From assembly GCF_009884975.1 (NCBI RefSeq), contig NZ_CP041970.1:930001-994000 (forward strand): a DNA stretch of 64,000 nucleotides, in the 5' to 3' direction. The translations under genes and the position numbers were made by a program. This stretch comes from Acinetobacter dispersus. Its GTDB lineage: Bacteria; Pseudomonadota; Gammaproteobacteria; Pseudomonadales; Moraxellaceae. The notes beneath the pieces are model-generated. The model saw only the letters and a program-made list of their open reading frames with translations, ran no database searches and was not told where the DNA came from. Positions 1 to 64,000 of the stretch are shown here, in pieces. Each line of letters opens with the position of its first letter. Within the stretch, counting starts at the first letter, position 1.

Positions 1-169
1 AAATCATGGAAATCCAGAATGAATATTTTGCCAGTCGCTCCCAATCAAAAGGCCGAATCGAAAAGCTCTGTTCTAGTTCATTGGCTACATCAGGTGTAAT
101 CGTGCCTTGCTGTTGCCATTGCTCAATGGTTTGCTTTAAAAAAAGTCCCTGTTTTTTATTTAATTTCAT
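1..169 (-). CDS. DUF2157-like membrane protein, N-terminal fragment (cut by window edge)
   Basis: Reading the minus strand from the ATG at 169 gives 56 residues that run off the left edge. They begin MKLNKKQGLFLKQTIEQW and contain a helical, Gln/Glu-rich stretch followed by the start of what looks like a hydrophobic segment (YSFWISMI). This resembles the soluble N-terminal region of DUF2157 predicted membrane proteins, in which a short cytoplasmic domain precedes several transmembrane helices. The transmembrane part lies outside the window, so the assignment is tentative. No function is known for the family. Confidence 0.5.
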   Translation of the reverse strand, partial: MKLNKKQGLFLKQTIEQWQQQGTITPDVANELEQSFSIRPFDWERLAKYSFWISMI

Positions 170-261
170 TATTAAAGAACCTGATGTCTGTACATCTATA
201 TTGATATAACAGACATTGGATTCAAAACACGTATATTTTTCTTAGTAATTTGTTGTTAAGT

Positions 262-891
262 CTACAGTTTTAAAAAGCGAGCAATCACTTGACGTAATTG
301 TTTTAGATAACCAGTAAAGAAATGATTGGCGCCAGGCAGAATCGTGATCGGATGTTTTTGTGGCTTTGCCCACGCGATCATATCTGAGAGCAGGGTAATG
401 TCATCTTGCTCACCATGTACAAATAAGATATCACCGTCAATTGCAGGAGTTGTGTAGTGGCGTAAATCAACCACAGAACCTGTAGGTAAGCCACATAATA
501 CCAATTGCTTTGGACGTAACTCATTGCTAAGTTGCGCTTGGCATTTTGCGAGCACATGAGAACCAAAACTGAAACCGCCTGCATAGAAGGTAAGTCCTGC
601 ATGTTTTGCACGGGCATATTCAATCACGGCCATAATATCATCAGTTTCGCCATGCCCTTGGTCGTGAGTACCTTCACTGCCAGCTAAACCACGGAAGCTA
701 GGACGATACACCACACAGCCCATTTCATTAAAAATCTGAGCCAGTAAAACAGGGACTTTATGATGCGGTGTACCACCTTGCAAAGGATGTGGGTGGCAGA
801 CGACAGCAAAACCTGTGATTTCACCTTGGGGCTGATCAACAAACATTTCGATTTGACCAACAGGACCTTGGATGAATAATTGCTCAGACAT
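262..891 (-). CDS. Alpha/beta hydrolase (COG2945-like)
   Basis: A 209-residue single-domain alpha/beta hydrolase with no signal peptide, so probably cytoplasmic. The nucleophile elbow is GFSFG (Ser108), the likely acid is Asp163 or Asp164 in the HGEQDD segment, and the likely catalytic histidine is His190 in PGANHFF. The HPHP motif near residue 33 is typical of the COG2945 group of small predicted hydrolases. The substrate is not known. It is transcribed away from yaaA; the two genes share a divergent upstream region of about 120 bp. The family assignment is confident, the reaction is not. Confidence 0.85.
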   Translation of the reverse strand: MSEQLFIQGPVGQIEMFVDQPQGEITGFAVVCHPHPLQGGTPHHKVPVLLAQIFNEMGCVVYRPSFRGLAGSEGTHDQGHGETDDIMAVIEYARAKHAGLTFYAGGFSFGSHVLAKCQAQLSNELRPKQLVLCGLPTGSVVDLRHYTTPAIDGDILFVHGEQDDITLLSDMIAWAKPQKHPITILPGANHFFTGYLKQLRQVIARFLKL

Positions 892-1015
892 AAGATACGC
901 AATGGATAATGGAAGAATCCACTATTTTACCGATAAAACTGAACGAGAACACGAATTGGCATTAAAAATTATCAACTGTTATAGTTTCACCAAGATAAAT
1001 TTATTTTGATTGATT

Positions 1016-1798
1016 ATGCTTGCTTTAATTTCTCCTGCTAAAACACTCGATTACACCACAGTACTTCCTACAGATACACATACCCAACCACGTTTGTTGG
1101 CGCAATCACAACAATTGATTGATGTTTGTCGCAAGCTTTCTGCGACAGAAATTGCATCGTTGATGACCGTGAGTGAGAAAATTGCCAATTTAAATGTAGA
1201 ACGTTTCCGTGACTGGAATGCAGATTTTGATTTTTCCAATGCACGTCAAGCCTTGTTTGCATTTAAAGGTGATGTGTATACCGGTTTAGATGCTTATCAT
1301 CTAAAAGATCAAGATATTGATTTTGCCCAACAGCATTTACGTATGCTTTCTGGTCTTTATGGTTTATTACGCCCATTGGATTTGATGATGCCGTACCGTT
1401 TGGAAATGGGCACTAAACTAAAGAATACACGTGGTCATAATCTATATGAATTTTGGGGTAGTATTATCACGGATCAAATTAACCAAGATTTAGCTGAAAT
1501 TGATGCAAAAGTATTGGTAAATTTAGCTTCTGACGAATATTATAAATCTGTGAATGAAAAGAAAATTCAGGCAGAAATTGTTAAGCCTGTATTCTTGGAT
1601 CAGAAGAACGGAAAATATAAAGTCATCAGTTTCTATGCAAAAAAAGCGCGTGGTCTGATGGCAAGATACTTGATTGAAAATAAATTAAGCCAAGTAGAAC
1701 AATTAAAAGCATTTGATAGTGAAGGGTATTACTTTGATGCTGAAAGTTCATCGAATAAAGAATTGGTCTTTAAGCGAGATGAGCAACACGCAGCTTAG
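1016..1798 (+). CDS. yaaA: Peroxide stress protein YaaA (DUF328/UPF0246)
   Basis: A 260-residue cytoplasmic protein beginning [13 protein letters not shown], the hallmark N terminus of the YaaA/UPF0246 family. It also shows the conserved [11 protein letters not shown] and [14 protein letters not shown] segments and the [10 protein letters not shown] motif. In Escherichia coli YaaA lowers free intracellular iron and limits oxidative damage under peroxide stress. The ATG at 1016 is chosen over a TTG two codons upstream because family members start at this methionine. It is followed 20 bp later by a small gene that may be co-transcribed. No OxyR site was recognised by eye. Confidence 0.95.
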
Positions 1799-1818
1799 TT
1801 TGCCTTAGGCAGGGTGGG

Positions 1819-2082
1819 ATGTTAACCAAAGAATATTTATTAAAACACGCGATATCGTCTGATCAAGTTTGTGTCAAAGGGCACCTGACAGAACCTCGTA
1901 GTTATGGGGTGTATGCATTGCCGCTTGATCGGGATGGTACTCGACGATTCCGATTTGGTAATCATCCTATGCGCCAACAGGAACTAAAACATGAGTTTGG
2001 TTCCTGTACCTTGTATCAGCTTTTTTTAGAGCGTAAAGATGCTGAATCATTGGCAAAATGGCTGAATAAAGAAATCCAATGA
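1819..2082 (+). CDS. Conserved hypothetical protein, 87 aa
   Basis: An 87-residue protein rich in charged and aromatic residues, with no signal peptide or membrane segment. It contains a basic middle part (RDGTRRFRFGNHPMRQQEL) and a C-terminal helix (LAKWLNKEI). I do not recognise a named domain. A purine-rich stretch (GCAGGGTGGG) precedes the ATG at a plausible distance. It sits between yaaA and the HD-domain gene, with gaps of 20 and 9 bp, so the three are probably one transcript. Its length and codon use resemble its neighbours, which supports a real gene. Confidence 0.7.
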   Translation: MLTKEYLLKHAISSDQVCVKGHLTEPRSYGVYALPLDRDGTRRFRFGNHPMRQQELKHEFGSCTLYQLFLERKDAESLAKWLNKEIQ

Positions 2083-2091
2083 GGATGAGCA

Positions 2092-2712
2092 ATGCAGCAG
2101 TATTTATCTACATTAGAAAAATCATGGTTTGAGCTGCATCAGTATTATAATTTTTCTGAGCCGCAGAAAGTTTTTAATAAGTTGATTGCCGCCTATAATG
2201 AAAAGCAGCGGGCTTATCATACGGTTCAGCATTTGTATGAATGTTTGGTTTTGCTTGAATCGATTCGGGCTGATTTAAATGATGCGTATACGGTTGCTTT
2301 GGCGCTCTGGTTTCACGATGCGGTTTACGATCCCCAAGCAAAAGATAATGAAATGAAAAGTGCTGAGCTGTTCGAGCAGTATTTGGTTCAAGATTTATCC
2401 GCAGATAATGTTCAGAAGATAAAGCGCTGGATTATTGCGACGCAAAAGCATGCTTCTACAGATGAGTTGGATTTACAGTTTTTACTGGATATTGATTTGG
2501 CGATTCTAGCGGCTTCGCCAGCGCGTTTTGCGGAATATGAGCAACAGATTCAAAAAGAGTATGCGTGGGTTGATCCAGATATCTATTCTATTAAAAGAAA
2601 AGAAGTGCTAGCGCATTTTTATCAGACAGAACCGCTGTATCAAACTGAATATTTTCAACAGAATTTTGAGCAAAGGGCGAAAGGGAATTTGAGAGAGGTT
2701 GTTGAAAATTAG
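2092..2712 (+). CDS. HD-superfamily metal-dependent phosphohydrolase-like protein
   Basis: A 206-residue cytoplasmic protein with an HD-type metal site: the YHTVQHLYECL segment near residue 42 supplies a histidine, WFHDAVYDP near residue 73 is the HD pair, and LLDIDLAIL near residue 127 supplies a downstream Asp. This matches the COG4339 group of predicted metal-dependent HD phosphohydrolases, which are sometimes mislabelled as an NMDA-receptor subunit in databases. The substrate is unknown, although nucleotides are usual for HD proteins. It is the third gene of the yaaA run, starting 9 bp after the preceding stop codon. Confidence 0.8.
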   Translation: MQQYLSTLEKSWFELHQYYNFSEPQKVFNKLIAAYNEKQRAYHTVQHLYECLVLLESIRADLNDAYTVALALWFHDAVYDPQAKDNEMKSAELFEQYLVQDLSADNVQKIKRWIIATQKHASTDELDLQFLLDIDLAILAASPARFAEYEQQIQKEYAWVDPDIYSIKRKEVLAHFYQTEPLYQTEYFQQNFEQRAKGNLREVVEN

Positions 2713-2777
2713 ATCGCCATTTAATAAGGATATTCTGAATAAATAATTAAATTCAAGGATATACCTAATCTGAGATT

Positions 2778-3104
2778 TTATTGAATATATTTTATTGCAT
2801 ATTTTTCTTGGTTTTCATAAATTTTTAATTCAATCACTCCATCTTTCAGATTTCCTTTTATATAGAAATGATAGTAATAATATGGTGTATGTTCTTGACT
2901 ATCTCCAGAATACCAGCCAGATTTTCTTAGTTTATAATTTTCTATAGTTCCATATTTTTCATGTAATTCAGTATCTTGTTGGAATATTTGGACAATATTT
3001 CTCTCATTTTTCTTATAATCCCTATTTATCATGTAATTAGAAAAGTATGCTAAGCAAATTGCTAACACTATAAAAGTTAGAATTTTTTTTATATTCAACT
3101 TCAT
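2778..3104 (-). CDS. Small single-pass membrane or secreted hypothetical protein
   Basis: A 108-residue protein starting MKLNIKKILTFIVLAICLAYFSNY: a basic N terminus and one hydrophobic helix, which could be a signal peptide or an anchor. The rest is polar and Tyr/Lys rich, with a YYYYHFYIKGNLKDGVIELKI beta-rich C terminus that may fold outside the membrane. I chose the ATG at 3104 because AAGAG stands seven bases upstream; an in-frame TTG at 3161 has no ribosome binding site. It is more A+T rich than its neighbours, which hints at a recent acquisition. The function is not recognisable. Confidence 0.55.
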   Translation of the reverse strand: MKLNIKKILTFIVLAICLAYFSNYMINRDYKKNERNIVQIFQQDTELHEKYGTIENYKLRKSGWYSGDSQEHTPYYYYHFYIKGNLKDGVIELKIYENQEKYAIKYIQ

Positions 3105-3243
3105 TTTATACTCTTGGATATCAGCATTATAAAATAAGAAAGAGTTTGACTTTTTGGGCAAAAAATTTTAGCTAATGAGTTAATTTCACTAGAGTTAAGT
3201 TGAATGCAGCTTCGTCATAATAGTGTTGTTCATAAGAGAAAAG

Positions 3244-3277
3244 TAACGAAGGGGTAGTAGAATTTATCCCTTCGTTA
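3244..3277 (-). terminator. Likely terminator of thiS-thiG
   Basis: TAACGAAGGG at 3244-3253 and CCCTTCGTTA at 3268-3277 form a perfect 10-bp stem with a 14-nt loop just after the thiG stop codon. On the minus strand only a short, interrupted U-run follows, so termination strength is uncertain. Confidence 0.5.
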
Positions 3278-3283
3278 AACAAA

Positions 3284-4069
3284 TTACTTAAAGAAATACC
3301 CAGTCTCAGGCGAGCTCGCATTTGCCATACGCTTACGTGGCATACGGCCCGCTAAGAATGCTTCACGACCTGCTTCAACTGCTTTTTTCATCGCAGAAGC
3401 CATCAAAATTGGATTTTGAGCAGCAGCAATTGCTGTATTCATTAGCACGCCGTCACAACCGAGTTCCATTGCAATCGCCGCATCACTGGCTGTACCAACA
3501 CCTGCATCCACTAAAACAGGGACTTTGGCATTTTCTTTGATGATGGAAATGGTATGTGGATTCAAAATGCCAAGACCAGATCCAATCAAGCTACCTAAAG
3601 GCATGATGGCAACACAGCCCATGCTTTCAAGTTCTTGCGCAACAATTGGGTCATCTGAGGTGTAAACCATGATTTCAAAGCCATCATCAATCAAGGTTTG
3701 AGCTGCTTTAAGCGTTGCGGTCACATTCGGATATAATGTTTTTTCATCACCGAGCACTTCCAATTTCACCAGATTGTGACCATCAAGCAGTTCACGTGCC
3801 AGCATACAGGTACGAATCGCGCTATCAGCATCAAAACAACCTGCGGTATTTGGCAAGATTGTGTACTTCTCAGGTGGTATGACTGAAAGAAGGTTGGGTT
3901 GATCGGCATGTTGACCGATATTTACACGACGGATTGCCACTGTGACAATCTCAGCACCACTGGCTTGAATAGCTAAATCAGTTTCATTGAGATCTTTATA
4001 TTTACCAGTTCCGACCAATAAACGAGATTGGAAAGTACGTGAACCAATAATTAAAGGGGAATCTTGCAT
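3284..4069 (-). CDS. thiG: Thiazole synthase ThiG
   Basis: A 261-residue TIM-barrel enzyme that forms the thiazole phosphate moiety of thiamine from deoxyxylulose phosphate, dehydroglycine and the sulfur carried by ThiS thiocarboxylate. The Schiff-base lysine is Lys102 in LVKLEVLGD. The LLVGTGKY N-terminal motif and the phosphate-binding loops PLGSLIGSG and GVLMNTAIA are present. It follows thiS on the same strand with a 23-bp gap, so the carrier protein and its user are co-expressed. No TPP riboswitch is evident here; in many gamma-proteobacteria that element sits in front of thiC. Confidence 0.97.
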
Positions 4070-4092
4070 GGGCTTACTCCATTTTTAGCCGA

Positions 4093-4290
4093 TTAGCCGC
4101 CACCAACAGCTTGAATAATTTCAATACGATCTTCAGGAGCAATAGCTGTTTGCTCAAGTCTACTTTTCGGAATAATCTGTTGGTTCTTTTCTACAGCGAA
4201 GCGTTTGCCTTCAAGCGCTAAGCTTTGAATCAATTGCTGTAGGTTTTCACAAGGCGTGTCGAGTGACTCGCCGTTTAAATAGATGTGCAT
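4093..4290 (-). CDS. thiS: Sulfur carrier protein ThiS
   Basis: A 65-residue ubiquitin-like protein, MHIYLNGES at the N terminus and ending VGGG. The C-terminal Gly-Gly is adenylated and turned into a thiocarboxylate that delivers sulfur to ThiG. Length and ending are typical of the family. The ATG at 4290 gives the usual family start; an in-frame TTG two codons upstream is unlikely. It is encoded directly upstream of thiG and 9 bp downstream of the DUF423 gene, so all three may share a transcript. The adenylating partner ThiF is not encoded in this window. Confidence 0.95.
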   Translation of the reverse strand: MHIYLNGESLDTPCENLQQLIQSLALEGKRFAVEKNQQIIPKSRLEQTAIAPEDRIEIIQAVGGG

Positions 4291-4299
4291 GATCAATCC

Positions 4300-4665
4300 T
4301 TATTTCGCATGTTTAATTGCTTGCCATGCGAGTAGCAGCCAACCTGCAATCATAAATGCACCACCAATTGGCGTGATTGCGCCTAAGATTCGAGGTAAAC
4401 CAAGCGCCATAATGTACAACGAACCGCAGAAAAAGATGATACCAATTTGCATCAAAATAAAAGGAATTTTTATTGGGAAAGTAGGTGTGGTTTTATGGAG
4501 TACACCTAAAATCAGTAAGCCAAGCGCATGGTAGAAAAAGTATTGAGTTGCTGTACCCCACCAAGCCAGTTGCTCGGGTGTTGCAAACGATTTGAGGCCA
4601 TGTGCGCCGAAAGCACCTAACATGACTGCAAGCGCAAGATTAAGCGCAGAAATTGCTATCCACAT
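4300..4665 (-). CDS. DUF423 family inner-membrane protein
   Basis: A 121-residue integral membrane protein with about four hydrophobic helices. The N-terminal LGAFGAHGLK motif and the central YHALGLL segment are diagnostic of the DUF423 (YgdD-like) family. No biochemical function is established for the family. It is only 9 bp upstream of thiS on the same strand, which suggests co-transcription, but no mechanistic link to thiamine synthesis is known to me. The family call is firm. Confidence 0.85.
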   Translation of the reverse strand: MWIAISALNLALAVMLGAFGAHGLKSFATPEQLAWWGTATQYFFYHALGLLILGVLHKTTPTFPIKIPFILMQIGIIFFCGSLYIMALGLPRILGAITPIGGAFMIAGWLLLAWQAIKHAK

Positions 4666-4732
4666 AATGAGAATGGAACTAGAGATTTGATGAACAAAGT
4701 TAACATATTCGGGTGCTTAAACAAAGCTAGAT

Positions 4733-4758
4733 AAAACAAAAGGGCATTGCAGCCCTTA
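4733..4758 (-). terminator. rpoH terminator
   Basis: AAGGGC (4740-4745) and GCCCTT (4752-4757) form a short hairpin with a six-base loop. On the minus strand it is followed by TTGTTTTA, just after the rpoH stop codon. Confidence 0.7.
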
Positions 4759-4773
4759 TGTTTATGTTTGATT

Positions 4774-5643
4774 TTAACTCGCAGACATTGCGGTTTTTAT
4801 TTTTTCCATCGCATTCTTTTCAAGCTGGCGAATACGTTCTGCTGAAACGTTATATTCTGCAGCAAGTTCATGCAACGTTGATTTGTCATCATCTAACCAA
4901 CGACGTTGTAAAATATTACGTGAGCGATCATCAAGCTGATCCATTGCCTCATGCAAAGCAGAGGTGCTTTGCTGTTCGTAATCTTCTTCTTCAACTAAAC
5001 GCGCGGGATCGTAACGATTATCTTCTAAATAAAGCGAAGGTGCAGTGTGAGGTGTGTCATCATCATCATCGCCTTGAGCTTCAAAAGCAGCATCATAAGC
5101 AGTGAGACGGCCTTCCATCTCTAACACTTGTTCAGGTGTTACATTTAAATCGTTAGCAATTGATTTCGCTTCTTCTAGCGTTAATCGTTTGCTTGATTTT
5201 TTAAGGCTGCGCAAATTGAAGAATAATTTACGTTGTGCTTTGGTGGTCGCAATTTTGACAATACGCCAGTTACGAATCACGTATTCATGAATTTCAGCTT
5301 TGATCCAATGCACGGCAAATGAAACCAAACGAACACCCATATTGGGGTCGAAGCGTTTAACTGCTTTCATTAATCCAAGGTTACCTTCTTGAATGAGATC
5401 ACCTTGTGGCAATCCGTAACCTGCATAACTACGTGCAATATGGACAACGAAACGCAGATGCGACATTACCAATAGTTTGGCAGCATCGAGATCTTGATCA
5501 TAATAATAACGTTCAGCAAGTTCTTTTTCCTGCTCGGCCGTTAAAATTGGAATTTGATTGACAGTACTGATATATGCACCAAGGTTTACACCTGGCGCAG
5601 ACAATGACAGGGGCATCAATTGATTGCTGCTGTCAGTAGTCAT
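4774..5643 (-). CDS. rpoH: RNA polymerase sigma-32 factor RpoH
   Basis: A 289-residue sigma-70-family factor that directs transcription of heat-shock genes. Region 2 is clear ([37 protein letters not shown]). The RpoH box QRKLFFNLR at about residues 137-145 distinguishes it from other sigma factors. Region 4 ends with an HTH containing [18 protein letters not shown]. An acidic DDDD stretch near residue 195 lies in the linker between regions. It has its own terminator and is monocistronic here. In relatives, activity is controlled post-translationally by DnaK and FtsH; no thermosensor hairpin was assigned. Confidence 0.97.
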
Positions 5644-5774
5644 GGAGTCTCCTTATAGGATGGCATTTAAGTCAACAATTTCATCTTAATGCGAATGTTC
5701 TTCATCACTAAGGAAATTTGAGTATAAAAATGTAAAGTTGTCTAGTTTATCTTTAGCTAGAGTTTAGCAAAGAA

Positions 5775-6020
5775 TCACATAGATTCAATTAAATAGTGAA
5801 ATTCAGTGTCTGAAATTTTTTGAGTTAAACATTGAAGTTGCTGAATTTGGCAATATCGTGTTACATCAATTTCACTATGTGGATCAGAAGATTTCAATAG
5901 ATATTGTTGTATGCCGTCGGCTTTCTTTAAAGCACGCTTCAACATCAATAGTGGCATAGGGCATGGTTGTCCTAAAGCATCAATAATGATAGGCGAGTTG
6001 TGTGTGTTGCTCATATTCAT
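5775..6020 (-). CDS. tusA: Sulfurtransferase TusA-family protein
   Basis: An 81-residue SirA/TusA fold protein. The active cysteine is Cys20 in the GQPCPMPLLMLKRAL motif, which carries a persulfide; the CPxP signature is intact. TusA relays sulfur from cysteine desulfurase towards tRNA 2-thiouridine synthesis or to molybdenum cofactor enzymes. Two in-frame ATG codons are possible (6020 and 6014), neither with a strong ribosome binding site, so the start is uncertain by two residues. The gene is separate from rpoH (130-bp gap) and divergent from the cold-shock gene. A paralogous non-tRNA role cannot be excluded. Confidence 0.85.
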   Translation of the reverse strand: MNMSNTHNSPIIIDALGQPCPMPLLMLKRALKKADGIQQYLLKSSDPHSEIDVTRYCQIQQLQCLTQKISDTEFHYLIESM

Positions 6021-6370
6021 CTAAATCGATTTTTTCAAATTTATCTTAACAAATTTTTGCGTAATTTTTGAGAGAAAAATTCCATTAAAAAAACAGCTAA
6101 ATTATTGAAAAAAACAGATAGAAATATCGGAAATAACTAAAAAAACTTCTATTAATTGTGATAAACCCATGATAAGCTCGATGCGTTTTAGAAAGTGTTT
6201 AATTAAATTTTATTATATTAAACTCTATAACAAATGGATGTAACCGGAAATTGTTGATAGTTTTACAGAATGATTACAAGCTTTAAAATTATAAATATTT
6301 TAAAACCTTGTTGGCTCTGCTGTTTGCAACACCGGAAGGTCCTTATCTTTCAATATCTGAGGATTGACTT
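6021..6370 (+). promoter_or_regulatory. Long A+T-rich leader/promoter region of the cold-shock gene
   Basis: A 350-bp gene-free region between the divergent tusA and csp genes. The last 80 bases are richer in G+C than the rest and could form structure. Long structured 5' leaders are characteristic of cspA-type mRNAs, where they act as thermosensors. I infer the same here; no consensus cold box was confirmed. Confidence 0.4.
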
Positions 6371-6583
6371 ATGACAGCTCGTGAACAAGGCGTAGTAAAG
6401 TGGTTTAACGACACTAAAGGCTTTGGTTTTATTCAGCGTAATGGTGGTGATGACGTATTTGTTCATTTCCGCGCAATTATGGGTGATGGCCACCGTTCTT
6501 TACGTGACGGCCAACGCGTAGAATTCAGTGTTGTTCAAGGACAAAAAGGTTTTCAGGCTGAAAACGTTCAGCCTTTAGACTAA
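6371..6583 (+). CDS. CspA-family cold-shock protein
   Basis: A 70-residue single cold-shock domain that binds single-stranded RNA/DNA and melts mRNA structure. RNP1 is KGFGFI (residues 16-21) and RNP2 is VFVHF (residues 29-33). Length matches the CspA family. It has a long leader and its own strong terminator, after which comes the DEAD-box helicase rhlB, another RNA-remodelling protein. Which paralogue it corresponds to (CspA, CspC, CspE) cannot be decided from sequence alone. Confidence 0.95.
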
Positions 6584-6603
6584 TTTGTTGCCTTAACGCA
6601 ATA

Positions 6604-6640
6604 AAAAACGCCCCAATAAGATTGGGGCGTTTTTGTTTTT
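6604..6640 (+). terminator. Terminator of the cold-shock gene
   Basis: ACGCCCCAAT (6608-6617) pairs perfectly with ATTGGGGCGT (6621-6630), a 10-bp stem with a three-base loop followed by TTTTGTTTTT. Confidence 0.95.
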
Positions 6641-6692
6641 TATAGTTTATAATAGCGACTTTATTTTGCTCATTGATGGTTCGAGTGCATAT

Positions 6693-7844
6693 ATGACATC
6701 TGGTTTTGAAACCTTAAATTTACATCCGCAGTTGAAGAAAGCGATTGATGCTTTGGGTTTTACACAAATGACCCCAATTCAGCAAAAGGTTTTAAAATAT
6801 ACATTAGCAGGGCATGATGCCATTGGTCGAGCGCAAACGGGTACTGGGAAAACAGCTGCCTTTTTGATTAGTGTGATCAATGATCTATTAAATAATCCAG
6901 TTCAAGAGCAACGTTTTCGTGGTGAGCCACGTGCGTTAATTTTAGCACCAACACGCGAGTTGGCGTTACAGATTGAAAGTGATGCTCAGGCACTCACGAA
7001 ATTTTCAAACTTGCACCTTGTTACATTGTTAGGTGGTGTAGATTTTGAAAAGCAAAAGAAAATGTTAGATCGCAACTTCGTCGATATTATTGTTGCAACA
7101 CCAGGGCGTTTGATTGATTTTGTTGAACAGAAAGAAGTTTGGTTAGACAAAATTGAATTCCTAGTGATTGATGAAGCCGACCGTTTGCTTGATATGGGCT
7201 TTATTCCATCGGTTAAACGAATTGTTCGCTTTTCGCCATTTAAAGAACAACGTCAAACTTTGATGTTCTCTGCGACATTTAGCTATGATGTTTTAAATCT
7301 TGCACGTCAGTGGCTATTTGAACCTGTTACGGTAGAAATTGAGCCAGAGCAAAAAACGAATAGTGATGTAGAGCAGCGTGTATACGTCGTAGCGAAAGAA
7401 GACAAATATAAGCTGTTACAAGAAATCTTACGTGAAGAGCCAATTGATAAGGTGATGATCTTTGCGAATCGTCGAGATCAGGTTCGTCGCTTGTATGATC
7501 ATTTGAAACGTGATGGTTATAAAGTTGGTATGCTATCGGGTGAAATTGCACAAGATAAGCGTTTAAAAATGTTGGACCAATTCAAGCAAGGTAAGAATAA
7601 TATTATGATTGCAACAGATGTTGCTGGTCGTGGTATTCATGTGGATGGCGTTTCACATGTGATTAACTTTACCTTGCCAGAGCAGTCGGATGATTATGTG
7701 CATCGTATTGGCCGTACAGGACGTGCAGGTGCACAAGGCGTGAGTATTAGTTTCTTGTCGGAAGATGATGCGTTCTATTTGCCAGAAATTGAAAAAGCGA
7801 TTGGTAAAAAATTGCCATTAACTCGTTTAGAGGGTTATTGCTAA
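6693..7844 (+). CDS. rhlB: DEAD-box RNA helicase RhlB
   Basis: A 383-residue ATP-dependent RNA helicase. The Q motif precedes AQTGTGKT (Walker A, residues 47-54); PTRELALQ, TPGRL, DEAD (VIDEADRLLDMGF), SAT (MFSATF) and HRIGRTGRAG are all present. It resembles RhlB, which unwinds RNA for the RNA degradosome, but it lacks the long basic C-terminal tail found in the 421-residue E. coli protein. I chose the ATG at 6693 because family members begin MTSGFETL-like; an in-frame upstream extension would overlap the csp terminator. Its position just after a cold-shock gene fits a role in RNA remodelling. Confidence 0.9.
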   Translation: MTSGFETLNLHPQLKKAIDALGFTQMTPIQQKVLKYTLAGHDAIGRAQTGTGKTAAFLISVINDLLNNPVQEQRFRGEPRALILAPTRELALQIESDAQALTKFSNLHLVTLLGGVDFEKQKKMLDRNFVDIIVATPGRLIDFVEQKEVWLDKIEFLVIDEADRLLDMGFIPSVKRIVRFSPFKEQRQTLMFSATFSYDVLNLARQWLFEPVTVEIEPEQKTNSDVEQRVYVVAKEDKYKLLQEILREEPIDKVMIFANRRDQVRRLYDHLKRDGYKVGMLSGEIAQDKRLKMLDQFKQGKNNIMIATDVAGRGIHVDGVSHVINFTLPEQSDDYVHRIGRTGRAGAQGVSISFLSEDDAFYLPEIEKAIGKKLPLTRLEGYC

Positions 7845-7893
7845 GTCTTAAATGACTCTATTTGAGCTGTGTAGGGCTTAGATATTTGTTTTG

Positions 7894-7928
7894 GAAAAGG
7901 TCAAATTACTTTGTGATTTGGCCTTTTT
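7894..7928 (+). terminator. rhlB terminator
   Basis: AAAAGGTCAAAT (7895-7906) pairs with ATTTGGCCTTTT (from 7916) with one G-U pair, then TTGATT. It lies 50 bp after the rhlB stop codon. Confidence 0.75.
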
Positions 7929-8056
7929 GATTATTTAGTTGGAATTACTACTCAAATTACACAAAAGATTAAAGATTTTTTTAGAATTACTGTGATTAGT
8001 TGCTGAATTGAAATAGATCAACATGTAGAATATGCCGCATTACCTGGGAGGATATT

Positions 8057-9094
8057 ATGGCTCTAATCTCAATGCGCCAGCTCTTGGATCACGCTGCAGA
8101 ACATAACTACGGCGTACCAGCGTTTAACGTAAACAATTTAGAACAAATGCGTGCAATCATGCTCGCTGCGGATGCAACCAATTCACCTGTTATCGTGCAA
8201 GCTTCGGCTGGTGCGCGTAAATATGCAGGTGCACCTTTCTTACGTCATCTTATTTTGGCTGCGATTGAAGAATGGCCGCATATTCCAGTGGTAATGCATC
8301 AAGATCATGGTACTAGCCCTGATATTTGTCAGCGTTCTATCCAGTTGGGCTTTAGCTCAGTTATGATGGATGGTTCATTGGGTGAAGATGGTAAAACACC
8401 AACATCATATGACTACAATGTTGATGTAACTCGTCGAGTAGTGTCTATTGCGCATGCATGTGGTGTTTCAGTTGAAGGTGAAATTGGTTGCTTAGGTAGC
8501 CTTGAAACTGGTATGGCTGGTGAAGAAGATGGTGTGGGGGCAGAAGGTGTGCTTGACCACTCTCAATTGTTAACATCAGTTGAAGAAGCAACACAATTTG
8601 TTGCTGATACCAATGTCGATGCTTTGGCGATTGCTGTCGGTACTTCACACGGTGCCTACAAGTTTACGCGTCCACCTACAGGCGATATCTTGGCAATTGA
8701 CCGCATTAAAGAAATTCATGCTGCGTTACCAAATACGCATCTTGTAATGCATGGTTCAAGCTCTGTACCACAAGAGTGGTTGGCGGTGATTAACCAGTAT
8801 GGCGGTGATATTAAAGAAACTTATGGTGTGCCTGTTGATCAGCTTGTAGAGGCGATTAAGCATGGTGTACGTAAGATTAATATTGATACCGACTTACGTT
8901 TAGCTTCTACTGGCGCAATGCGTCGCATGATGGCTGAAAAACCAAGTGAATTTGACCCACGTAAATTCTTTGGTGAAACAGTGGTAGCAATGAAAGAAAT
9001 TTGTGTTGCGCGCTACGAAGCATTCGGTACAGCAGGTAATGCAGATAAGATTCGCCCAATTTCTTTAGAGAAAATGGTTGATCGTTACAAGTAA
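8057..9094 (+). CDS. fba: Fructose-bisphosphate aldolase, class II
   Basis: A 345-residue zinc-dependent aldolase that interconverts fructose 1,6-bisphosphate with dihydroxyacetone phosphate and glyceraldehyde 3-phosphate in gluconeogenesis and glycolysis. The VPAFNVNN N terminus, the HQDHG metal-binding motif near residue 82, the VEGEIGCLG segment and the phosphate-binding VMHGSSSVP and KINIDTDLR segments are all conserved. GGGAGG stands at a good distance before the ATG. It is monocistronic, with a strong terminator shared in position with the convergent surA terminator. Confidence 0.97.
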
Positions 9095-9110
9095 TTAATT
9101 TGTAATGCAG

Positions 9111-9140
9111 AAAAAATAGCGGCAATAGCCGCTATTTTTT
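9111..9140 (+). terminator. fba terminator
   Basis: A 13-bp perfect stem: AAAAAATAGCGGC, loop AATA, then GCCGCTATTTTTT. It has A- and T-runs on both sides and could act in both directions. Confidence 0.95.
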
Positions 9141-9159
9141 TATTTATATCCTAGAGAAT

Positions 9160-9187
9160 AAAAATGCCAGCAATCGCTGGCATTTTT
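9160..9187 (-). terminator. surA terminator
   Basis: AAAATGCCAGC (9161-9171), loop AATC, GCTGGCATTTT (9176-9186). On the minus strand it lies directly after the surA stop codon and ends in a T-run. Confidence 0.9.
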
Positions 9188-9194
9188 AATTTAC

Positions 9195-10508
9195 TTATTT
9201 TTGTTGTGCCTTTGAATCTAGGCTTGCATCTTTAATTTCGACATAAGCATTGGCGCGAAGTTCACGCATCCAACTATCAACTTCAGTATCAAATTGACGT
9301 TCACCTAAAATTTGACGTGCCATACGTTCTTGTACTTCTTTGGTCATATCCTGTTCACGTGTACCTAGAACTTGTAGGATGTGCCAACCAAATTGGCTTT
9401 GGAACGGTTTACTGATTTGTCCAACAGGCGTTTCTTTCATTACTTTTTCAAATTCAGGTACCATCACACCTGGGCTGACCCAACCTAAGCTGCCGCCATC
9501 ACGTGCTGAACCTGTGTCATTTGAGTAAGTTGCTGCTAATGTTGCAAAATCATCGCCAGCTTTAGCGCGATTATAGAGGCTATCGATCATTTGTTTTGCA
9601 CGATCCAAGCTAACCACTTCTGATGATTGAATCAAAATGTGGCGAGTTTGATATTGTGGAACTAATGCTTTTTGCTCATTCTGTTTACGTTCAAGCAACT
9701 TTAATACATGCACACCATCACGAACATTGATTAGTTCAGTGGTTTGTCCAACTTGCAGTGGTGCAATACGTGCAGAAAGTTCAGTTGGAATCTCTGATAA
9801 TGAGCGGAAACCCATATCTGCGCCATCAACTTTTACTGCTGCAGTTGATAATTTTGAGCTAATTGCTTTGGCATCATCGCTGGTTGAAAGTGCTTGTTTC
9901 ACTTGTTGAGCAATTTGCTGTACATCGTTTGTGTTTTCACCCGCGATACGCATGTGAATCACATGGACTTGCGTACCTAGTGCAGCTTGGCCTTCTGGCG
10001 ATTTTAAAAAGTTTTCAACATCATGATCACTGATTTTGATACGCGACATGACCTGTTGTTGACGCAAGCGACCAATCGCTAAATCTTCTGCAACACGATT
10101 ACGCAAATTCTCGTAAGTCCCTGGTGCAATTGCATCTAATTTTTGTTGAAATGCTTCTAAGCTGTTGGCACCTGATTGGTTTGCCACTTTTAACACCGCA
10201 GCATTTAAACTTTTTTCGTCTGGTTTAATACCATAACGTTTAACTTGTTCCAATTGAGCTTGGCGAATGATCAGTTGATCAAGCACCTGCATTTGTAAAT
10301 ACTGCTGTGGTGGAACAGTTTTATTTTGTGCTTTTAACTGATGTTCTGTTTCGGCAATCCCTTGTTCTAAATCACTTTTTAGAATAACACTACTATCCAC
10401 AACTGCAACAACCTCATCCGTAGGTTGTGCAAAGCTTTGCATTGATGAAGAAATTAGGGCAGCGAGAACAGTCGCTTTAAAGATATGTTGAAAAGGTTTT
10501 ATCTTCAT
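9195..10508 (-). CDS. surA: Periplasmic chaperone and peptidyl-prolyl isomerase SurA
   Basis: A 437-residue exported protein that escorts outer-membrane beta-barrel precursors through the periplasm. It has a signal peptide (basic MKIKPFQHIFK, hydrophobic AATVLAALI-like core, cleavage probably near SFA), an N-terminal chaperone region, and two parvulin (PpiC) repeats; the second is well conserved (RHILIQSSEVV, GGSLGWVSPGVMVPEF, GWHILQVL). The ATG at 10508 overlaps the lptD stop codon by one base (TAATG), indicating translational coupling to lptD, which is itself a SurA client. An in-frame TTG upstream is unlikely. Confidence 0.97.
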   Translation of the reverse strand: MKIKPFQHIFKATVLAALISSSMQSFAQPTDEVVAVVDSSVILKSDLEQGIAETEHQLKAQNKTVPPQQYLQMQVLDQLIIRQAQLEQVKRYGIKPDEKSLNAAVLKVANQSGANSLEAFQQKLDAIAPGTYENLRNRVAEDLAIGRLRQQQVMSRIKISDHDVENFLKSPEGQAALGTQVHVIHMRIAGENTNDVQQIAQQVKQALSTSDDAKAISSKLSTAAVKVDGADMGFRSLSEIPTELSARIAPLQVGQTTELINVRDGVHVLKLLERKQNEQKALVPQYQTRHILIQSSEVVSLDRAKQMIDSLYNRAKAGDDFATLAATYSNDTGSARDGGSLGWVSPGVMVPEFEKVMKETPVGQISKPFQSQFGWHILQVLGTREQDMTKEVQERMARQILGERQFDTEVDSWMRELRANAYVEIKDASLDSKAQQK

Positions 10509-12979
10509 TAACGTTGTGTCCAAGATTGATTAATTTTGTTGAAACCTAAAACTCTGTTTTCGAGGAGAGAGGCAAGCTTGTTGTTTAAAGCACCAAGACC
10601 TTTTAGGGTGAATTCAGCCATAACTGCGTTCTTTTTACGAACGTCTGGAGCATTTGGATCATCCAGATCGTTATAGTAAGAACGGCCATATACCGAAACA
10701 GCCCAACAACAAGACTCATAATTTACGCCAAGTAAATATTCACGCATAACTTGATTGTCGATGTCGTATTGAGCATGGCCCATAATACGCCAATTGTCTT
10801 TTACAGGTTGTATAAAGGATGCAACAACTTGATCGTAAGAATCCTGACGATCAGGGATATCTTTACGGTAAAAATAGCCTAAGTTATAGAGATTACCTTT
10901 ATCACCTGTGTAATAAGCCTGAAAATCTCTTTGTGCATTATCGCCATTCGACATCCACGCGGAGTTTGAGGTGATGGTCACGTTTTGGTTAAGCTGACTT
11001 GATAGACTAATGATCGGACCTGTACGATTTTGAGTATCAAATTCGTCAAGCTTTTCATTTAAACTTACACGACGGTCACTAAAATAATAACTTTGACCTA
11101 CACTTGCCTTAATTCGCTCTAAACCTTCAGTATCTAATAAACTATAAGTTACGCCGAGTGATAAGAAGTTGTTGTCATCTAAGCGGTCATGCCCATAAAA
11201 ACGATATGGGTTGAAGAGTTGATCATAGTTGATTGATGCGGTGGTTGAATCAAAGTTTGGATGATCGTCTTGATTCTTATAAGGTGAATATGCATAAAAG
11301 GCACGAGGAGAAATACTTTGTAAGTATTTGCCTTCTTTCTCAAATGTTAAACCAGTCGCAAGTGTGAATTGAGGCACAACGACTGATTTCTCTAAATCAT
11401 CAGAACTAGAGAGTCCGCGACCTTCTTTTGAGTCTTGATCATAGAACGTATTAATACTGCGTACAGAAACTTCTGGAACCACATAGAACCAAGATGGGGT
11501 CAAGTAGTTGTAGCGAACCGCAAACTGGTTATAGATACGGGTACCACTCGATTCGAGTGCTGAACCATCATTTACAGACTTTTTAAAGTAAGCCGTATCG
11601 TTATTAAACTCGTACTGTAGACCTTGTGCATCACCTGTAACGTAATTTAATAAAAATTGTGGAAGACGAGCATATGGCTTGTCGACATCTTTAACCGTTT
11701 TATCCAGTGTTTGGAAGTCTTCAACTTTTAACTGTGCTCTAAGACCGGGAATTCCATTTTGATAATTGAGTTCCCAAGCACGGCGTAAATTCAGATCCGT
11801 TCGTGTGTTTGGATTATTATTAAAGTCTGCAAAGTAATCTTTATCAGAAGCATAGTTGTATTCTAAATTGGTTGACCACTGGTCGCTAATTCGCCAATTG
11901 TGAATAAAATGAAGGTCATCACGCGCTTCATCGCCATACTGGTTGTCACTTGCAATATAGCCACCCCAAATACGACCCGCACCAAAGTTTTCAGTCATAT
12001 AGCGGAAGTCTGCATCTAACTTTGGACCACGTTTGCTCATATAGCTTGGTGTAAGCGTAAGGTCATAATTCGGTGCAAGGTTAAGATAAATAGGGGTGAT
12101 TAATTGCGCACCACCATCATTGCTGTAACCAAAATTTGGACTGAGTAGACCTGTGGTACGCCGGTCATCAATCGGGAAATTGAAGTAAGGTACAGCCAGT
12201 ACAGGTACATCTTTGATGTAGAGTTTGGTATTACGCGTTACACCGCGGCCTGTATCTTGGTTGAGTTCAATTTCTTTGGCCTGAATTTTCCATGCTGGCT
12301 TTTGCTCAGGCGGGCAAGCGGTGTAGCTTGCATCTTTAAAAATAACTAAATTTTCATTCGCACGTTTAATCTGGCTAGCATGACCATGTGCATGCTGCTG
12401 CTCTGAGATATAGAAACTATTATTTAAATCACCTGTTTGTGTCTTTAAATTATAGTTAATCGCATCACTTTGAGAAAGCAGGCCAGATTGAGCAAGTTGG
12501 ACACGACCTTCGGCATTGGCATAAGTTTGTGTCGAGTCGATTGTGACTTGGTCAGCACGGATAGTGCGACCTTCTTGGTCAATCACAACATTGCCTTGCA
12601 GAACAGAATCGCCCGTTGGGTTGTAATGCCCGTAATCGGCGGTGAGTACTGAAGTGGTTGTATTTGCATCACCCGCTTTTGCTTCAGGATTAATCGGGGT
12701 GACCCAAGTTCCTTGGCAAAATGAAGAACTTAAATAACGATTATCACGTAACTGTGCTTCAGGTGCAGATTTGTCTACATAATATTGCTGGAAAAAACTT
12801 TCCCCAGGATAACTTTCTTGATTTTGCTGTCCCTGATTCGGGATCGCTGCTTTAAGCTGTTTATTGTCAAGCGTAGAGACAGCATCAGCTGGTGCCGCGA
12901 AACCTGATTGGATCGAGCCGCCACACAAGAGTGTCAAAATAGCTGTTGCTAAAGGATTAAATTTAAACTGATGTTTCAT
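10508..12979 (-). CDS. lptD: LPS-assembly outer-membrane protein LptD
   Basis: An 823-residue outer-membrane protein that inserts lipopolysaccharide into the outer leaflet together with LptE. It has a signal peptide ending around SGFA, a periplasmic OstA-like beta-jellyroll domain (GNVVIDQEGRTIRADQVTID) and a long C-terminal beta-barrel rich in aromatic and Asn residues. The cysteines needed for the LptD disulfide switch are present: Cys88 (SFCQGTW), Cys222 (TACPPEQ) and the adjacent pair in ESCCWAVSVYG. The ATG at 12979 precedes the signal peptide; an in-frame TTG five codons earlier is unlikely. It is first in the lptD-surA operon and divergent from amgK. Confidence 0.97.
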   Translation of the reverse strand: MKHQFKFNPLATAILTLLCGGSIQSGFAAPADAVSTLDNKQLKAAIPNQGQQNQESYPGESFFQQYYVDKSAPEAQLRDNRYLSSSFCQGTWVTPINPEAKAGDANTTTSVLTADYGHYNPTGDSVLQGNVVIDQEGRTIRADQVTIDSTQTYANAEGRVQLAQSGLLSQSDAINYNLKTQTGDLNNSFYISEQQHAHGHASQIKRANENLVIFKDASYTACPPEQKPAWKIQAKEIELNQDTGRGVTRNTKLYIKDVPVLAVPYFNFPIDDRRTTGLLSPNFGYSNDGGAQLITPIYLNLAPNYDLTLTPSYMSKRGPKLDADFRYMTENFGAGRIWGGYIASDNQYGDEARDDLHFIHNWRISDQWSTNLEYNYASDKDYFADFNNNPNTRTDLNLRRAWELNYQNGIPGLRAQLKVEDFQTLDKTVKDVDKPYARLPQFLLNYVTGDAQGLQYEFNNDTAYFKKSVNDGSALESSGTRIYNQFAVRYNYLTPSWFYVVPEVSVRSINTFYDQDSKEGRGLSSSDDLEKSVVVPQFTLATGLTFEKEGKYLQSISPRAFYAYSPYKNQDDHPNFDSTTASINYDQLFNPYRFYGHDRLDDNNFLSLGVTYSLLDTEGLERIKASVGQSYYFSDRRVSLNEKLDEFDTQNRTGPIISLSSQLNQNVTITSNSAWMSNGDNAQRDFQAYYTGDKGNLYNLGYFYRKDIPDRQDSYDQVVASFIQPVKDNWRIMGHAQYDIDNQVMREYLLGVNYESCCWAVSVYGRSYYNDLDDPNAPDVRKKNAVMAEFTLKGLGALNNKLASLLENRVLGFNKINQSWTQR

Positions 12980-13097
12980 TGTCTCATTAACCAATACGCT
13001 AATTCACAATTAATTATTGTCGCATCATAGAGAAAAAGTTGATAAGTGGCTACACTTAAGCTTTCAAAATCTCAGCTAGTTTTAGATTTTATTGCAA

Positions 13098-14111
13098 ATG
13101 AATACACAACGTGAACAATTGATACAAACTTGGCTTCAAGCCACCCTCCAATCTGATCAATTTGAGATCAACTTTTTGGCAGGAGATGCAAGCTTTCGCC
13201 GCTATGCGCGAATTAAGTTACAAAACAAAACATATATGCTCATGGATGCGCCTCCTGAAAAAGAAGATTGTATTCCATTTGTTAGCATTGATGAGTTCTT
13301 TGATAAAAATGGTGTGCGTGTACCGCATATCGTTGCGAAAGACTTAACTTTAGGATTGTTGCTGTTAGAAGATTTTGGTGATGTTGTTTTATCAACCTTA
13401 TTAAATGATCAAACAGTTGATCAATACTATGCACAAAGTTTTAAGCAGTTGATTGAATTACAGCAGATCAACGGTGATACACAATTGCCAGCGTATTCTT
13501 ATGAGAAGTTGATGACGGAAATGCGTCTGTTGACAGACTGGATGTTGCCATCATTGAAGATTCAGCCGACAGAGCAGCAGTTGGAAACGATTGAGCAGGC
13601 TTTTGATTTCCTTGCGATCGAGGCGACTAATCAACCGCAAGTAATTGTACATCGTGATTTTCACAGTCGTAATTTGATGAAAATCGAAAATGAACAAGAG
13701 CTTGGTGTAATTGATTTCCAAGATGCAGTGATCGGTGCTGATACTTACGATCTTATTTCAATCACGCGTGATGCCTATGTGCAGTGGAATGCTGAGCGCG
13801 TCTACGAATGGTTTGAAGTGTTCTATAACTTATTGCCAGCAGCAGCGAAAGAAAATCGTAGTTTTGAGCAGTTTAAGCGAGATGCAGATCTAATGGCGAT
13901 CCAGCGTCATTTGAAAATTTTGGGTATCTTCGTGCGTTTATTTGAACGTGATGGCAAATCAGGCTATTTAAAAGATTTACCGCGTGTGATGTGGTATTTG
14001 CTTGAAGAAAGCCAAGGTTATGATGAGCTCAATGACTTTATGCAGTTCATTCGTGACATCGTGATGCCGAAGTTTATTGAAAAATATGGTGATTACGAGG
14101 TTGCAGCATAA
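13098..14111 (+). CDS. amgK: Anomeric MurNAc/GlcNAc kinase AmgK
   Basis: A 337-residue aminoglycoside-phosphotransferase-fold kinase. AmgK phosphorylates the anomeric hydroxyl of N-acetylmuramic acid recovered from the cell wall, feeding the peptidoglycan recycling route that bypasses de novo synthesis and underlies intrinsic fosfomycin tolerance in pseudomonads. The GDASFRRYAR N-terminal motif, the catalytic loop VIVHRDFHSRNLM and the metal-binding VIDFQDAVIGADTYDL are intact. The stop codon overlaps the murU start by one base (TAATG). Adjacency to murU and divergence from lptD is the arrangement known in Pseudomonas, which secures the call over a generic phosphotransferase. Confidence 0.93.
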   Translation: MNTQREQLIQTWLQATLQSDQFEINFLAGDASFRRYARIKLQNKTYMLMDAPPEKEDCIPFVSIDEFFDKNGVRVPHIVAKDLTLGLLLLEDFGDVVLSTLLNDQTVDQYYAQSFKQLIELQQINGDTQLPAYSYEKLMTEMRLLTDWMLPSLKIQPTEQQLETIEQAFDFLAIEATNQPQVIVHRDFHSRNLMKIENEQELGVIDFQDAVIGADTYDLISITRDAYVQWNAERVYEWFEVFYNLLPAAAKENRSFEQFKRDADLMAIQRHLKILGIFVRLFERDGKSGYLKDLPRVMWYLLEESQGYDELNDFMQFIRDIVMPKFIEKYGDYEVAA

Positions 14112-14800
14112 TGAAAGCAATGATTCTTGCTGCAGGTCTTGGTAATCGTATGCGACCATTAACATTGCATACGCCAAAACCTTTACTGGAAGTCGGTGGG
14201 AAGCCACTGATTGTTTGGCATATTGAGAAGTTGCAAAAAATAGGCATTAGCGAGATTGTTATTAATACGGCTTGGTTGGGTGAGAAACTTGCTGCTGCTT
14301 TAGGTGATGGCTCTCAATTTGGTGTAACCATCTTATGGTCACACGAAGGCGAAGGCTTGGAAACAGCAGGTGGTATTATTAATGCCTTGCCATTGTTGGG
14401 TGATGAACCTTTTATCTTGGTCAATGGTGATGTCTGGACCACAATGGATTTTTCTTCATTGTTAAATGTTCAGTTAGAAGATAAGCAGGCACATTTAGTG
14501 TTGGTTGAAAATCCACCGCAGCACTTAAAAGGTGACTTTATCCTAGCGCATGATTTAGCTTACACTTTTGAGCAAGAGCAACTGGGTGAAGCTTTAACTT
14601 ATAGTGGTGTGGCTGTTTTTGCACCGCAGATGTTTGCCGGTTTGGAAAATGGCAAACGACCTTTAGCGCCATTATTGAAACAAGCCATGCAGCAGCAGCA
14701 GGTTTCAGCTGAAAAGTTGCAAGGAATTTGGGTCGATGTTGGTACGCCTGAGCGTTTGGAGCAGCTTGATCAACAAATCAAGCAGGGCGCATTCGCATAA
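14111..14800 (+). CDS. murU: N-acetylmuramate 1-phosphate uridylyltransferase MurU
   Basis: A 229-residue nucleotidyltransferase that converts MurNAc alpha-1-phosphate plus UTP to UDP-MurNAc, the step after AmgK in cell-wall recycling. The N-terminal MILAAGLGNRMRPLT is the sugar-nucleotidyltransferase signature, followed by PKPLLEVGGKPL, FILVNGDVWT and VDVGTPERL. It lacks the C-terminal acyltransferase repeats of GlmU, as expected for MurU. It is translationally coupled to amgK. Confidence 0.93.
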   Translation: MKAMILAAGLGNRMRPLTLHTPKPLLEVGGKPLIVWHIEKLQKIGISEIVINTAWLGEKLAAALGDGSQFGVTILWSHEGEGLETAGGIINALPLLGDEPFILVNGDVWTTMDFSSLLNVQLEDKQAHLVLVENPPQHLKGDFILAHDLAYTFEQEQLGEALTYSGVAVFAPQMFAGLENGKRPLAPLLKQAMQQQQVSAEKLQGIWVDVGTPERLEQLDQQIKQGAFA

Positions 14801-14974
14801 TAAAAAATGCTTTGTCTATCTGTGATTTGCATAAGAAAAGACAAAAACTTAAAGGATTGTGCAGTTTATCATGCTTGTAAATGATTAACTGCATAATCGT
14901 TCAACAAGTCCTGCTGTGCCTTGTATCAGAAATCGGTATACTGCACAGCAAGTTTATCGAGATGTCGCACTGTT

Positions 14975-15610
14975 ATGCATCCTTTTTTTCAAGAATTAAA
15001 GCAAGGTAGCCAAGCTTTAGGTCTTAACCTAAGTGAAGAAGCCCTAACACTCTTATTGAAATATCAAGATGCGCTAGTGCTATGGAATAAGGCATACAAT
15101 TTAACGGCGATCCGCGAGCCGAAAGAAATGTTGGTTAAACATTTATTAGATAGTTTAAGTATCTTAAATGATTTGCCCCAAGGTCGTTTATTAGATGTGG
15201 GCACAGGCGGTGGTATGCCGGGCATGATCATTGCATTATGCCAACCAGAACGTTCTTGTGTACTATTAGATTCGAATGGGAAAAAGATTCGTTTCTTGAA
15301 GCAATTTATTGCTGATTTAAAGCTGAAGAATGTAATTGCAGTTCAAACACGTGTTGAAAATGAAGACAGCATTGGAGAACTTGGTCAGTTCGATGTCATT
15401 ACAAGTCGAGCATTTGCTTCATTGACCGATTTTGTAGATGCAGCACAACCTTATATGCATCAACAAAGTATCATTGCTGCAATGAAAGGCTTAATCCCAG
15501 AGGATGAAGTTGAGCAGATGAAAGATCAGTATTCATGTAAGATCATTGAACTGCGTGTGCCAAGATTGGATGAACAGCGTCATTTACTTTTACTTCAACG
15601 TATTCAATAA
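14975..15610 (+). CDS. rsmG: 16S rRNA (guanine527-N7)-methyltransferase RsmG
   Basis: A 211-residue Rossmann-fold SAM-dependent methyltransferase that methylates G527 of 16S rRNA. The YNLTAIR segment, the SAM-binding LLDVGTGGGMPGM loop and DVITSRAFASL are diagnostic. I chose the ATG at 14975 (MHPFFQEL) because the in-frame extension upstream has no family-like sequence. It is followed 18 bp later by parA. The rsmG-parA-parB order is conserved in many bacteria, often near the replication origin, although no dnaA, gidA or origin is visible in this window. Confidence 0.96.
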   Translation: MHPFFQELKQGSQALGLNLSEEALTLLLKYQDALVLWNKAYNLTAIREPKEMLVKHLLDSLSILNDLPQGRLLDVGTGGGMPGMIIALCQPERSCVLLDSNGKKIRFLKQFIADLKLKNVIAVQTRVENEDSIGELGQFDVITSRAFASLTDFVDAAQPYMHQQSIIAAMKGLIPEDEVEQMKDQYSCKIIELRVPRLDEQRHLLLLQRIQ

Positions 15611-15628
15611 AAAATATTAAGGGTAGTC

Positions 15629-16411
15629 ATGGCTCAAATTATTGCGATTGCAAACCAAAAAGGTGGTGTGGGAAAAACCACGACAGCAGTCAATCTTGCT
15701 GCCTCTTTGGCGATCTTGAAAAAACGTGTTTTGTTGGTCGATATGGACTCACAAGGGAATGCCACCATGGGGTCTGGTATTCAAAAGAATGATTTACTTT
15801 ATTCAGTCACAGATGTGTTATTGGGTGAAGTTCCAATTGAAACTGCTATTCAAAAAGCAGAAGTCGGTTATAAAGTTTTAGGTGCAAACCGTGAACTTGC
15901 TGGGGTTGAACTTGCGATTGCTGAGCAAGACGGTCGTGAGTTCATTCTGAAGAATGCTTTACAAGAAGTAGATGCTGCATTTGACTATATCATTGTTGAT
16001 TGTGCACCAAGCCTCAGTTTAATTACCGTCAATGCCTTGGCTGCCGTGAATGGTGTGATTATTCCAATGCAATGTGAATACTATGCTCTGGAAGGATTGG
16101 CTGATCTGACACAGACCATTGATCGTATACAAAAAGCCCTTAATCCAAACTTGGAAATTGTTGGGGTATTACGTACCATGTATGACGCTCGTAATGCGTT
16201 GACACGTGATGTGTCAGCAGAGTTAGAGCAATATTTTGGTAAAAAATTATATGAAACGGTGATTCCTCGAAATATTCGTTTGGCAGAAGCACCAGCTCAT
16301 GGTTTACCTGTAATCTATTTTGAAAAGAGTTCAAAAGGTGCAATTGCATATTTGAATTTAGCCGCAGAAATGTTGAAGAAAAGTAAAGTGAAAAAAGGAA
16401 GTGCTGTATGA
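15629..16411 (+). CDS. parA: Chromosome-partitioning ATPase ParA (Soj)
   Basis: A 260-residue MinD/ParA-type ATPase that segregates newly replicated origin regions together with ParB. The deviant Walker A box KGGVGKTT is at residues 11-18. The Walker A' region LLVDMDSQGNATMG and the Walker B segment YIIVDCAPSLSLI follow. It lacks the N-terminal HTH found in plasmid type Ia ParA proteins, as expected for a chromosomal Soj. The stop codon overlaps the parB start by four bases (ATGA). No exact parS palindrome was seen in the window. Confidence 0.96.
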   Translation: MAQIIAIANQKGGVGKTTTAVNLAASLAILKKRVLLVDMDSQGNATMGSGIQKNDLLYSVTDVLLGEVPIETAIQKAEVGYKVLGANRELAGVELAIAEQDGREFILKNALQEVDAAFDYIIVDCAPSLSLITVNALAAVNGVIIPMQCEYYALEGLADLTQTIDRIQKALNPNLEIVGVLRTMYDARNALTRDVSAELEQYFGKKLYETVIPRNIRLAEAPAHGLPVIYFEKSSKGAIAYLNLAAEMLKKSKVKKGSAV

Positions 16412-17295
16412 GCATCAAAAAACGCGGATTGGCTAAAGGTCGTGGTTTAGATGCGCTATTAGGTTCAATTCAAAAAGAGAAATTGCAACTTGAAGCACAA
16501 GCCTTGGATCATGGTCAACTCAAGCAAATTGATGTCAATTTACTGAAACGTGGTGAATACCAACCACGTAGTTTTATCCAAGAACAAGATTTACAAGAGC
16601 TTGCAGCATCGATTGAAAAGCATGGTGTAATGCAGCCGATTGTGATCCGTCCTGTGGATGATGAGCAACATCCTTACGAGATTATTGCGGGTGAACGTCG
16701 TTGGCGTGCTGCCCAATTAGCTGGTTTGGTTGAAATTCCAGCGATTGTACGTGACTTAAATGACCAAGTCGCAATTGCTTTGGCGTTGATTGAAAATATT
16801 CAACGTCAAGATCTCAATCCGATCGATCAAGCAGTCGCTTTACAGCGCTTCCATGATGAATTTGGTTTAAGCCATCAAGAAATTGCAGATACGGTAGGCA
16901 AGGCACGTACCACGGTGAGTAACCTGTTGCGCTTGTTGAGCTTGGCTGATCCGATTAAAGAGTTAATACAGCAAGGTCAGATTGACATGGGACATGCCCG
17001 TGCGATTCTGACGCTAAAAGTAAAAGATCAAATTGCAGTTGCGCAAATCGTAATTGAAAAAGGTTTGTCGGTACGTCAAACTGAACAGTTGGTTCGTGAG
17101 TGGAGTGAACCAAAACCTGAAAAGGAAAAAGCTCAAATATCTCCAGATATTGAACAGTTGACTCAGAAACTATCTGAGCGTTTCGGAGCGAATGTTAAAA
17201 TTGACCATAACCAAAAAGGTAAAGGGAAAATGGTCATTCACTACCACTCATTGGATGAGTTGGATGGAATCCTCAATATTTGCTTACCTAACTAA
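16408..17295 (+). CDS. parB: Chromosome-partitioning protein ParB (Spo0J)
   Basis: A 295-residue CTPase and DNA-binding clamp that loads at parS. The N-terminal KRGLAKGRGLDALLG motif is the ParA-activating tail. The GEYQPR and GERRWRAAQLAG motifs form the CTP-binding domain, then comes the central HTH (LSHQEIADTVGKARTTVSNLLRLL) and a C-terminal dimerisation domain with a basic lysine patch near HNQKGKGKMVIHY. It is translationally coupled to parA. The 35 bp that follow lead directly into the ExbB-like gene without a clear terminator, so read-through is possible. Confidence 0.96.
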   Translation: MSIKKRGLAKGRGLDALLGSIQKEKLQLEAQALDHGQLKQIDVNLLKRGEYQPRSFIQEQDLQELAASIEKHGVMQPIVIRPVDDEQHPYEIIAGERRWRAAQLAGLVEIPAIVRDLNDQVAIALALIENIQRQDLNPIDQAVALQRFHDEFGLSHQEIADTVGKARTTVSNLLRLLSLADPIKELIQQGQIDMGHARAILTLKVKDQIAVAQIVIEKGLSVRQTEQLVREWSEPKPEKEKAQISPDIEQLTQKLSERFGANVKIDHNQKGKGKMVIHYHSLDELDGILNICLPN

Positions 17296-17342
17296 TATTG
17301 AGGGTGCATCCTTTTATATTTTAGATATTATTGGGGAATAAT

Positions 17343-17972
17343 ATGTGGGAACTTGTGAAAGCGGGCGGTTGGTTAATGCTGCCCCTTATTCTTTCATCAA
17401 TTTTTACGGTTGCCATTACAATTGAACGATACATTCGTTTAAAACGGTCTCAAGTGTTACCACAAGCCTTGCTTGTGAGTGGTTCTGATGTGGATGCAGT
17501 CATTACACGATTAGAACAAGAGGATGCTCAAAAAAGCCCATTAGGACGTATTCTTAAATCTGGTTTTGATCAGCGAGAACAAGGTGAGCAATTTGCCCGC
17601 GCTCAAATGGAAGCAACCGCGTCTCAAGAAATCAGTTATCTCGAAAAAAATATTAACTTCCTTGGAACTTTGAGTGCAATCGCACCTTTACTGGGATTGC
17701 TTGGTACTGTTTTGGGAATTATTGAGTCATTTTTGGTGATTGATGTTGGCTCTGCTGGTAATGCCAGTATGATGATGCCAGGTATTTCTAAGGCCTTAAT
17801 TACAACAGCTGTCGGGATGCTCATTGCAATTCCTGCTATGATTGCATACCGTTATTTCCAGCGTGTTGTACATGAATATATTGCTGAATTAGAGCAACAG
17901 TCTACCTTGTTCCATGCTGCACTTTTCTATAAAAAAGCGGCTCATGTACAAGAACACCGTCGTGCAAGCTAA
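17343..17972 (+). CDS. ExbB/TolQ/MotA-family proton channel protein
   Basis: A 209-residue inner-membrane protein with three predicted transmembrane helices: one near residues 13-32, and two in the conserved C-terminal MotA_ExbB block (FLGTLSAIAPLLGLLGTVLG and ISKALITTAVGMLIAIPAMI). With its ExbD-like neighbour it should form a proton-motive-force-driven motor. GGGG ahead of the ATG at 17343 supports this start. The gene pair sits in front of msbA rather than near tonB or tolAB, so it may energise an envelope process linked to LPS supply; this is an inference from position only. Confidence 0.9.
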   Translation: MWELVKAGGWLMLPLILSSIFTVAITIERYIRLKRSQVLPQALLVSGSDVDAVITRLEQEDAQKSPLGRILKSGFDQREQGEQFARAQMEATASQEISYLEKNINFLGTLSAIAPLLGLLGTVLGIIESFLVIDVGSAGNASMMMPGISKALITTAVGMLIAIPAMIAYRYFQRVVHEYIAELEQQSTLFHAALFYKKAAHVQEHRRAS

Positions 17973-17986
17973 GCCGAGGTGGCATC

Positions 17987-18415
17987 ATGAAGTTTAAACG
18001 TTCTCAAGTTGAAGATATTCATATCAATTTGACGCCAATGATTGACTGTATGTTATTTATTTTGGTGTTTTTATTATTATCAACGACTTTTAGTCAACAA
18101 AGTCGTATTAACCTGACTTTGCCCGATGCGCAAGGTGTTCCACCTAAACAATTCGATCACAAAATTGAAATCATGGTAGACTCCACTGGGCATTATTCTG
18201 TGAATGGTCAAGCGTTATCAAGCAAAGATATCGCGGATTTAAGCACAGCGATTAAGCAAGTTGCACAAGATCGTCGTGATTTTATGTTTATTATTGCTGC
18301 TGATGCCAAAGCTGCACATCAGGATGTGATTCGAGTGATGGATGTCGCAGGTCAACTCGGTTTTGTTAACGTCAATATCAGCACCAAAGTTCCAACGAGA
18401 GGTTTTACTGAGTGA
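17987..18415 (+). CDS. ExbD/TolR-family biopolymer transport protein
   Basis: A 142-residue protein with one N-terminal transmembrane helix and a periplasmic domain. The LTPMIDCMLFILVFLLL segment holds the conserved membrane aspartate thought to carry protons. It starts 14 bp after the ExbB-like gene with a GAGG ribosome binding site and overlaps the GTG start of msbA by four bases. It therefore forms one translational unit with the channel subunit and the lipid A flippase. Confidence 0.92.
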   Translation: MKFKRSQVEDIHINLTPMIDCMLFILVFLLLSTTFSQQSRINLTLPDAQGVPPKQFDHKIEIMVDSTGHYSVNGQALSSKDIADLSTAIKQVAQDRRDFMFIIAADAKAAHQDVIRVMDVAGQLGFVNVNISTKVPTRGFTE

Positions 18416-20139
18416 ATCAGGATTTTAAGGTTTATGTCCGTTTAATATCGTATTTAAAATCTTATTGGGGCGTTGCCTTATTAGTCTTACTTGGTTTTGG
18501 AATCAACGCAGCGACAGAGGTTTCCGTCGCAAAGCTATTGAAATACATCATTGACGCTATTCAAGAAGGTAGCCGTAGCAATCTGGATTGGTTTCCAGCA
18601 CTGATTGTTCTATTGATGTTTTTCCGTGGTGTTGGCCTCTTTCTCGGTGGTTACTTTTCCGCGGTTATTTCACGTAGCTTGGTGTTTAGCATTCGTCAGG
18701 AAGTGTATGCAAAACTGTTAAGATTGCCAGCGCAATATTATCTGGATAACAGTGCGGGTCATATCAGCGCAAAGTTGATGTACAACGTTGAGCAGTTAAC
18801 TGCGGCTTCATCTGAATCTCTACAGACCTTGATTAAGGATGGCTTGATCGTTGTTGGTTTATTGAGTTATCTACTCTATACCAACTGGCGATTAACCCTG
18901 TGTATTGTGGTTTTCATGCCTTTTATTGGGATATTGGTCAGAATCGCATCTAAGAAAATGCGTAAATTGTCGATCCAAGTACAAAATACCATGGGTGATG
19001 TAAACCATGTGGTACAAGAAACCATTACTGCAAACTCGGTGGTAAAAAGCTTTACTGGCGAAGAATTCGAACAGAAACGTTTTTATAAATCGTCTGAAGA
19101 GAATTTACGTCGCGGTTTGAAAATGGTGGTGGTGCAAAATATTAATAGCCCGATCATTCAGCTGCTATTGTCGATGGCAATGGCGATTATTCTTTGGCTT
19201 GCGTTACGTCCACAGGTTTTTGGTGATACCTCTGCGGGTGAGTTCATTTCATTCATTACTGCTGCAGGCTTAATTTCTAAGCCTGTAAAGAACTTGACTG
19301 ATATCAATGAAAAGTTACAACGTGGTTTAGCCGCAGCACATTCAGTATTTGAATTGTTGGATACACCTGAAGAAGTGAATAATGGTCAGCTTAGACCGGT
19401 CTTAAAGGGAAATATCCAATTCGATCATGCAAACCTACGCTATGAAGATGGTACGCATGCAATCAAAGATTTCTCTTTAGATATTAAAGCCGGTCAAACT
19501 GTTGCTTTAGTTGGCCGTTCGGGTGCAGGCAAGACGTCATTAGTGAATATGTTGCCACGTTTTCAAGAGTTGAGCGAAGGTCAAATCTATTTTGATGGCA
19601 TTCCAGTCCAAGATATTGAGCTGGCTTATTTACGCTCACAAATTGCGACAGTGAATCAGCAAGTTGTGTTATTCAATCGTTCGGTACGAGATAACATTGC
19701 CTATGGTCAGTTACAAGACTCAAGTGATGATCAAGTGATTGCCGCGGCTAAAGCTGCTTATGCACATGACTTTATCATGAACTTGCCACAAGGTTATGAC
19801 ACTATTCTTGGTGCACAAGGTTTGAATCTCTCTGGTGGTCAGCGTCAACGTATCGCAATTGCAAGAGCAATCTTAAAAGACTCTCCAATCCTGATTTTAG
19901 ATGAAGCAACAAGTGCGCTTGATAATGAATCGGAATACTTCATTCAACAAGCATTTGATAAAGCAATGCAAGACCGTACAACGATCGTCATTGCACACCG
20001 TTTATCTACAGTTGAAAATGCGGATTTGATCGTAGTAATGGATAAAGGTCAGATTATTGAGCAAGGTACACATGCTGAGCTTTTAGCAAAACATGGAATG
20101 TATTACCAATTGCATCAACGTAATTTCGAGGAAAACTAA
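18412..20139 (+). CDS. msbA: Lipid A export ABC transporter MsbA
   Basis: A 575-residue half-transporter: six transmembrane helices in the first ~320 residues, then an ATPase domain with Walker A GRSGAGKTS, signature LSGGQRQRIAIARA, Walker B ILILDEATSALD and the H-loop VIAHRL. MsbA dimers flip core-lipid A across the inner membrane. The start codon is GTG, overlapping the ExbD-like stop codon (GTGA). It is directly upstream of lpxK, the classic msbA-lpxK arrangement, which supports MsbA over another exporter of the same family. Confidence 0.95.
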   Translation: MNQDFKVYVRLISYLKSYWGVALLVLLGFGINAATEVSVAKLLKYIIDAIQEGSRSNLDWFPALIVLLMFFRGVGLFLGGYFSAVISRSLVFSIRQEVYAKLLRLPAQYYLDNSAGHISAKLMYNVEQLTAASSESLQTLIKDGLIVVGLLSYLLYTNWRLTLCIVVFMPFIGILVRIASKKMRKLSIQVQNTMGDVNHVVQETITANSVVKSFTGEEFEQKRFYKSSEENLRRGLKMVVVQNINSPIIQLLLSMAMAIILWLALRPQVFGDTSAGEFISFITAAGLISKPVKNLTDINEKLQRGLAAAHSVFELLDTPEEVNNGQLRPVLKGNIQFDHANLRYEDGTHAIKDFSLDIKAGQTVALVGRSGAGKTSLVNMLPRFQELSEGQIYFDGIPVQDIELAYLRSQIATVNQQVVLFNRSVRDNIAYGQLQDSSDDQVIAAAKAAYAHDFIMNLPQGYDTILGAQGLNLSGGQRQRIAIARAILKDSPILILDEATSALDNESEYFIQQAFDKAMQDRTTIVIAHRLSTVENADLIVVMDKGQIIEQGTHAELLAKHGMYYQLHQRNFEEN

Positions 20140-20141
20140 GT

Positions 20142-21149
20142 ATGTCGATGGCGCAGCGTCTTCAGGATGCTTGGAATGAACAAGCTTCGTGGTTGGTGGT
20201 GTTGCGCCCATTGTCATGGTTATACCGATTCGGGTTTTGTGCGAATAAAGCGCTTTATCAACATGGGATTAAACCTGTATATAAAGCGCCTGTACCTGTT
20301 ATGGTAATTGGAAATATTACTGTAGGTGGCAGTGGCAAAACCCCATTGCTAATTCAATTAGTCAAATATTTACAACAACATCATGTCCGAGTGGGTGTAA
20401 TTAGCCGAGGTTATGGTGGTGAAGGTCCATTCCCACTTTTGGTCACTCAAAGATCTGAGCCTGATGCTGCTGGTGATGAGCCTTGTTTGATTGTTCAATC
20501 TACCCATGTGCCAATGGCTGTGGGTCCCAATCGTCAAGCATCTATCGAGTTGTTATTGGAAAATGAGCAGCTAGATCTAATCATTAGCGATGATGGTTTG
20601 CAGCATTGGGCTTTGGCACGTCAGATTGAATGGATTGTATTGGATCAAAATCGTGGTTTAGGAAATGAGAAATTATTGCCAGAAGGTTATCTACGCGAGC
20701 CTAAGTCACGTTTAAGCGAAAGTACTGTGATTGAGCATACTAAAATTGCGCAAGCACAAAGAAATATGCATTTAGCGGTTGGTCAACCTTATCTTCTAAA
20801 TGCAAATACAGATACAAATTGGTTTGATCCCAATCAATATTTCAATGCTGTTGTTGGAATTGGTTTCCCTCAGCGCTTTTATCAAACATTAGCATCTTTG
20901 ACTGTACAGCAATATCAGGCACATGAATTTCCAGACCATCATGATTATGAAATTGATGATTTAATATTCGAAAATCATGATGCCATTATTACCACGGAAA
21001 AAGATGCCGTAAAGTTTAAAACTTTATTAAAGCAACATCCTGAGTTTACTACCCCAATTTGGGTCGTACCCGTTGAAGCTGTTTTGTCAGCAGATTGTTA
21101 TGACCTGTTAAAACAACAATTACAGCACCTCGGTATTCAATTTTCTTAG
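20142..21149 (+). CDS. lpxK: Tetraacyldisaccharide 4'-kinase LpxK
   Basis: A 335-residue inner-membrane-associated kinase that adds the 4'-phosphate to the lipid A precursor to make lipid IVA. The P-loop GNITVGGSGKTPLL near residue 57 and the segment ISDDGLQHWALAR (catalytic DDGxQH) are diagnostic. An alternative in-frame ATG lies two codons downstream. It begins two bases after the msbA stop codon and is followed nine bases later by kdsB, so lipid A phosphorylation, its export and Kdo activation are co-expressed. Confidence 0.97.
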   Translation: MSMAQRLQDAWNEQASWLVVLRPLSWLYRFGFCANKALYQHGIKPVYKAPVPVMVIGNITVGGSGKTPLLIQLVKYLQQHHVRVGVISRGYGGEGPFPLLVTQRSEPDAAGDEPCLIVQSTHVPMAVGPNRQASIELLLENEQLDLIISDDGLQHWALARQIEWIVLDQNRGLGNEKLLPEGYLREPKSRLSESTVIEHTKIAQAQRNMHLAVGQPYLLNANTDTNWFDPNQYFNAVVGIGFPQRFYQTLASLTVQQYQAHEFPDHHDYEIDDLIFENHDAIITTEKDAVKFKTLLKQHPEFTTPIWVVPVEAVLSADCYDLLKQQLQHLGIQFS

Positions 21150-21158
21150 AGAGCGACC

Positions 21159-21920
21159 ATGAAACATATCGTCATTCCAGCTCGTTTTGCGAGTTCTCGT
21201 CTACCTGCAAAACCATTACTCCTCATTCATGGTCGCCCAATGATTCTCCGTGTTGTCGATCAAGCAAAAAAAGTTGCTGGTTTTGATGACCTTTGTGTTG
21301 CTACGGATGATGAGCGTATTGCAGAAGTTTGTCGTGCTGAAGGTGTTGATGTGGTTCTAACAAACCCAAATCACCCATCGGGTACAGATCGCCTAAGTGA
21401 AGTCGCACGTATCAAAGGTTGGTCAGCAGGCGATATTATTGTGAATGTCCAAGGAGATGAACCATTACTTCCCGCACAACTTGTACAGCAGGTGAGTCAG
21501 CTCCTGATTGATCATCCACAATGTGCGATGTCTACCTTATGTGAACCCATTCATCAGCTTGAAGAGTTTCAACGCGATAGTATCGTTAAAGTCGTGATGA
21601 GTAATCGCAATGAGGCATTGTATTTTAGCCGTGCAACCATTCCGTATGATCGAGATGGCGCTAAACAGGCTGAACAGCAACTGCATAATCAAGCTTTCCG
21701 TCATTTAGGCTTATACGCCTATCGTGTCAAATTGCTACAAGAGTATGTCACTTGGGAACAGGGGCAGCTTGAGAAATTGGAAAGCTTAGAGCAGCTTCGT
21801 GTGCTAGAAAATGGTCATCGTATTGCCATTGCTGTGGCAGAAGCAAACTTGCCTCCTGGTGTTGATACGCAAGCGGATTTAGATCGATTAAATGCAATGT
21901 CTGTGAGTTTATTTGAATAA
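21159..21920 (+). CDS. kdsB: CMP-Kdo synthetase (3-deoxy-manno-octulosonate cytidylyltransferase) KdsB
   Basis: A 253-residue cytidylyltransferase that activates Kdo as CMP-Kdo for transfer to lipid IVA. The [16 protein letters not shown] terminus, [18 protein letters not shown] and [12 protein letters not shown] motifs are conserved. It lies between lpxK and holB. The holB reading frame continues across its end, with the chosen holB start five bases after the kdsB stop codon. Confidence 0.97.
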
Positions 21921-21924
21921 TATT

Positions 21925-22908
21925 ATGGTCGATACTCAATCAACAGTGATTTACCCATGGCATGCACAAACGTGGGAATTGTTAAGTACCCGATTTCCAG
22001 AACTTGGGCATGGCCTATTATTTTACGGAAAGAAGGGCTGTGCGAAGAAAGAATTCGCGGAACGGTTTGTCGCTTGGGTATTGTGTTTGAATAAACAGCC
22101 TCATCAGGCGTGTGGTGAGTGTTCGAGTTGTCAGTGGTTACGGTCAGATACTCATCCAAATTATGTGCATATCACCACGGATGAAGATAATAAAAAACAA
22201 AACGCCAAAATTAAAATTGAAAAAATCCGAGAACTTTTGCCTTTTGTTCAGCAGACTGGTGAAGGCTGGCGCGTTGTAATGATTGAACCTGCTGAAGCGT
22301 TAAATACCGCATCCGCAAATGCATTGTTAAAAACTTTAGAAGAACCGGGTGAAAAAGTTGTCTTGATCTTGCTTGCAGATCATTATTTAAAACTTCCTGC
22401 AACGATTCGGAGTCGATTACAGCATTTTGCCTTGGACCGAATGACAGTTCAGGATGCACAAGCATTTGTACAACAACAGATCCCGGAGCTTGCAACGGAA
22501 CAGGTCAAACTATTATTAAATCTTGCCAATGATATGCCACTGACAGCCATTGAGATTGAAAAGAGTGTGTGGTTGCAAAAACGAGCTTTATTTTTGAGTG
22601 ATTGGCTTAAGTTGGTTGCTGAAAAAAATATGCCTTTAAATTATTCAAATAAGTGGTCTAAAGAACTGAATTTTTCTGAATTTATCACCATGTTTGAATA
22701 TCTTTTAGCGGATATTGTGAATTTAAAATTGAATCAATCGTTAAAAAATGATGATTTAGATTTTAACGCATTGGCAGAGTTTTATAGTTTGGAAGCGCTA
22801 TTTACACTTTATTCAGATTTGCAGCAAAAGAAATTAATGGTGGAACAAAATGTGCAAACACAATTGGTTCTCGATGAGTTATTCATTCAACTTATGAATG
22901 TTGCTTAA
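21925..22908 (+). CDS. holB: DNA polymerase III delta' subunit HolB
   Basis: A 327-residue clamp-loader subunit of the AAA+ fold. It shows a degenerate P-loop (LLFYGKKGCAKKEFAE), as expected for the non-hydrolysing delta' subunit. The zinc-binding cysteine cluster is present (the cysteine of WVLCLN, then CGECSSC). Next come NALLKTLEEPGE (sensor-1 region) and TIRSRLQ (arginine-finger SRC-like motif, here SRL). The ATG at 21925 is preferred; an in-frame TTG at 21913 overlaps kdsB and is also possible. This is the last gene of the packed run that starts at the ExbB-like gene. Confidence 0.9.
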   Translation: MVDTQSTVIYPWHAQTWELLSTRFPELGHGLLFYGKKGCAKKEFAERFVAWVLCLNKQPHQACGECSSCQWLRSDTHPNYVHITTDEDNKKQNAKIKIEKIRELLPFVQQTGEGWRVVMIEPAEALNTASANALLKTLEEPGEKVVLILLADHYLKLPATIRSRLQHFALDRMTVQDAQAFVQQQIPELATEQVKLLLNLANDMPLTAIEIEKSVWLQKRALFLSDWLKLVAEKNMPLNYSNKWSKELNFSEFITMFEYLLADIVNLKLNQSLKNDDLDFNALAEFYSLEALFTLYSDLQQKKLMVEQNVQTQLVLDELFIQLMNVA

Positions 22909-23096
22909 GTCATTTTAAAAAACAGAATTAATTTAGATTTTATTAAATAAGTTTTATTAAAATCTTAATAGATGCTTGTTTTTATTGAGTTTATGTAATT
23001 TTTGTATATAAATTGTTCGGGGCTCTTTAAACCTTATTAAAAGCATATAAAATGTGAGTTACTTCACAATAATATTAAAAAATAAGGAATATAGAG

Positions 23097-23402
23097 ATGA
23101 AAACAACATTTATCGCGATTGCTTTATCACTTACCATGATACCAAGCATTACAAAAGCTGAACCAAAATTTGTATCCAATATTAATGGCTCATCTTTTGA
23201 AATTAATGCTTCAAATTTTGGGGCACAGGCATACGAGTGTGTTTATAGCTACTCCTTTAATCATCCTCAAAGTTCTGCTGGAAATCAGTTTAGTGGTAAG
23301 TTTTATATTGAGGCTGGAGTCAACAATATTTCAGTGATTACACGAAATACAGATCAAATGATTAGTAAGTTAAACTTTGATTATAAATGCACTGAAAAAT
23401 GA
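23097..23402 (+). CDS. Small secreted hypothetical protein, 101 aa
   Basis: A 101-residue protein with a clear signal peptide (MKTTFIAIALSLTMIPSITKA, cleavage likely after residue 21). The mature part is about 80 residues, beta-rich, Asn/Ser-rich, with two cysteines (YECVYSYSF and the C-terminal DYKCTEK) that could form a disulfide in the periplasm. AAGGA stands upstream of the ATG. I do not recognise the family. It is followed by its own terminator. It lies in a segment of lower G+C than its neighbours, suggesting an accessory gene. Confidence 0.65.
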   Translation: MKTTFIAIALSLTMIPSITKAEPKFVSNINGSSFEINASNFGAQAYECVYSYSFNHPQSSAGNQFSGKFYIEAGVNNISVITRNTDQMISKLNFDYKCTEK

Positions 23403-23430
23403 AATGTCTAGATCTGAAATCTGATTAGAT

Positions 23431-23459
23431 AAAAACCGCTCTTAAGGGCGGTTTTTTTT
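23431..23459 (+). terminator. Terminator after the 101-aa secreted protein gene
   Basis: AAAAACCGC (23431-23439) pairs with GCGGTTTTT, separated by TCTTAAGG, followed by a T-run. Confidence 0.9.
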
Positions 23460-23564
23460 ATGGCAAAAAATTTCCACTCCGAAGAATGTTAAAAATTCAC
23501 ATCTATTATTAAATATGTTATTTTTTCACATGGCGCTTTGCTATGTACTTTAGGGAATTTTGAT

Positions 23565-24074
23565 ATGCAAATAAAAACATTTTTAGTCGCTTTAAGCTTT
23601 CTTTCATTGAGTGGTTGTCAGACTTTAGACTCGGCCATGTCTGCAACAGATGGGATACTGAATAAAACTGGAGATATTTTGAGTGGTGACTTTCGCGGTT
23701 TAGGGCCAGCAAAGAAGGCAACCTTATCTGAAATATGGAAAGACTGGCAGCAAAATGAAATCACTGCAAAACGAAAATGGGATTCACAACGCCTTGAAGT
23801 ACCGGGAATTATTACTCGTATTACTAAAACGGGTGAGATTATCTCTCAAAATCAGATTGCGATTATTTTTAAAGATCCAAGCAATGGGAAGTGCAAAGGG
23901 CAAGGACTTACCCGAGATGATTTGAAAGTAAATACAGACAAAATCAGTAATTTAAAAGTCGGCGATCGAATTGTCGTCACTGGTGTATTAGGTACAACAG
24001 AATCAAAGTGGGCGACCCAAGGCGAATGCTGGTTCTCATTTGATAAGGCAGAAATTGTAAAGGCGACAAAATAG
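23565..24074 (+). CDS. Lipoprotein with an OB-fold (tRNA_anti-like) domain
   Basis: A 169-residue lipoprotein. Its signal peptide ends in the lipobox LSGC, placing the lipidated cysteine at residue 18. After a linker with repeated Ser/Asp/Gly, the region from about residue 70 (RLEVPGIITRITKTGEII to KVGDRIVVTGVLGTT) has the strand pattern of an OB-fold of the tRNA_anti-like (OB_RRP5-like) type found in several exported bacterial proteins. The ATG at 23565 is chosen because it directly precedes the signal peptide. It stands alone between two gene-poor stretches. Substrate and partner are unknown; the fold call is by eye. Confidence 0.65.
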   Translation: MQIKTFLVALSFLSLSGCQTLDSAMSATDGILNKTGDILSGDFRGLGPAKKATLSEIWKDWQQNEITAKRKWDSQRLEVPGIITRITKTGEIISQNQIAIIFKDPSNGKCKGQGLTRDDLKVNTDKISNLKVGDRIVVTGVLGTTESKWATQGECWFSFDKAEIVKATK

Positions 24075-24675
24075 TTTAAAAGAGATATAGCAAGCCAGTT
24101 TTGCTATATCTCTTTCATTCGCAATCTAATTGGGATGTTGTTATCGAGTTCTATAGCTTTTGCGATTGGAGCAGGCTAAGTCAAGTTTCATATTAGCCTT
24201 ACCTAGCCGCTAAAGCATTCATCTCTATTCAGGTCAAGTCGTTTTTAGGCTGATCGATCTTTTTATTGGTTTATCTAAATTGCACTGAGATTTTAACTTA
24301 CGTGATCAGGGTTTGTTTTTTGCTTAATTCGAGCAAAAGATGCATTAAAACCCATATCCGTCTATATTGCGGGCCTTTCTATTATCCTAATCATTCATAG
24401 TGCTGTCATAAGATTTTAAATAACGACTTATACAATGCACTATTTACGCTAATTGTAGCTATTTGGGTTGTTTTACAAGGCTTTTGCTGAAACAGCATTT
24501 GTTGTTTGCTTGATTGTTTTCTATAATCAGGTCATAAATAACGTATAGATCTTTATTGAACGGTCACCAATTGAAATTCTATAAATTTTATCAAAATGAA
24601 TGATATTTTTTAGATTTATCAATGGTATAAAATTATTAGTGTTTTAATCGCTTAAGTATTTAACAGGGGAATGTT
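24075..24675. other. Gene-free stretch, possibly a decayed coding sequence
   Basis: About 600 bp without an open frame of useful length. Short stretches read like membrane-protein fragments (for example SSSIAFAIGAG near 24146 and SVYIAGLSIILIIHSAVI near 24358 on the plus strand) but are interrupted by stops and frame changes. This suggests the remains of a transporter gene, but no family could be confirmed. The last 100 bp presumably contain the promoter of the PilZ gene. Confidence 0.3.
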
Positions 24676-25020
24676 ATGCAACCACAAATGATGGGCGGAA
24701 TTATACAGGTCAATATTCCAGACAAAGCAACATTACAATCTAGTTTTATGCCTTTTGTTGTAGGCGGTGGCTTGTTCGTACCGACGAAACAAGCCGTTAA
24801 AATGGGACAGGAAGTTTTTGTATTGGCTACCTTACCTGAACAATCACAAAAAATTCCGTTAACAGGTAAAGTGATCTGGATTTCGCATAAGCAGACACAT
24901 TTTAAGCCACAAGGATTTGCAATCCAACTTGTTGGTGAAAAAGGTGTGTATTATAAAAATGAAGCTGAAAAGTTATTAGCGGGTATGAAAGGCTTGGATC
25001 GTCCAAGTTATACGATGTAG
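24676..25020 (+). CDS. PilZ-domain protein (type IV pilus assembly PilZ family)
   Basis: A 114-residue single PilZ domain protein resembling Pseudomonas PilZ, which is required for type IV pilus assembly. It has the GGGLFVPT core and the KVIWISHKQTHFKPQGFAIQL strand pattern. Canonical c-di-GMP-binding PilZ proteins need RxxxR and D/NxSxxG motifs. Neither is clear here, as is also true of Pseudomonas PilZ itself. In relatives the gene follows holB, so the segment 22909-24675 appears inserted between them. A ribosome binding site (AGGGGAA) precedes the ATG. Confidence 0.85.
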   Translation: MQPQMMGGIIQVNIPDKATLQSSFMPFVVGGGLFVPTKQAVKMGQEVFVLATLPEQSQKIPLTGKVIWISHKQTHFKPQGFAIQLVGEKGVYYKNEAEKLLAGMKGLDRPSYTM

Positions 25021-25044
25021 TTGTAAATAGAATAGGAAGAAAGA

Positions 25045-25818
25045 GTGTTTGTTGATACGCATTGCCATTTAACCATGTTAGATCTAAGTCCTTATCAAGG
25101 GGATTTGGATCAAGCACTTGAACAAGCTCGACTTGCAGGTGTTTCTAAATTCATGGGGATTTCAGTTGATCTAGAAGATCATATTAAATTGGCAGAAATT
25201 GCAGCCCGACATGAGGATGTTGGTTATTCTGTAGGGGTGCATCCATGCGAAGATGAGCACATCATGGCACGTGCTACAACGGATTATCTCGTTAATCTTG
25301 CTCAGTCAGACAAAGTGTGGGCTTTGGGTGAAACCGGTCTAGATTATTATCACAGTACTGATTTTGTAGATGAACAGAAGCGCTGCTTTGCACGTCATAT
25401 TGAAGCATCGAAAATCGTTAAAAAGCCTGTAGTGGTTCATACGCGAGCAGCAAAACACGATACTGTAGATATCATTCGAGCGGAACAATCTACACATGGC
25501 ATCTTGCATTGTTTTACCGAAGACTGGGAAACGGCAAAGGCTGTGCTAGATTGCGGCTATTATATTTCCTTCTCAGGTATTGTCTCTTTCAAAAATGCGC
25601 AGGACTTGCGTGATGTGGCTAAAAAGGTACCGCTTGATCGCTTGCTCATCGAAACGGATAGCCCTTATTTAGCACCAGTACCATATCGTGGTAAAACCAA
25701 TGAACCGAAATACGTTCCTTTTGTAGCAAAAGCGCTAAGTGATGTATATGATAAATCGGTTGAAGAGATTGGCATGATTACAACGCAAAATTTTGAGAAT
25801 CTCTTAAATTTGAAATAA
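25045..25818 (+). CDS. TatD-family metal-dependent hydrolase
   Basis: A 257-residue TIM-barrel metalloenzyme starting at a GTG (VFVDTHCHL). The metal ligands are visible in THCHL, the GETGLDYY glutamate, HTR, LHCF and ETDSPYLAP. Relatives act as 3'-5' deoxyribonucleases or exonucleases in DNA quality control. It lies 24 bp after the PilZ gene and 34 bp before the TetR gene; holB-pilZ-tatD is a recurring gene order. It could be YcfH rather than TatD proper. Confidence 0.92.
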   Translation: MFVDTHCHLTMLDLSPYQGDLDQALEQARLAGVSKFMGISVDLEDHIKLAEIAARHEDVGYSVGVHPCEDEHIMARATTDYLVNLAQSDKVWALGETGLDYYHSTDFVDEQKRCFARHIEASKIVKKPVVVHTRAAKHDTVDIIRAEQSTHGILHCFTEDWETAKAVLDCGYYISFSGIVSFKNAQDLRDVAKKVPLDRLLIETDSPYLAPVPYRGKTNEPKYVPFVAKALSDVYDKSVEEIGMITTQNFENLLNLK

Positions 25819-25852
25819 ACGGTTTAGTTGTACTAGGAAAGAGAGTTATTAC

Positions 25853-26467
25853 GTGAAAATGGATCGTCAAGCTCAGTTTAGAGCACGAGAAGTATTAATT
25901 TTTCAAATCGCGGAGCAACTCCTATTAGAAAATGGTGAAGCTGGCATGACGCTTGATGCTTTGGCAGCAGAGCTGGATCTTGCCAAGGGTACGTTATACA
26001 AGCATTTTCAGAGTAAGGATGAGCTGTATATGTTACTCATCATTCGTAATGAGCGAATGTTACTCGAGATGATTCAAGATACCGAAAAGGCTTTTCCAGA
26101 GCATTTGGCTTTCTTTATGCTGCATCATTTACATCATCCTGAGCGTACAGCGTTATTTCACCAAATTGAAGAACGTCTCTCGACCACTGGACAGGGTATT
26201 CAATTACTGTTTAGTGAGTTGTATAAAGTACGAAGACAGCGTTTGCGTATTATTATCCGAATGACTGAAAGTTATTTGCTCGATATCAATAGTACGATGA
26301 CAACACGTGATTATCTTGCATCAGTTTGGTCGTTGACCTATGGGGCTGCGGTTATCCTGAACTCAAGTTTCTATCAGCGTTATTTGGGTTCGAGAGATAC
26401 ATTGCGTGTCGCTTATATAGAGCAAGCTTTAGCATTGCCAAAGCTACTTGAACAACCTGTTCCATAG
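25853..26467 (+). CDS. TetR-family transcriptional regulator
   Basis: A 204-residue repressor-type protein. The N-terminal HTH is clear (MTLDALAAELDLAKGTLYKHFQSKDELYMLLI) and the C-terminal ligand domain is all-helical and diverse. GTG at 25853 has AGGAAAGAG at about nine bases; an in-frame ATG two codons later is possible. It sits directly upstream of the gspHIJK genes with an 11-bp gap and in the same direction, so it may be co-transcribed with them. Its target and ligand are unknown. Confidence 0.88.
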   Translation: MKMDRQAQFRAREVLIFQIAEQLLLENGEAGMTLDALAAELDLAKGTLYKHFQSKDELYMLLIIRNERMLLEMIQDTEKAFPEHLAFFMLHHLHHPERTALFHQIEERLSTTGQGIQLLFSELYKVRRQRLRIIIRMTESYLLDINSTMTTRDYLASVWSLTYGAAVILNSSFYQRYLGSRDTLRVAYIEQALALPKLLEQPVP

Positions 26468-26478
26468 TCGAAAATATA

Positions 26479-27027
26479 ATGAAATCACCACAGAGATTAC
26501 AAACAGGTTTTACGCTTATTGAGGTCATGGTGGTGATTGTCATTATGACAATTATGGCATCATTGGTCGTCTTGAATATTGGTGGAGTCGATCAACGCCG
26601 AGCGATGCAAGCCAGAGAGATGTTTATTCTGGATCTCAAAAAAATTAATAAAGAAGCGACCGATCAAGCCAAGGTATTCGCTTTAAATACTCAAAACGCT
26701 ACTGATGTTGCACCATTTAGTTATAATTTATTTGAATATCATGATCAAAGCCGTGAACAAATTCAGCAGGCCGATCGTACTTGGCAACTTTATAAAGAGT
26801 TTAAAACACGTCAATTACCAGATCGTGTCTCTTTTAGTATTCAAAGCTTAGATGTTGAAAATTATAATAAAGCAAAAAATGAAGATTTATTGGGGGGCAG
26901 AGCGCCTCAGCTGATTTGGTTTGGGAATGGCGAGGTGAAACCTGTCCGGATCCAGTTTTATTATGAGCAGCAACCGATTGGCCACGAGTTTGCCTTAGAT
27001 CACTTGGGTAAAATAGATGAAAATTAA
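26479..27027 (+). CDS. gspH: Type II secretion minor pseudopilin GspH
   Basis: A 182-residue prepilin-like protein with a short leader ending GFTLIEVMVVIVIMTIMASLVVL: the glycine before cleavage, the conserved Glu at mature position 5 and the hydrophobic helix are all present. GspH (XcpU) is a minor pseudopilin of the type II secretion pseudopilus. It is the first of four consecutive minor pseudopilin genes H-I-J-K and overlaps gspI by 11 bp. The main gsp structural genes (C-G, L-N) are not in the window. Confidence 0.9.
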   Translation: MKSPQRLQTGFTLIEVMVVIVIMTIMASLVVLNIGGVDQRRAMQAREMFILDLKKINKEATDQAKVFALNTQNATDVAPFSYNLFEYHDQSREQIQQADRTWQLYKEFKTRQLPDRVSFSIQSLDVENYNKAKNEDLLGGRAPQLIWFGNGEVKPVRIQFYYEQQPIGHEFALDHLGKIDEN

Positions 27028-27676
27028 ATACTCAGAAGATCTTTCTTTGCGTTCTTACAACGTTAACCTTTGTACTCGAAGCATAGCTTCTCGTCTTTCA
27101 GAAGGACCGAGACCTGTTCACTTCGAGCATAGCTCTTTGTCTTCTTGCGGAGCTGTGCTTCTCAGGGAGAAACGTTGTTTCACTAATCCTGCAACTCGAA
27201 GCATAGCTTCTCGCCTTGCAGTAGATTTGAAACACCACACCTCAAGCATAGCTTTCGGTCTTGCAGCAGGGCCGAGCGGTGCTCGGCAGAGACCTGCTTC
27301 AGGATTTACCCTACTCGAAGTGATGGTGGCCTTGGCGATCTTTGCGGTTGCGGCAATTGCCTTAACTAAAGTTGCCATGCAGTACACACAGTCAACATCC
27401 AATGCGATCTTGCGGACCAAAGCACAATTTGTGGGAATGAATGAAGTCGCAATGATGGAAATTAATCAGGAATGGTTGGAAGGAACGCAATCAAAGCAAG
27501 TCACCTCTCAAGGTGAAACCTGGAAAATTGACAAAAAAGCCCAATCCACCATTAGCCCCAAGATACAGCGTATCGAATTGCAAGTCAGCTTATTTAATAA
27601 TGAGCAAGGTAAGGTTGAGGCGGGTATTACCAATCTTGTGTTCTTTAACTATCCAGCAAAGGCTAGAACACAATGA
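27017..27676 (+). CDS. gspI: Type II secretion minor pseudopilin GspI with repeat-derived N-terminal extension
   Basis: From about residue 96 the protein is a normal GspI (XcpV): GFTLLEVMVALAIFAV with Glu at mature position 5, then a pseudopilin body of about 120 residues. Residues 1-95 are not pseudopilin-like. They come from imperfect repeats (27074-27287) and contain TRSIASRL twice (residues 20-27 and 60-67). Family members carry the prepilin cleavage glycine within the first ten or so residues, so this leader is very long. The frame stays open. Translation could instead begin at a non-ATG codon nearer the motif, such as the in-frame TTG at 27227 (26-residue leader), but no good ribosome binding site is visible there. 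Confidence 0.85.
   Translation: MKIKYSEDLSLRSYNVNLCTRSIASRLSEGPRPVHFEHSSLSSCGAVLLREKRCFTNPATRSIASRLAVDLKHHTSSIAFGLAAGPSGARQRPASGFTLLEVMVALAIFAVAAIALTKVAMQYTQSTSNAILRTKAQFVGMNEVAMMEINQEWLEGTQSKQVTSQGETWKIDKKAQSTISPKIQRIELQVSLFNNEQGKVEAGITNLVFFNYPAKARTQ
27074..27287 (+). repeat. Cluster of palindrome-containing repeats inside the 5' end of gspI
   Basis: Four imperfect copies of a ~26-30-bp element around the core GAAGCATAGCTTC (itself an inverted repeat, GAAGC-ATA-GCTTC): 27074-27101, 27121-27150 (diverged), 27194-27221 and 27241-27266. Copies 1 and 3 are nearly identical over 28 bp. The cluster ends with a perfect hairpin GCCGAGC-GGT-GCTCGGC (27271-27287). A related GAGACCTG..TTCA string occurs after copies 1 and 4. 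The whole block keeps the reading frame of gspI open. Confidence 0.85.
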
Positions 27677-28383
27677 AATATACACGCTCAGGATTTACCC
27701 TCGTTGAATTGCTGGTTGCGATTGCAATTTTTGCGGTACTTTCTATGTTGGGTTGGAAGGTTTTTGATTATTTATTAAAAGTAAAAGACCGTAATGCGGA
27801 GCATGAGTTGCACTTATTTGCATTGCAAGATGCCTATCAGCAGGTGTTAAGGGATAGTCTGCAAATTATTCCACTTACAGCGAATGATGGACGACAACTG
27901 CAAGCAGCTTTGCTATTAAATGATCGAAGTTTTGTATTTAGTAAGGCAGGTGTTTCGGATCCATTAAAGCAAGGGCTGTCACCCTATGAGCGTATAGAAT
28001 ATCGTTATGATTCTGCACAGAAGAAAGTATATCGACTGAAATATTCGAATCTCAATATCCCGAATCGTGTACAGCCTGTTTCAAGCACCTTACTGGAAAA
28101 TGTAGATCAATTTAAAGTACTGGTTTTGAACCCACAAGAATTGACGCAATGGCCAGAAAATAGTGATCCAAACAATATTGCTGAGCTTAAAAAATTGCCG
28201 CTGGGTATCAAGATACAGCTGACCGTTGCAGGTACAGACTATGAATGGATTTATAGCTTGTTGAATACGCAGGCGTATTTGCAGGCGATAGGAAATTCAA
28301 ATGCCACGGGTGGAGGTACAAATCCACCAAATAATAAAGATGGATCAAATTCATCCAATCCTACTCAACTTCCAACCCAATGA
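27673..28383 (+). CDS. gspJ: Type II secretion minor pseudopilin GspJ
   Basis: A 236-residue pseudopilin with a six-residue leader and the cleavage motif SGFTLVELLVAIAIFAVLSM, including Glu5. The body has the GspJ (XcpW) pattern (YDSAQKKVYRLKYSN, LLENVDQFKVLVL). The C terminus ends in a low-complexity Asn/Gly/Ser/Pro/Thr tail. The start overlaps the gspI stop codon by four bases (ATGA), so it is translationally coupled to gspI. It forms the tip complex with GspI and GspK. Confidence 0.92.
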   Translation: MKYTRSGFTLVELLVAIAIFAVLSMLGWKVFDYLLKVKDRNAEHELHLFALQDAYQQVLRDSLQIIPLTANDGRQLQAALLLNDRSFVFSKAGVSDPLKQGLSPYERIEYRYDSAQKKVYRLKYSNLNIPNRVQPVSSTLLENVDQFKVLVLNPQELTQWPENSDPNNIAELKKLPLGIKIQLTVAGTDYEWIYSLLNTQAYLQAIGNSNATGGGTNPPNNKDGSNSSNPTQLPTQ

Positions 28384-28399
28384 GCAAGAGGCATATTCA

Positions 28400-29374
28400 G
28401 TGATTAGAAAAGCTCAACGTTATGGAGTTGCTCAGCGTGGCATTGCATTATTAACTATTCTGGTGATGGTTGCTTTGGCAACGATTCTTGCTGCGACCAT
28501 TGCTAAACGACAAACCAATACCTCTGAAAATACAGGGTATCTGATGCGTCAAGATCAATCTTTACTGTATGCAAAAAGTGCTGAGGCCTTCTTCTCTGAA
28601 CTCTTGATTCAAGATAGTGATAATGGAAGCAGTATTGATCATCTGCAAGAAAATTGGGCCAAACCTATGCCTCCATTTCCTGTTGAAGATGGCTCTGTTT
28701 CTGGACGGTTAATGGATGAGTCAGGCAAGTTCAATCTTAATAATTTGGTTAAAGCAGATGGAAGTCAAGTGGATGACTCTGCCCGTCGTTGGTTTGAGAA
28801 GTTGCTACAACGGGTTGGCTTGCCAGCAGAATTGAGTCAAGCGGTAATTGATTGGCAGGATGTCGATGATGAAACGACTGGGGCAATGGGTGCTGAGAGT
28901 AATTATTACCAAGGATTAGATCCTGCATATTTGGCGCCGAATACCAAGTTTCATAGTGTGGAAGAGTTGAAGCTAGTCAGAGGCTTTGAAGGAAAAAATT
29001 ACGATTTGATCAAGCCCTATGTCACAGCGTTGCCAGAACAAACCAAAGTAAATATGAATACGGCACCAGCATTATTGCTTGCCAGTATTGATCCGAAAGT
29101 TGATGTTAAATCAGTTGAACAAGAGCTTAAAACCAAGCAAGTGAATTTGACCTATTTCAATAATGTTGATGATTTATGGAAATTAAGTGCTTTTTCTGGC
29201 ATAGATGAGCAAAATAAAACAGATGCTGCTGCTTTGTTGGATAGTAAGTCTAATTATTTTACTGCACAAATTGAAGTTGTTTTAAGCGAACGGAAACGAC
29301 AATTTACAAGCGCTTTGGTTCGGAAAGATAAGCAAGTCTTTGTATATTCAAGAAGTCTTTCGCCTTTTTACTGA
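28400..29374 (+). CDS. gspK: Type II secretion minor pseudopilin GspK
   Basis: A 324-residue protein, the largest pseudopilin. The leader ends at a glycine (AQRG) followed by IALLTILVMVALATILAATIA; as is usual for GspK there is no Glu at mature position 5. The alpha-helical domain insert typical of GspK/XcpX and the KVNMNTAPALLLASI (helix-hairpin-helix) segment are present. I chose GTG at 28400 because GCAAGAGG lies upstream and this gives a leader of about 14 residues; an in-frame ATG at 28340 would overlap gspJ. It is the last gene of the minor pseudopilin set. Confidence 0.88.
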   Translation: MIRKAQRYGVAQRGIALLTILVMVALATILAATIAKRQTNTSENTGYLMRQDQSLLYAKSAEAFFSELLIQDSDNGSSIDHLQENWAKPMPPFPVEDGSVSGRLMDESGKFNLNNLVKADGSQVDDSARRWFEKLLQRVGLPAELSQAVIDWQDVDDETTGAMGAESNYYQGLDPAYLAPNTKFHSVEELKLVRGFEGKNYDLIKPYVTALPEQTKVNMNTAPALLLASIDPKVDVKSVEQELKTKQVNLTYFNNVDDLWKLSAFSGIDEQNKTDAAALLDSKSNYFTAQIEVVLSERKRQFTSALVRKDKQVFVYSRSLSPFY

Positions 29375-29481
29375 GTTTTGATATTGGTTTATCAAATGGT
29401 GACAAGATTTAAAATCAATCCCAATGCACGTTTTTTTGCTTTATAATAAAATCCGTTTGCAGATAAAGATTAGCTTGGTGC

Positions 29482-30078
29482 ATGTTAATTCGTAAATTGT
29501 TTAAATTTGAAAATGCTCATATTGTACGTAACTGTACATCGGATCGCTGTAAGCGTTCGATTCATGGGCATAGTTATAAAGTTGAATTATTATTAAAAGC
29601 GTCAAAGCTCGATCACGGACAAATGGTTTATGATTTCGGCTTACTCAAAGGCGTGATCAAAGAGTTGTATGATAGTTTTGATCATGCAATTTGTTTTTGG
29701 CAGAAAGATGATCCTGCCTATATTGATGCATGTAAAACATTCAGTGCGCGTTGGATCGGTTTGCCTGTTTCACCATCGGCAGAACAGTTTTCACGTATTT
29801 TCTTTTATCTTGCTCAGCAGGTATTAAACTCAACAACCACTCAAAATGGTGAGGGTGATGTTGAAGTTTATTCTGTGATCGTACATGAGACAGAAACGGG
29901 TTATGCTCAAAGCTTTCAAGAAGATATCGATAATGAGCAAATGGGTGCGTTGAGCCTAGATCAAATCGTATTTTCAGAGCAAGTACAGGCTGAATGGAGT
30001 GATGTTCAGATGTATGAAAACCTGAAAAAAGGAATCAAGTTCCAAAATCCAAACGTAGAATTACAAGTTAATATTTGA
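29482..30078 (+). CDS. queD: 6-carboxytetrahydropterin synthase-like protein QueD
   Basis: A 198-residue member of the PTPS/QueD family, which makes 6-carboxy-5,6,7,8-tetrahydropterin from dihydroneopterin triphosphate for queuosine biosynthesis. The zinc histidines appear in FENAHIV and HGHSYKVEL. The catalytic cysteine lies in CTSDRCK, and an Asp/His pair follows in SFDHAICF. VHETETGYA near the C terminus carries the substrate-binding glutamate. It is much longer than the ~120-residue E. coli enzyme because of inserts in the middle and a C-terminal extension. A TATAAT box at 29442-29447 may be its promoter. Confidence 0.88.
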   Translation: MLIRKLFKFENAHIVRNCTSDRCKRSIHGHSYKVELLLKASKLDHGQMVYDFGLLKGVIKELYDSFDHAICFWQKDDPAYIDACKTFSARWIGLPVSPSAEQFSRIFFYLAQQVLNSTTTQNGEGDVEVYSVIVHETETGYAQSFQEDIDNEQMGALSLDQIVFSEQVQAEWSDVQMYENLKKGIKFQNPNVELQVNI

Positions 30079-30122
30079 GTGCTTTTCACCCAAGTGAGTG
30101 AACTTCTTTTCAAGGAATATGG

Positions 30123-30836
30123 ATGCAATTTACTGAACAGCAACAGGACAAATTAAGTAAAGTTCAGTTGGACGAGTCTTGGAAAATCTCATTGTCAGAG
30201 TTTTTACTTAGTCAAAAAATGGATAACTTACGTGAGTTTTTACAACAAGAAAAACTTGCACAGAAAACGATTTATCCACCAAGTAAACAGATTTTTAATG
30301 CGATGAATACAACGCCGCAAAGCGCTGTTAAAGTCGTGATTTTAGGACAAGACCCATATCATGGTCCGAATCAAGCCAATGGTTTGAGTTTTTCGGTACA
30401 AAGAGGGGTTGCATTACCGCCGTCTTTACGTAATATTTTTCATGAGTTACATACGGATTTAGCCGTGCCTGTTTCACGTCATGGTGATTTGAGCAAATGG
30501 GCGGAGCAAGGTGTGCTGTTACTTAACAGCGTACTGACGGTAGAAGCTGCACAACCGACTTCACATCAGAAACAGGGATGGGAAGACTTCACTGATGCAG
30601 TCATTGATGTATTAAATGAACAGCGTGAACATATCGTCTTTATTTTATGGGGAGCTTATGCTCAACGTAAAGGTCAACGCATTGATCGTAATAAACACCT
30701 TGTGCTAACGGCAGCACATCCATCACCACTTGCTGCGAATCGTGGTGGTTTTTTCGGCTGTAAAGTATTTTCTAAAACCAATCAATATTTGAAACAACAT
30801 GGCATTGAGCCTATAGACTGGCAATTGGACGCATAA
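30123..30836 (+). CDS. ung: Uracil-DNA glycosylase
   Basis: A 237-residue family 1 UNG that removes uracil from DNA. The water-activating loop GQDPYHGPNQANGLSFSV, the Pro-rich loop, the LLLNSVLTVE uracil-binding segment and the HPSPLAANRGGFFG leucine loop are all intact. The stop codon overlaps the start of the next gene by one base (TAATG). Confidence 0.98.
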   Translation: MQFTEQQQDKLSKVQLDESWKISLSEFLLSQKMDNLREFLQQEKLAQKTIYPPSKQIFNAMNTTPQSAVKVVILGQDPYHGPNQANGLSFSVQRGVALPPSLRNIFHELHTDLAVPVSRHGDLSKWAEQGVLLLNSVLTVEAAQPTSHQKQGWEDFTDAVIDVLNEQREHIVFILWGAYAQRKGQRIDRNKHLVLTAAHPSPLAANRGGFFGCKVFSKTNQYLKQHGIEPIDWQLDA

Positions 30837-31957
30837 TGACTTCTCCTGATTTAAATAGCTATCATCCAGATTTAGTTATTGAACATGCAAAAAATGGTTG
30901 GCGAATCATTCGTCTTAATCGACCTAAATCTTTGCATGCTTTAGATGAGCCAATCGTAAGTGCTCTACTTCAAGTTTTTGAAGATTTTCACGTAGATGAA
31001 ACTGTTAAAGCAATTTGGTTTGATTCGACAACACCAAAAGCATTTTGTGCAGGTGGAGATGTACGTAAATTACGCCAGTTGGTGATTAATCAGGAAGTTG
31101 ATGCAGCGAACTTGTTCTTCCAGCAAGAATATGCGCTTGATTTACTGTTGCATAATTATGCCAAACCAATCGTCGTTTGGGGTGAAGGTTATGTCATGGG
31201 TGGTGGGCTTGGTCTATTTATGGCTGCGCCATTCCGTCTAGTCACACCATATTCACGTTTGGCAATGCCAGAAATCAATATCGGTTTATACCCTGATGTG
31301 GGGGCAAGCCGTTTCTTGGCTGATCGTGGTCAAATTGGTTTGTTTACTGGCTTGACGGGTTCCATCATGACGGCAGCGGGTGCATTTAGCATTGGTTGGG
31401 CAACACATATTTGTGAAGCGCAGCGTGATAATGTGCTTCAAAAAGTCTTGAATGTCGATTGGAACCATTATCCAGCAGGTGCATTCAGAGCCATTGATGA
31501 CACTTTAAATAGTTTGCATCGCCCAGTTGCTTCTGGTCCATTACAAAACTCAATTGATGTAATTCATAGCGTATGTCGTGGACAAAGCTTTGAATATGAT
31601 TATCAATCCATTATTGGTTTGAGTGATGCAAGTAGTGATTGGTTGCGTCAAGCTAGTGAAAACTTGCAAAAAGGCTCTCCAAGCACAGCTGCGATCACAT
31701 GGCTGTTATGGCAATGGGGTAAACAAGGTCATGCATGGGATGAGGTGTTTGCATTAGAAGCACAGATTTCTGATTGGAAGATTCGTCATCCTGACTTTGT
31801 TGAAGGTGTTCGTGCTCGTTTGGTTGATAAAGACTTGTCGCCAGAATGGAAAGCAACTGAGCAATTAAGCTTAAAAAGTATATTAGGTGACTGTGCTCCT
31901 GTGACCAATATTGAGAGCTGGAATGCTTTATTAAAGCAATACGGTGTAATTGCCTGA
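30836..31957 (+). CDS. Enoyl-CoA hydratase/isomerase family protein (3-hydroxyisobutyryl-CoA hydrolase-like)
   Basis: A 373-residue crotonase-fold protein. The oxyanion-hole segments FCAGGDVRKL and EGYVMGGGLGL and the MPEINIGLYPDVGASRFL segment match the 3-hydroxyisobutyryl-CoA hydrolase subgroup (valine degradation), which is longer than standard enoyl-CoA hydratases. Translation is coupled to ung. Substrate specificity cannot be proven from sequence, and no other valine-degradation gene is next to it. Confidence 0.85.
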   Translation: MTSPDLNSYHPDLVIEHAKNGWRIIRLNRPKSLHALDEPIVSALLQVFEDFHVDETVKAIWFDSTTPKAFCAGGDVRKLRQLVINQEVDAANLFFQQEYALDLLLHNYAKPIVVWGEGYVMGGGLGLFMAAPFRLVTPYSRLAMPEINIGLYPDVGASRFLADRGQIGLFTGLTGSIMTAAGAFSIGWATHICEAQRDNVLQKVLNVDWNHYPAGAFRAIDDTLNSLHRPVASGPLQNSIDVIHSVCRGQSFEYDYQSIIGLSDASSDWLRQASENLQKGSPSTAAITWLLWQWGKQGHAWDEVFALEAQISDWKIRHPDFVEGVRARLVDKDLSPEWKATEQLSLKSILGDCAPVTNIESWNALLKQYGVIA

Positions 31958-31962
31958 TTGTT

Positions 31963-32472
31963 ATGAGTTCTGAAAATTTTAATGATGAATATTGGATGCA
32001 GCTTGCCTATGAGCAGGCTGCATTAGCAGCAGCGCAGGGGGAAATACCCGTCGGGGCAATTCTGGTCAGCAATGGACAGGTAATCGGTGCTGGATATAAT
32101 GCGCCAATTAAATTGTCAGATCCAACCGCGCATGCAGAAATACAAGCTTTACGTGCTGCCTGTCAGTCTTTGAATAACTATCGCTTGCCCGATGATACAA
32201 CACTTTATGTAACGCTTGAACCTTGTACTATGTGTGTGGGTGCATTAATTCATGCACGGATACAGCGTGTGGTTTTTGCTACGACTGAACCCAAAGCAGG
32301 TTCATTGGTGAGTGCTAGACAACTGCTTGAAAGTGGTTATTACAATCATAAATTTGTCTTTGAACAAGGCTGCCTGCAAGCGCAATGTTCATTGCAGTTG
32401 AGTAATTTTTTCAAACAAAGAAGAAATGAAAAGAAGAAAATCCGTTCGTCAAAAACGTCCTTAAATGATTAA
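31963..32472 (+). CDS. tadA: tRNA-specific adenosine deaminase TadA
   Basis: A 169-residue zinc-dependent deaminase that converts the wobble adenosine (A34) of tRNA-Arg to inosine. The zinc site is intact: HAEIQAL with catalytic glutamate, and PCTMCVGALIHARI. The FATTEPKAGS segment fits TadA rather than a nucleoside deaminase. The C terminus is lysine-rich (RRNEKKKIRSSK). It starts five bases after the previous gene, so ung, the hydratase-family gene and tadA form one run. Confidence 0.95.
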   Translation: MSSENFNDEYWMQLAYEQAALAAAQGEIPVGAILVSNGQVIGAGYNAPIKLSDPTAHAEIQALRAACQSLNNYRLPDDTTLYVTLEPCTMCVGALIHARIQRVVFATTEPKAGSLVSARQLLESGYYNHKFVFEQGCLQAQCSLQLSNFFKQRRNEKKKIRSSKTSLND

Positions 32473-32538
32473 AAATGCCATATGAGTTGTGGCAAACTAA
32501 GCCTCCGATGATTTTGGGTCACATCAAAAGGCGAACTT

Positions 32539-32979
32539 ATGCGTAATGCAATCACCGTACAAAAAGAATTTAACGCACCGATTTCTGAAGTTTTTGACTT
32601 GCTGTCAAAACATGCCACCTATAACAAGGCATTTGCACCTTTACAGGTTGTACGTGTCAAAGATTCTGCTGATCCAAAACGTCCTGATGGTATCGGCTCA
32701 GTTCGTCGTATGGGCTTTGGTCCAATCAAACCACTTCAAGAAGAAATTACTTTATTGGAAGAAAATAAACGTATTGAGTATAAATTAATCAACAACCCTT
32801 TGGTGAAACATCACTTGGGGCAAATTGATTTTAAAGAAATCACTCCTTTTATTACTTTGGTGACGTATAAGATTGAATTTACAGCAAAAGCACCTTTAGT
32901 AAGCAAATTAGTTCTTGCACAACTCAAAGCAGCGATTACACTAGGTTTTTCAAAATTAGCCAAATCAGTTGCTACATAA
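32539..32979 (+). CDS. SRPBCC (START-like) family protein
   Basis: A 146-residue protein starting ITVQKEFNAPISEVFDLLSKH, the typical first strand and helix of the polyketide-cyclase/START-like SRPBCC fold, with a hydrophobic ligand cavity predicted. No catalytic residues are evident and the ligand is unknown. It lies nine bases upstream of cmk on the same strand and is likely co-transcribed with it. No membrane segment or signal peptide is seen. Confidence 0.8.
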   Translation: MRNAITVQKEFNAPISEVFDLLSKHATYNKAFAPLQVVRVKDSADPKRPDGIGSVRRMGFGPIKPLQEEITLLEENKRIEYKLINNPLVKHHLGQIDFKEITPFITLVTYKIEFTAKAPLVSKLVLAQLKAAITLGFSKLAKSVAT

Positions 32980-32988
32980 GAGATGGGA

Positions 32989-33669
32989 ATGACAGTTCAT
33001 ATAATTACGATTGATGGTCCAAGTGGTTCAGGTAAAGGAACATTGGCTGCAAAAATTGCCGCACATTATGGTTTTAATTTATTAGATTCTGGTGCGTTAT
33101 ATCGTTTACTTGGATTGTCATTGTTCCAACGTGGTCTACTGGATCAGATTGATGCACATTTAGATGAATGTGTTGAATGCGCTACACATTTGGATATCGA
33201 GTTTCAGTCCTCAGAAGCTGTGACAAAGATTCTTCTGGAAGGTGTTGATGTCACCAATACAATTCGCACTGAACAAGTGGGAGAGTATGCGTCTAAAGTT
33301 GCAACTGTTCCTGAATTAAGAAAGGCATTATTTGCGCGTCAGCGTGCATTTATACAAGCGCCAGGCTTAGTGGCAGATGGGCGCGACATGGCAACTTCGA
33401 TCTTTCCAGAAGCTCAAGCCAAGATTTATTTAACGGCTTCGGCCGAGTCTCGTGCTGAACGACGCGTAAAACAGTTGCAGGGCATGGGTCTTGATGCTAA
33501 AATAAGCGACATTTTATCTAACATACAGGCTAGAGATAAAAGAGATATGGAGCGTACAGTTGCTCCACTTAAGCCCGCTGAGGATGCTTATGTCATTGAT
33601 AGTTCTACAATAGGCATCAATGAAGTGTTTCAGTTGATGGTTGACTATATCAATAGCCGTATAAAATAG
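32989..33669 (+). CDS. cmk: Cytidylate kinase
   Basis: A 226-residue nucleoside monophosphate kinase (CMP/dCMP to the diphosphates). The P-loop [40 protein letters not shown] and [16 protein letters not shown] motifs are all present. The ATG at 32989 is preferred over one two codons upstream because AAGAG then stands about six bases away. It precedes rpsA by 115 bp, the conserved cmk-rpsA-ihfB order. Confidence 0.97.
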
Positions 33670-33740
33670 ATACACAATTTTTTTATCAGTTGAAGCATTG
33701 CTTGATCAGATTTTTTGGACAATGTAACAACTTAACTAAA

Positions 33741-33767
33741 CCGGCCTTGTCTGATCCAAGACCGCGG
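33741..33767 (+). promoter_or_regulatory. Possible rpsA leader hairpin
   Basis: CTTG (33746-33749) pairs with CAAG (33757-33760) around a seven-base loop, and CCGG/CGCGG flanks extend the stem. It ends 17 bases before the rpsA start, which has only a weak Shine-Dalgarno sequence. S1 represses its own translation in E. coli through a structured leader; a similar role here is an inference. Confidence 0.3.
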
Positions 33768-33784
33768 ACTTTATCAGGTATATC

Positions 33785-35467
33785 ATGACCGAATCTTTTG
33801 CAGCCCTCTTTGAAGAAAGTGAATTAAACCTCAACGTTGAAAAGGGTGCAGTCATCCAAGGTACTGTTGTTAGTATCGATTCTGACTGGGTTACTGTTGA
33901 CACTGGCCTTAAATCTGAAGGCGTAGTTGACCGTGCTGAATTTTTAAATGAACAACGTGAACTTGAAGTTCAAGTTGGCGATACTGTTGACGTAGTTGTT
34001 GAAGCGCTTGACAACGGTATGGGTCAAACAGTTTTATCACGTGAAAAAGCGAAACGTGCTGAAACTTGGACTAAACTTGAGAAAATCTTTGAAGACGGCG
34101 AAATCGTTACTGGTGTTATCTCTGGTAAGGTTAAAGGCGGTTTCACTGTTGACATCGGTCCTGTACGTGCATTCTTACCAGGTTCTTTAGTTGACACTCG
34201 TCCTATCCGTGACACGACTCACCTTGAAGGTAAAGAGTTAGAGTTCAAAGTAATCAAACTTGATGCTAAACGTAACAACGTTGTTGTATCTCGTCGTGCA
34301 GTTATGGAAGCTGAATCTTCAGCTGACCGTGAAGCATTGCTTGCTCAACTTGAAGAAGGTCAAACAGTTACTGGTACAATCAAGAACCTTACAGATTACG
34401 GCGCGTTCGTTGATCTTGGTGGTATTGATGGTCTTCTACATATCACAGATATGGCTTGGAAGCGTATCAAGCATCCTTCAGAAGTTGTTGAAGTTGGTCA
34501 AGAAGTTACAGTTAAAGTACTTAAGTTTGACCGCGAGCGTAACCGCGTATCTTTAGGTCTTAAGCAATTAGGCGAAGATCCATGGTTAGCGATCATGAAC
34601 CGTTATCCTAAAGGTTCTATCGTTAAAGCACGTGTTACTAACTTAACTGACTACGGTTGTTTTGCTGAAATCGCTGAAGGCGTTGAAGGCTTAGTACACG
34701 TTTCAGAAATGGACCACACGAACAAAAACATCCACCCATCTAAAGTTGTTCAGATTGGTGATGAAGTTGATGTTATGGTTCTTGAAGTTGACGAAGAACG
34801 TCGTCGTATTTCATTGGGTATCAAACAAACTCGTGCTAACCCATGGGAAGAGTTTGCTAAAGCAAATGAAAAAGGCGAAAAAGTTTCTGGTACGATCAAA
34901 TCAATCACTGATTTCGGTATCTTCATCGGTTTATCTGGTGGAATCGACGGTCTAGTACATTTATCTGACATTTCTTGGAACGAACAAGGCGAAGAAGCTA
35001 TCCGTCGTTACAAGAAAGGTGACACAGTTGAAGCAGTTATCTTATCTGTTGACGCTGAAGGTAACCGTATCAGCCTTGGTATCAAGCAATTAAACAGCGA
35101 TCCATTCAATGACTTCTTGGCTGCGAATGAACGTGGTGCTTTAGTTAAAGGTACTGTGACTGCTGTTGATGCTAAAGGTGCTACAGTTAAATTAGCTGAT
35201 GACATCGAAGCGACTCTTAAAGCTTCTGAAATCAACCGTGATCGCGTTGAAGATGCAACTAAATTCTTAGAAGTTGGTCAAGAAGTTGAAGCGAAGATCA
35301 TCAATGTTGATCGTAAATCTCGCTCTATCAACTTGTCTATCAAAGCGAAAGACGAAGCTGAAGAGAAAGAAGCGGTGAACACTGTTCGTCAAGCTGCTGC
35401 AACTCAACCAGCAGACAGCAATGGTCCTAAGACTATTGGTGACTTAATTAAAGCTCAAATGAAGTAA
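33785..35467 (+). CDS. rpsA: 30S ribosomal protein S1
   Basis: A 560-residue protein with six S1 (OB-fold) repeats at roughly residues 21-87, 105-171, 192-260, 277-347, 364-434 and 451-520. The first two bind the ribosome, while the later ones bind mRNA and recruit it to the 30S subunit. Repeats 3-5 show the strong [21 protein letters not shown] pattern. Codon use is strongly biased, as expected for a highly expressed gene. The Shine-Dalgarno is weak, also usual for rpsA. A long-stem terminator follows. Confidence 0.98.
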
Positions 35468-35524
35468 TTTGTTGAAAGGTACGTTTCTTGTAACAGAGAT
35501 GTACTTTTTATACAAAAATACTGC

Positions 35525-35566
35525 AAACGGTAGCGTAGTAATTATATACTGCGCTACCGTTTTGTA
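35525..35566 (+). terminator. rpsA terminator (16-bp stem)
   Basis: AAACGGTAGCGTAGTA (35525-35540) pairs with TACTGCGCTACCGTTT with a single G-U/mismatch position, followed by a short T-run. It separates rpsA from ihfB. Confidence 0.8.
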
Positions 35567-35623
35567 TTTAAACAGGTTATTATTAAAAACATTGAAAAGT
35601 AGCAATAATTAAAGAGGTCATCA

Positions 35624-35926
35624 ATGACTACTGAAGCACTTAATAAATCTGATTTAATTGAACGGATTGCACTTAAAAACCCACACTTAGCTGAGCCTTT
35701 GGTTGAAGATGCAGTTAAGATTATGATTGATCAAATGATCGAAGCACTTTCAAGTGGTGATCGTATTGAAATCCGTGGTTTTGGAAGTTTTGCTTTACAT
35801 CACCGTGAGCCACGTTTAGGACGTAACCCTAAAACAGGTCGATCTGTTGATGTTGCGGCGAAAGCAGTTCCACACTTTAAACCTGGTAAAGCACTTCGTG
35901 ATGCAGTAAACGAATCTGGTGAATAA
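35624..35926 (+). CDS. ihfB: Integration host factor subunit beta
   Basis: A 100-residue HU/IHF-family DNA-bending protein. The [21 protein letters not shown] arm, with the intercalating proline in RNPKTG, matches IHF beta. Together with IHF alpha (not in the window) it bends DNA at promoters and origins. An AGAGG ribosome binding site precedes the ATG. lapA follows 14 bp later. Confidence 0.96.
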
Positions 35927-35940
35927 GAATTGAGGTGTTT

Positions 35941-36306
35941 ATGCGTTATGTATTAATTGCATTACTTGTTGCCATTTTTGGTTATTCACTCGCTCTGGTT
36001 CTTCAAAATCCAGCTGAACTACAAGTAGATTTATTATTTACCCAAGTTCCAGCAATGCGTTTAGGTCTTCTCCTTTTATTGACTTTAGCATTAGGTATTG
36101 TGGTTGGTTTATTACTCGGTGTTCAAGTTTTCCGAGTTTTCCAAACTAGCTGGGAAATTAAACGACTTCGTAAAGACATTGACTATCTACGCAAAGAGCA
36201 AATTCAGTTGGCACAACAAGCTGCCGCAGACGCTGCTGCAAGTGTAAGACATGAAAAAACAGTGTTGGATATTAATCCTGAGAGTCAAACTCGTACGCCA
36301 CTGTAA
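35941..36306 (+). CDS. lapA: LapA-family inner-membrane protein
   Basis: A 121-residue protein with two N-terminal transmembrane helices (residues about 3-20 and 40-65) followed by a cytoplasmic coiled coil (IKRLRKDIDYLRKEQIQLAQQ), the architecture of LapA (YciS, DUF1049). In E. coli LapA acts with LapB and FtsH to regulate LpxC and thus LPS synthesis. The ATG at 35941 is chosen because GAGG lies upstream. A lapB gene normally follows lapA; here the next genes are azlD/azlC on the opposite strand. Confidence 0.88.
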   Translation: MRYVLIALLVAIFGYSLALVLQNPAELQVDLLFTQVPAMRLGLLLLLTLALGIVVGLLLGVQVFRVFQTSWEIKRLRKDIDYLRKEQIQLAQQAAADAAASVRHEKTVLDINPESQTRTPL

Positions 36307-36353
36307 TTAAGAATATTTATAGGGTTGTAAAGTCTGAAGATTTTAGAACCCCA

Positions 36354-36391
36354 TTAAATGGCCCTTTATTGGATTTAAAGGGCCATTTTTT
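36354..36391. terminator. Bidirectional terminator between lapA and azlD
   Basis: AATGGCCCTTTA and TTAAAGGGCCATT form a 12-bp stem with a six-base loop, followed by a T-run on the plus strand and preceded by A's. The azlD stop codon overlaps its end. Confidence 0.9.
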
Positions 36392-36716
36392 ATGGAAAGC
36401 CTAAATATCTTAAAGTAGCAGTAATGAGCATGGCCACGAGAATAACAACGATGAGTGAATATTTTTTCCACGCAAAAATGATTGCAACGAAAACGCCAAT
36501 GATTTTACTGATGCCACTAAAATGGGTTTCAGTAAAAAGTGTATTAAACACTGCTAGGGTAAACAGTAGGACACAAGCAGAATCAGCCAGTAGTTGTTTA
36601 TGATGCTCTTTGAATGTCATCCGATTGGCTAAATAAAAACCTGAGTAGCGAATCAAATAGGTACCAAGCGCAAGCACAACAATTCCAACGAAGATATAAC
36701 TTTCACTATATTTCAT
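36390..36716 (-). CDS. azlD: AzlD-family branched-chain amino acid export subunit
   Basis: A 108-residue membrane protein with four predicted helices; the N-terminal GTYLIRYSGFYLANR segment (T-x-L-x-R) is the AzlD signature. With AzlC it forms an exporter of branched-chain amino acids and analogues (AzlCD in Bacillus, YgaZH in E. coli). It starts four bases inside the end of azlC (ATGA), so the two are translationally coupled. Confidence 0.9.
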   Translation of the reverse strand: MKYSESYIFVGIVVLALGTYLIRYSGFYLANRMTFKEHHKQLLADSACVLLFTLAVFNTLFTETHFSGISKIIGVFVAIIFAWKKYSLIVVILVAMLITATLRYLGFP

Positions 36717-37372
36717 TTTGACTTGCCTTTTAATAGTAGACCTAACATGGAAATAAGTACGGGTAAGCCTGTTGGCAGTAAGGGAATTGATGCCAGAGAT
36801 AATGAGCTGCCTAAAAATACACGGTGTCGTGTGGTTTTATTCTTAAGCATAGGCAAGATTAATGCGAAAAGAATGGCAGGAAATGCAGCATCAATACCAA
36901 ATACGTAGATATCAGGAATGTTTTTACTTAATAGATAACCTATAAAAACACCAATTGGCCAGAGAATAGCAATCCCTAATCCACACATCCAATATGCTTT
37001 TTGCTTGGCTTGATCTTCTTGTTGGCTCAATCCAAACATGACGCTTTCATCATTCATAATATGGCAGGCAATAAATCGATAAGCATTCTTTTCAATAAAT
37101 GTTGCAACGGATAAACCAAATGGTAGATGGCGTAGGTTGATCAATATACCAGTCAATGCTGCAAAAATAGGATTGGTACCCGTTGCAACCATACCAATAA
37201 ATGTAAATTCTGCAGCGCCAGCGAGTACTGTGAGTGATAGCAGCAAAGGAATCCACATCGGTACATCGAAGCTTGCAGCAACTGAACCCAAGGAAATGCC
37301 CACAATTCCTGTTGCAACTGAAATCAGTACGATGGCTTTGATTAGATTAAATTGTTCTTTATCTTGCATCAT
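36713..37372 (-). CDS. azlC: AzlC-family branched-chain amino acid exporter
   Basis: A 219-residue membrane protein with about five to six helices. The ISLGSVAASFDVPMW, FIGMVATGTNP and LINLRHLPFGL motifs match the AzlC family, the large subunit of the AzlCD exporter. Two adjacent ATG codons (37372 and 37369) are possible starts. The gene is divergent from an XRE/cupin regulator, and the intergenic region carries inverted repeats, so expression is probably controlled by that regulator. Confidence 0.93.
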   Translation of the reverse strand: MMQDKEQFNLIKAIVLISVATGIVGISLGSVAASFDVPMWIPLLLSLTVLAGAAEFTFIGMVATGTNPIFAALTGILINLRHLPFGLSVATFIEKNAYRFIACHIMNDESVMFGLSQQEDQAKQKAYWMCGLGIAILWPIGVFIGYLLSKNIPDIYVFGIDAAFPAILFALILPMLKNKTTRHRVFLGSSLSLASIPLLPTGLPVLISMLGLLLKGKSK

Positions 37373-37390
37373 TGGTTTCTATATCAAACG

Positions 37391-37440
37391 AACGTACGAT
37401 ATAATAGATTAATTTTATATCGTTCGTCAAAACGAACATT
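37391..37440. promoter_or_regulatory. Inverted repeats in the azlC / XRE-cupin promoter region
   Basis: ACGATATAA (37396-37404) and TTATATCGT (37415-37423) form a perfect inverted repeat with a 10-bp spacer. TTCGT-CAAA-ACGAA (37423-37436) is a second one overlapping it. CGAAC also occurs at 37389-37393 and 37433-37437. These are good operator candidates for the XRE/cupin regulator in a divergent promoter. Confidence 0.55.
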
Positions 37441-37458
37441 CGTTTTTTATGGTGTTAT

Positions 37459-38007
37459 ATGAGTTTGCCAATTGAAATCGTCGCAAAAGGATTGCAAAGA
37501 GAAAGACAGAAGTCTGGGTTATCTTTAGCAGAAGTTGCCCGTCGAGCGGGTATCGCGAAATCGACGCTGTCTCAACTGGAAGCAGCTCAAGGTAATCCAA
37601 GTCTGGAAACTTTATGGGCCTTATGTGTTGCTTTAGATATTCCATTTGCGAAATTGATGGAATCAAATATTGCACAAACTCAAGTAATTCGTTTTGGTGA
37701 AGGACCATCGGTCAGTTCTGAAATCGCACATTATCAGGCAATTTTATTAGCCAATTGTCCAACCGGCGCTAGACGGGATGTATATATATTAACGACACAA
37801 CCGGGTGAACCACGTTGCAGTCAGCCACATCCAATTGGTAGTGTTGAACATATTATTATTATGAAAGGGCGAGCAAAAGTCGGGTTGGTTGCAGAACCTA
37901 TTTTGTTGAATGAAGGGGATTATATTTGTTATCCCGCAGATCAAGCGCATATCTTTGAAGCTCTGGAAGTAGATACCAGAGCGATCTTGATATCGGAGCA
38001 AAGATAA
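37459..38007 (+). CDS. XRE-family regulator with C-terminal cupin domain
   Basis: A 182-residue protein. Residues about 8-62 form a lambda-repressor-type HTH (LSLAEVARRAGIAKSTLSQLEAAQGNPSLETLWALC), and residues about 105-180 form a cupin barrel (PIGSVEHIIIMKGRAKVG, EGDYICYPADQAHIFEAL). Regulators of this type often sense small molecules and control a neighbouring transporter. It is divergent from azlCD with an 86-bp gap carrying inverted repeats, which suggests it regulates the exporter. The ligand is probably an amino acid, which is an inference. Confidence 0.9.
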   Translation: MSLPIEIVAKGLQRERQKSGLSLAEVARRAGIAKSTLSQLEAAQGNPSLETLWALCVALDIPFAKLMESNIAQTQVIRFGEGPSVSSEIAHYQAILLANCPTGARRDVYILTTQPGEPRCSQPHPIGSVEHIIIMKGRAKVGLVAEPILLNEGDYICYPADQAHIFEALEVDTRAILISEQR

Positions 38008-38061
38008 AGATCATTTCATCATTTTGGAAAAGCTTTTTTGTATTATGATGATTTTCTTGCT

Positions 38062-38089
38062 TTGTTCATTCTACTAATCACTTTATAAT
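38062..38089 (+). promoter_or_regulatory. Candidate pyrF promoter
   Basis: TTGTTC (38062-38067) and TATAAT (38084-38089) are separated by 16 bp, and the pyrF start lies 32 bases further on. The match to sigma-70 consensus is moderate. Confidence 0.4.
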
Positions 38090-38120
38090 TAGCCGATTTT
38101 TATGTGATGGAACTAGATTC

Positions 38121-38801
38121 GTGAGTATTATTGTTGCCCTAGACGCAAAAAGCCAATATGACGCCTTAACAATTGTAGATCAGCTTGATCCGTCACTTTG
38201 TCGTGTCAAAGTAGGCAAAGAGCTTTTTACTCATGAAGGTCCATCAATCGTTAAAAACTTTCAGGACAGAGGTTTTGAGGTTTTTCTTGATTTAAAATTT
38301 CACGATATTCCGAATACGACTGCTCAAGCAGTGTGTGCTGCTGCAGACCTCGGTGTATGGATGGTGAATGTGCATGCATCGGGTGGTCGTAAAATGATGG
38401 AAACCTGTGTAGAGCGACTTAAAGCGGGTAATTATTCAACTCAATTGATCGCAGTAACGGTTCTGACCTCAATGGGGCGGGAAGACTTACGTGATCTAGG
38501 TTTGGATATAGAACCTGTTGAACATGTAAAGCGTTTAGCAAAACTTACTCAAGAGAGCGGATTAGATGGTGTCGTGTGTTCAGCACAAGAAGCCAAGATC
38601 CTTCGTGAAATGTTAGGACAAGAGTTTGCATTGGTTACGCCGGGGATTCGCCCCGAAGGTTCAAATGCAGATGATCAAAAACGTATTGTAACGCCAAAGC
38701 AAGCAATGCAAGATGGATCAACGCATTTAGTCATCGGTCGCCCAATTACCAAGGCTGAGAATCCAACTGAGATGTTGAAATCAATCTTGGCCTCAATCTA
38801 A
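38121..38801 (+). CDS. pyrF: Orotidine 5'-phosphate decarboxylase
   Basis: A 226-residue TIM-barrel enzyme that makes UMP, the last step of de novo pyrimidine synthesis. It starts with GTG ([11 protein letters not shown]). The catalytic [10 protein letters not shown] array with Lys/Asp residues, VNVHASGG and the phosphate loop [10 protein letters not shown], then LVIGRPIT, are conserved. In E. coli pyrF follows lapA-lapB; here the azlCD/regulator block stands between lapA and pyrF. Confidence 0.97.
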
Positions 38802-38813
38802 TAAAGTACGATT

Positions 38814-39731
38814 TTAAAATTTCATACTTAAAAATAAGCTGATTAAGAGTGGTGCGAGAAGTGACAAGATCAATCCACTCATCATGGCATGTGGGACATA
38901 ATGTGTGCCACATGATTGTTTTACCATTGCAAGAGTCACATCCATTGACGTTGCACCTGCACTTGAAATAGCAGAGCGTGGAAAACGCCAACCCAAACAA
39001 TACATCAATAAAATCGCAAAAATTTCTCTAAACAAATCCGTTAATAAAGCAATCCCACCCAGTTTGGCTGAGTGTAACTCAGTGAATAAAATCCCTGACA
39101 TTGAATACCAGCCATAACCTTGGGCTAGGGCCATGACTTCATTGAGACCATAATCATTGGATAAAATGAAATAATTTAACAGAGCTGCCAAGCATGAACC
39201 AACAAATGCAGCCACCGGAACCAGCAAAATTTTCCAGCTTAACCAGCTACGATCAAATTGGGTAAAAGCCAATTCGACTCCAATTAAAAAGATAAAAACC
39301 AGTAACAAGTACCAACTATTAAAGGTCATTTGAAGTTCTGAGGCGTTCACTAGCATACCTAAAACAATCCCGACTGCTAGAGCTAAAAATGCTTTGCCGA
39401 TATTCTTTAGGGCATTTAAAAATAGGTGTAATGAAATTTTGCCTTGTACGCTTTGACGATCAATCAGTTTGTAGGTGATCAAGCAAATAAAGAATGAACC
39501 CACCGATGTAGTAAAGGCAATCAGTAATGCAGGCGGAAGAATGGCAGTTGGATTCTCAATATGGTTGAGCGCTTGAGTGAGTTCAAAAGCCACGCTGATG
39601 AGTAAGATATAAGAAAAATAAGGCAGAATTTTAAATACGAATTGTTTTAGTAGTTGTGAAAGATGGGGAGCTAAAAAATAGCCTAAACTGAGGCAGGCAA
39701 AAATTTGTAAGATTAAAACAAGAGAGGTCAT
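38814..39731 (-). CDS. lysO: LysO-family lysine exporter
   Basis: A 305-residue membrane protein with about eight to ten helices. The C-terminal block with GYGWYSMSGILFTEL, FREIFAILLMY and GATSMDVTLAMVKQSCG is the hallmark of the LysO (YbjE, DUF340) family, which exports L-lysine and toxic analogues. It is convergent with pyrF, with a 12-bp gap and no obvious hairpin between them. Regulation is unknown; in E. coli lysO is controlled by ArgP. Confidence 0.9.
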   Translation of the reverse strand: MTSLVLILQIFACLSLGYFLAPHLSQLLKQFVFKILPYFSYILLISVAFELTQALNHIENPTAILPPALLIAFTTSVGSFFICLITYKLIDRQSVQGKISLHLFLNALKNIGKAFLALAVGIVLGMLVNASELQMTFNSWYLLLVFIFLIGVELAFTQFDRSWLSWKILLVPVAAFVGSCLAALLNYFILSNDYGLNEVMALAQGYGWYSMSGILFTELHSAKLGGIALLTDLFREIFAILLMYCLGWRFPRSAISSAGATSMDVTLAMVKQSCGTHYVPHAMMSGLILSLLAPLLISLFLSMKF

Positions 39732-39971
39732 ACAATCTGAAAGTTGAAAGTGCTGATTTATTATGCAGGGAAATCCGATACTTGAATAGATTTATATATC
39801 ATTTGATATAGAAAGTTTTGAAGATAAACGGATAACAATAAACTTGGGGGCTGCTGGGTAGATGATTATGTTGTCACTTAGATAGATGGCATATAAATAC
39901 AGTATCTTATACAGCTATGAATATCCTGTTAGCTGAAATATACTTTTAGCAGTAAAAGAGGTGGATGATTT

Positions 39972-40541
39972 GTGACAGCAGCTAAGATTCAAAAAGTGGC
40001 ATTAGAACGTTTTGCAAAACAGGGTTTTGCAGCAACATCGTTAAACGAGATTGCGACTGATGTTGGGATAAAAAAGCCTTCGATTTATGCACATTTTAAG
40101 AATAAGGACGAATTGTATCTGAGCTTGATTCCAATCATGATTGATGAAGAATTGGGACATGCCAAGGTTGTGTTGCAAGGCGGAGAAAAAATCCAGCAGC
40201 AATTACTGCATTACTTTGAAAGTATCGAACAGCGTTTTGATGCATCATACGGTGTTCAATTTTGGATGAATGCATTAATTAGTCCGCCTGTACATTTATA
40301 TGATCAGGTAATTGAACCGATGCATGTCTTTATGGCGGAACTGGAAAATGTATTTTCACAAGCCATTCAAGGCTCAATTTTAATGAAAAATAAGCATCAA
40401 CTGGATAGTGTTGCTCTGGCTCGTGTATGCATGAGCTTTGTCGATGCCTTACAAAGTGAATTGATCTATGGTGGGCGAGAGAAGTTTCACCTCAGATTGG
40501 ATGCTATCTTAAAAGCATTAAATATTCTGATCAGCGCCTAA
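39972..40541 (+). CDS. TetR-family transcriptional regulator
   Basis: A 189-residue regulator that starts at GTG (39972) behind AGAGGTGG. The HTH is FAATSLNEIATDVGIKKPSIYAHFKNKDELYLSLI. The C-terminal domain resembles TetR_C-type ligand domains. It is convergent with the Bcr/CflA pump gene, separated by 28 bp. A perfect palindrome upstream of that pump (41829-41862) could be its operator, but no similar palindrome is seen in front of the regulator itself. Confidence 0.88.
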   Translation: MTAAKIQKVALERFAKQGFAATSLNEIATDVGIKKPSIYAHFKNKDELYLSLIPIMIDEELGHAKVVLQGGEKIQQQLLHYFESIEQRFDASYGVQFWMNALISPPVHLYDQVIEPMHVFMAELENVFSQAIQGSILMKNKHQLDSVALARVCMSFVDALQSELIYGGREKFHLRLDAILKALNILISA

Positions 40542-40569
40542 GTTCAGACACTGATCAAGTGTAATTTCT

Positions 40570-41796
40570 TTATTCTGTTTCTACTCTAGCAAATGATTCG
40601 CGCTGTTCTAGCGCAGCATAAAGACATAAGCCCAGAGCGATAGCACCACAAATAAACAAGCTGCTTGGAAGTAGGCTGACATTGATTTCTATTAAGCTCA
40701 CAACAAAGCCGATCAGTGCCGCGAAAGCATATTGTAGTAAGCCCATTAATGAGGATGCAGCCCCCGTTAAATGCTGTGGGCTTTGCTGCATGGTTAATGC
40801 CGTCAAATTGCCAAAAATGAATCCAGTCGACCAGATGCTTAATCCTAAAAGTGCAATGTATTGCCATAAACTTAAGTCATAAAAATATAGGCTGAGCATC
40901 AAAATAAAACTAGAACCGCTGAATAGACACATACCGATGACGAGCAATTGTTGAGCTGACCAACGTTTGAGTAACAGGATTGAAGTTTGTCCTAGAATAA
41001 TTAAGCCAATCGCATTCGCTGCAAATAAGGTACTAAAACTTTCATTGTGAATATGGTAGTGCTGAATAAAAATAAAAGGCGATTGGCTGAGGTAAACAAA
41101 GAAAGCACCTAAGATAAATCCACCAGCAAGCGTATAACTGATAAAGCTTTTATTCAGGCAAAGTGTTTGATAGCTGTTTTTGATCGCAGTGAATTGTAAT
41201 GCTTGTCGATATTGAGGTTTCAATGTCTCTGGAATGGCTTGATTTCCCCATAGCCACAGGATGGAACCAAGCACTGCCAATGTATAGAAAATCAAGTGCC
41301 AAGAGCCAATACGTAGGATCAAGCTACCCAGTAAGGGGGCAAGAATCGGTACAATCATCATGACTTGCATCAAAATAGAGAAATTTTTGGCACTGGTTTT
41401 AGCATCGCATACATCAGAAATAATTGCTCTTGGAGCCACGAGACCTGCTGATGCACCTATTGCTTGTAAGAAACGTGCAGCCAGTAACCACTCAATCGTT
41501 GGTGCGATGGCTGCCAATATTGATCCTAAGATAAAAACAGCAATTCCGATCAGTAATGGATTACGGCGACCAAAGCGATCAAGCAATGGACCATAAATCC
41601 CTTGACCAATGGCGAGTCCAATCAGAAATACCGACAGGGTGAGTTGTATATGACCTGGCGTTGTCGAAAAACTTTCTGCAAGTAGTGGAAATGCCGGCAA
41701 ATAAATATCAATCGCCAATGCATCCAAGGCGGTAAAAAGGGAGAGCAATAGTAACAAAGACCAACTGATCTTTGTGACGGGAGGAGCAGCGTTCAT
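40570..41796 (-). CDS. Bcr/CflA-family multidrug efflux MFS transporter
   Basis: A 408-residue major facilitator with 12 predicted helices. The N-terminal LDALAIDIYLPAFPLLAESF motif and the loop GPLLDRFGRRNPLLIG (motif A) followed by LLAARFLQAIGASAG are characteristic of the Bcr/CflA drug-proton antiporters (bicyclomycin, chloramphenicol, sulfonamides). It may be the CraA-like or Bcr member of Acinetobacter; the substrate cannot be read from sequence. A near-ideal TetR-type palindrome stands 35 bp before its start codon. Confidence 0.92.
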   Translation of the reverse strand: MNAAPPVTKISWSLLLLLSLFTALDALAIDIYLPAFPLLAESFSTTPGHIQLTLSVFLIGLAIGQGIYGPLLDRFGRRNPLLIGIAVFILGSILAAIAPTIEWLLAARFLQAIGASAGLVAPRAIISDVCDAKTSAKNFSILMQVMMIVPILAPLLGSLILRIGSWHLIFYTLAVLGSILWLWGNQAIPETLKPQYRQALQFTAIKNSYQTLCLNKSFISYTLAGGFILGAFFVYLSQSPFIFIQHYHIHNESFSTLFAANAIGLIILGQTSILLLKRWSAQQLLVIGMCLFSGSSFILMLSLYFYDLSLWQYIALLGLSIWSTGFIFGNLTALTMQQSPQHLTGAASSLMGLLQYAFAALIGFVVSLIEINVSLLPSSLFICGAIALGLCLYAALEQRESFARVETE

Positions 41797-41828
41797 GTTT
41801 TGTGTACTCTTTCGAGGGGAACAATATT

Positions 41829-41862
41829 TATTTTAACTACCTAACGGTAGGTAGTTAAAATA
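41829..41862. promoter_or_regulatory. Perfect palindromic operator candidate upstream of the Bcr/CflA pump
   Basis: TATTTTAACTACCT (41829-41842) and AGGTAGTTAAAATA (41849-41862) are a perfect 14-bp inverted repeat around AACGGT. The inner TACCTAACGGTAGGTA has the size and symmetry of TetR-family operators. It lies 33 bp from the pump start codon, where a repressor would block transcription. Confidence 0.7.
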
Positions 41863-41935
41863 TTAGCATGATTATTTAGGACTTGTATAGAGGAGAACAG
41901 AGGGATTTAAATCAGGTCCATAAAGCGTTGAAATA

Positions 41936-41968
41936 AAAAAACACCTTTAAGCTTTTAAAGGTGTTTTT
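41936..41968 (-). terminator. Terminator of the flavin monooxygenase gene
   Basis: AAACACCTTTAA (ending 41950) and TTAAAGGTGTTT (from 41955) form a 12-bp stem with loop GCTT, flanked by A and T runs. It lies 30 bp beyond the monooxygenase stop codon. Confidence 0.92.
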
Positions 41969-41997
41969 GATATTTGGAAAAATTCAGCTATTTCTGC

Positions 41998-43512
41998 TTA
42001 AGCAGCATGGTTTTTTGAATTAACCGCTGCGCTGATAAAATTATAATCAGCAACATTGACTTTACGTGTCTCTAGCCAATATCTCCATGTATATGTTGGC
42101 CATAAAGAAAAGTTCTTACCATCTGCTGCTTGATACCAACTGCTACAGCCACCTGCTTGCCAAACGGTACCTTTGAGCTGATCTTGAACACGTTCATTGA
42201 ACTGGTCTTGAACTTCGTGCTTGATCTCAACCGCTTGTGTACCTGTTTTATCAACGGTTTGGATCAATTGTAGAATATAGTTGACCTGAGACTCGATCAT
42301 GAAAATCACAGAGTTATGGCCAAGAATGGTATTTGGTCCAAGTAACTGGAACAAATTCGGGAAGTTCTTGGTGCTCACACCATAATAGCTTTCCGCACCA
42401 TCTTTCCATGCTTGCTTAAGTTCTATGCCGTTACGGCCAACGCAATTGAAATGCTTTAAGTAAATGCGTGGATCAGTAATAAAGCCAGTACCATAAATCA
42501 AGCAATCAATTTGACGTTCTTTACCATCTTTGGTGATGATACCGTTCGCTGTAATTTCCTGAATAGCATCTGTCACCAATTCAACATTTTTACGATTGAA
42601 GGTTGGGAAGTACTTATTTGAAATAAGAATACGTTTACAGCCCATGACAAAATCTGGTGTCAATTTTTTCGCAAGCGCTTTATCTTTCACTTGATAGCGA
42701 ATAAAGGCTTCAGCAAGTTTTTGACCATATTTCATAATCTGTGGTTGTACGATTGGTACAACACGCGATTCATTAGTCCAATAGAGACGGGTTCGATGAA
42801 TCTGGCGATAAATATTCGATGCTTTAAATAAGCTTTTACTTAGCTGAGAATATTTACGTTCATCACGTGGAATGACCCAAGCTGCGGTGCGTTGGAACAC
42901 ATAAAGTTGTTTTACTTCAGCTGCAATTTCAGGAATATATTGAATCGCGCTACCACCAGTACCGATTGAAACGACTGCTTTGCCGCTTAGATCGTAATTG
43001 TGATCCCATTGTGAAGAATGGAACACTTTACCTTTAAATTTCTCAATGCCTTTGATATGGGGGATTTGTGGCACATGTAGAGGGCCAGACGCAAAGATGA
43101 CAAATTGAGCCTCAAGAGTTGTCTGGTTTTTAAAATCTAGCGTCCACACATTGCGGTTTTCGTCAAACTCGGCATTGGTCACTTCGTGATTGAATTTGCA
43201 ATAATCTCGAAGACGGTATTGTTCGGTAATATTTTGAATATAATCAAAAATTTCATCTGCCTCAGCATAGCGTTTTGACCAGTCTGTTTTGGGTGCAAAT
43301 GAAAGGGAATACATATGTGATTGAACGTCACACGCTGCGCCAGGATATTGGTTTTCTCGCCATGTACCGCCAACATCGTTGGTTTTTTCTAAAAGTACAA
43401 AATCATTGATTTGACTTTGTAATAGTCGAATAGCCATCGCTAAGCCACCAAAGCCCGCACCAATAATTGCAACTTTTGTTTTTTGAATCGCATTTTTGGT
43501 TACATCACGCAT
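41998..43512 (-). CDS. Flavin-containing (Baeyer-Villiger-type) monooxygenase
   Basis: A 504-residue FAD- and NADPH-dependent monooxygenase. The N-terminal FAD motif is VAIIGAGFGGLAMAI, followed by DVGGTWRENQYPGAACDV. The Baeyer-Villiger fingerprint FKGKVFHSSQWDH is present, and the NADPH-binding VVSIGTGGSAIQYIPEIA follows. Relatives oxidise ketones to esters, and some attack hydrophobic long-chain or cyclic ketones. It is divergent from an AraC regulator gene with a 155-bp intergenic region. The substrate is unknown. Confidence 0.9.
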   Translation of the reverse strand: MRDVTKNAIQKTKVAIIGAGFGGLAMAIRLLQSQINDFVLLEKTNDVGGTWRENQYPGAACDVQSHMYSLSFAPKTDWSKRYAEADEIFDYIQNITEQYRLRDYCKFNHEVTNAEFDENRNVWTLDFKNQTTLEAQFVIFASGPLHVPQIPHIKGIEKFKGKVFHSSQWDHNYDLSGKAVVSIGTGGSAIQYIPEIAAEVKQLYVFQRTAAWVIPRDERKYSQLSKSLFKASNIYRQIHRTRLYWTNESRVVPIVQPQIMKYGQKLAEAFIRYQVKDKALAKKLTPDFVMGCKRILISNKYFPTFNRKNVELVTDAIQEITANGIITKDGKERQIDCLIYGTGFITDPRIYLKHFNCVGRNGIELKQAWKDGAESYYGVSTKNFPNLFQLLGPNTILGHNSVIFMIESQVNYILQLIQTVDKTGTQAVEIKHEVQDQFNERVQDQLKGTVWQAGGCSSWYQAADGKNFSLWPTYTWRYWLETRKVNVADYNFISAAVNSKNHAA

Positions 43513-43667
43513 AGTCTACGTCCTACACAGCTAAATTTTGTGCAAGTTTAACGGTTTTGACGAGATTAAATATGATTGTATAGACGTAAAACTTGATCAT
43601 TTCGGCAATTCATTTGCACAAGGTTTTATAGTAAAACATTAAAGTTTTGAGAACTGCATTCGGACTT

Positions 43668-44687
43668 ATGAAGAGATCTATCCTCGGATTGATGTATTTG
43701 ATTCAGGGCATGCGTCATGTCGGGATCGACGTGGATGCACGTTTAGCCAATATGGGAATACAGGCCGATGCTTTAGATCCTAGTTCAATTATTCCAGATG
43801 AGATTGAATGGGATATTTTGCAGCATATTAGTCAGGATATTTCACCTGAACAAGGTTTATTTATCGGACAACATTATGCCTTAGCGGGTTATGGGCCTTT
43901 CCTGATGCTATTGGTTACGAGTGATACTTTGCATAAGGCCCTATTAAATGGGGTTCAGTATCAGCAACTGACTCATCTTTTTGGTTCATTGCAGCTAAAG
44001 ATCGAAGATGACTTGATCCATTTACTGTATCGACCGATTGATTTAAGTATGCATTTAGGTCAATTGAGAGCACAATGCGAAATCTCGGGCACTTATAAGT
44101 TTTTACAAGATATCTTTAAGATGATGGGACTTGAAGTTCCTCAAATTCAAATTGAACTGCCATTTCATCGGCCTAAAGACTTAACACTGCTTGCAGCATA
44201 TCAAGATTACTATGGGCAAGATGTCAAATTTGGATGTGCGCAAGCTGCTTTTATTTTAGAAAATACACAAATTTTAAACACAAAAATTCCGTCTGCCGAT
44301 ATTTTGACGTATCGCATTTATGAAGAAAAATGCCTACAGGATATTCAACATTTAGAAAAAACTGCCAGTCTCAAATTGACGGTGGTTGAGTATGTTGAGG
44401 ATTATCTGGAAATGCAAAATGGAGTGATTCCAAGTATGGCGGAAACAGCCTGCGCATTGGATATTCCTGAGCGTACTTTGCGGCATCAATTGCAGCAAAT
44501 GCAGACCAGCTATAAAGAAATTCGCGAAAGATTAATCAAACAGAAGGCAATAAAGTTCATTGAAAACAGTTCATATTCAATCGAACAGGTGGCCGAAATG
44601 TTGGGTTATTCTGAGCCTGCAGCATTTAATCATGCCTTTAAAAGATGGTTTGGACTGAGCCCTCGTCAATATAATCGAAATCATTAA
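43668..44687 (+). CDS. AraC-family transcriptional regulator (arabinose-binding-domain type)
   Basis: A 339-residue regulator. The first ~200 residues match the N-terminal arabinose_bd/OruR-like domain, and the C-terminal ~100 residues are the double HTH (SMAETACALDIPERTLRHQL, SIEQVAEMLGYSEPAAFNHAFKRWFGLSPRQY). I chose the ATG at 43668; a TTG seven codons upstream is possible. Its divergent position to the Baeyer-Villiger monooxygenase suggests it activates that gene in response to a hydrophobic substrate, as similar pairs do in alkane and terpene degraders. The effector is unknown. Confidence 0.88.
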   Translation: MKRSILGLMYLIQGMRHVGIDVDARLANMGIQADALDPSSIIPDEIEWDILQHISQDISPEQGLFIGQHYALAGYGPFLMLLVTSDTLHKALLNGVQYQQLTHLFGSLQLKIEDDLIHLLYRPIDLSMHLGQLRAQCEISGTYKFLQDIFKMMGLEVPQIQIELPFHRPKDLTLLAAYQDYYGQDVKFGCAQAAFILENTQILNTKIPSADILTYRIYEEKCLQDIQHLEKTASLKLTVVEYVEDYLEMQNGVIPSMAETACALDIPERTLRHQLQQMQTSYKEIRERLIKQKAIKFIENSSYSIEQVAEMLGYSEPAAFNHAFKRWFGLSPRQYNRNH

Positions 44688-44805
44688 ATGATTAAAAATG
44701 GTACATTATGATGTTTAAACTCTATGATAATTAAGCCTAAAATCTAATGTCATTGAACGGAATGTTCGATATAATTTTCACCAATTAAAATTGCAATAAC
44801 ACCTT

Positions 44806-45951
44806 ATGTCAAATTCTAAACCAGACTCACATAGCACTGCATTTATCCCAACATCACCTGCCGAGCGTTATGCTCAAGCAATTGAGTCAGGACAATTCAT
44901 GCCAGATGAAGCACAAGCTCAGGCTGTGCAAGAGTTAGATCGAGTATGGAAAGAGTTACACACTCGCTATAAGGCTTCAAAGAAAGCATTTCGACGTTTC
45001 CGTCGTCAGACTTATCCTAAAGGCGTTTATATGTGGGGTGGTGTAGGTCGTGGAAAAACGTGGCTAATGGATCAGTTCTATGAATCTGTACCATTCCGCC
45101 GTAAAACACGTATGCATTTCCATCATTTTATGCAACATGTACATAAAGAGTTGAATAAACTTTCTGGCCAACGTAACCCTTTAGATTTGGTTGCTGATCA
45201 AATTTATAAGAATGCCGTTGTCATTTGTTTTGACGAATTTTTCGTATCGAATGTAACCGATGCCATGATCTTAAGTGATCTGTTCCAAAAGCTGTTTGAG
45301 CGTGGAATAACATTGGTTGCAACGTCAAACATTGCACCAGATGGTCTATATAAAAATGGAATTCATCGTGATCGTTTCATACCGACGATTGAGCTGGTGA
45401 AGAAGAACTGTAGTGTTCTGAATGTTGACGCTGGGGTGGATTATCGTTTGCGTGTATTGAAGCAGGCGCAATTGTTCAAATATCCATTAACCGATGATGC
45501 TCAAGCGTGGTTATCTGGTCGTTTTAAAGCTTTGACACAAACCCAGACACAGTCAAATTCTCCAATCATGATCAATAATCGTGTGGTAGAAACTTTAGGG
45601 CATACGGAAGACGTATTGTGGTGTGAATTTTCAGAGTTATGCTTTAAGCCACGTAGCCCAGCCGACTTTATTGAAATCGCGAATATCTACAATACGGTTT
45701 TGGTCAGTAATGTTCCGCATTTGACCGATTTCCTGTCAGAAGGAACACGCCGTTTTATTTATCTGGTCGATGAATTCTATGACCGTGGTGTAAAACTGAT
45801 TCTTACCTCTGAAGATTCAATCATTGATCTGTATGAAGGCGAGAAACTGGCCTTTGAGATTGAACGGACGCGTTCACGTTTATTAGAAATGCAATCGGAT
45901 GATTATCTACATTCGGAGCATCGACAAATTCAGGTCGCACAGACTTCATAA
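44806..45951 (+). CDS. zapE: Cell-division ATPase ZapE (AFG1 family)
   Basis: A 381-residue P-loop ATPase. Walker A is GGVGRGKTWLMD (near residue 80) and Walker B is VICFDEFFVSNVTDAMIL; the DRFIPTIELVK and RRFIYLVDEFYD segments are family-typical. ZapE binds FtsZ and destabilises Z-rings at the end of constriction. Monocistronic, with a strong terminator. A divergent role as mitochondrial-AFG1-like protein quality factor is the alternative name of the same family. Confidence 0.93.
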   Translation: MSNSKPDSHSTAFIPTSPAERYAQAIESGQFMPDEAQAQAVQELDRVWKELHTRYKASKKAFRRFRRQTYPKGVYMWGGVGRGKTWLMDQFYESVPFRRKTRMHFHHFMQHVHKELNKLSGQRNPLDLVADQIYKNAVVICFDEFFVSNVTDAMILSDLFQKLFERGITLVATSNIAPDGLYKNGIHRDRFIPTIELVKKNCSVLNVDAGVDYRLRVLKQAQLFKYPLTDDAQAWLSGRFKALTQTQTQSNSPIMINNRVVETLGHTEDVLWCEFSELCFKPRSPADFIEIANIYNTVLVSNVPHLTDFLSEGTRRFIYLVDEFYDRGVKLILTSEDSIIDLYEGEKLAFEIERTRSRLLEMQSDDYLHSEHRQIQVAQTS

Positions 45952-45954
45952 ATG

Positions 45955-45983
45955 AAAAGGCATTCCTCGGAATGCCTTTTTTT
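45955..45983 (+). terminator. zapE terminator
   Basis: AAAAGGCATTCC-TC-GGAATGCCTTTT, a 12-bp perfect stem followed by more T's, starting four bases after the stop codon. Confidence 0.95.
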
Positions 45984-46178
45984 ATAAACTTACATGGATA
46001 AGGCTTTATTCTTGGTCAAATTTTGCTATAACTAGATGAGTTTGAAAAAGGGAGTGTGTCACATAACGATAGTAAAAACTCATTATTTGATATTTTGATA
46101 AGTATAAAAAATTGTGTTTGTCAATACTTCTAATGGGGAAAATGCTTACTATTTAGGAATGTGATATTACTATTCAGG

Positions 46179-46200
46179 CTAGTATAAATCAGTATACTAG
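46179..46200. promoter_or_regulatory. Inverted repeat upstream of glcB
   Basis: CTAGTATA (46179-46186) and TATACTAG (46193-46200) are perfectly symmetric around AATCAG and end 39 bp before the glcB start codon. This is a good size for a dimeric repressor or activator site. Confidence 0.45.
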
Positions 46201-46239
46201 AATTCTTGTTATAAAAAGTTAGCACCATCAGGAAAGACA

Positions 46240-48402
46240 ATGACTGCACGTATTCAAAAAGGCAAGCTAGCGATTGCTAAAGAACTTTACGATTTCATCG
46301 AAAATGAAGCTTTACCAGGCACTGGTTTAGATAGTGAAACTTACTGGAAAAACTTCGAGCAAGTCGTTGTAGACCTTAGCCCAAAGAACAAAGCATTATT
46401 GGCTAAGCGTGATGATCTTCAAGCAAAGATTGATGAATGGCACCGCAATAATAAATTTGAATTAAATGCTTATAAAGCATTCTTAACTGAAATTGGCTAC
46501 TTGGTTCCAGAAGTTGCTGACTTTCAAGTAACAACTGAAAATGTGGATGAAGAAATTGCTTTATTGGCAGGTCCACAATTGGTTGTACCTGTACGTAATG
46601 CACGTTATAGCTTGAATGCTGCGAATGCGCGTTGGGGTTCTTTATATGACGCACTGTATGGCACAGACGTTATTTCTGAAGAAGGCGGTGCAGAGAAAGG
46701 CAAAGGTTATAACCCAGTTCGTGGTGATAAAGTTATTGCTTTCGCAAAAGATTTTTTAAACCAAACTTTCCCATTGGCTCAAGGTTCGCATGCAGATGCA
46801 ACTCAATATGCAGTGGTGAATAACGGTTTAGCTGTAACCTTAAAAGATGGTTCAACCACTTCTTTGGCACATGAATCACAATTTGTTGGTTTTAATGGCG
46901 AAGCTGCAAGCCCAACTGAGATTGTTTTATTAAATAATGGTTTGCATGTGATTATCGAAATCGATGTGAACAGCCCAGTGGGCAGGACAGATGCTGCTGG
47001 TGTGAAAGATTTAACACTTGAAGCTGCGGTAACAACCATTCAGGATTTGGAAGATTCAGTTGCTGCAGTTGATGCTGAAGAGAAGGTTGAAGGTTATCGT
47101 AACTGGTTAGGCCTAATGAAAGGTGACTTACAAGAGTCAATCGAGAAAAATGGTAAGACCATTACTCGTACCTTAAACAAAGACCGTACTGTTCAGAACC
47201 TGATTGGTGGCACGACTAAATTACATGGTCGTTCATTGATGTTGCTTCGTAACGTGGGTCACCTTATGACAAACCCTGCCATCCTTGTTGATGGTCAAGA
47301 AGTGTTTGAAGGCATCATGGATGCTCTAGTGACTCCATTACTGACAGTTGCGGATATTCGTGGTCAAAACGAAAACCAAAACTCTCGTAAGGGTTCAATG
47401 TATATCGTTAAGCCAAAAATGCATGGTCCAGAAGAGGTTGCATTTGCGGTTGAATTATTTGAGCGTGCTGAACAAGCGATTGGTTTGCCTGCAAAATCAC
47501 TCAAAATCGGTATCATGGATGAAGAGCGCCGTACCTCTGTAAACTTGAAGAACTGTATTGCTGCTGCGAAAGATCGGACCATCTTCATCAACACAGGCTT
47601 TATGGATCGTACAGGTGATGAAATCCATACATCTATGGAAGCTGCACCAGTTGTTCGTAAAGAAGCAGTTAAAACACAAAAATGGATTGCTGCTTACGAA
47701 AACCGTAACGTGGCAATTGGTTTAGCATGTGGTTTACAAGGTAAAGCGCAAATTGGTAAAGGCATGTGGCCAAAACCAGACAGCATGAAAGACATGTTGG
47801 CGACGAAGACTGCACATCCAAATGCAGGTGCATCTTGTGCATGGGTTCCATCTCCAACGGGTGCGGTACTTCATGCATTGCATTATCATCAGATTAATGT
47901 AAAAGCACGTCAAGATGAGTTGGTTGCTGAAAACATGTTGTCATTAGATGACTTGTTAACACCACCGTTTGCACCTGAAACTAATTGGACTGCGGAAGAG
48001 TTAAACAACGAACTTGAAAATAACTGTCAAGGTATCTTGGGTTATGTGGTTCGTTGGGTAGACCTTGGTGTTGGTTGTTCTAAAGTACCAGACATCAATA
48101 ACGTTGGTTTGATGGAAGACCGTGCTACTTTACGCATTTCATCTCAACACGTTGCAAACTGGTTACGTCACGGTATCGTAACGCGTGCACAAGTTGAAGA
48201 AGTGCTTAAGCGTATGGCTGTGATTGTTGATCAGCAAAATGCCAACGATCCATTGTATACACCAATGGCACCAAACTTTGATGGAATTGCATTCCAAGCT
48301 GCTTCTGACTTGATCTTCAAAGGTGCAGAGCAACCATCAGGTTATACAGAGCCATTGTTACATGCTGCACGTTTAAAATTAAAAGGTTATACAGGTGATT
48401 AA
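46240..48402 (+). CDS. glcB: Malate synthase G
   Basis: A 720-residue monomeric malate synthase that condenses glyoxylate and acetyl-CoA to malate (glyoxylate shunt, growth on acetate, fatty acids or glycolate). Length and motifs such as [65 protein letters not shown] and [21 protein letters not shown] match isoform G rather than the shorter isoform A. It is monocistronic with a possible operator just upstream. No isocitrate lyase gene is in the window. Confidence 0.98.
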
Positions 48403-48415
48403 GTTCATCTAAAAT

Positions 48416-48442
48416 AAAAAAGCCTCTTCGGAGGCTTTTTTA
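48416..48442 (+). terminator. glcB terminator
   Basis: AAAAAAGCCTC-TTCG-GAGGCTTTTTT: a stem closed by a UUCG tetraloop, followed by T-rich sequence. Confidence 0.96.
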
Positions 48443-48586
48443 TTTTGTATGTTGCGTATGGATTTTAACTGTAAAAATATAGGCTCAATTTAAGTGCACC
48501 AATTCATCTAGAACAGGATAAAACATCATCTTGATGAAATTTTTGTTATAATTCTCGCAGTTTGATCATTTAGCCGAATCATAACG

Positions 48587-49207
48587 ATGTCACAAATTTT
48601 AAAATTAGATGCTTTAAAACAAGCGCAAGTTTCTACTTCGCCGTATCCTTACTTTGTTGTAGAAAATTCAATCATAGACAGCGAAGTGAAAGCTGTTATT
48701 CAGGATTTTCCAAAGATTGAACAGGGTGGTAGCTACAACATTGAAGATGTTGAAATTAAACCTAATTTTGATCGTTTCTTAAAATCATTAGATACCAAAG
48801 AATTCCGTCAAATTTTGACTGAAAAATTTGATGTGGATGTGATGGAACATCCGATGATGATCACCTTACGTGGTTATTCACGCCAAAAAGATGGTCGCAT
48901 TCATTCTGACTCGAAAACTAAACTTCTGACTATTCTGATTTATCTAAATGAGTCTTGGGATGCACCTACAGGTCGTCTACGTATATTGAATGATGAAAAG
49001 AACATGGATGACTACGTCGAAGAAATTGATGCGGGTCCTGGTACATTAGTTGCATTTAAAGTGACTGATAATGGTTGGCATGGTTATGTACCTTTTGAAG
49101 GACAGCGTCAGTCAATTCAAATTAACTTTTTAACCAGCGATAAAGCCAATGCCAAGCACCGCTTTATCCACGGTTTAAGTGCAAAAATGAAAAAGTTATT
49201 TGGCTAA
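48587..49207 (+). CDS. 2-oxoglutarate/Fe(II)-dependent oxygenase family protein
   Basis: A 206-residue protein with a prolyl-4-hydroxylase-like double-stranded beta-helix. The iron ligands are probably His and Asp of GRIHSDSKTK (near residue 105) and the histidine of NGWHGYVPFEGQRQSIQINF, whose arginine would bind 2-oxoglutarate. No signal peptide. The substrate is unknown; relatives of this type are sometimes found with glycan or surface-polysaccharide genes, but no such genes are adjacent here. An extended -10 box TATAAT at 48547-48552 may drive it. Confidence 0.8.
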   Translation: MSQILKLDALKQAQVSTSPYPYFVVENSIIDSEVKAVIQDFPKIEQGGSYNIEDVEIKPNFDRFLKSLDTKEFRQILTEKFDVDVMEHPMMITLRGYSRQKDGRIHSDSKTKLLTILIYLNESWDAPTGRLRILNDEKNMDDYVEEIDAGPGTLVAFKVTDNGWHGYVPFEGQRQSIQINFLTSDKANAKHRFIHGLSAKMKKLFG

Positions 49208-49220
49208 TTTATGCAATTAA

Positions 49221-49250
49221 AAAGAGGAGGCTTGATACCTCCTTTTTTTA
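49221..49250 (+). terminator. Terminator after the 2OG oxygenase gene
   Basis: AGGAGG and CCTCCT with a seven-base loop (CTTGATA), then a T-run. It is short but well placed, 14 bp after the stop codon. Confidence 0.75.
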
Positions 49251-49283
49251 ACTTTGTTTTTAAGGATAAATACGCAAAAAACT

Positions 49284-49946
49284 ATGTGTGCCAACTATAA
49301 ACCATTAACAGTCGAGCAAGCTCAACAGCTTGGTTTACCTTTGATTCCATTTGAATATGGGGAAGAAGTTTACCCAAGTTATACAACGCCTTTACTATTT
49401 AAATCAGAGCAAGGGCTGGAGTGGCGGGAAGTATTGTTTGGTTTGGTACCAAAATGGTCGGAAGATACCAATATTTCCAAGCATACTTATAATGCTCGGC
49501 ACGAAACCATTTTTCAGAAACCTAGTTTCTTGGAGGCGGCTTCAAAGTGCAAATTTGGTGTTATTCCCGTTTCCGAGTTCTATGAAAGTAAATACATTGA
49601 TAATAAGCCTCAAAGATGGGGTGTACGCCGTAAAGATGGAAAGGCTTTCTTTATCGCGGCTTTATATGAGATCAGAAAGTTGGGCGATCAGGTGATCCGT
49701 TCGGCAACCATGCTTACGATGGACGCGATAGACCATCCGATGATGAAAGACTTTCATGAGCCGGGAGATGTAAAGCGGTCAGTGGTGGTTATTCCACATG
49801 AGCGTTTAGATGAATGGTTAAGCTTAAAACAACCACATCAGCTCTATGAGTTTATGCGGGGTTTTCCTGTAGAGGAATTTGAGTGTTCCCACGTTCCTAA
49901 AGCAAAGATTGTAAAAATAACACCGCAACTGAATATGTTTGATTGA
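49284..49946 (+). CDS. SRAP-domain protein (HMCES/YedK family)
   Basis: A 220-residue SOS-response-associated peptidase family protein. The start at 49284 gives MCANYKPL. Cys2 becomes the N-terminal residue after methionine removal; this is the nucleophile that forms a thiazolidine crosslink with abasic sites in single-stranded DNA. The conserved YNARHETIFQKPSF, CKFGVIPVSEFYE and DHPMMKDFHEPGD segments, the last with the catalytic histidine, are intact. This shields abasic sites from error-prone processing. No LexA-like box was confirmed upstream. Confidence 0.93.
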   Translation: MCANYKPLTVEQAQQLGLPLIPFEYGEEVYPSYTTPLLFKSEQGLEWREVLFGLVPKWSEDTNISKHTYNARHETIFQKPSFLEAASKCKFGVIPVSEFYESKYIDNKPQRWGVRRKDGKAFFIAALYEIRKLGDQVIRSATMLTMDAIDHPMMKDFHEPGDVKRSVVVIPHERLDEWLSLKQPHQLYEFMRGFPVEEFECSHVPKAKIVKITPQLNMFD

Positions 49947-49971
49947 GCTTAATATTTGAGTTAATGAGATT

Positions 49972-50003
49972 AAAAAAAGGCTTCCTATTAGAAGCCTTTT
50001 TTT
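49972..50003. terminator. Bidirectional terminator between SRAP and MarR genes
   Basis: AAAAAAAGGCTTC (49972-49984), loop CTATTA, GAAGCCTTTTTTT (49991-50003): a perfect 13-bp stem serving both convergent genes. Confidence 0.96.
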
Positions 50004-50013
50004 AATCAGTTGC

Positions 50014-50478
50014 TTAGCGAGCAAGGTTTTTAAACATATGGCGCAGGATTTCCATTGTCTTCTCAATTTGCAATGGCGTTAAGCCATCAAATGATTGTTC
50101 GAGGATAACTGAGGTAAGATCATTGATTTTGGTAATCATTTCCTGACCTTTGTCTGTTAGATAGACGCGAGTGATACGACCATCTTCCTTACACGAATAA
50201 GTATCGATATAACCTTCATCTTTGAGGCGATAAACAATCTTGGTTGTGGTCGACATTTTGGAAATGACCATGTCGGAAAGCTCTGACACACTGGCATGAG
50301 GTTTGACATGCAAGGCAATGAGAATACGGCGACGAGAATTGTCTAAGCCATATTTTTTGAGCACGTTATCGATATTTTGAACGTACTGAGCATTTACTTG
50401 AGAAATCCAGTAAAAAGGAAAGTCTTCCAGGTTAAATGAATCGGCTGTAGGTAAAAAACGCGCATATTTTTTTGGCAT
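50014..50478 (-). CDS. MarR-family transcriptional regulator
   Basis: A 154-residue winged-helix regulator. The HTH and wing are LDNSRRRILIALHVKPHASVSELSDMVISKMSTTTKIVYRLKDEGYIDTYSCKEDGRITRVYLTDKG-like in arrangement, flanked by dimerisation helices. The ATG at 50478 follows directly on a GTG, which is an alternative start. It is convergent with the SRAP gene and followed upstream by a 700-bp gene-free region, so its regulated target is not obvious; it may regulate itself or a distant gene. Confidence 0.88.
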   Translation of the reverse strand: MPKKYARFLPTADSFNLEDFPFYWISQVNAQYVQNIDNVLKKYGLDNSRRRILIALHVKPHASVSELSDMVISKMSTTTKIVYRLKDEGYIDTYSCKEDGRITRVYLTDKGQEMITKINDLTSVILEQSFDGLTPLQIEKTMEILRHMFKNLAR

Positions 50479-51107
50479 CACTTATTTCCTATACTTGCAC
50501 AAGGAGCCACTCCTAGTCGCTCCTAGATTCCATGAAATGTCTATAACTTGCCTGTTAAAAAAATCGATCCTCTGATTTTTTTAGCATTCCATTTTTTAAC
50601 AAATCTGTTCAAAGATAACGGTGAAATTATCTTTATTCTCAACGAATAAGTCATCATAAAATTCACATAAATCAGCTATTAATGATGTACTATCCAGTCG
50701 TCTTTCCTTCAAGGTTGTCCTACAGCCTAGCATTACTGCTTATTTGTAGAATAATCATATTGTAGAAAAAAAATACGATTTTTGACGTGACATTTTTATA
50801 ATATTTTCTGTCTAAAATGTCATAAATATACGAAATCAATATATTTATAAAATAAATAACGCTTAAAAAAATAGATAATACAACTATTTGAATTAATCAA
50901 TTGGTTAAAATATAGCACATAAAGTTTTTTAAAAAAGTTGAATAAATACATTCTTTATCACATTTTTTCGATGAAATTTTAAAATTTGCAGCTTTGAATA
51001 GATTTTGATGGGTCAATTTATATATAAATTTGGTGTGTAAGGCGAATCGCAGGAAATCAAAATGAGATATGAAAGGGATAACAATCGAGCTTCGGAGATT
51101 AAATAGA
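50479..51107. other. Gene-free, very A+T-rich region with small hairpins
   Basis: About 630 bp without a convincing open frame. Nearest the MarR gene, TCCTAG occurs twice (50511-50526 region). An AT-rich hairpin, AAAAAATC..GATTTTTT, lies at about 50557-50582. A perfect inverted repeat AAAGATAA-N8-TTATCTTT lies at 50611-50634. The rest (50760-51100) is homopolymer-rich. The region may hold the marR promoter and possibly a small RNA, but neither is proven. Confidence 0.35.
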
Positions 51108-51148
51108 TAAAAAGACGCATCTAAACAGGATTACAGGTTTGGATGCGT
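51108..51148 (-). terminator. Terminator of the alpha/beta hydrolase gene
   Basis: ACGCATCTAAAC (51115-51126) pairs with GTTTGGATGCGT (51137-51148) with one G-U pair. On the minus strand it ends in CTTTTTATC. It lies 32 bp beyond the hydrolase stop codon. Confidence 0.85.
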
Positions 51149-51180
51149 AAAGTGCAAAATTGTGATGACTGATGTTTTTC

Positions 51181-52038
51181 TTAAAGCTTAAGTTCACTTT
51201 CCATCAGGGGCCATAGTTTTTGATGTGACTTTTTAAACATCGACATATGTCCAATTTGTTTATAGCCATGTTGTTGTGGATTCAGTTCAATCAATTTGGT
51301 TGGTGCATTGGGGTATAAGCGCAGTAGATCTTTGACATTGGCTTGGGTGGCAATTTCATCATCAGTTGCCCAAAAAGAAGTAATCGGGCATTGAATTTCT
51401 TGATGATAATCTTCGAAGATACTTTTACCAATTGCATTCATGACATAACCAGGTTTACTGCAAAACTCAGCCCATTGTTTTGCAACATTTTTAGGGAGGT
51501 TTTCTCCCATCCCAATAAATTGAGTTGCGCCATAACCTTTCAAGAAGCTGGAAACTGGGAAAATAACATTAAACATAACGGGCGCAAAGATTTTAGTTTT
51601 ACCTTTCAAGCCTTTGACATGACCTGTTGAGCCGGCAATCGCCAAAACCTTAGCAACTTTGTTATAGTTCGAAGTAATCCCAAGTAATTGCCCACCAGCA
51701 CTATGCCCAACAATAATCACTTTTTCAGCTTGAGTTCGCTCTAATAAGGTCTCAATTGCGGCTGGAATATCATAAATTCCCCAGTCATTTATACTGGCCG
51801 TAGAATTCTTGAGCGGGCCATGAAGCGATTCACCAATACCGCGAAAATCAAAACTTAAAACGCTATAACCTTGTTGGTTAAGCCATTCTGCGAAAGCATG
51901 ATAGAAATTTTTGGTAATGCCTGTCGCTGGACAAATCAAGATCGGGTAGGGGTTGGTATGATCTTGTGCAGGATAAAATTGTGCGGCAAGTTGATAGTCA
52001 TCTTTGCAGCTCATCCAAAAAGATTCATAACTCTTCAT
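51181..52038 (-). CDS. Alpha/beta hydrolase (COG4757-like)
   Basis: A 285-residue hydrolase. The oxyanion-side segment ILICPATGITKNFYHAFAEWL, the DFRGIGES loop, the nucleophile elbow GHSAGG (Ser near residue 118), the FWATDDEIA acid and the C-terminal GHMSMF histidine are visible. This is the COG4757 type of predicted hydrolase. The start at 52038 (MKSYESFW) is chosen because the in-frame extension upstream is not protein-like; the ribosome binding site is weak. Function is unknown. Confidence 0.82.
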   Translation of the reverse strand: MKSYESFWMSCKDDYQLAAQFYPAQDHTNPYPILICPATGITKNFYHAFAEWLNQQGYSVLSFDFRGIGESLHGPLKNSTASINDWGIYDIPAAIETLLERTQAEKVIIVGHSAGGQLLGITSNYNKVAKVLAIAGSTGHVKGLKGKTKIFAPVMFNVIFPVSSFLKGYGATQFIGMGENLPKNVAKQWAEFCSKPGYVMNAIGKSIFEDYHQEIQCPITSFWATDDEIATQANVKDLLRLYPNAPTKLIELNPQQHGYKQIGHMSMFKKSHQKLWPLMESELKL

Positions 52039-52173
52039 TAGAAAGATACTCTTATATGTGCATAGTATTACTTTACACAAGTTCCAAAAAGAAACTCGTT
52101 TAAAAAATGACTTAAAAGTCAAATTTTATGTAATATACGCACACAAAAGGAATTTTTTAGTTTCGGGGATTGT

Positions 52174-52629
52174 ATGTTTGTTTTAAATGCTGCAACACAG
52201 CTTGCTATTGTATTTAGTGGGATTTTTTTATGGGTGGGGATGCTGACTGGAGTTTGGAAATATTATCAGATCAGACAAACAGCACAGGCAAGAGCACATT
52301 ATTATGTGGATATTGCACATCGCAGCAGCCTACTTTACGCGGCAGCCAGTTTAATTTTAGCAGCATTAAGTTTTTTTACAGTTCTATCTGATTCAATCGC
52401 ATTATTTTGTGTTGTTGCAAATCTATTTTTCTTTGCGATGTCGATTTTAATTTATATTTTGCATGGATTCTTAAGAGATACAACCAATCAATTCAAACAA
52501 CCACATCAAGTGGGGAAATGGACTTTACCAGCATGGTGTATGACGTTGATGATGTTGAGTTTAATTATTGTAGAGTTGGGTGCAACTGGGATTTTAGTAT
52601 TGGGAACAATTGTTCAATTTTTACATTAA
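52174..52629 (+). CDS. Four-helix membrane protein of unknown function
   Basis: A 151-residue integral membrane protein with four hydrophobic helices (about residues 8-28, 52-72, 75-98 and 118-142) separated by short polar loops (YYQIRQTAQARAHYYVDIAHR, LRDTTNQFKQPHQVG). No catalytic motif or recognised domain. It is convergent with the small membrane protein gene that follows, sharing a terminator. Composition is normal for a membrane protein. Similar small proteins are common in Acinetobacter, but I cannot assign a function. Confidence 0.7.
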   Translation: MFVLNAATQLAIVFSGIFLWVGMLTGVWKYYQIRQTAQARAHYYVDIAHRSSLLYAAASLILAALSFFTVLSDSIALFCVVANLFFFAMSILIYILHGFLRDTTNQFKQPHQVGKWTLPAWCMTLMMLSLIIVELGATGILVLGTIVQFLH

Positions 52630-52659
52630 AAAAATGGATGATCACTCATCCATTTTTCC
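52628..52659. terminator. Bidirectional terminator between two membrane-protein genes
   Basis: AAAAATGGATGA (52630-52641), loop TCAC, TCATCCATTTTT (52646-52657): a perfect 12-bp stem with A- and T-runs on either side. It overlaps the stop codon of the minus-strand gene. Confidence 0.95.
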
Positions 52660-52902
52660 TAAAGAATTTTTTTGGCGCACTGCGCTTAACTGTCGAAACT
52701 TTCGATCGACGATCGCCCACATACAAAAGGCCAGAGATACAATCAATGCATATGCAAAATATTCGGGTTTTAAATTACCTTTAATTGTGCCTTGAAATAA
52801 CAACGTAACCATTAAGGCAAGCGTTGTAGTTGCATATACGATTGAATCATTTGCCTTCAGAGTGTTAATGAAGACTTGCTTGCTGAAATGTATTGATAAC
52901 AT
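52642..52902 (-). CDS. Small two-helix membrane protein of unknown function
   Basis: An 86-residue protein with two hydrophobic helices (about residues 22-40 and 50-67) and a basic C terminus (DRKFRQLSAVRQKN). The start at 52902 is well supported: an almost ideal Shine-Dalgarno, AAGGAGGG, stands six bases upstream. It would sit too close to an in-frame ATG at 52908. This is one of the strongest ribosome binding sites in the window, which suggests high translation. The family is not recognised. Confidence 0.7.
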   Translation of the reverse strand: MLSIHFSKQVFINTLKANDSIVYATTTLALMVTLLFQGTIKGNLKPEYFAYALIVSLAFCMWAIVDRKFRQLSAVRQKNSLGKMDE

Positions 52903-52935
52903 CTCCATCCCTCCTTGTTGTGACGACAAAACCAT

Positions 52936-53315
52936 GTGTTTTTGTCTGAATTGTTTTTTAAGTTGTACTGCTATTTTCTGAGCATTTCAATAGGGATAGT
53001 GACTATTTTGAAAATAAATTTCTAAATGTATTGATTTATATAACTTTTAAGTATTTTTTATATTGATTTATACTATTTTTTAGTTAAATATTAGCCATTA
53101 TTTTTACATTTTGAAAAATTTGCCAATCAACTAATTGAATTGAAATAGTTGTTTTAGATCACAAATAAAGACATTGAGGCATATTTGACAGCGTCAGCTT
53201 TAAGTTAAGAAAAGAAAGATTTGTCGTAAACAAAAAATGAGCGTTGGATAAAAGAACATTTCTTGTATAGCTAAAATCATGTTTGGGTAAAACATCATTT
53301 TAACGACAAATCATT
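52936..53315. other. A+T-rich gene-free region between a small membrane protein gene and brnQ
   Basis: About 380 bp with no credible gene. It contains GATTTGTCGT (53218-53227) and its complement ACGACAAATC (53303-53312), separated by 75 bp, which could pair as a long-range stem at the end of the brnQ transcript. The part next to 52935 should carry the promoter of the small membrane protein gene. Nothing else was recognised. Confidence 0.35.
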
Positions 53316-54617
53316 TTAATCTTTAGATGCTGATACGCGATCGACCACAATTGCAAAAACAAGAACGATCAGCGATGGCAGTAACCATGCGAGATTTTGT
53401 TCGTTCAATGGCAAATGCTGAATAAAAGTTGGTAATTGCGCAGTAAAACCAGCCGCTTTAATTGCTTCAAAAATCCCAAAAAGGAAAGCAACAGCAGTCA
53501 CAGATCCAACCACGATGGACGGATTGTTCCAACGTTTCCAGAAGAAGCTGAGCATGATCACGACAATTGCTGGCGGGTAAATTGCACTGAGCACAGGAAC
53601 TGAGATTGCAATCAGCTTTGTTAGACCTAGATTAGAAATCAACAAAGAAAAGCCAGTCAGGATAAAAACAAGTAACTTATAAGATAAGCCTGTTAATTCT
53701 GTAAAATATTCAGCGCAAGCACAGGTAAGACCAATTGCGGTTACCATACATGCAAGGAAAATTAAGATAGTTAAGAAATACGATCCGTAATCACCAAACG
53801 CGTGTTGTACATACGCATGTAGAATGATTGCACCATTGGCTGCATTAGGCGCGACCTCATGACTGCCTAAGCCAAGTTTAAACAAGCTGATATACACAAG
53901 TGTAAGTCCAACACCCGCAATCAAACTTGCGATAATGGCATATTTGGTAATCAGTTTTGTATCTGTCACACCACGTGATTGGATCGCTTGAATAATCACG
54001 ATACCAAATACCAGTGCGCCTAAGGTATCCATGGTCAAATAACCACTAACGAAACCTTCAGAAACAGGACTTGCGATATAGTTGTTGATTGGTGCTGAAA
54101 TCATACCTGTAGGGATCGCAAATGCGGCGATACCTAAGATTGCCAAGGCAATGATTTTTAAAGGTGCCAGTACATGACCAACCGTATCGAGTAGTTTATT
54201 TGGATACAGTGAAACTGCAGTCACAAATGCAAAATACACAATACTATAAATAAGAAGGCTGCTACCTGATGTACCAAAATACGGTGCGAAGCCAATTTCA
54301 TAAGAAACTGTTGCAGTACGTGGTGTTGCAAACAGTGGACCTACAGACAAATAGCAAACAATGGTGAGCAGTAAGCTAAAGAAGCGTCCAAGTGGAGAGC
54401 TGATGATTTCGATTGAACCTTTCATGCGAGATAAGGCCATAATCGTAATGACAGGCAAACCAACTGCGGTAATTAAGAAACCGAAGGCCGCAAGCCAGAC
54501 ATGTTCACCAGCCTGCTGAGCAACGATTGGAGGAAAGATAATATTGCCTGCGCCAATAAATAACGCGAAGGTCATAAAACCTAAAGCAATGATATCTCCT
54601 GTACGAAGTTGATTCAT
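53316..54617 (-). CDS. brnQ: Branched-chain amino acid transporter BrnQ (LivII)
   Basis: A 433-residue membrane protein with about 12 helices. The N-terminal LGFMTFALFIGAGNIIFPPIVA and the following GLPVITIMALSRMKGS segment are BrnQ signatures. It imports leucine, isoleucine and valine by sodium or proton symport. It is monocistronic on the minus strand. The window also encodes the opposite activity, the AzlCD exporter. Confidence 0.95.
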   Translation of the reverse strand: MNQLRTGDIIALGFMTFALFIGAGNIIFPPIVAQQAGEHVWLAAFGFLITAVGLPVITIMALSRMKGSIEIISSPLGRFFSLLLTIVCYLSVGPLFATPRTATVSYEIGFAPYFGTSGSSLLIYSIVYFAFVTAVSLYPNKLLDTVGHVLAPLKIIALAILGIAAFAIPTGMISAPINNYIASPVSEGFVSGYLTMDTLGALVFGIVIIQAIQSRGVTDTKLITKYAIIASLIAGVGLTLVYISLFKLGLGSHEVAPNAANGAIILHAYVQHAFGDYGSYFLTILIFLACMVTAIGLTCACAEYFTELTGLSYKLLVFILTGFSLLISNLGLTKLIAISVPVLSAIYPPAIVVIMLSFFWKRWNNPSIVVGSVTAVAFLFGIFEAIKAAGFTAQLPTFIQHLPLNEQNLAWLLPSLIVLVFAIVVDRVSASKD

Positions 54618-54977
54618 AAAGAGGGAGGCATAAAATAAAAGTGCGAAGTTTAGAACAAAAATGCGTTCTTTTGAAACTAATTTATGTGAAATTTGGTTGA
54701 TTTTTGACTAAAAAGAAATGATGAAAATCATATAATTAGTAATGGTAAAGCTAATGTGTTGAAAAGCTTTCCAAAACTCGAAAAATGCAGAAGGGTATAG
54801 ATTCTTTCGTATTGGCCTAACTGAATTTAAATATCAAAAATAAAATGCTCTTTTAGTCTTAAATAGATTGAAGATTTCAATAGGAAGGCGTACAAATATT
54901 GAAATACTTTATGCAGTCCCCATATTAATTTTTCTGCATGTGATTTTAATCTGATTGATGAATAAGGAAAATCTCGA
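54618..54977. other. Gene-free divergent promoter region between brnQ and map
   Basis: A 360-bp A+T-rich region holding the presumed promoters of the two divergent genes. AAGGAAAA precedes the map start codon. I see no hairpin, repeat or open frame of note. Confidence 0.4.
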
Positions 54978-55772
54978 ATGAGAGCTTCTACTGTGACCAT
55001 TAAAACTGAACAAGATCTGGAGAAATTACGTATCTCTGGGCGTTTAGCGGCACAAGTGTTAGAAATGATCGGGCCTTATATCAAGCCTGGCGTTTCAACT
55101 GAATATTTAGATGATATCTGCAATGATTATATTGTGAATACGTTGCAGGTGATTCCAGCCAATGTGGGCTATCACGGTTTTACTAAAACGACCTGTATTT
55201 CTGTCAATGAAGAAGTTTGTCACGCCATTCCTTCAGCGAAAAAGATTTTGCAAGAGGGTGATATTTTAAATATCGATGTTGCTGTGATCAAAGATGGTTA
55301 TTTTGGCGATACCAGCCGAATGTATTTTGTTGGTGAGCCAAAGCCTGAAGCAAAAAAACTGGTTGAAACCACTTATGAAGCGATGTTAGCGGGTATTCAT
55401 ACAGTGAAACCTGGGGCAACTTTAGGTGATATTGGCTATGCCATCCAATCTGTTGCACAGCGTGAAGGTTATAGCATTGTGCGTGAATACTGCGGACATG
55501 GTATCGGCCGTATTTACCATGAACAGCCGAACATCTTGCACTACGGTCAGAAAGGTCAAGGTTTGGTCCTAAAAAAAGGCATGGTGTTTACCATTGAGCC
55601 GATGGTGAATGCTGGAAAACGCCATGTCCGAGAGCTGAATGATGGTTGGACTGTGGTGACACAAGATAAATCATTGTCTGCTCAGTGGGAGCACATGGTT
55701 GCTGTAACGGATGATGGCTTTGAGCTATTAACGCCATGGCCGAATGGCACAGGACATTATCCAGCCGTTTAA
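54978..55772 (+). CDS. map: Methionine aminopeptidase, type I
   Basis: A 264-residue pita-bread-fold metalloenzyme that removes N-terminal methionine from new proteins. The metal ligands are in NIDVAVIKDGYFGDTSRM (two Asp), CGHGIGRIYHEQP (His), MVFTIEPM (Glu) and WEHMVAVT (Glu). The type I N terminus lacks an SH3 zinc-finger extension. It differs slightly from E. coli Map at the N terminus; Acinetobacter species have more than one map gene, and this may be the second copy. Confidence 0.94.
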   Translation: MRASTVTIKTEQDLEKLRISGRLAAQVLEMIGPYIKPGVSTEYLDDICNDYIVNTLQVIPANVGYHGFTKTTCISVNEEVCHAIPSAKKILQEGDILNIDVAVIKDGYFGDTSRMYFVGEPKPEAKKLVETTYEAMLAGIHTVKPGATLGDIGYAIQSVAQREGYSIVREYCGHGIGRIYHEQPNILHYGQKGQGLVLKKGMVFTIEPMVNAGKRHVRELNDGWTVVTQDKSLSAQWEHMVAVTDDGFELLTPWPNGTGHYPAV

Positions 55773-55782
55773 GTTGTCCGAT

Positions 55783-55816
55783 AAAAAAAGCGCGATTTCT
55801 AATCGCGCTTTTTTTT
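55783..55816. terminator. Bidirectional terminator between map and the LysR gene
   Basis: AGCGCGATT (55789-55797), loop TCT, AATCGCGCT (55801-55809) with A7 before and T8 after. The LysR stop codon lies inside the loop. Confidence 0.95.
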
Positions 55817-56719
55817 AGTTGAGCATTGGGTAAGTTGTTCAACCAAATAATCAATAAAAACACGAACAGCGGGCAATAGACCGCGTCTCGATGGATAAAC
55901 TGCGTGGAAAATACCGTGTGGTGCCGTCCATTCGGGTAAGACAGTCACAAGTTGCCCTGTTTTTACAAAGTCTTGGGCAATACTATCGGGAAGCAGGGCG
56001 ATCCCACAGTTTTGAGTGGCTAATTCCGCCAGCATCAGTAAATTTGAACCCATAATCACGGGGTTTACTTTGATCTTTTTCTGCTGATGATCAGGGCCTG
56101 TCAACAAGAACTGTTGATCGAGATGATCTTCTGCCATGCTGATAATACGATGTTCTGCCAGTTGTTCAGGCGTAGTAAGATTACCAAACTCATTTAAATA
56201 GGCTTGGCTGGCAAAAAGACGTTGTTCAATTGCTTCAAATTGACGTAATACTAGGTTCGGATCATCATCTAATTTAGAACGAACACGCAGCGCTAGATCG
56301 ACACCTTCATTGATGACATCAATACGGCGGTTGCTGATCATCATCTGTACCCGAACTTCAGGATATTTCTTCAAAAATGCCGGTAGGATTTTCGCCATCT
56401 GATTTTGAGCAATATCGACTGGTACACTGACTTTGATGACACCGCGTGGTTGACTACTTAAATGATTGACCACATCATGCGCTGCTTGGGCTGCATTCAT
56501 CATCACTTGTGCATGTCGGTAAACATCCATCCCAATATCAGTCACGGCAAAATGGCGCGAACTGCGTTGAATTAGACGTACACCCAATTGTTCTTCGAGA
56601 TTGTAAACCCTACGGCTGAGTTTAGATTTAGGAATGTCTGTTGCACGTTCAGCAGCACTAAAGCCACCATGTTCTACAACCAGCGCGAAGCAATAAAAAT
56701 CATCTAAATCCGTTAGCAT
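55799..56719 (-). CDS. LysR-family transcriptional regulator
   Basis: A 306-residue regulator. The N-terminal HTH is DLDDFYCFALVVEHGGFSAAERATDIPKSKLSRRVYNLEEQLGVRLIQRSSRH-like in arrangement. The C-terminal domain (GVIKVSVPVDIAQ, EGVDLALRV, GIALLPDSIA, GIFHAVYPSRRGLLPAVRVFIDYL) matches the CrgA/PA-type subgroup that lacks a clear single target. It is convergent with map, and the LysR partner gene on the other side is an HD-domain gene 55 bp away in the same direction. The effector is unknown. Confidence 0.9.
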   Translation of the reverse strand: MLTDLDDFYCFALVVEHGGFSAAERATDIPKSKLSRRVYNLEEQLGVRLIQRSSRHFAVTDIGMDVYRHAQVMMNAAQAAHDVVNHLSSQPRGVIKVSVPVDIAQNQMAKILPAFLKKYPEVRVQMMISNRRIDVINEGVDLALRVRSKLDDDPNLVLRQFEAIEQRLFASQAYLNEFGNLTTPEQLAEHRIISMAEDHLDQQFLLTGPDHQQKKIKVNPVIMGSNLLMLAELATQNCGIALLPDSIAQDFVKTGQLVTVLPEWTAPHGIFHAVYPSRRGLLPAVRVFIDYLVEQLTQCSTKKKRD

Positions 56720-56774
56720 TACGCTATAAACTCCAGCTTATTGTGATCAAGTTAAGTGAATATAAAAGTGATTA

Positions 56775-57203
56775 TTAAACATTGTGGGCTAATAATATAG
56801 CCCGAACCTGCTGATATTGTTCCATTCGCTCAAAATCTTTTGCGGTTGGCGATGGAATTCGAGATAAGTTCATATTGTCAGTGATATCAGCCAATTTCAC
56901 AACACGTGCCAAAGGGTTTTGTACAGTGCGTTGAGCGGCTTCGATTCGAGACTCACCATCTTGTTTTGTGAGTGCAACGATTGCGTCGATAATGTGTGCC
57001 TGGAATCCTAAAGCTTGTAAATCTGCAATGCTTGTTTCGGTATCTTCTAAGACATCATGCAGAACAGCAATGATTTTATGATCCATACTGGGTACATTCA
57101 GCATCACTCTGAGTGGGTGTAAAATATAGGGGGCATTGGCTTTGTCTACTTGCCCTGAATGTTGTTTTGCGGCAAATGCAATCGCTTGTTCTAATGTCGC
57201 CAT
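56775..57203 (-). CDS. HD-domain (p)ppGpp-hydrolase-like protein
   Basis: A 142-residue protein equivalent to the hydrolase half of RelA/SpoT proteins (SpoT/Mesh1 type). AAKQHSGQVDKANAPYILHPLRVM supplies the first histidine, and IAVLHDVLEDTETS contains the HD pair and the ED motif. The VVKLADITDNMNLSR segment supplies a downstream Asp. No synthetase, TGS or ACT domain is attached. It may hydrolyse (p)ppGpp or related nucleotides. It lies upstream of the LysR gene on the same strand. Confidence 0.85.
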   Translation of the reverse strand: MATLEQAIAFAAKQHSGQVDKANAPYILHPLRVMLNVPSMDHKIIAVLHDVLEDTETSIADLQALGFQAHIIDAIVALTKQDGESRIEAAQRTVQNPLARVVKLADITDNMNLSRIPSPTAKDFERMEQYQQVRAILLAHNV

Positions 57204-57282
57204 CAGCTAAATCCTCCGCTTCAAGATAGATTAGCGCGTCATATTCTTTTAAACTGGCTGAAATTTTTTTCGCTTAAGTATT

Positions 57283-57606
57283 ATGTCATATCAACTTATC
57301 AATATTGTCGATGCGACTCAAAACATTGTATGTCCTTTTTGTCAGCATGCTGTCCTCGACTGGGATCAAGAGCAGTATATTCAACCTTGTGAACATACGC
57401 TATTTATGGCAATGGATTTAGGTTTTGAATTTATTGCTGATCGTTTTGAAGAAGTTTTACCCCAGTCAGTAGATGAAATTCATGAAGATCCAAATATGAA
57501 TATTTTTGCTAGTGTTACTCAAGCTCACTATGCCGACATGCACATTTATAAAGCAGATTTAGGTGTGGAAGGGTTATTCCGCTATGTTGGATTTAGTCAA
57601 CATTAA
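57283..57606 (+). CDS. Cys-containing hypothetical protein, 107 aa
   Basis: A 107-residue cytoplasmic protein. Near the N terminus, IVCPFCQHAVLDW and IQPCEHTLF provide three cysteines and two histidines in an arrangement (CPFC...CEH) that could bind zinc or form a redox site. The C-terminal half is acidic and aromatic. No named family was recognised. It has its own terminator and is convergent with grxD. The length and composition fit a genuine gene. Confidence 0.7.
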   Translation: MSYQLINIVDATQNIVCPFCQHAVLDWDQEQYIQPCEHTLFMAMDLGFEFIADRFEEVLPQSVDEIHEDPNMNIFASVTQAHYADMHIYKADLGVEGLFRYVGFSQH

Positions 57607-57617
57607 AATCCTTCCAA

Positions 57618-57649
57618 TAAAAAAGCCAATCATTTGATTGGCTTTTTGC
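57618..57649. terminator. Bidirectional terminator between the 107-aa gene and grxD
   Basis: AAAAAGCCAATCA, loop TT, TGATTGGCTTTTT (57635-57647): a 13-bp stem useful to both convergent genes. Confidence 0.92.
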
Positions 57650-57657
57650 TTAACAGC

Positions 57658-57999
57658 TTATGCTTCAGGTGCTGGGCTGTACTGTTCAACTAATGGTTTT
57701 AACTCACCATTTTGGAACATTTCAAGCATGATATCGCTACCACCAATGAGCTCGCCATTGATCCATAATTGTGGAAAAGTAGGCCAGTTCGCAATTTGAG
57801 GTAAAGTTGCACGAATATCTTGATTTTCCAAGATATTTACATAGGCAAATGGACGACCAATTTGGCTAAGTGCTTCTACTGCACGAGCAGAAAAACCACA
57901 TTGCGGGAATTGTGGAGTGCCTTTCATGTAAAGTAAAACAGGGTGTTTCGCAATTTGATCACGAATTAACGCTACTGTATCACGCGCTTGTTCCGTCAT
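57658..57999 (-). CDS. grxD: Monothiol glutaredoxin Grx4 (GrxD)
   Basis: A 113-residue CGFS-type glutaredoxin. The active-site motif is PQCGFSARAVEAL (near residue 33), with GTPQFP before it, LYMKGTP at the N terminus and FPQLWINGELIGGSDI near the C terminus. Such proteins bind and deliver [2Fe-2S] clusters together with BolA partners and glutathione. It is monocistronic. Confidence 0.96.
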   Translation of the reverse strand: MTEQARDTVALIRDQIAKHPVLLYMKGTPQFPQCGFSARAVEALSQIGRPFAYVNILENQDIRATLPQIANWPTFPQLWINGELIGGSDIMLEMFQNGELKPLVEQYSPAPEA

Positions 58000-58162
58000 A
58001 GATAGATCCTCAACTAATCTCCTTGCATTATACCTAAAAAAAAGCGTGGCGGAGGATTGCGAAAGATTTTTCTTATATAAATGTGACTTTAGGCTTTCAA
58101 TCTACGCAAGTTTTTGCTTATATAACTTTTTTCACCACAACTACTGATAGATTGAGTTTGTT

Positions 58163-59377
58163 ATGACTAATATCACTCTTGCTCCTGTGCAACCTGATCA
58201 ACCATCACATCTTATGGCAACCTATGGTCGCCAAGCGATCAGCTTTGTACGAGGACGAGGGGCGTATCTATATACGGCAGAGGGTACAGAATATTTAGAT
58301 GCGTTAACGGGGATTGCTGTGTGCGGTTTAGGACATGCACACCCTGTTATTGCAGAAGCGATTGCTGAACAAGCTGCGACTTTGGTGCATACCAGTAACC
58401 TATATGAAATTCCTTGGCAAACAGCTGCAGCACAGAAACTGGCAGAAGTTTCAGGTATGGAAGAGATCTTCTTTTCAAATAGTGGCGCTGAATCAAATGA
58501 AGGTGCGATCAAAATTGCACGTAAATTTGGTGCTCAACAAGGCATTGCATACCCTAAAATTTTAGTCGCGGAACAATCTTTCCACGGTCGTACCTTGGCA
58601 ACCTTGTCTGCAACAGGCAATAAAAAGGTTCAGGAAGGCTTTGCGCCCTTGGTTGAAGGTTTTATTCGTGTGCCGTTTGGTGATGTGGAAGCAATTCAAG
58701 AAGCAGCCATCAACCACCCAGATATTGTTGCCATCCTGATTGAGCCTATCCAAGGTGAAGGTGGCGTGAATACAGCACCACAAGGGTTTAGTTACTTAGA
58801 AGATGTACGTGCGCTATGTAATCAACATAATTGGTTGATGATGCTAGATGAGATTCAAACAGGGAATGGTCGTACAGGCAAATACTTTGCTTATCAACAT
58901 ACCAGCATTATTCCTGACGTCATGACTACAGCCAAAGGCTTAGGGAATGGCTTCCCAATTGGTGCGGTGATGACACAAGGTAAAGCTGTGGGTTTACTGG
59001 GTGCAGGCAGTCATGGTTCAACTTATGGTGGAACAGTGTTAGGTTCACGTGTGGTATATACCGTGCTTGATACACTGGAAAAGGAGAATGCAGTTGAGAA
59101 TGCTGCTACAGTGGGTGCATATATTGTCGATCAACTCAGAGCGCAATTGGCCGATTACAATGTTCAAGTGCGTGGCTTTGGCATGATGATTGGGATTCAG
59201 CTACCAAAAGACTGTGCTGAACTGGTTGCGATTGCACGTGATGAATATAAGCTGATTATCAATGTAACGGCAGGTTCAGTGGTACGTTTATTACCACCAT
59301 TAAACATGACACAAGCACAAGCAGATGAATTGTTAAAACGTCTTGTGCCTGCTATTCAAAATTTCCTTAAAGCTTAA
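58163..59377 (+). CDS. argD: Acetylornithine/succinyldiaminopimelate-type aminotransferase
   Basis: A 404-residue class III PLP-dependent aminotransferase. The catalytic lysine lies in VMTTAKGLGNGFPIG (TTAKGLG), the PLP-binding Asp in MLDEIQTGNGRTGK, and SNSGAESNEGAIKIARKFG with FHGRTLATLSATG provides the phosphate-binding region. It most likely transfers the amino group in arginine synthesis (N-acetylornithine to the semialdehyde). Related 4-aminobutyrate or ornithine aminotransferases are an alternative, but the length and motifs favour ArgD. Monocistronic. Confidence 0.9.
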   Translation: MTNITLAPVQPDQPSHLMATYGRQAISFVRGRGAYLYTAEGTEYLDALTGIAVCGLGHAHPVIAEAIAEQAATLVHTSNLYEIPWQTAAAQKLAEVSGMEEIFFSNSGAESNEGAIKIARKFGAQQGIAYPKILVAEQSFHGRTLATLSATGNKKVQEGFAPLVEGFIRVPFGDVEAIQEAAINHPDIVAILIEPIQGEGGVNTAPQGFSYLEDVRALCNQHNWLMMLDEIQTGNGRTGKYFAYQHTSIIPDVMTTAKGLGNGFPIGAVMTQGKAVGLLGAGSHGSTYGGTVLGSRVVYTVLDTLEKENAVENAATVGAYIVDQLRAQLADYNVQVRGFGMMIGIQLPKDCAELVAIARDEYKLIINVTAGSVVRLLPPLNMTQAQADELLKRLVPAIQNFLKA

Positions 59378-59393
59378 CGAAACAATGTCTATT

Positions 59394-59422
59394 AAAAAAG
59401 GGCAATTCATTTGCCCTTTTTT
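59394..59422 (+). terminator. argD terminator
   Basis: AAAAAGGGCAA, loop TTCAT, TTGCCCTTTTTT: an 11-bp stem, 17 bp after the argD stop codon, followed by more T's. Confidence 0.95.
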
Positions 59423-59436
59423 ATTTGTATGGGGTA

Positions 59437-59868
59437 TCAGCCAGAAATATATTGTTGAAGCTGCTCAATCAGAATACGTTGATCATCCATCGCAGCTTTA
59501 ACTAAGTCTCCGATAGAGATGAATCCCACTAACTTTTCCTGATCAAGCACAGGTAAATGACGTAAATGACGGTCAGTCATGAGGTTAAGGCATTCTTCGA
59601 CCGTATGGTTTAAACCTACAGAAATTACTTTTGATGTCATAATGTCCGACACAGGTGTATTGTTTGATGAACGCTCCATCAAGGCAATTTTACGGGTATA
59701 GTCACGTTCAGAAAAAATACCTACCACGGTTTCATTTTCAGCGACAACTAAAGCACCAACACCTTTTTCTGCCATAATTTTAATTGCTTCAAGTACAGTC
59801 GCATTCGGTGAAATGGTAAAAATTGATTGTACTGCTTTATTCTTGATGACTTGAGCAACGATTGTCAT
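59437..59868 (-). CDS. Tandem CBS-domain protein
   Basis: A 143-residue protein made of two CBS motifs (about residues 10-60 and 72-130), which pair into a Bateman module that binds adenine nucleotides or similar ligands. Conserved segments are ISPNATVLEAIKIMAEKGVGALVV and HTVEECLNLMTDRHLRHLPVLD. There is no attached enzyme domain. Partner and ligand unknown. It is convergent with argD and monocistronic. Confidence 0.9.
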   Translation of the reverse strand: MTIVAQVIKNKAVQSIFTISPNATVLEAIKIMAEKGVGALVVAENETVVGIFSERDYTRKIALMERSSNNTPVSDIMTSKVISVGLNHTVEECLNLMTDRHLRHLPVLDQEKLVGFISIGDLVKAAMDDQRILIEQLQQYISG

Positions 59869-60006
59869 TGTTTATCCACCTGTGTTGTATTGTCATTTTC
59901 ATTTAACTTAACGGTATTTTTTTTAAATGCAAAGCCCTAATTTCATTCCAATGATAACTTTTCTTCATGAGTGCCTAAAAAGTCATCACTGGAGTAGAAA
60001 GAATAA

Positions 60007-60384
60007 TTAAACCGTCACTACTGATTGATGTGGCATAAAGAAGAAATGCTGCATTTGCTGAGTTGAAAGTTTAAATTTACGATGCGAAGAGTTAAATAAA
60101 GCAGGTTCAACTTGTAAACGGGTTAAAGTTGGAAGTAAGGATTCATGGAAATCTTTCGGCGTAATCTTACGTGGTGTGTAGTTTTTCCAGTGTGCTTTAG
60201 CATAGCGATGAGCTTGTACGCCGTTCAGCCAAAAGGGGAATACGTGACCATCTTGATCCGATTTGATTGCCCAACCCTGATGGTATAAACCCCAAAGAAC
60301 GCCACAATACATCATTGTTTTTAGAATTGAAATTTTAAACATCAACTCACGTGAGACTGGCTGGAAATGGCTAAAACGATACAT
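60007..60384 (-). CDS. DUF2750-domain protein
   Basis: A 125-residue protein. The GVLWGLYHQGWAIKSDQDGHVFPFWLNGVQAHRYAKAHWKNYTPRKITPKDFHESLLPTL-type pattern, with WGLY, GWA, PFW and a lysine-rich LTR region, matches the DUF2750 family. Function is unknown; the family occurs in Moraxellaceae and Enterobacteria. No signal peptide. It is followed at 60400 by a gene-free region leading into the tandem repeats. Confidence 0.75.
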   Translation of the reverse strand: MYRFSHFQPVSRELMFKISILKTMMYCGVLWGLYHQGWAIKSDQDGHVFPFWLNGVQAHRYAKAHWKNYTPRKITPKDFHESLLPTLTRLQVEPALFNSSHRKFKLSTQQMQHFFFMPHQSVVTV

Positions 60385-60503
60385 GTTATTAAACTAATAT
60401 TCTTAAACTTATGTTTTATTATAAGAAAGATAGATGGCAGTTATGTTTAAACAATTGATCTAAATCGTAAGCAAATATTGTAGGTATCTCATTCAGGTGA
60501 CTA

Positions 60504-60776
60504 AAGCTTTGGTGCAGCGCAAGTCTGAAACGTGAAAGAATAAAGTTAATCCGTTTTATGTAGGTATTAAAAAACGCCACCTGAGCAAGACAAAGCGGTT
60601 AAGCTTTGGCACAGCGCAAGTCAGGAATATGAAAGAACCATGTTGATTCGTTTTATGCAGGTATTAAAAAACGCCACCTGAGCAAGACAAAGCGATTAAG
60701 CTTTGGCACAGCGCAAGTTAGGAATATGAAAGAACTATGTTGATTCGTTTTATGCAGGTATTAAAAAACGCCACCT
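60504..60776. repeat. 97-bp tandem repeat array
   Basis: Three direct copies with an exact 97-bp period: 60504-60600 (diverged), 60601-60697, and 60698-60776 (truncated). Copies two and three differ at only two positions over about 79 bases. Each unit begins AAGCTTTGG and contains GGTATT followed by AAAAAACGCCACCT. The third copy continues into AAGTGACGTTT, completing the hairpin that terminates the minus-strand Sel1-like gene. No open frame crosses the units. Confidence 0.92.
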
Positions 60777-60787
60777 AAGTGACGTTT
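60763..60787 (-). terminator. Terminator of the Sel1-like gene
   Basis: On the minus strand AAACGTCAC-TTAG-GTGGCGTTTTTT forms a hairpin with one internal mismatch, just after the stop codon at 60790. One half of it is part of the 97-bp repeat unit. Confidence 0.8.
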
Positions 60788-60789
60788 CA

Positions 60790-61023
60790 TTATGCTTGTA
60801 AGGTTGCCATCTTCTGCCAATACTGTGCTTTCAAGGAATCACGTTCTACTCGGAAGCCTTGATAATACAACTCTGCTAAAAATAATGCCGCTTTACCGTG
60901 ACCTGCTTTAGCTACTTCTTCAAGCTCTTTCACTGCATCTTGGAAGTTTTTTTGCGATTGAATTGTATTTACTGCATTTGCATATACATGCTCTAGTTCA
61001 TGTTGTGTAAATTGTTGAATCAT
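60790..61023 (-). CDS. Small Sel1-like repeat protein, 77 aa
   Basis: A 77-residue helical protein with one Sel1-like repeat (AVKELEEVAKAGHGKAALFLAELYYQGFRVERDSLKAQYWQKMA), a variant of TPR helical pairs used in protein-protein contact. No signal peptide is seen, so it may be cytoplasmic. It lies beside a 97-bp tandem repeat that appears to derive from its terminator region. An AAGGAG ribosome binding site stands before the ATG on the minus strand. Confidence 0.72.
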   Translation of the reverse strand: MIQQFTQHELEHVYANAVNTIQSQKNFQDAVKELEEVAKAGHGKAALFLAELYYQGFRVERDSLKAQYWQKMATLQA

Positions 61024-61249
61024 ATATAACTCCTTATTTTAATTATGATTACCGCAAATTCTATTCAAAGTTACTCTACTTTGAATTTAAGCTACTTTAA
61101 CTTAGATTTGTTAAATTATTATGACAAAATTGATTGAATTGTCAAATATATTCGGTGTCATTACGTAAATAAAATCTTACACGATTAAACATTTGTCGCA
61201 AATAATTTTAAGTAAAATCAAAGTGAGAATAATAGAAAAGGAGAATAAC

Positions 61250-61609
61250 ATGTCCAATGTCATTGATGGCGTAACTGTGGATGTCCCACCATTAGAAAGT
61301 CAAATTATTGCGTTAGCTCATCATCATCGTCAATTACTTGATGAAGCCATTTTCCATCAAGAAATCCACTTGGGTGATTACTGCTTAGCACAACGTAAAC
61401 GCGTGTATGACTTTGCCAGTCATTTAAGTCCTGAACAAAAAGATCAGTTTTATAGGATCTACGATGGAGAGTTGAAAAATATTGCCGATGATGATGACTT
61501 GCATCCTGCAGATGCTGAAAGTGGTGTAGGTATGTTTGCCATTTTTATTACCTTAGTCATCATTGCATTTATTTTGTACTTTTCCTTTGTTCGTACATTA
61601 GTCAGTTAA
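61250..61609 (+). CDS. Tail-anchored hypothetical protein, 119 aa
   Basis: A 119-residue protein with a mostly charged N-terminal part (PPLESQIIALAHHHRQLLDEAIFHQE, then an acidic IADDDDLHPADAESG) and one C-terminal transmembrane helix (GMFAIFITLVIIAFILYFSFV) ending in a short basic tail, that is a tail-anchored topology. The ATG at 61250 is chosen because AAAGGAGA lies upstream at the right distance; an in-frame methionine 19 codons earlier is less likely. The family is not recognised. Confidence 0.7.
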   Translation: MSNVIDGVTVDVPPLESQIIALAHHHRQLLDEAIFHQEIHLGDYCLAQRKRVYDFASHLSPEQKDQFYRIYDGELKNIADDDDLHPADAESGVGMFAIFITLVIIAFILYFSFVRTLVS

Positions 61610-61720
61610 TCATTGCTAAAGTAGTGTGCGTTCAATAAGTTGTGGAATTGTGACTTATTGAACGTTGTGCTTGTCCTTAGCGAATCAGAGACTTACACTA
61701 CCTCTAATTCGAGGTAGATT

Positions 61721-62050
61721 ATGTTGTCTATAATTTTTAAACAGAAGGTTATGCAATCCAAATTAGGATTTAAGTTGGACCAATTTTACAATGTTTTGGT
61801 CGGTATTATTATTTTGTCTATTTTTATACTTGCGTATAACGCATTACAACGTCCAATTAACACAGCGCAGTACCAAAAAGTTGTTCAGTATGCACAACAG
61901 GCCAGCCATCCAAGAACACAGCATTTGGCCGAAGATACTTTGGAGCAGGCTAAAATTCGACGTGTAGATTATCTAAAGCTTTTAAATGCTTACCAATTTG
62001 AATCGAATCGTATTAAACAATACCCGGCAATGGCAAAAGAAGATGAGTGA
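61721..62050 (+). CDS. Small membrane-anchored hypothetical protein, 109 aa
   Basis: A 109-residue protein with one hydrophobic helix near residues 22-40 (YNVLVGIIILSIFILAYNAL) followed by a hydrophilic helical tail (YQKVVQYAQQASHPRTQHLAEDTLEQAKIRRVDYLKLL), probably periplasmic. GAGGTAG precedes the ATG. It lies 120 bp upstream of ftsY in the same direction. Function unknown; two in-frame methionines near the start make the exact N terminus uncertain. Confidence 0.65.
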   Translation: MLSIIFKQKVMQSKLGFKLDQFYNVLVGIIILSIFILAYNALQRPINTAQYQKVVQYAQQASHPRTQHLAEDTLEQAKIRRVDYLKLLNAYQFESNRIKQYPAMAKEDE

Positions 62051-62169
62051 GTTTTAAACGATTCATTTTTATTTATAAATGAATGGTTTGCCTCTGTCGG
62101 AAAAAAGAAATCAATTTATGCTAGACTAGCGGTCTTTTTTAAAAGCTGCTTTATTCTCAAGGAATCGAC

Positions 62170-63288
62170 ATGCAACAGCAATCGAATATGCAAAATAAAT
62201 TCTTGATAGATGCTGACATTGGTGATGATGATGTCACATTACCGAATTTACCTGCTGTCGATGTTCCCATTATTGATGAGCCAGTTGTAAAAACTACAGT
62301 TGAGACCCCAGCACCTGTAACAATCGCAGCAACAGCACCTGTTGTTGAAGAAGAAACCCAAGCTACGGGATTCTTTGGCCGCATGAAAGATGGTTTGACT
62401 AAAACACGTCGTAGTTTCACCGATGGTATGGTCAATATCTTGATCGGTGGCAAAGAGATTGATGACGAGTTATTAGAAGAAGTTGAAGAGCAAATGTTGG
62501 TTGCTGATATTGGTGTAGATGCAACCAAAACCATTATTGCCAATTTAACTGAAAGAACAGCTCGTGGTGATTTGATCTATTCCCATGCGTTGTACAAAGC
62601 ACTGCAAGAAGAATTAGTCGCTTTACTCGCACCGCGTGTTAAACCGCTGCATATCGATCCTAACAAATCGCCTTATGTGATTCTCATGGTCGGTGTAAAT
62701 GGCGTGGGTAAAACTACAACCATTGGTAAATTGGCGAAGCGTTTACAAGGCGAAGGCAAAAAAGTCATGCTTGCTGCAGGTGATACGTTCCGTGCGGCAG
62801 CGACTGAACAACTGCAAATTTGGGGGGAGCGTAATGACATCCCTGTGGTTGCTCAAGGTCACGGTGCAGATAGTGCTTCGGTTATTTTTGATGCTTTTGA
62901 AAGTGCGCGTGCTAAAGGCATTGATGTCTTGATCGCGGATACTGCAGGGCGTTTGCAGAATAAAGCCAACTTGATGGAAGAGCTGAAAAAAGTGAAGCGT
63001 GTGATGCAAAAGATTGATGCAACTGCGCCGCATGAAATTATGCTTATCGTTGATGCTGGCACAGGTCAAAATGCAATTAACCAAGTTCAGTTGTTTGATG
63101 AAGCGGTTGGCTTAACAGGGATTACCATTACCAAGCTTGATGGTACAGCAAAAGGCGGCGTGTTATTTAATATTGCAAGTCGTACTCATGTACCGATTCG
63201 TTATATTGGGGTGGGTGAGAAGATTGATGATTTACGTCCTTTCTCAGCTAAATCATTCGTTGCTGCATTATTTGAAACCGATAAGTAA
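62170..63288 (+). CDS. ftsY: Signal recognition particle receptor FtsY
   Basis: A 372-residue SRP GTPase that docks ribosome-nascent chain complexes at the inner membrane. An acidic N-terminal A domain (about residues 1-70, short and variable) precedes the N domain and the G domain: G1 GVNGVGKTTTIGKLAKR, DTFRAAATEQL, DTAGRLQNK (G3), TKLDGTAKGG (G4) and GVGEKIDDLRPF. In many gamma-proteobacteria ftsY is followed by ftsE-ftsX; here it is followed by a terminator and a nitroreductase gene. Confidence 0.97.
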   Translation: MQQQSNMQNKFLIDADIGDDDVTLPNLPAVDVPIIDEPVVKTTVETPAPVTIAATAPVVEEETQATGFFGRMKDGLTKTRRSFTDGMVNILIGGKEIDDELLEEVEEQMLVADIGVDATKTIIANLTERTARGDLIYSHALYKALQEELVALLAPRVKPLHIDPNKSPYVILMVGVNGVGKTTTIGKLAKRLQGEGKKVMLAAGDTFRAAATEQLQIWGERNDIPVVAQGHGADSASVIFDAFESARAKGIDVLIADTAGRLQNKANLMEELKKVKRVMQKIDATAPHEIMLIVDAGTGQNAINQVQLFDEAVGLTGITITKLDGTAKGGVLFNIASRTHVPIRYIGVGEKIDDLRPFSAKSFVAALFETDK

Positions 63289-63301
63289 TTAAATTGTGTT
63301 A

Positions 63302-63333
63302 AAAAAGACTCCACGACATGTGGAGTTTTTTAT
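63302..63333 (+). terminator. ftsY terminator
   Basis: ACTCCAC (63308-63314), loop GACAT, GTGGAGT (63320-63326), then a T-run; A6 lies in front. Confidence 0.9.
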
Positions 63334-63470
63334 TTCGAATAAAAAATAAGACTGTTTCAAAAATAAAACGATCTGTCATGTTTTTTAGACTATTCCTAAA
63401 AAATGCGTCGTTATACACTACATTCAATCCAAGATAACGCCCCAAAGGGCACAAAGGTAGGAATAACAAC

Positions 63471-64000
63471 ATGAGCAACTTCTTAAATAGCATTAAATCA
63501 CGCCGTACCATTTATGCGATTGGTAAAAACCTTACAGTTGACCAAACAAAAGTTGAAGAAACCATTCGTGAAGCGGTAAAACAAAGCCCATCATCATTCA
63601 ACTCACAAACATCACGTGTTGTGACTTTGTACGGTGAATCTCATGTTAAATTCTGGGAAATCGTACGTGAAACTTTGCGTAAAATGGTACCAGCAGAAGC
63701 ATTTGCAAATACAAGTGCAAAAATTGATAGCTTTGCTGCTGGTTTTGGTACAGCGTTATTCTATGAAGATCAAGATGTTGTAAAAGGCTTACAAGAGCAA
63801 TTTGCATTATATGCTGATAACTTCCCAGTATGGTCAGAACATTCAAGTGCAATCGCTCAGTTCGCAACATGGACTGCTTTATCTGAAATCGGTGTAGGTG
63901 CATCATTACAGCACTACAACCCAATTGTTGATGCCGAAGTTGCAGAAACTTTTGATATTCCAGCAAACTGGAAATTACGTGCTCAGCTTGTATTCGGTTC
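63471..64000 (+). CDS. Nitroreductase-family protein, N-terminal part (cut by window edge)
   Basis: The first 176 codons of a gene that runs off the right edge. MSNFLNSIKSRRTIYAIGKN and QSPSSFNSQTSRVVTLYGESH are the FMN-binding N-terminal segments of the HBN1/YdgI-like nitroreductases (fatty acid repression mutant family); EIGVGASLQHYNPIVDAEVAE is the second FMN-contact region. GGTAGGAA precedes the ATG. Such flavoenzymes reduce nitro compounds or quinones with NAD(P)H; the true substrate is unknown. The remaining C-terminal ~25 residues are outside the window. Confidence 0.88.
   Translation, partial: MSNFLNSIKSRRTIYAIGKNLTVDQTKVEETIREAVKQSPSSFNSQTSRVVTLYGESHVKFWEIVRETLRKMVPAEAFANTSAKIDSFAAGFGTALFYEDQDVVKGLQEQFALYADNFPVWSEHSSAIAQFATWTALSEIGVGASLQHYNPIVDAEVAETFDIPANWKLRAQLVFG

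Follow-up and report, generated by a model that had tools for sequence, protein, structure and literature searches.

A dispersed two-hairpin repeat fills the long leader of the pseudopilin gene gspI in Acinetobacter dispersus and is probably tolerated at the prepilin cleavage site

Introduction

The gspI gene of Acinetobacter dispersus raises a question of origin and of tolerance: what fills a leader of 95 codons in a pseudopilin whose short-leader relatives have a GspI leader of 4-5 residues, and how might the cell put up with it? According to the parts of PMC10191384 that treat leaders, these segments are cytoplasmic by the positive-inside rule and variable in length, and a membrane peptidase cleaves them immediately ahead of the hydrophobic stretch. 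For A. nosocomialis M2, the portion of PMC4713064 on GspG reports that GspG-FLAG is processed by PilD. Throughout, the window refers to the whole stretch of DNA analysed, 64,000 nucleotides of contig NZ_CP041970.1, and positions are counted from its first letter. An initial annotation had described a gspI frame that begins at 27017, overlaps gspH and reaches the prepilin motif at residue 96, and translation from that ATG agrees, with 95 residues preceding GFTLLE.

The gspI leader and its repeats

The features of the locus are collected in Table 1. The leader is filled by four copies of a unit of about 60 nt, with only the last at full length. By repeat search the copies start at 27074, 27120, 27194 and 27239, in register, and copies 2-4 are 65-90% identical to the first; model R2, introduced below, matches the last copy at 27240-27301 (E = 1.6e-13) and the three others at E = 2.1e-6 to 1.6e-4. 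With up to two mismatches, GAAGCATAGCTTC has seven matches in the window; 100 shuffles averaged 1.65 matches, and one of them reached seven. The four imperfect copies of the initial annotation are thereby recovered, as is the peptide TRSIASRL, which is read twice in the translated leader. That annotation had also listed a 28-bp element and a GCCGAGC/GCTCGGC hairpin as separate features. Both sequences are present (GCCGAGC at 27271-27277, GCTCGGC at 27281-27287), but each is one half, left and right respectively, of a single unit of about 60 nt. The exact 13-mer GAAGCATAGCTTC occurs at three places in the 4.02-Mb genome, twice in gspI and once in the leader of the prepilin gene gspG. Downstream of the leader, the GspI core scores 51.7 bits against TIGR01707 (cut-off 44.35), PF02501 and PF07963 also exceed their cut-offs, and identity to strain ANC 3929 is 98% for protein and 89% for DNA.

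Table 1. Positions of the gspI locus features within the window
Feature	Position	Strand	Basis
gspH	26479-27027		ORF list
gspI, 219 codons: 95-codon leader and GspI core	27017-27676	+	ORF; TIGR01707; Pfam N_methyl at residues 94-116
ATG start codon of gspI, within the end of gspH; counterpart of the start in short-leader relatives (ATGAAAGCTAAAGG in L139)	27017-27019	+
Unit 1, truncated, mainly left hairpin	27075-27103	+	R2, E = 2.5e-5
Unit 2, truncated	27121-27164	+	R2, E = 1.6e-4
Possible right-hairpin remnant	27165-27189	+	Weak R2 match, E = 0.31
Unit 3, truncated	27195-27239	+	R2, E = 2.1e-6
In-frame TTG, alone as a possible start in the 40 codons before Gly; lacks a Shine-Dalgarno match of at least 3	27227-27229	+
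Unit 4, full length, both hairpins, ending at the Gly codon	27240-27301	+	R2, E = 1.6e-13; hairpin present in MFE fold
Gly(-1) codon GGA at the prepilin cleavage site; the unit is flanked on the right by its GG	27302-27304	+
CGCTCA directly 5' of the gspJ Gly codon, possibly a unit-end remnant (leader MKYTRS)	27685-27690	+

Architecture of the unit

Each unit is built of two hairpins in a fixed order: a left hairpin with an ATA-type loop, a CTTG foot able to pair with CAGG, a two-part right hairpin with a bulge, and CTCA. Outside prepilin genes, GG follows the unit directly at 23 of 32 sites and is lacking at the other nine. Model R1 was trained on 18 units from prepilin leaders, two of them from this genome. 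Since that training set consisted of prepilin copies, a second model, R2, was derived from 34 non-prepilin units, the alignment of which was fitted to the structure of R1. Covariation accompanies the proposed arms in both sets. Among the 18 leader copies (20 pairs), 27 cells changed on both sides compared with 9.0 after shuffling and 0-6 with partners slid, and among the 34 non-prepilin copies (33 distinct) the count was 113 compared with 31.9, in the alignment fitted to the model. In the sense direction, two of the three frames of a unit are usually open and the peptide read is basic and acid-poor. None of the Rfam 15 covariance models matched positions 26900-27800 of the window at E <= 1. 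The unit is best read as an element that carries no genes and is REP-like in shape.

Units in prepilin leaders

The sample of gspHIJ regions comprised 80 named loci (425,616 bp). All 100 matches of R1 in these loci are in the sense direction and lie inside open GspH, GspI or GspJ leader frames (55 in GspI, 33 in GspJ and 12 in GspH), distributed over 61 genes and 46 loci; GspI bears units in 35 of the 80 loci. R2 likewise returned 100 matches, of which 99 are sense and the other overlaps a sense match, the strands having been checked by script. In 56 of the 61 genes the last R1 match ends exactly at the Gly(-1) codon. At L107, L156, L163 and L170 the match stops short of the codon, yet TCA precedes it, which leaves gspJ of L111 as the true exception. 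No unit accompanies any of 27 prepilins with Ala(-1). Beyond these three genes, the affected families include GspG, a FimT/GspH-like protein, PilW and a ComP/PilE-like protein.

The frames of these leaders are kept. A start codon lies upstream in the same open frame in 59 of 59 unit-bearing leaders, compared with 9 of 32 non-prepilin copies; the 59 were defined by regular expression, with gspI of L107 added by hand, while the count by model is 61 genes. In their last 60 residues the leaders are basic (R+K 17%, D+E 3%). Together with the dispersed copies and the covariation, these open frames support the proposal in the initial annotation that a palindromic element family resides in frame in gspI. 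That annotation had also called for a comparison of GspI N termini, and relatives do vary, some with leaders of 4-5 residues and others with different arrays, so that no single long, repeat-free leader is common to all of them. On a tree of the GspH-I-J core, the presence of units in GspI requires at least 11 changes, nine of which fall on well-supported branches.

Coding sequence elsewhere carries units as well. The N-terminus of a gluQ-like gene holds an in-frame unit in L202, and in L213 and L229 a unit read antisense lies at the C-terminus of an SDR-like gene, all named by eye. Coding edges beyond prepilin leaders have therefore also been struck.

Distribution beyond the locus

The supposition that the repeat would recur elsewhere in the genome is borne out, and it extends to the genus and the family. 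Within this genome, R2 (E <= 0.01) found at least 19 matches that merge into at least 11 sites; 150 of 1617 first-look candidates were scored, and since the scans covered part of such candidates, site counts are minima. Three of the 11 sites found are prepilin leaders, namely those of gspI, gspG and the FimT/GspH-like gene. The genome has 19 prepilin-motif matches above the TIGR02532 cut-off and the other eight unit sites coincide with none of them; five of the eight were inspected and the remaining three were classed solely by lack of a TIGR02532 match. In the window itself, weak R2 matches on the minus strand at 60582-60633 and 60679-60730 (E = 0.009 and 0.025) fall between genes in a tandem repeat whose period is about 97 nt and which is perhaps a distant relative of the unit.

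Across the genus, R1 (E <= 0.01) detected the unit in 48 of 59 genomes. Across the family, at E <= 0.001, it was found in 29 of the 81 genomes sampled and in 6 of 16 genera, that is, in five genera besides Acinetobacter. Of 40 sites hand-picked among the genus matches listed, with known gspHIJ sites left out, eight are prepilin leaders. Several non-prepilin sites have the same right flank in different species while their unit numbers vary (L197/L216, L056/L201, L057/L195/L204/L210 and L058/L196/L205/L211/L215), so that many non-prepilin sites look old and vertically inherited. A different arrangement was seen in G119, a genome from another Moraxellaceae genus, in which ten loci (L244-L253) share a repeat of up to about 1.35 kb that contains a tnpB-like gene of IS605 type, so named by eye. 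A unit lies antisense near the 3' end of this repeat, with two in L244, and it therefore travels with an insertion sequence there.

In a plasmid collection searched at E <= 1, matches came from 19 records: 14 of Moraxella, four of Acinetobacter and one of Psychrobacter. The Acinetobacter matches are partial, at 44-50% of the query, and three of these four records are chromosome-sized; the window's own units had no match in the collection. Phages were considered as carriers and set aside, as the two phage-labelled records that match do so over 34 bases inside a bacterial gene annotation and were taken for bacterial contigs. A search of open-access full texts found no description of the repeat or of long Acinetobacter prepilin leaders.

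Filled and empty sites

The insertion point can be read by comparing genes with and without a unit. In the one-unit gspI genes of L136, L162 and L167 the arrangement is ATGAAAGCTA[unit]AGG, compared with ATGAAAGCTAAAGG in the unit-free relative L139. A second comparison is offered by an IS256 transposase gene. On a Moraxella osloensis plasmid (L299), a sense unit lies in frame in this gene, adding 60 nt to an annotated intact CDS of 419 residues, and on two other such plasmids (L302 and L304) the gene carries an antisense unit of 59 nt, so that its frame is shifted relative to L299, L301 and L305. In AP031474, two hypothetical proteins are annotated at the IS256 gene with the antisense unit. 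Related IS256 copies are empty at both places and have, at what would be the right end of the unit, AAGG for the L299 site and CAGG for the L302/L304 site. Filled and empty sites in both genes thus indicate that AGG is part of the target. Insertion is exact, with 0-3 nt lost or with ambiguous ends, and clear target duplication was not seen; no parent insertion sequence of the unit was found.

Prepilin cleavage sites often supply this target, as Lys-Gly and Gln-Gly codon pairs (AAA-GGN, CAA-GGN) provide AGG. Among unit-free genes, A precedes GG in 32 of 45 GspI, 36 of 62 GspJ and 27 of 73 GspH, which is the same order as the frequency of units. Since AGG is common, however, target choice and tolerance are not enough to account for the excess of prepilin leaders among the sites found in this genome.

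Array turnover

Arrays differ between close relatives in steps of whole units. The difference between two A. haemolyticus arrays is exactly one unit of 60 nt, located at the glycine end, and the same holds for A. higginsii and genomosp. 15BJ. A. colistiniresistens has the array of the window minus its first units, plus one unit at the glycine end beside a chimeric unit, from which it follows that arrays also recombine. The window and ANC 3929 share a nearly identical start of the leader and diverge in the rest of it. Units would be added to arrays, lost from them and exchanged, which is clearest at the glycine end.

Proposed explanation and its alternatives

The explanation we favour, and judge probable, is that the gspI leader array derives from a dispersed, REP-like element of the Moraxellaceae, about 60 nt long with two hairpins, which inserts 5' of AGG and is tolerated because PilD removes the leader. 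A unit would enter directly 5' of AGG, which the codons of a prepilin cleavage site often offer. Since the sense unit is mostly open and encodes a basic, acid-poor peptide, in-frame insertion adds length to the cytoplasmic leader alone. Prepilin peptidase would then cleave after the unchanged glycine and take the foreign peptide with it. We infer that the whole leader is translated and that PilD cleavage proceeds normally; peptide added at the cut site is probably trimmed off without harm, and a basic in-frame extension there should be tolerated and be absent from the mature subunit. If this is true, a site of protein processing has served a mobile repeat as a safe place to insert, many times within one genus. 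Natural leaders of 4 to more than 100 residues on near-identical cores would also make the leader-length limit of type III signal peptides, and any dependence of prepilin peptidase on that length, directly testable. In addition, start sites assigned automatically to Acinetobacter pseudopilins may be in error.

A distinct account, to which we give somewhat less than an even chance, is that there were one or a few initial insertions and that recombination, not repeated insertion, then carried arrays between prepilin genes and between species, with the common GGATTTAC...GAA motif as its anchor on one side. Homology-facilitated illegitimate recombination during natural transformation is the mechanism invoked for such spread. 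Chimeric units with mismatched arms, for example in L106 and also in L125 and L126, are consistent with it, as is the glycine codon: GGA is used in 6/6 unit-bearing against 4/73 other genes for GspH, 22/35 against 12/45 for GspI and 16/18 against 17/62 for GspJ, whereas it occurs in just 1 of 23 non-prepilin GG flanks. In L134, moreover, gspH and gspJ both have GGA with a unit while near relatives have Ala(-1). Against this, the link between GGA and units is not significant on phylogenetically independent pairs, and divergence of the motif is raised in only one of the two larger divergence bins (13 pairs), a mixed outcome for co-transfer of the motif. Exchange of units between prepilin genes of one genome is also weak, since units of different genes in the same genome are barely more alike (0.697 for 17 pairs, compared with 0.642, p = 0.055), and exact AGG junctions are found in the IS256 gene, which has no prepilin motif. 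Recombination among prepilin genes is kept as a candidate for the leader excess on mixed evidence.

Returning to repeated insertion, a bolder form of the favoured reading may be drawn, which we regard as doubtful. Here the unit would be a hairpin element, perhaps still active, that is moved by a transposase and whose own CTTG foot pairs with an NAGG target. The prepilin Gly codon would be a recurrent safe harbour, because the host peptidase erases the insertion from the mature protein, and the element may at times bring the Gly(-1) codon itself, as in L134.

A third account holds that translation restarts near the motif, as the initial annotation had suggested for a position near 27227, so that the leader of the precursor is short and the array belongs to the mRNA leader. 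We consider this unlikely, particularly as a general explanation. The window does have an in-frame TTG at 27227, 25 codons 5' of the glycine, and in GspG of the A. nosocomialis type (L294; also L296 and L297) a unit-bearing leader has an ATG five codons before the glycine (MKRAS), which makes restart possible in those genomes. However, the TTG is neither conserved nor accompanied by a Shine-Dalgarno match, and 13 of 36 unit-bearing GspI (those of the 35 loci and the window) have no in-frame ATG, GTG or TTG within 40 codons of the glycine, so that a late restart is not the general answer. No start within that distance has a Shine-Dalgarno match of 4 or more, and the frame is open in every one of the 59 leaders, which restart would not need.

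It is very unlikely, in our estimate, that selection for a host function, such as mRNA control or pseudopilin stoichiometry, maintains the hairpins or the long leader. The leader region of gspI folds better than shuffles (z -2.98) and the covariation of the arms is maintained, as this account would have it. Yet the presence of units is patchy, as the changes on the tree attest, leaders vary among close relatives, and covariation is equally strong in non-prepilin copies and thus belongs to the element. We find it scarcely credible that GspI and type II secretion suffer from the insert in this strain: 95 residues is far above the length in short-leader relatives, but frames are open and GspI cores conserved across many unit-bearing species, and the core in the window is nearly identical in protein to that of ANC 3929.

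Comparison with known systems

Within the mobile-repeat explanation, the unit may be set beside several known systems. Like the Rickettsia palindromic elements (RPEs), as outlined in the relevant passages of PMC10969869, it is a palindromic repeat found in frame inside protein genes, here in all 59 leaders and in an annotated IS256 transposase CDS, the RPEs being compared by description. The RPEs differ in being about 150 bp long and in occupying unrelated metabolic genes in the same account (PMC10969869), while the unit is about 60 nt long and, in coding sequence, clusters at prepilin cleavage sites.

The resemblance to REP/RAYT systems lies in the short, imperfect, dispersed hairpins and tandem arrays, which outside prepilins are mostly extragenic. 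Unlike those systems, the unit has frequent coding insertions and no linked RAYT was found: Y1_Tnp had no match in this genome and none in 49 of the 59 genomes of the genus, and of 20 Y1 loci fetched, the nine that were scanned had no unit at E <= 5, so that in none of those nine is a RAYT gene flanked by the repeat. Mobilisation of the unit by a RAYT was rejected on these grounds.

MITEAba12 and other Acinetobacter MITEs are described, in the sections of PMC10969869 that concern them, as non-autonomous mobile elements of the genus. The unit shares with them both the genus and the lack of autonomy; it differs in its length of about 60 nt and its internal hairpins, and from MITEAba12 it is set apart by description. 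Type IVb pilins and the pilins of Streptococcus sanguinis also have a long leader before the cut site, going by the leader passages of PMC10191384. The Acinetobacter leader is unlike these in being made of dispersed repeats and in varying among close relatives. The unit looks like a new family of palindromic elements that reside in frame and occupy an unusual niche, and by analogy it may work as the RPE and REP elements do.
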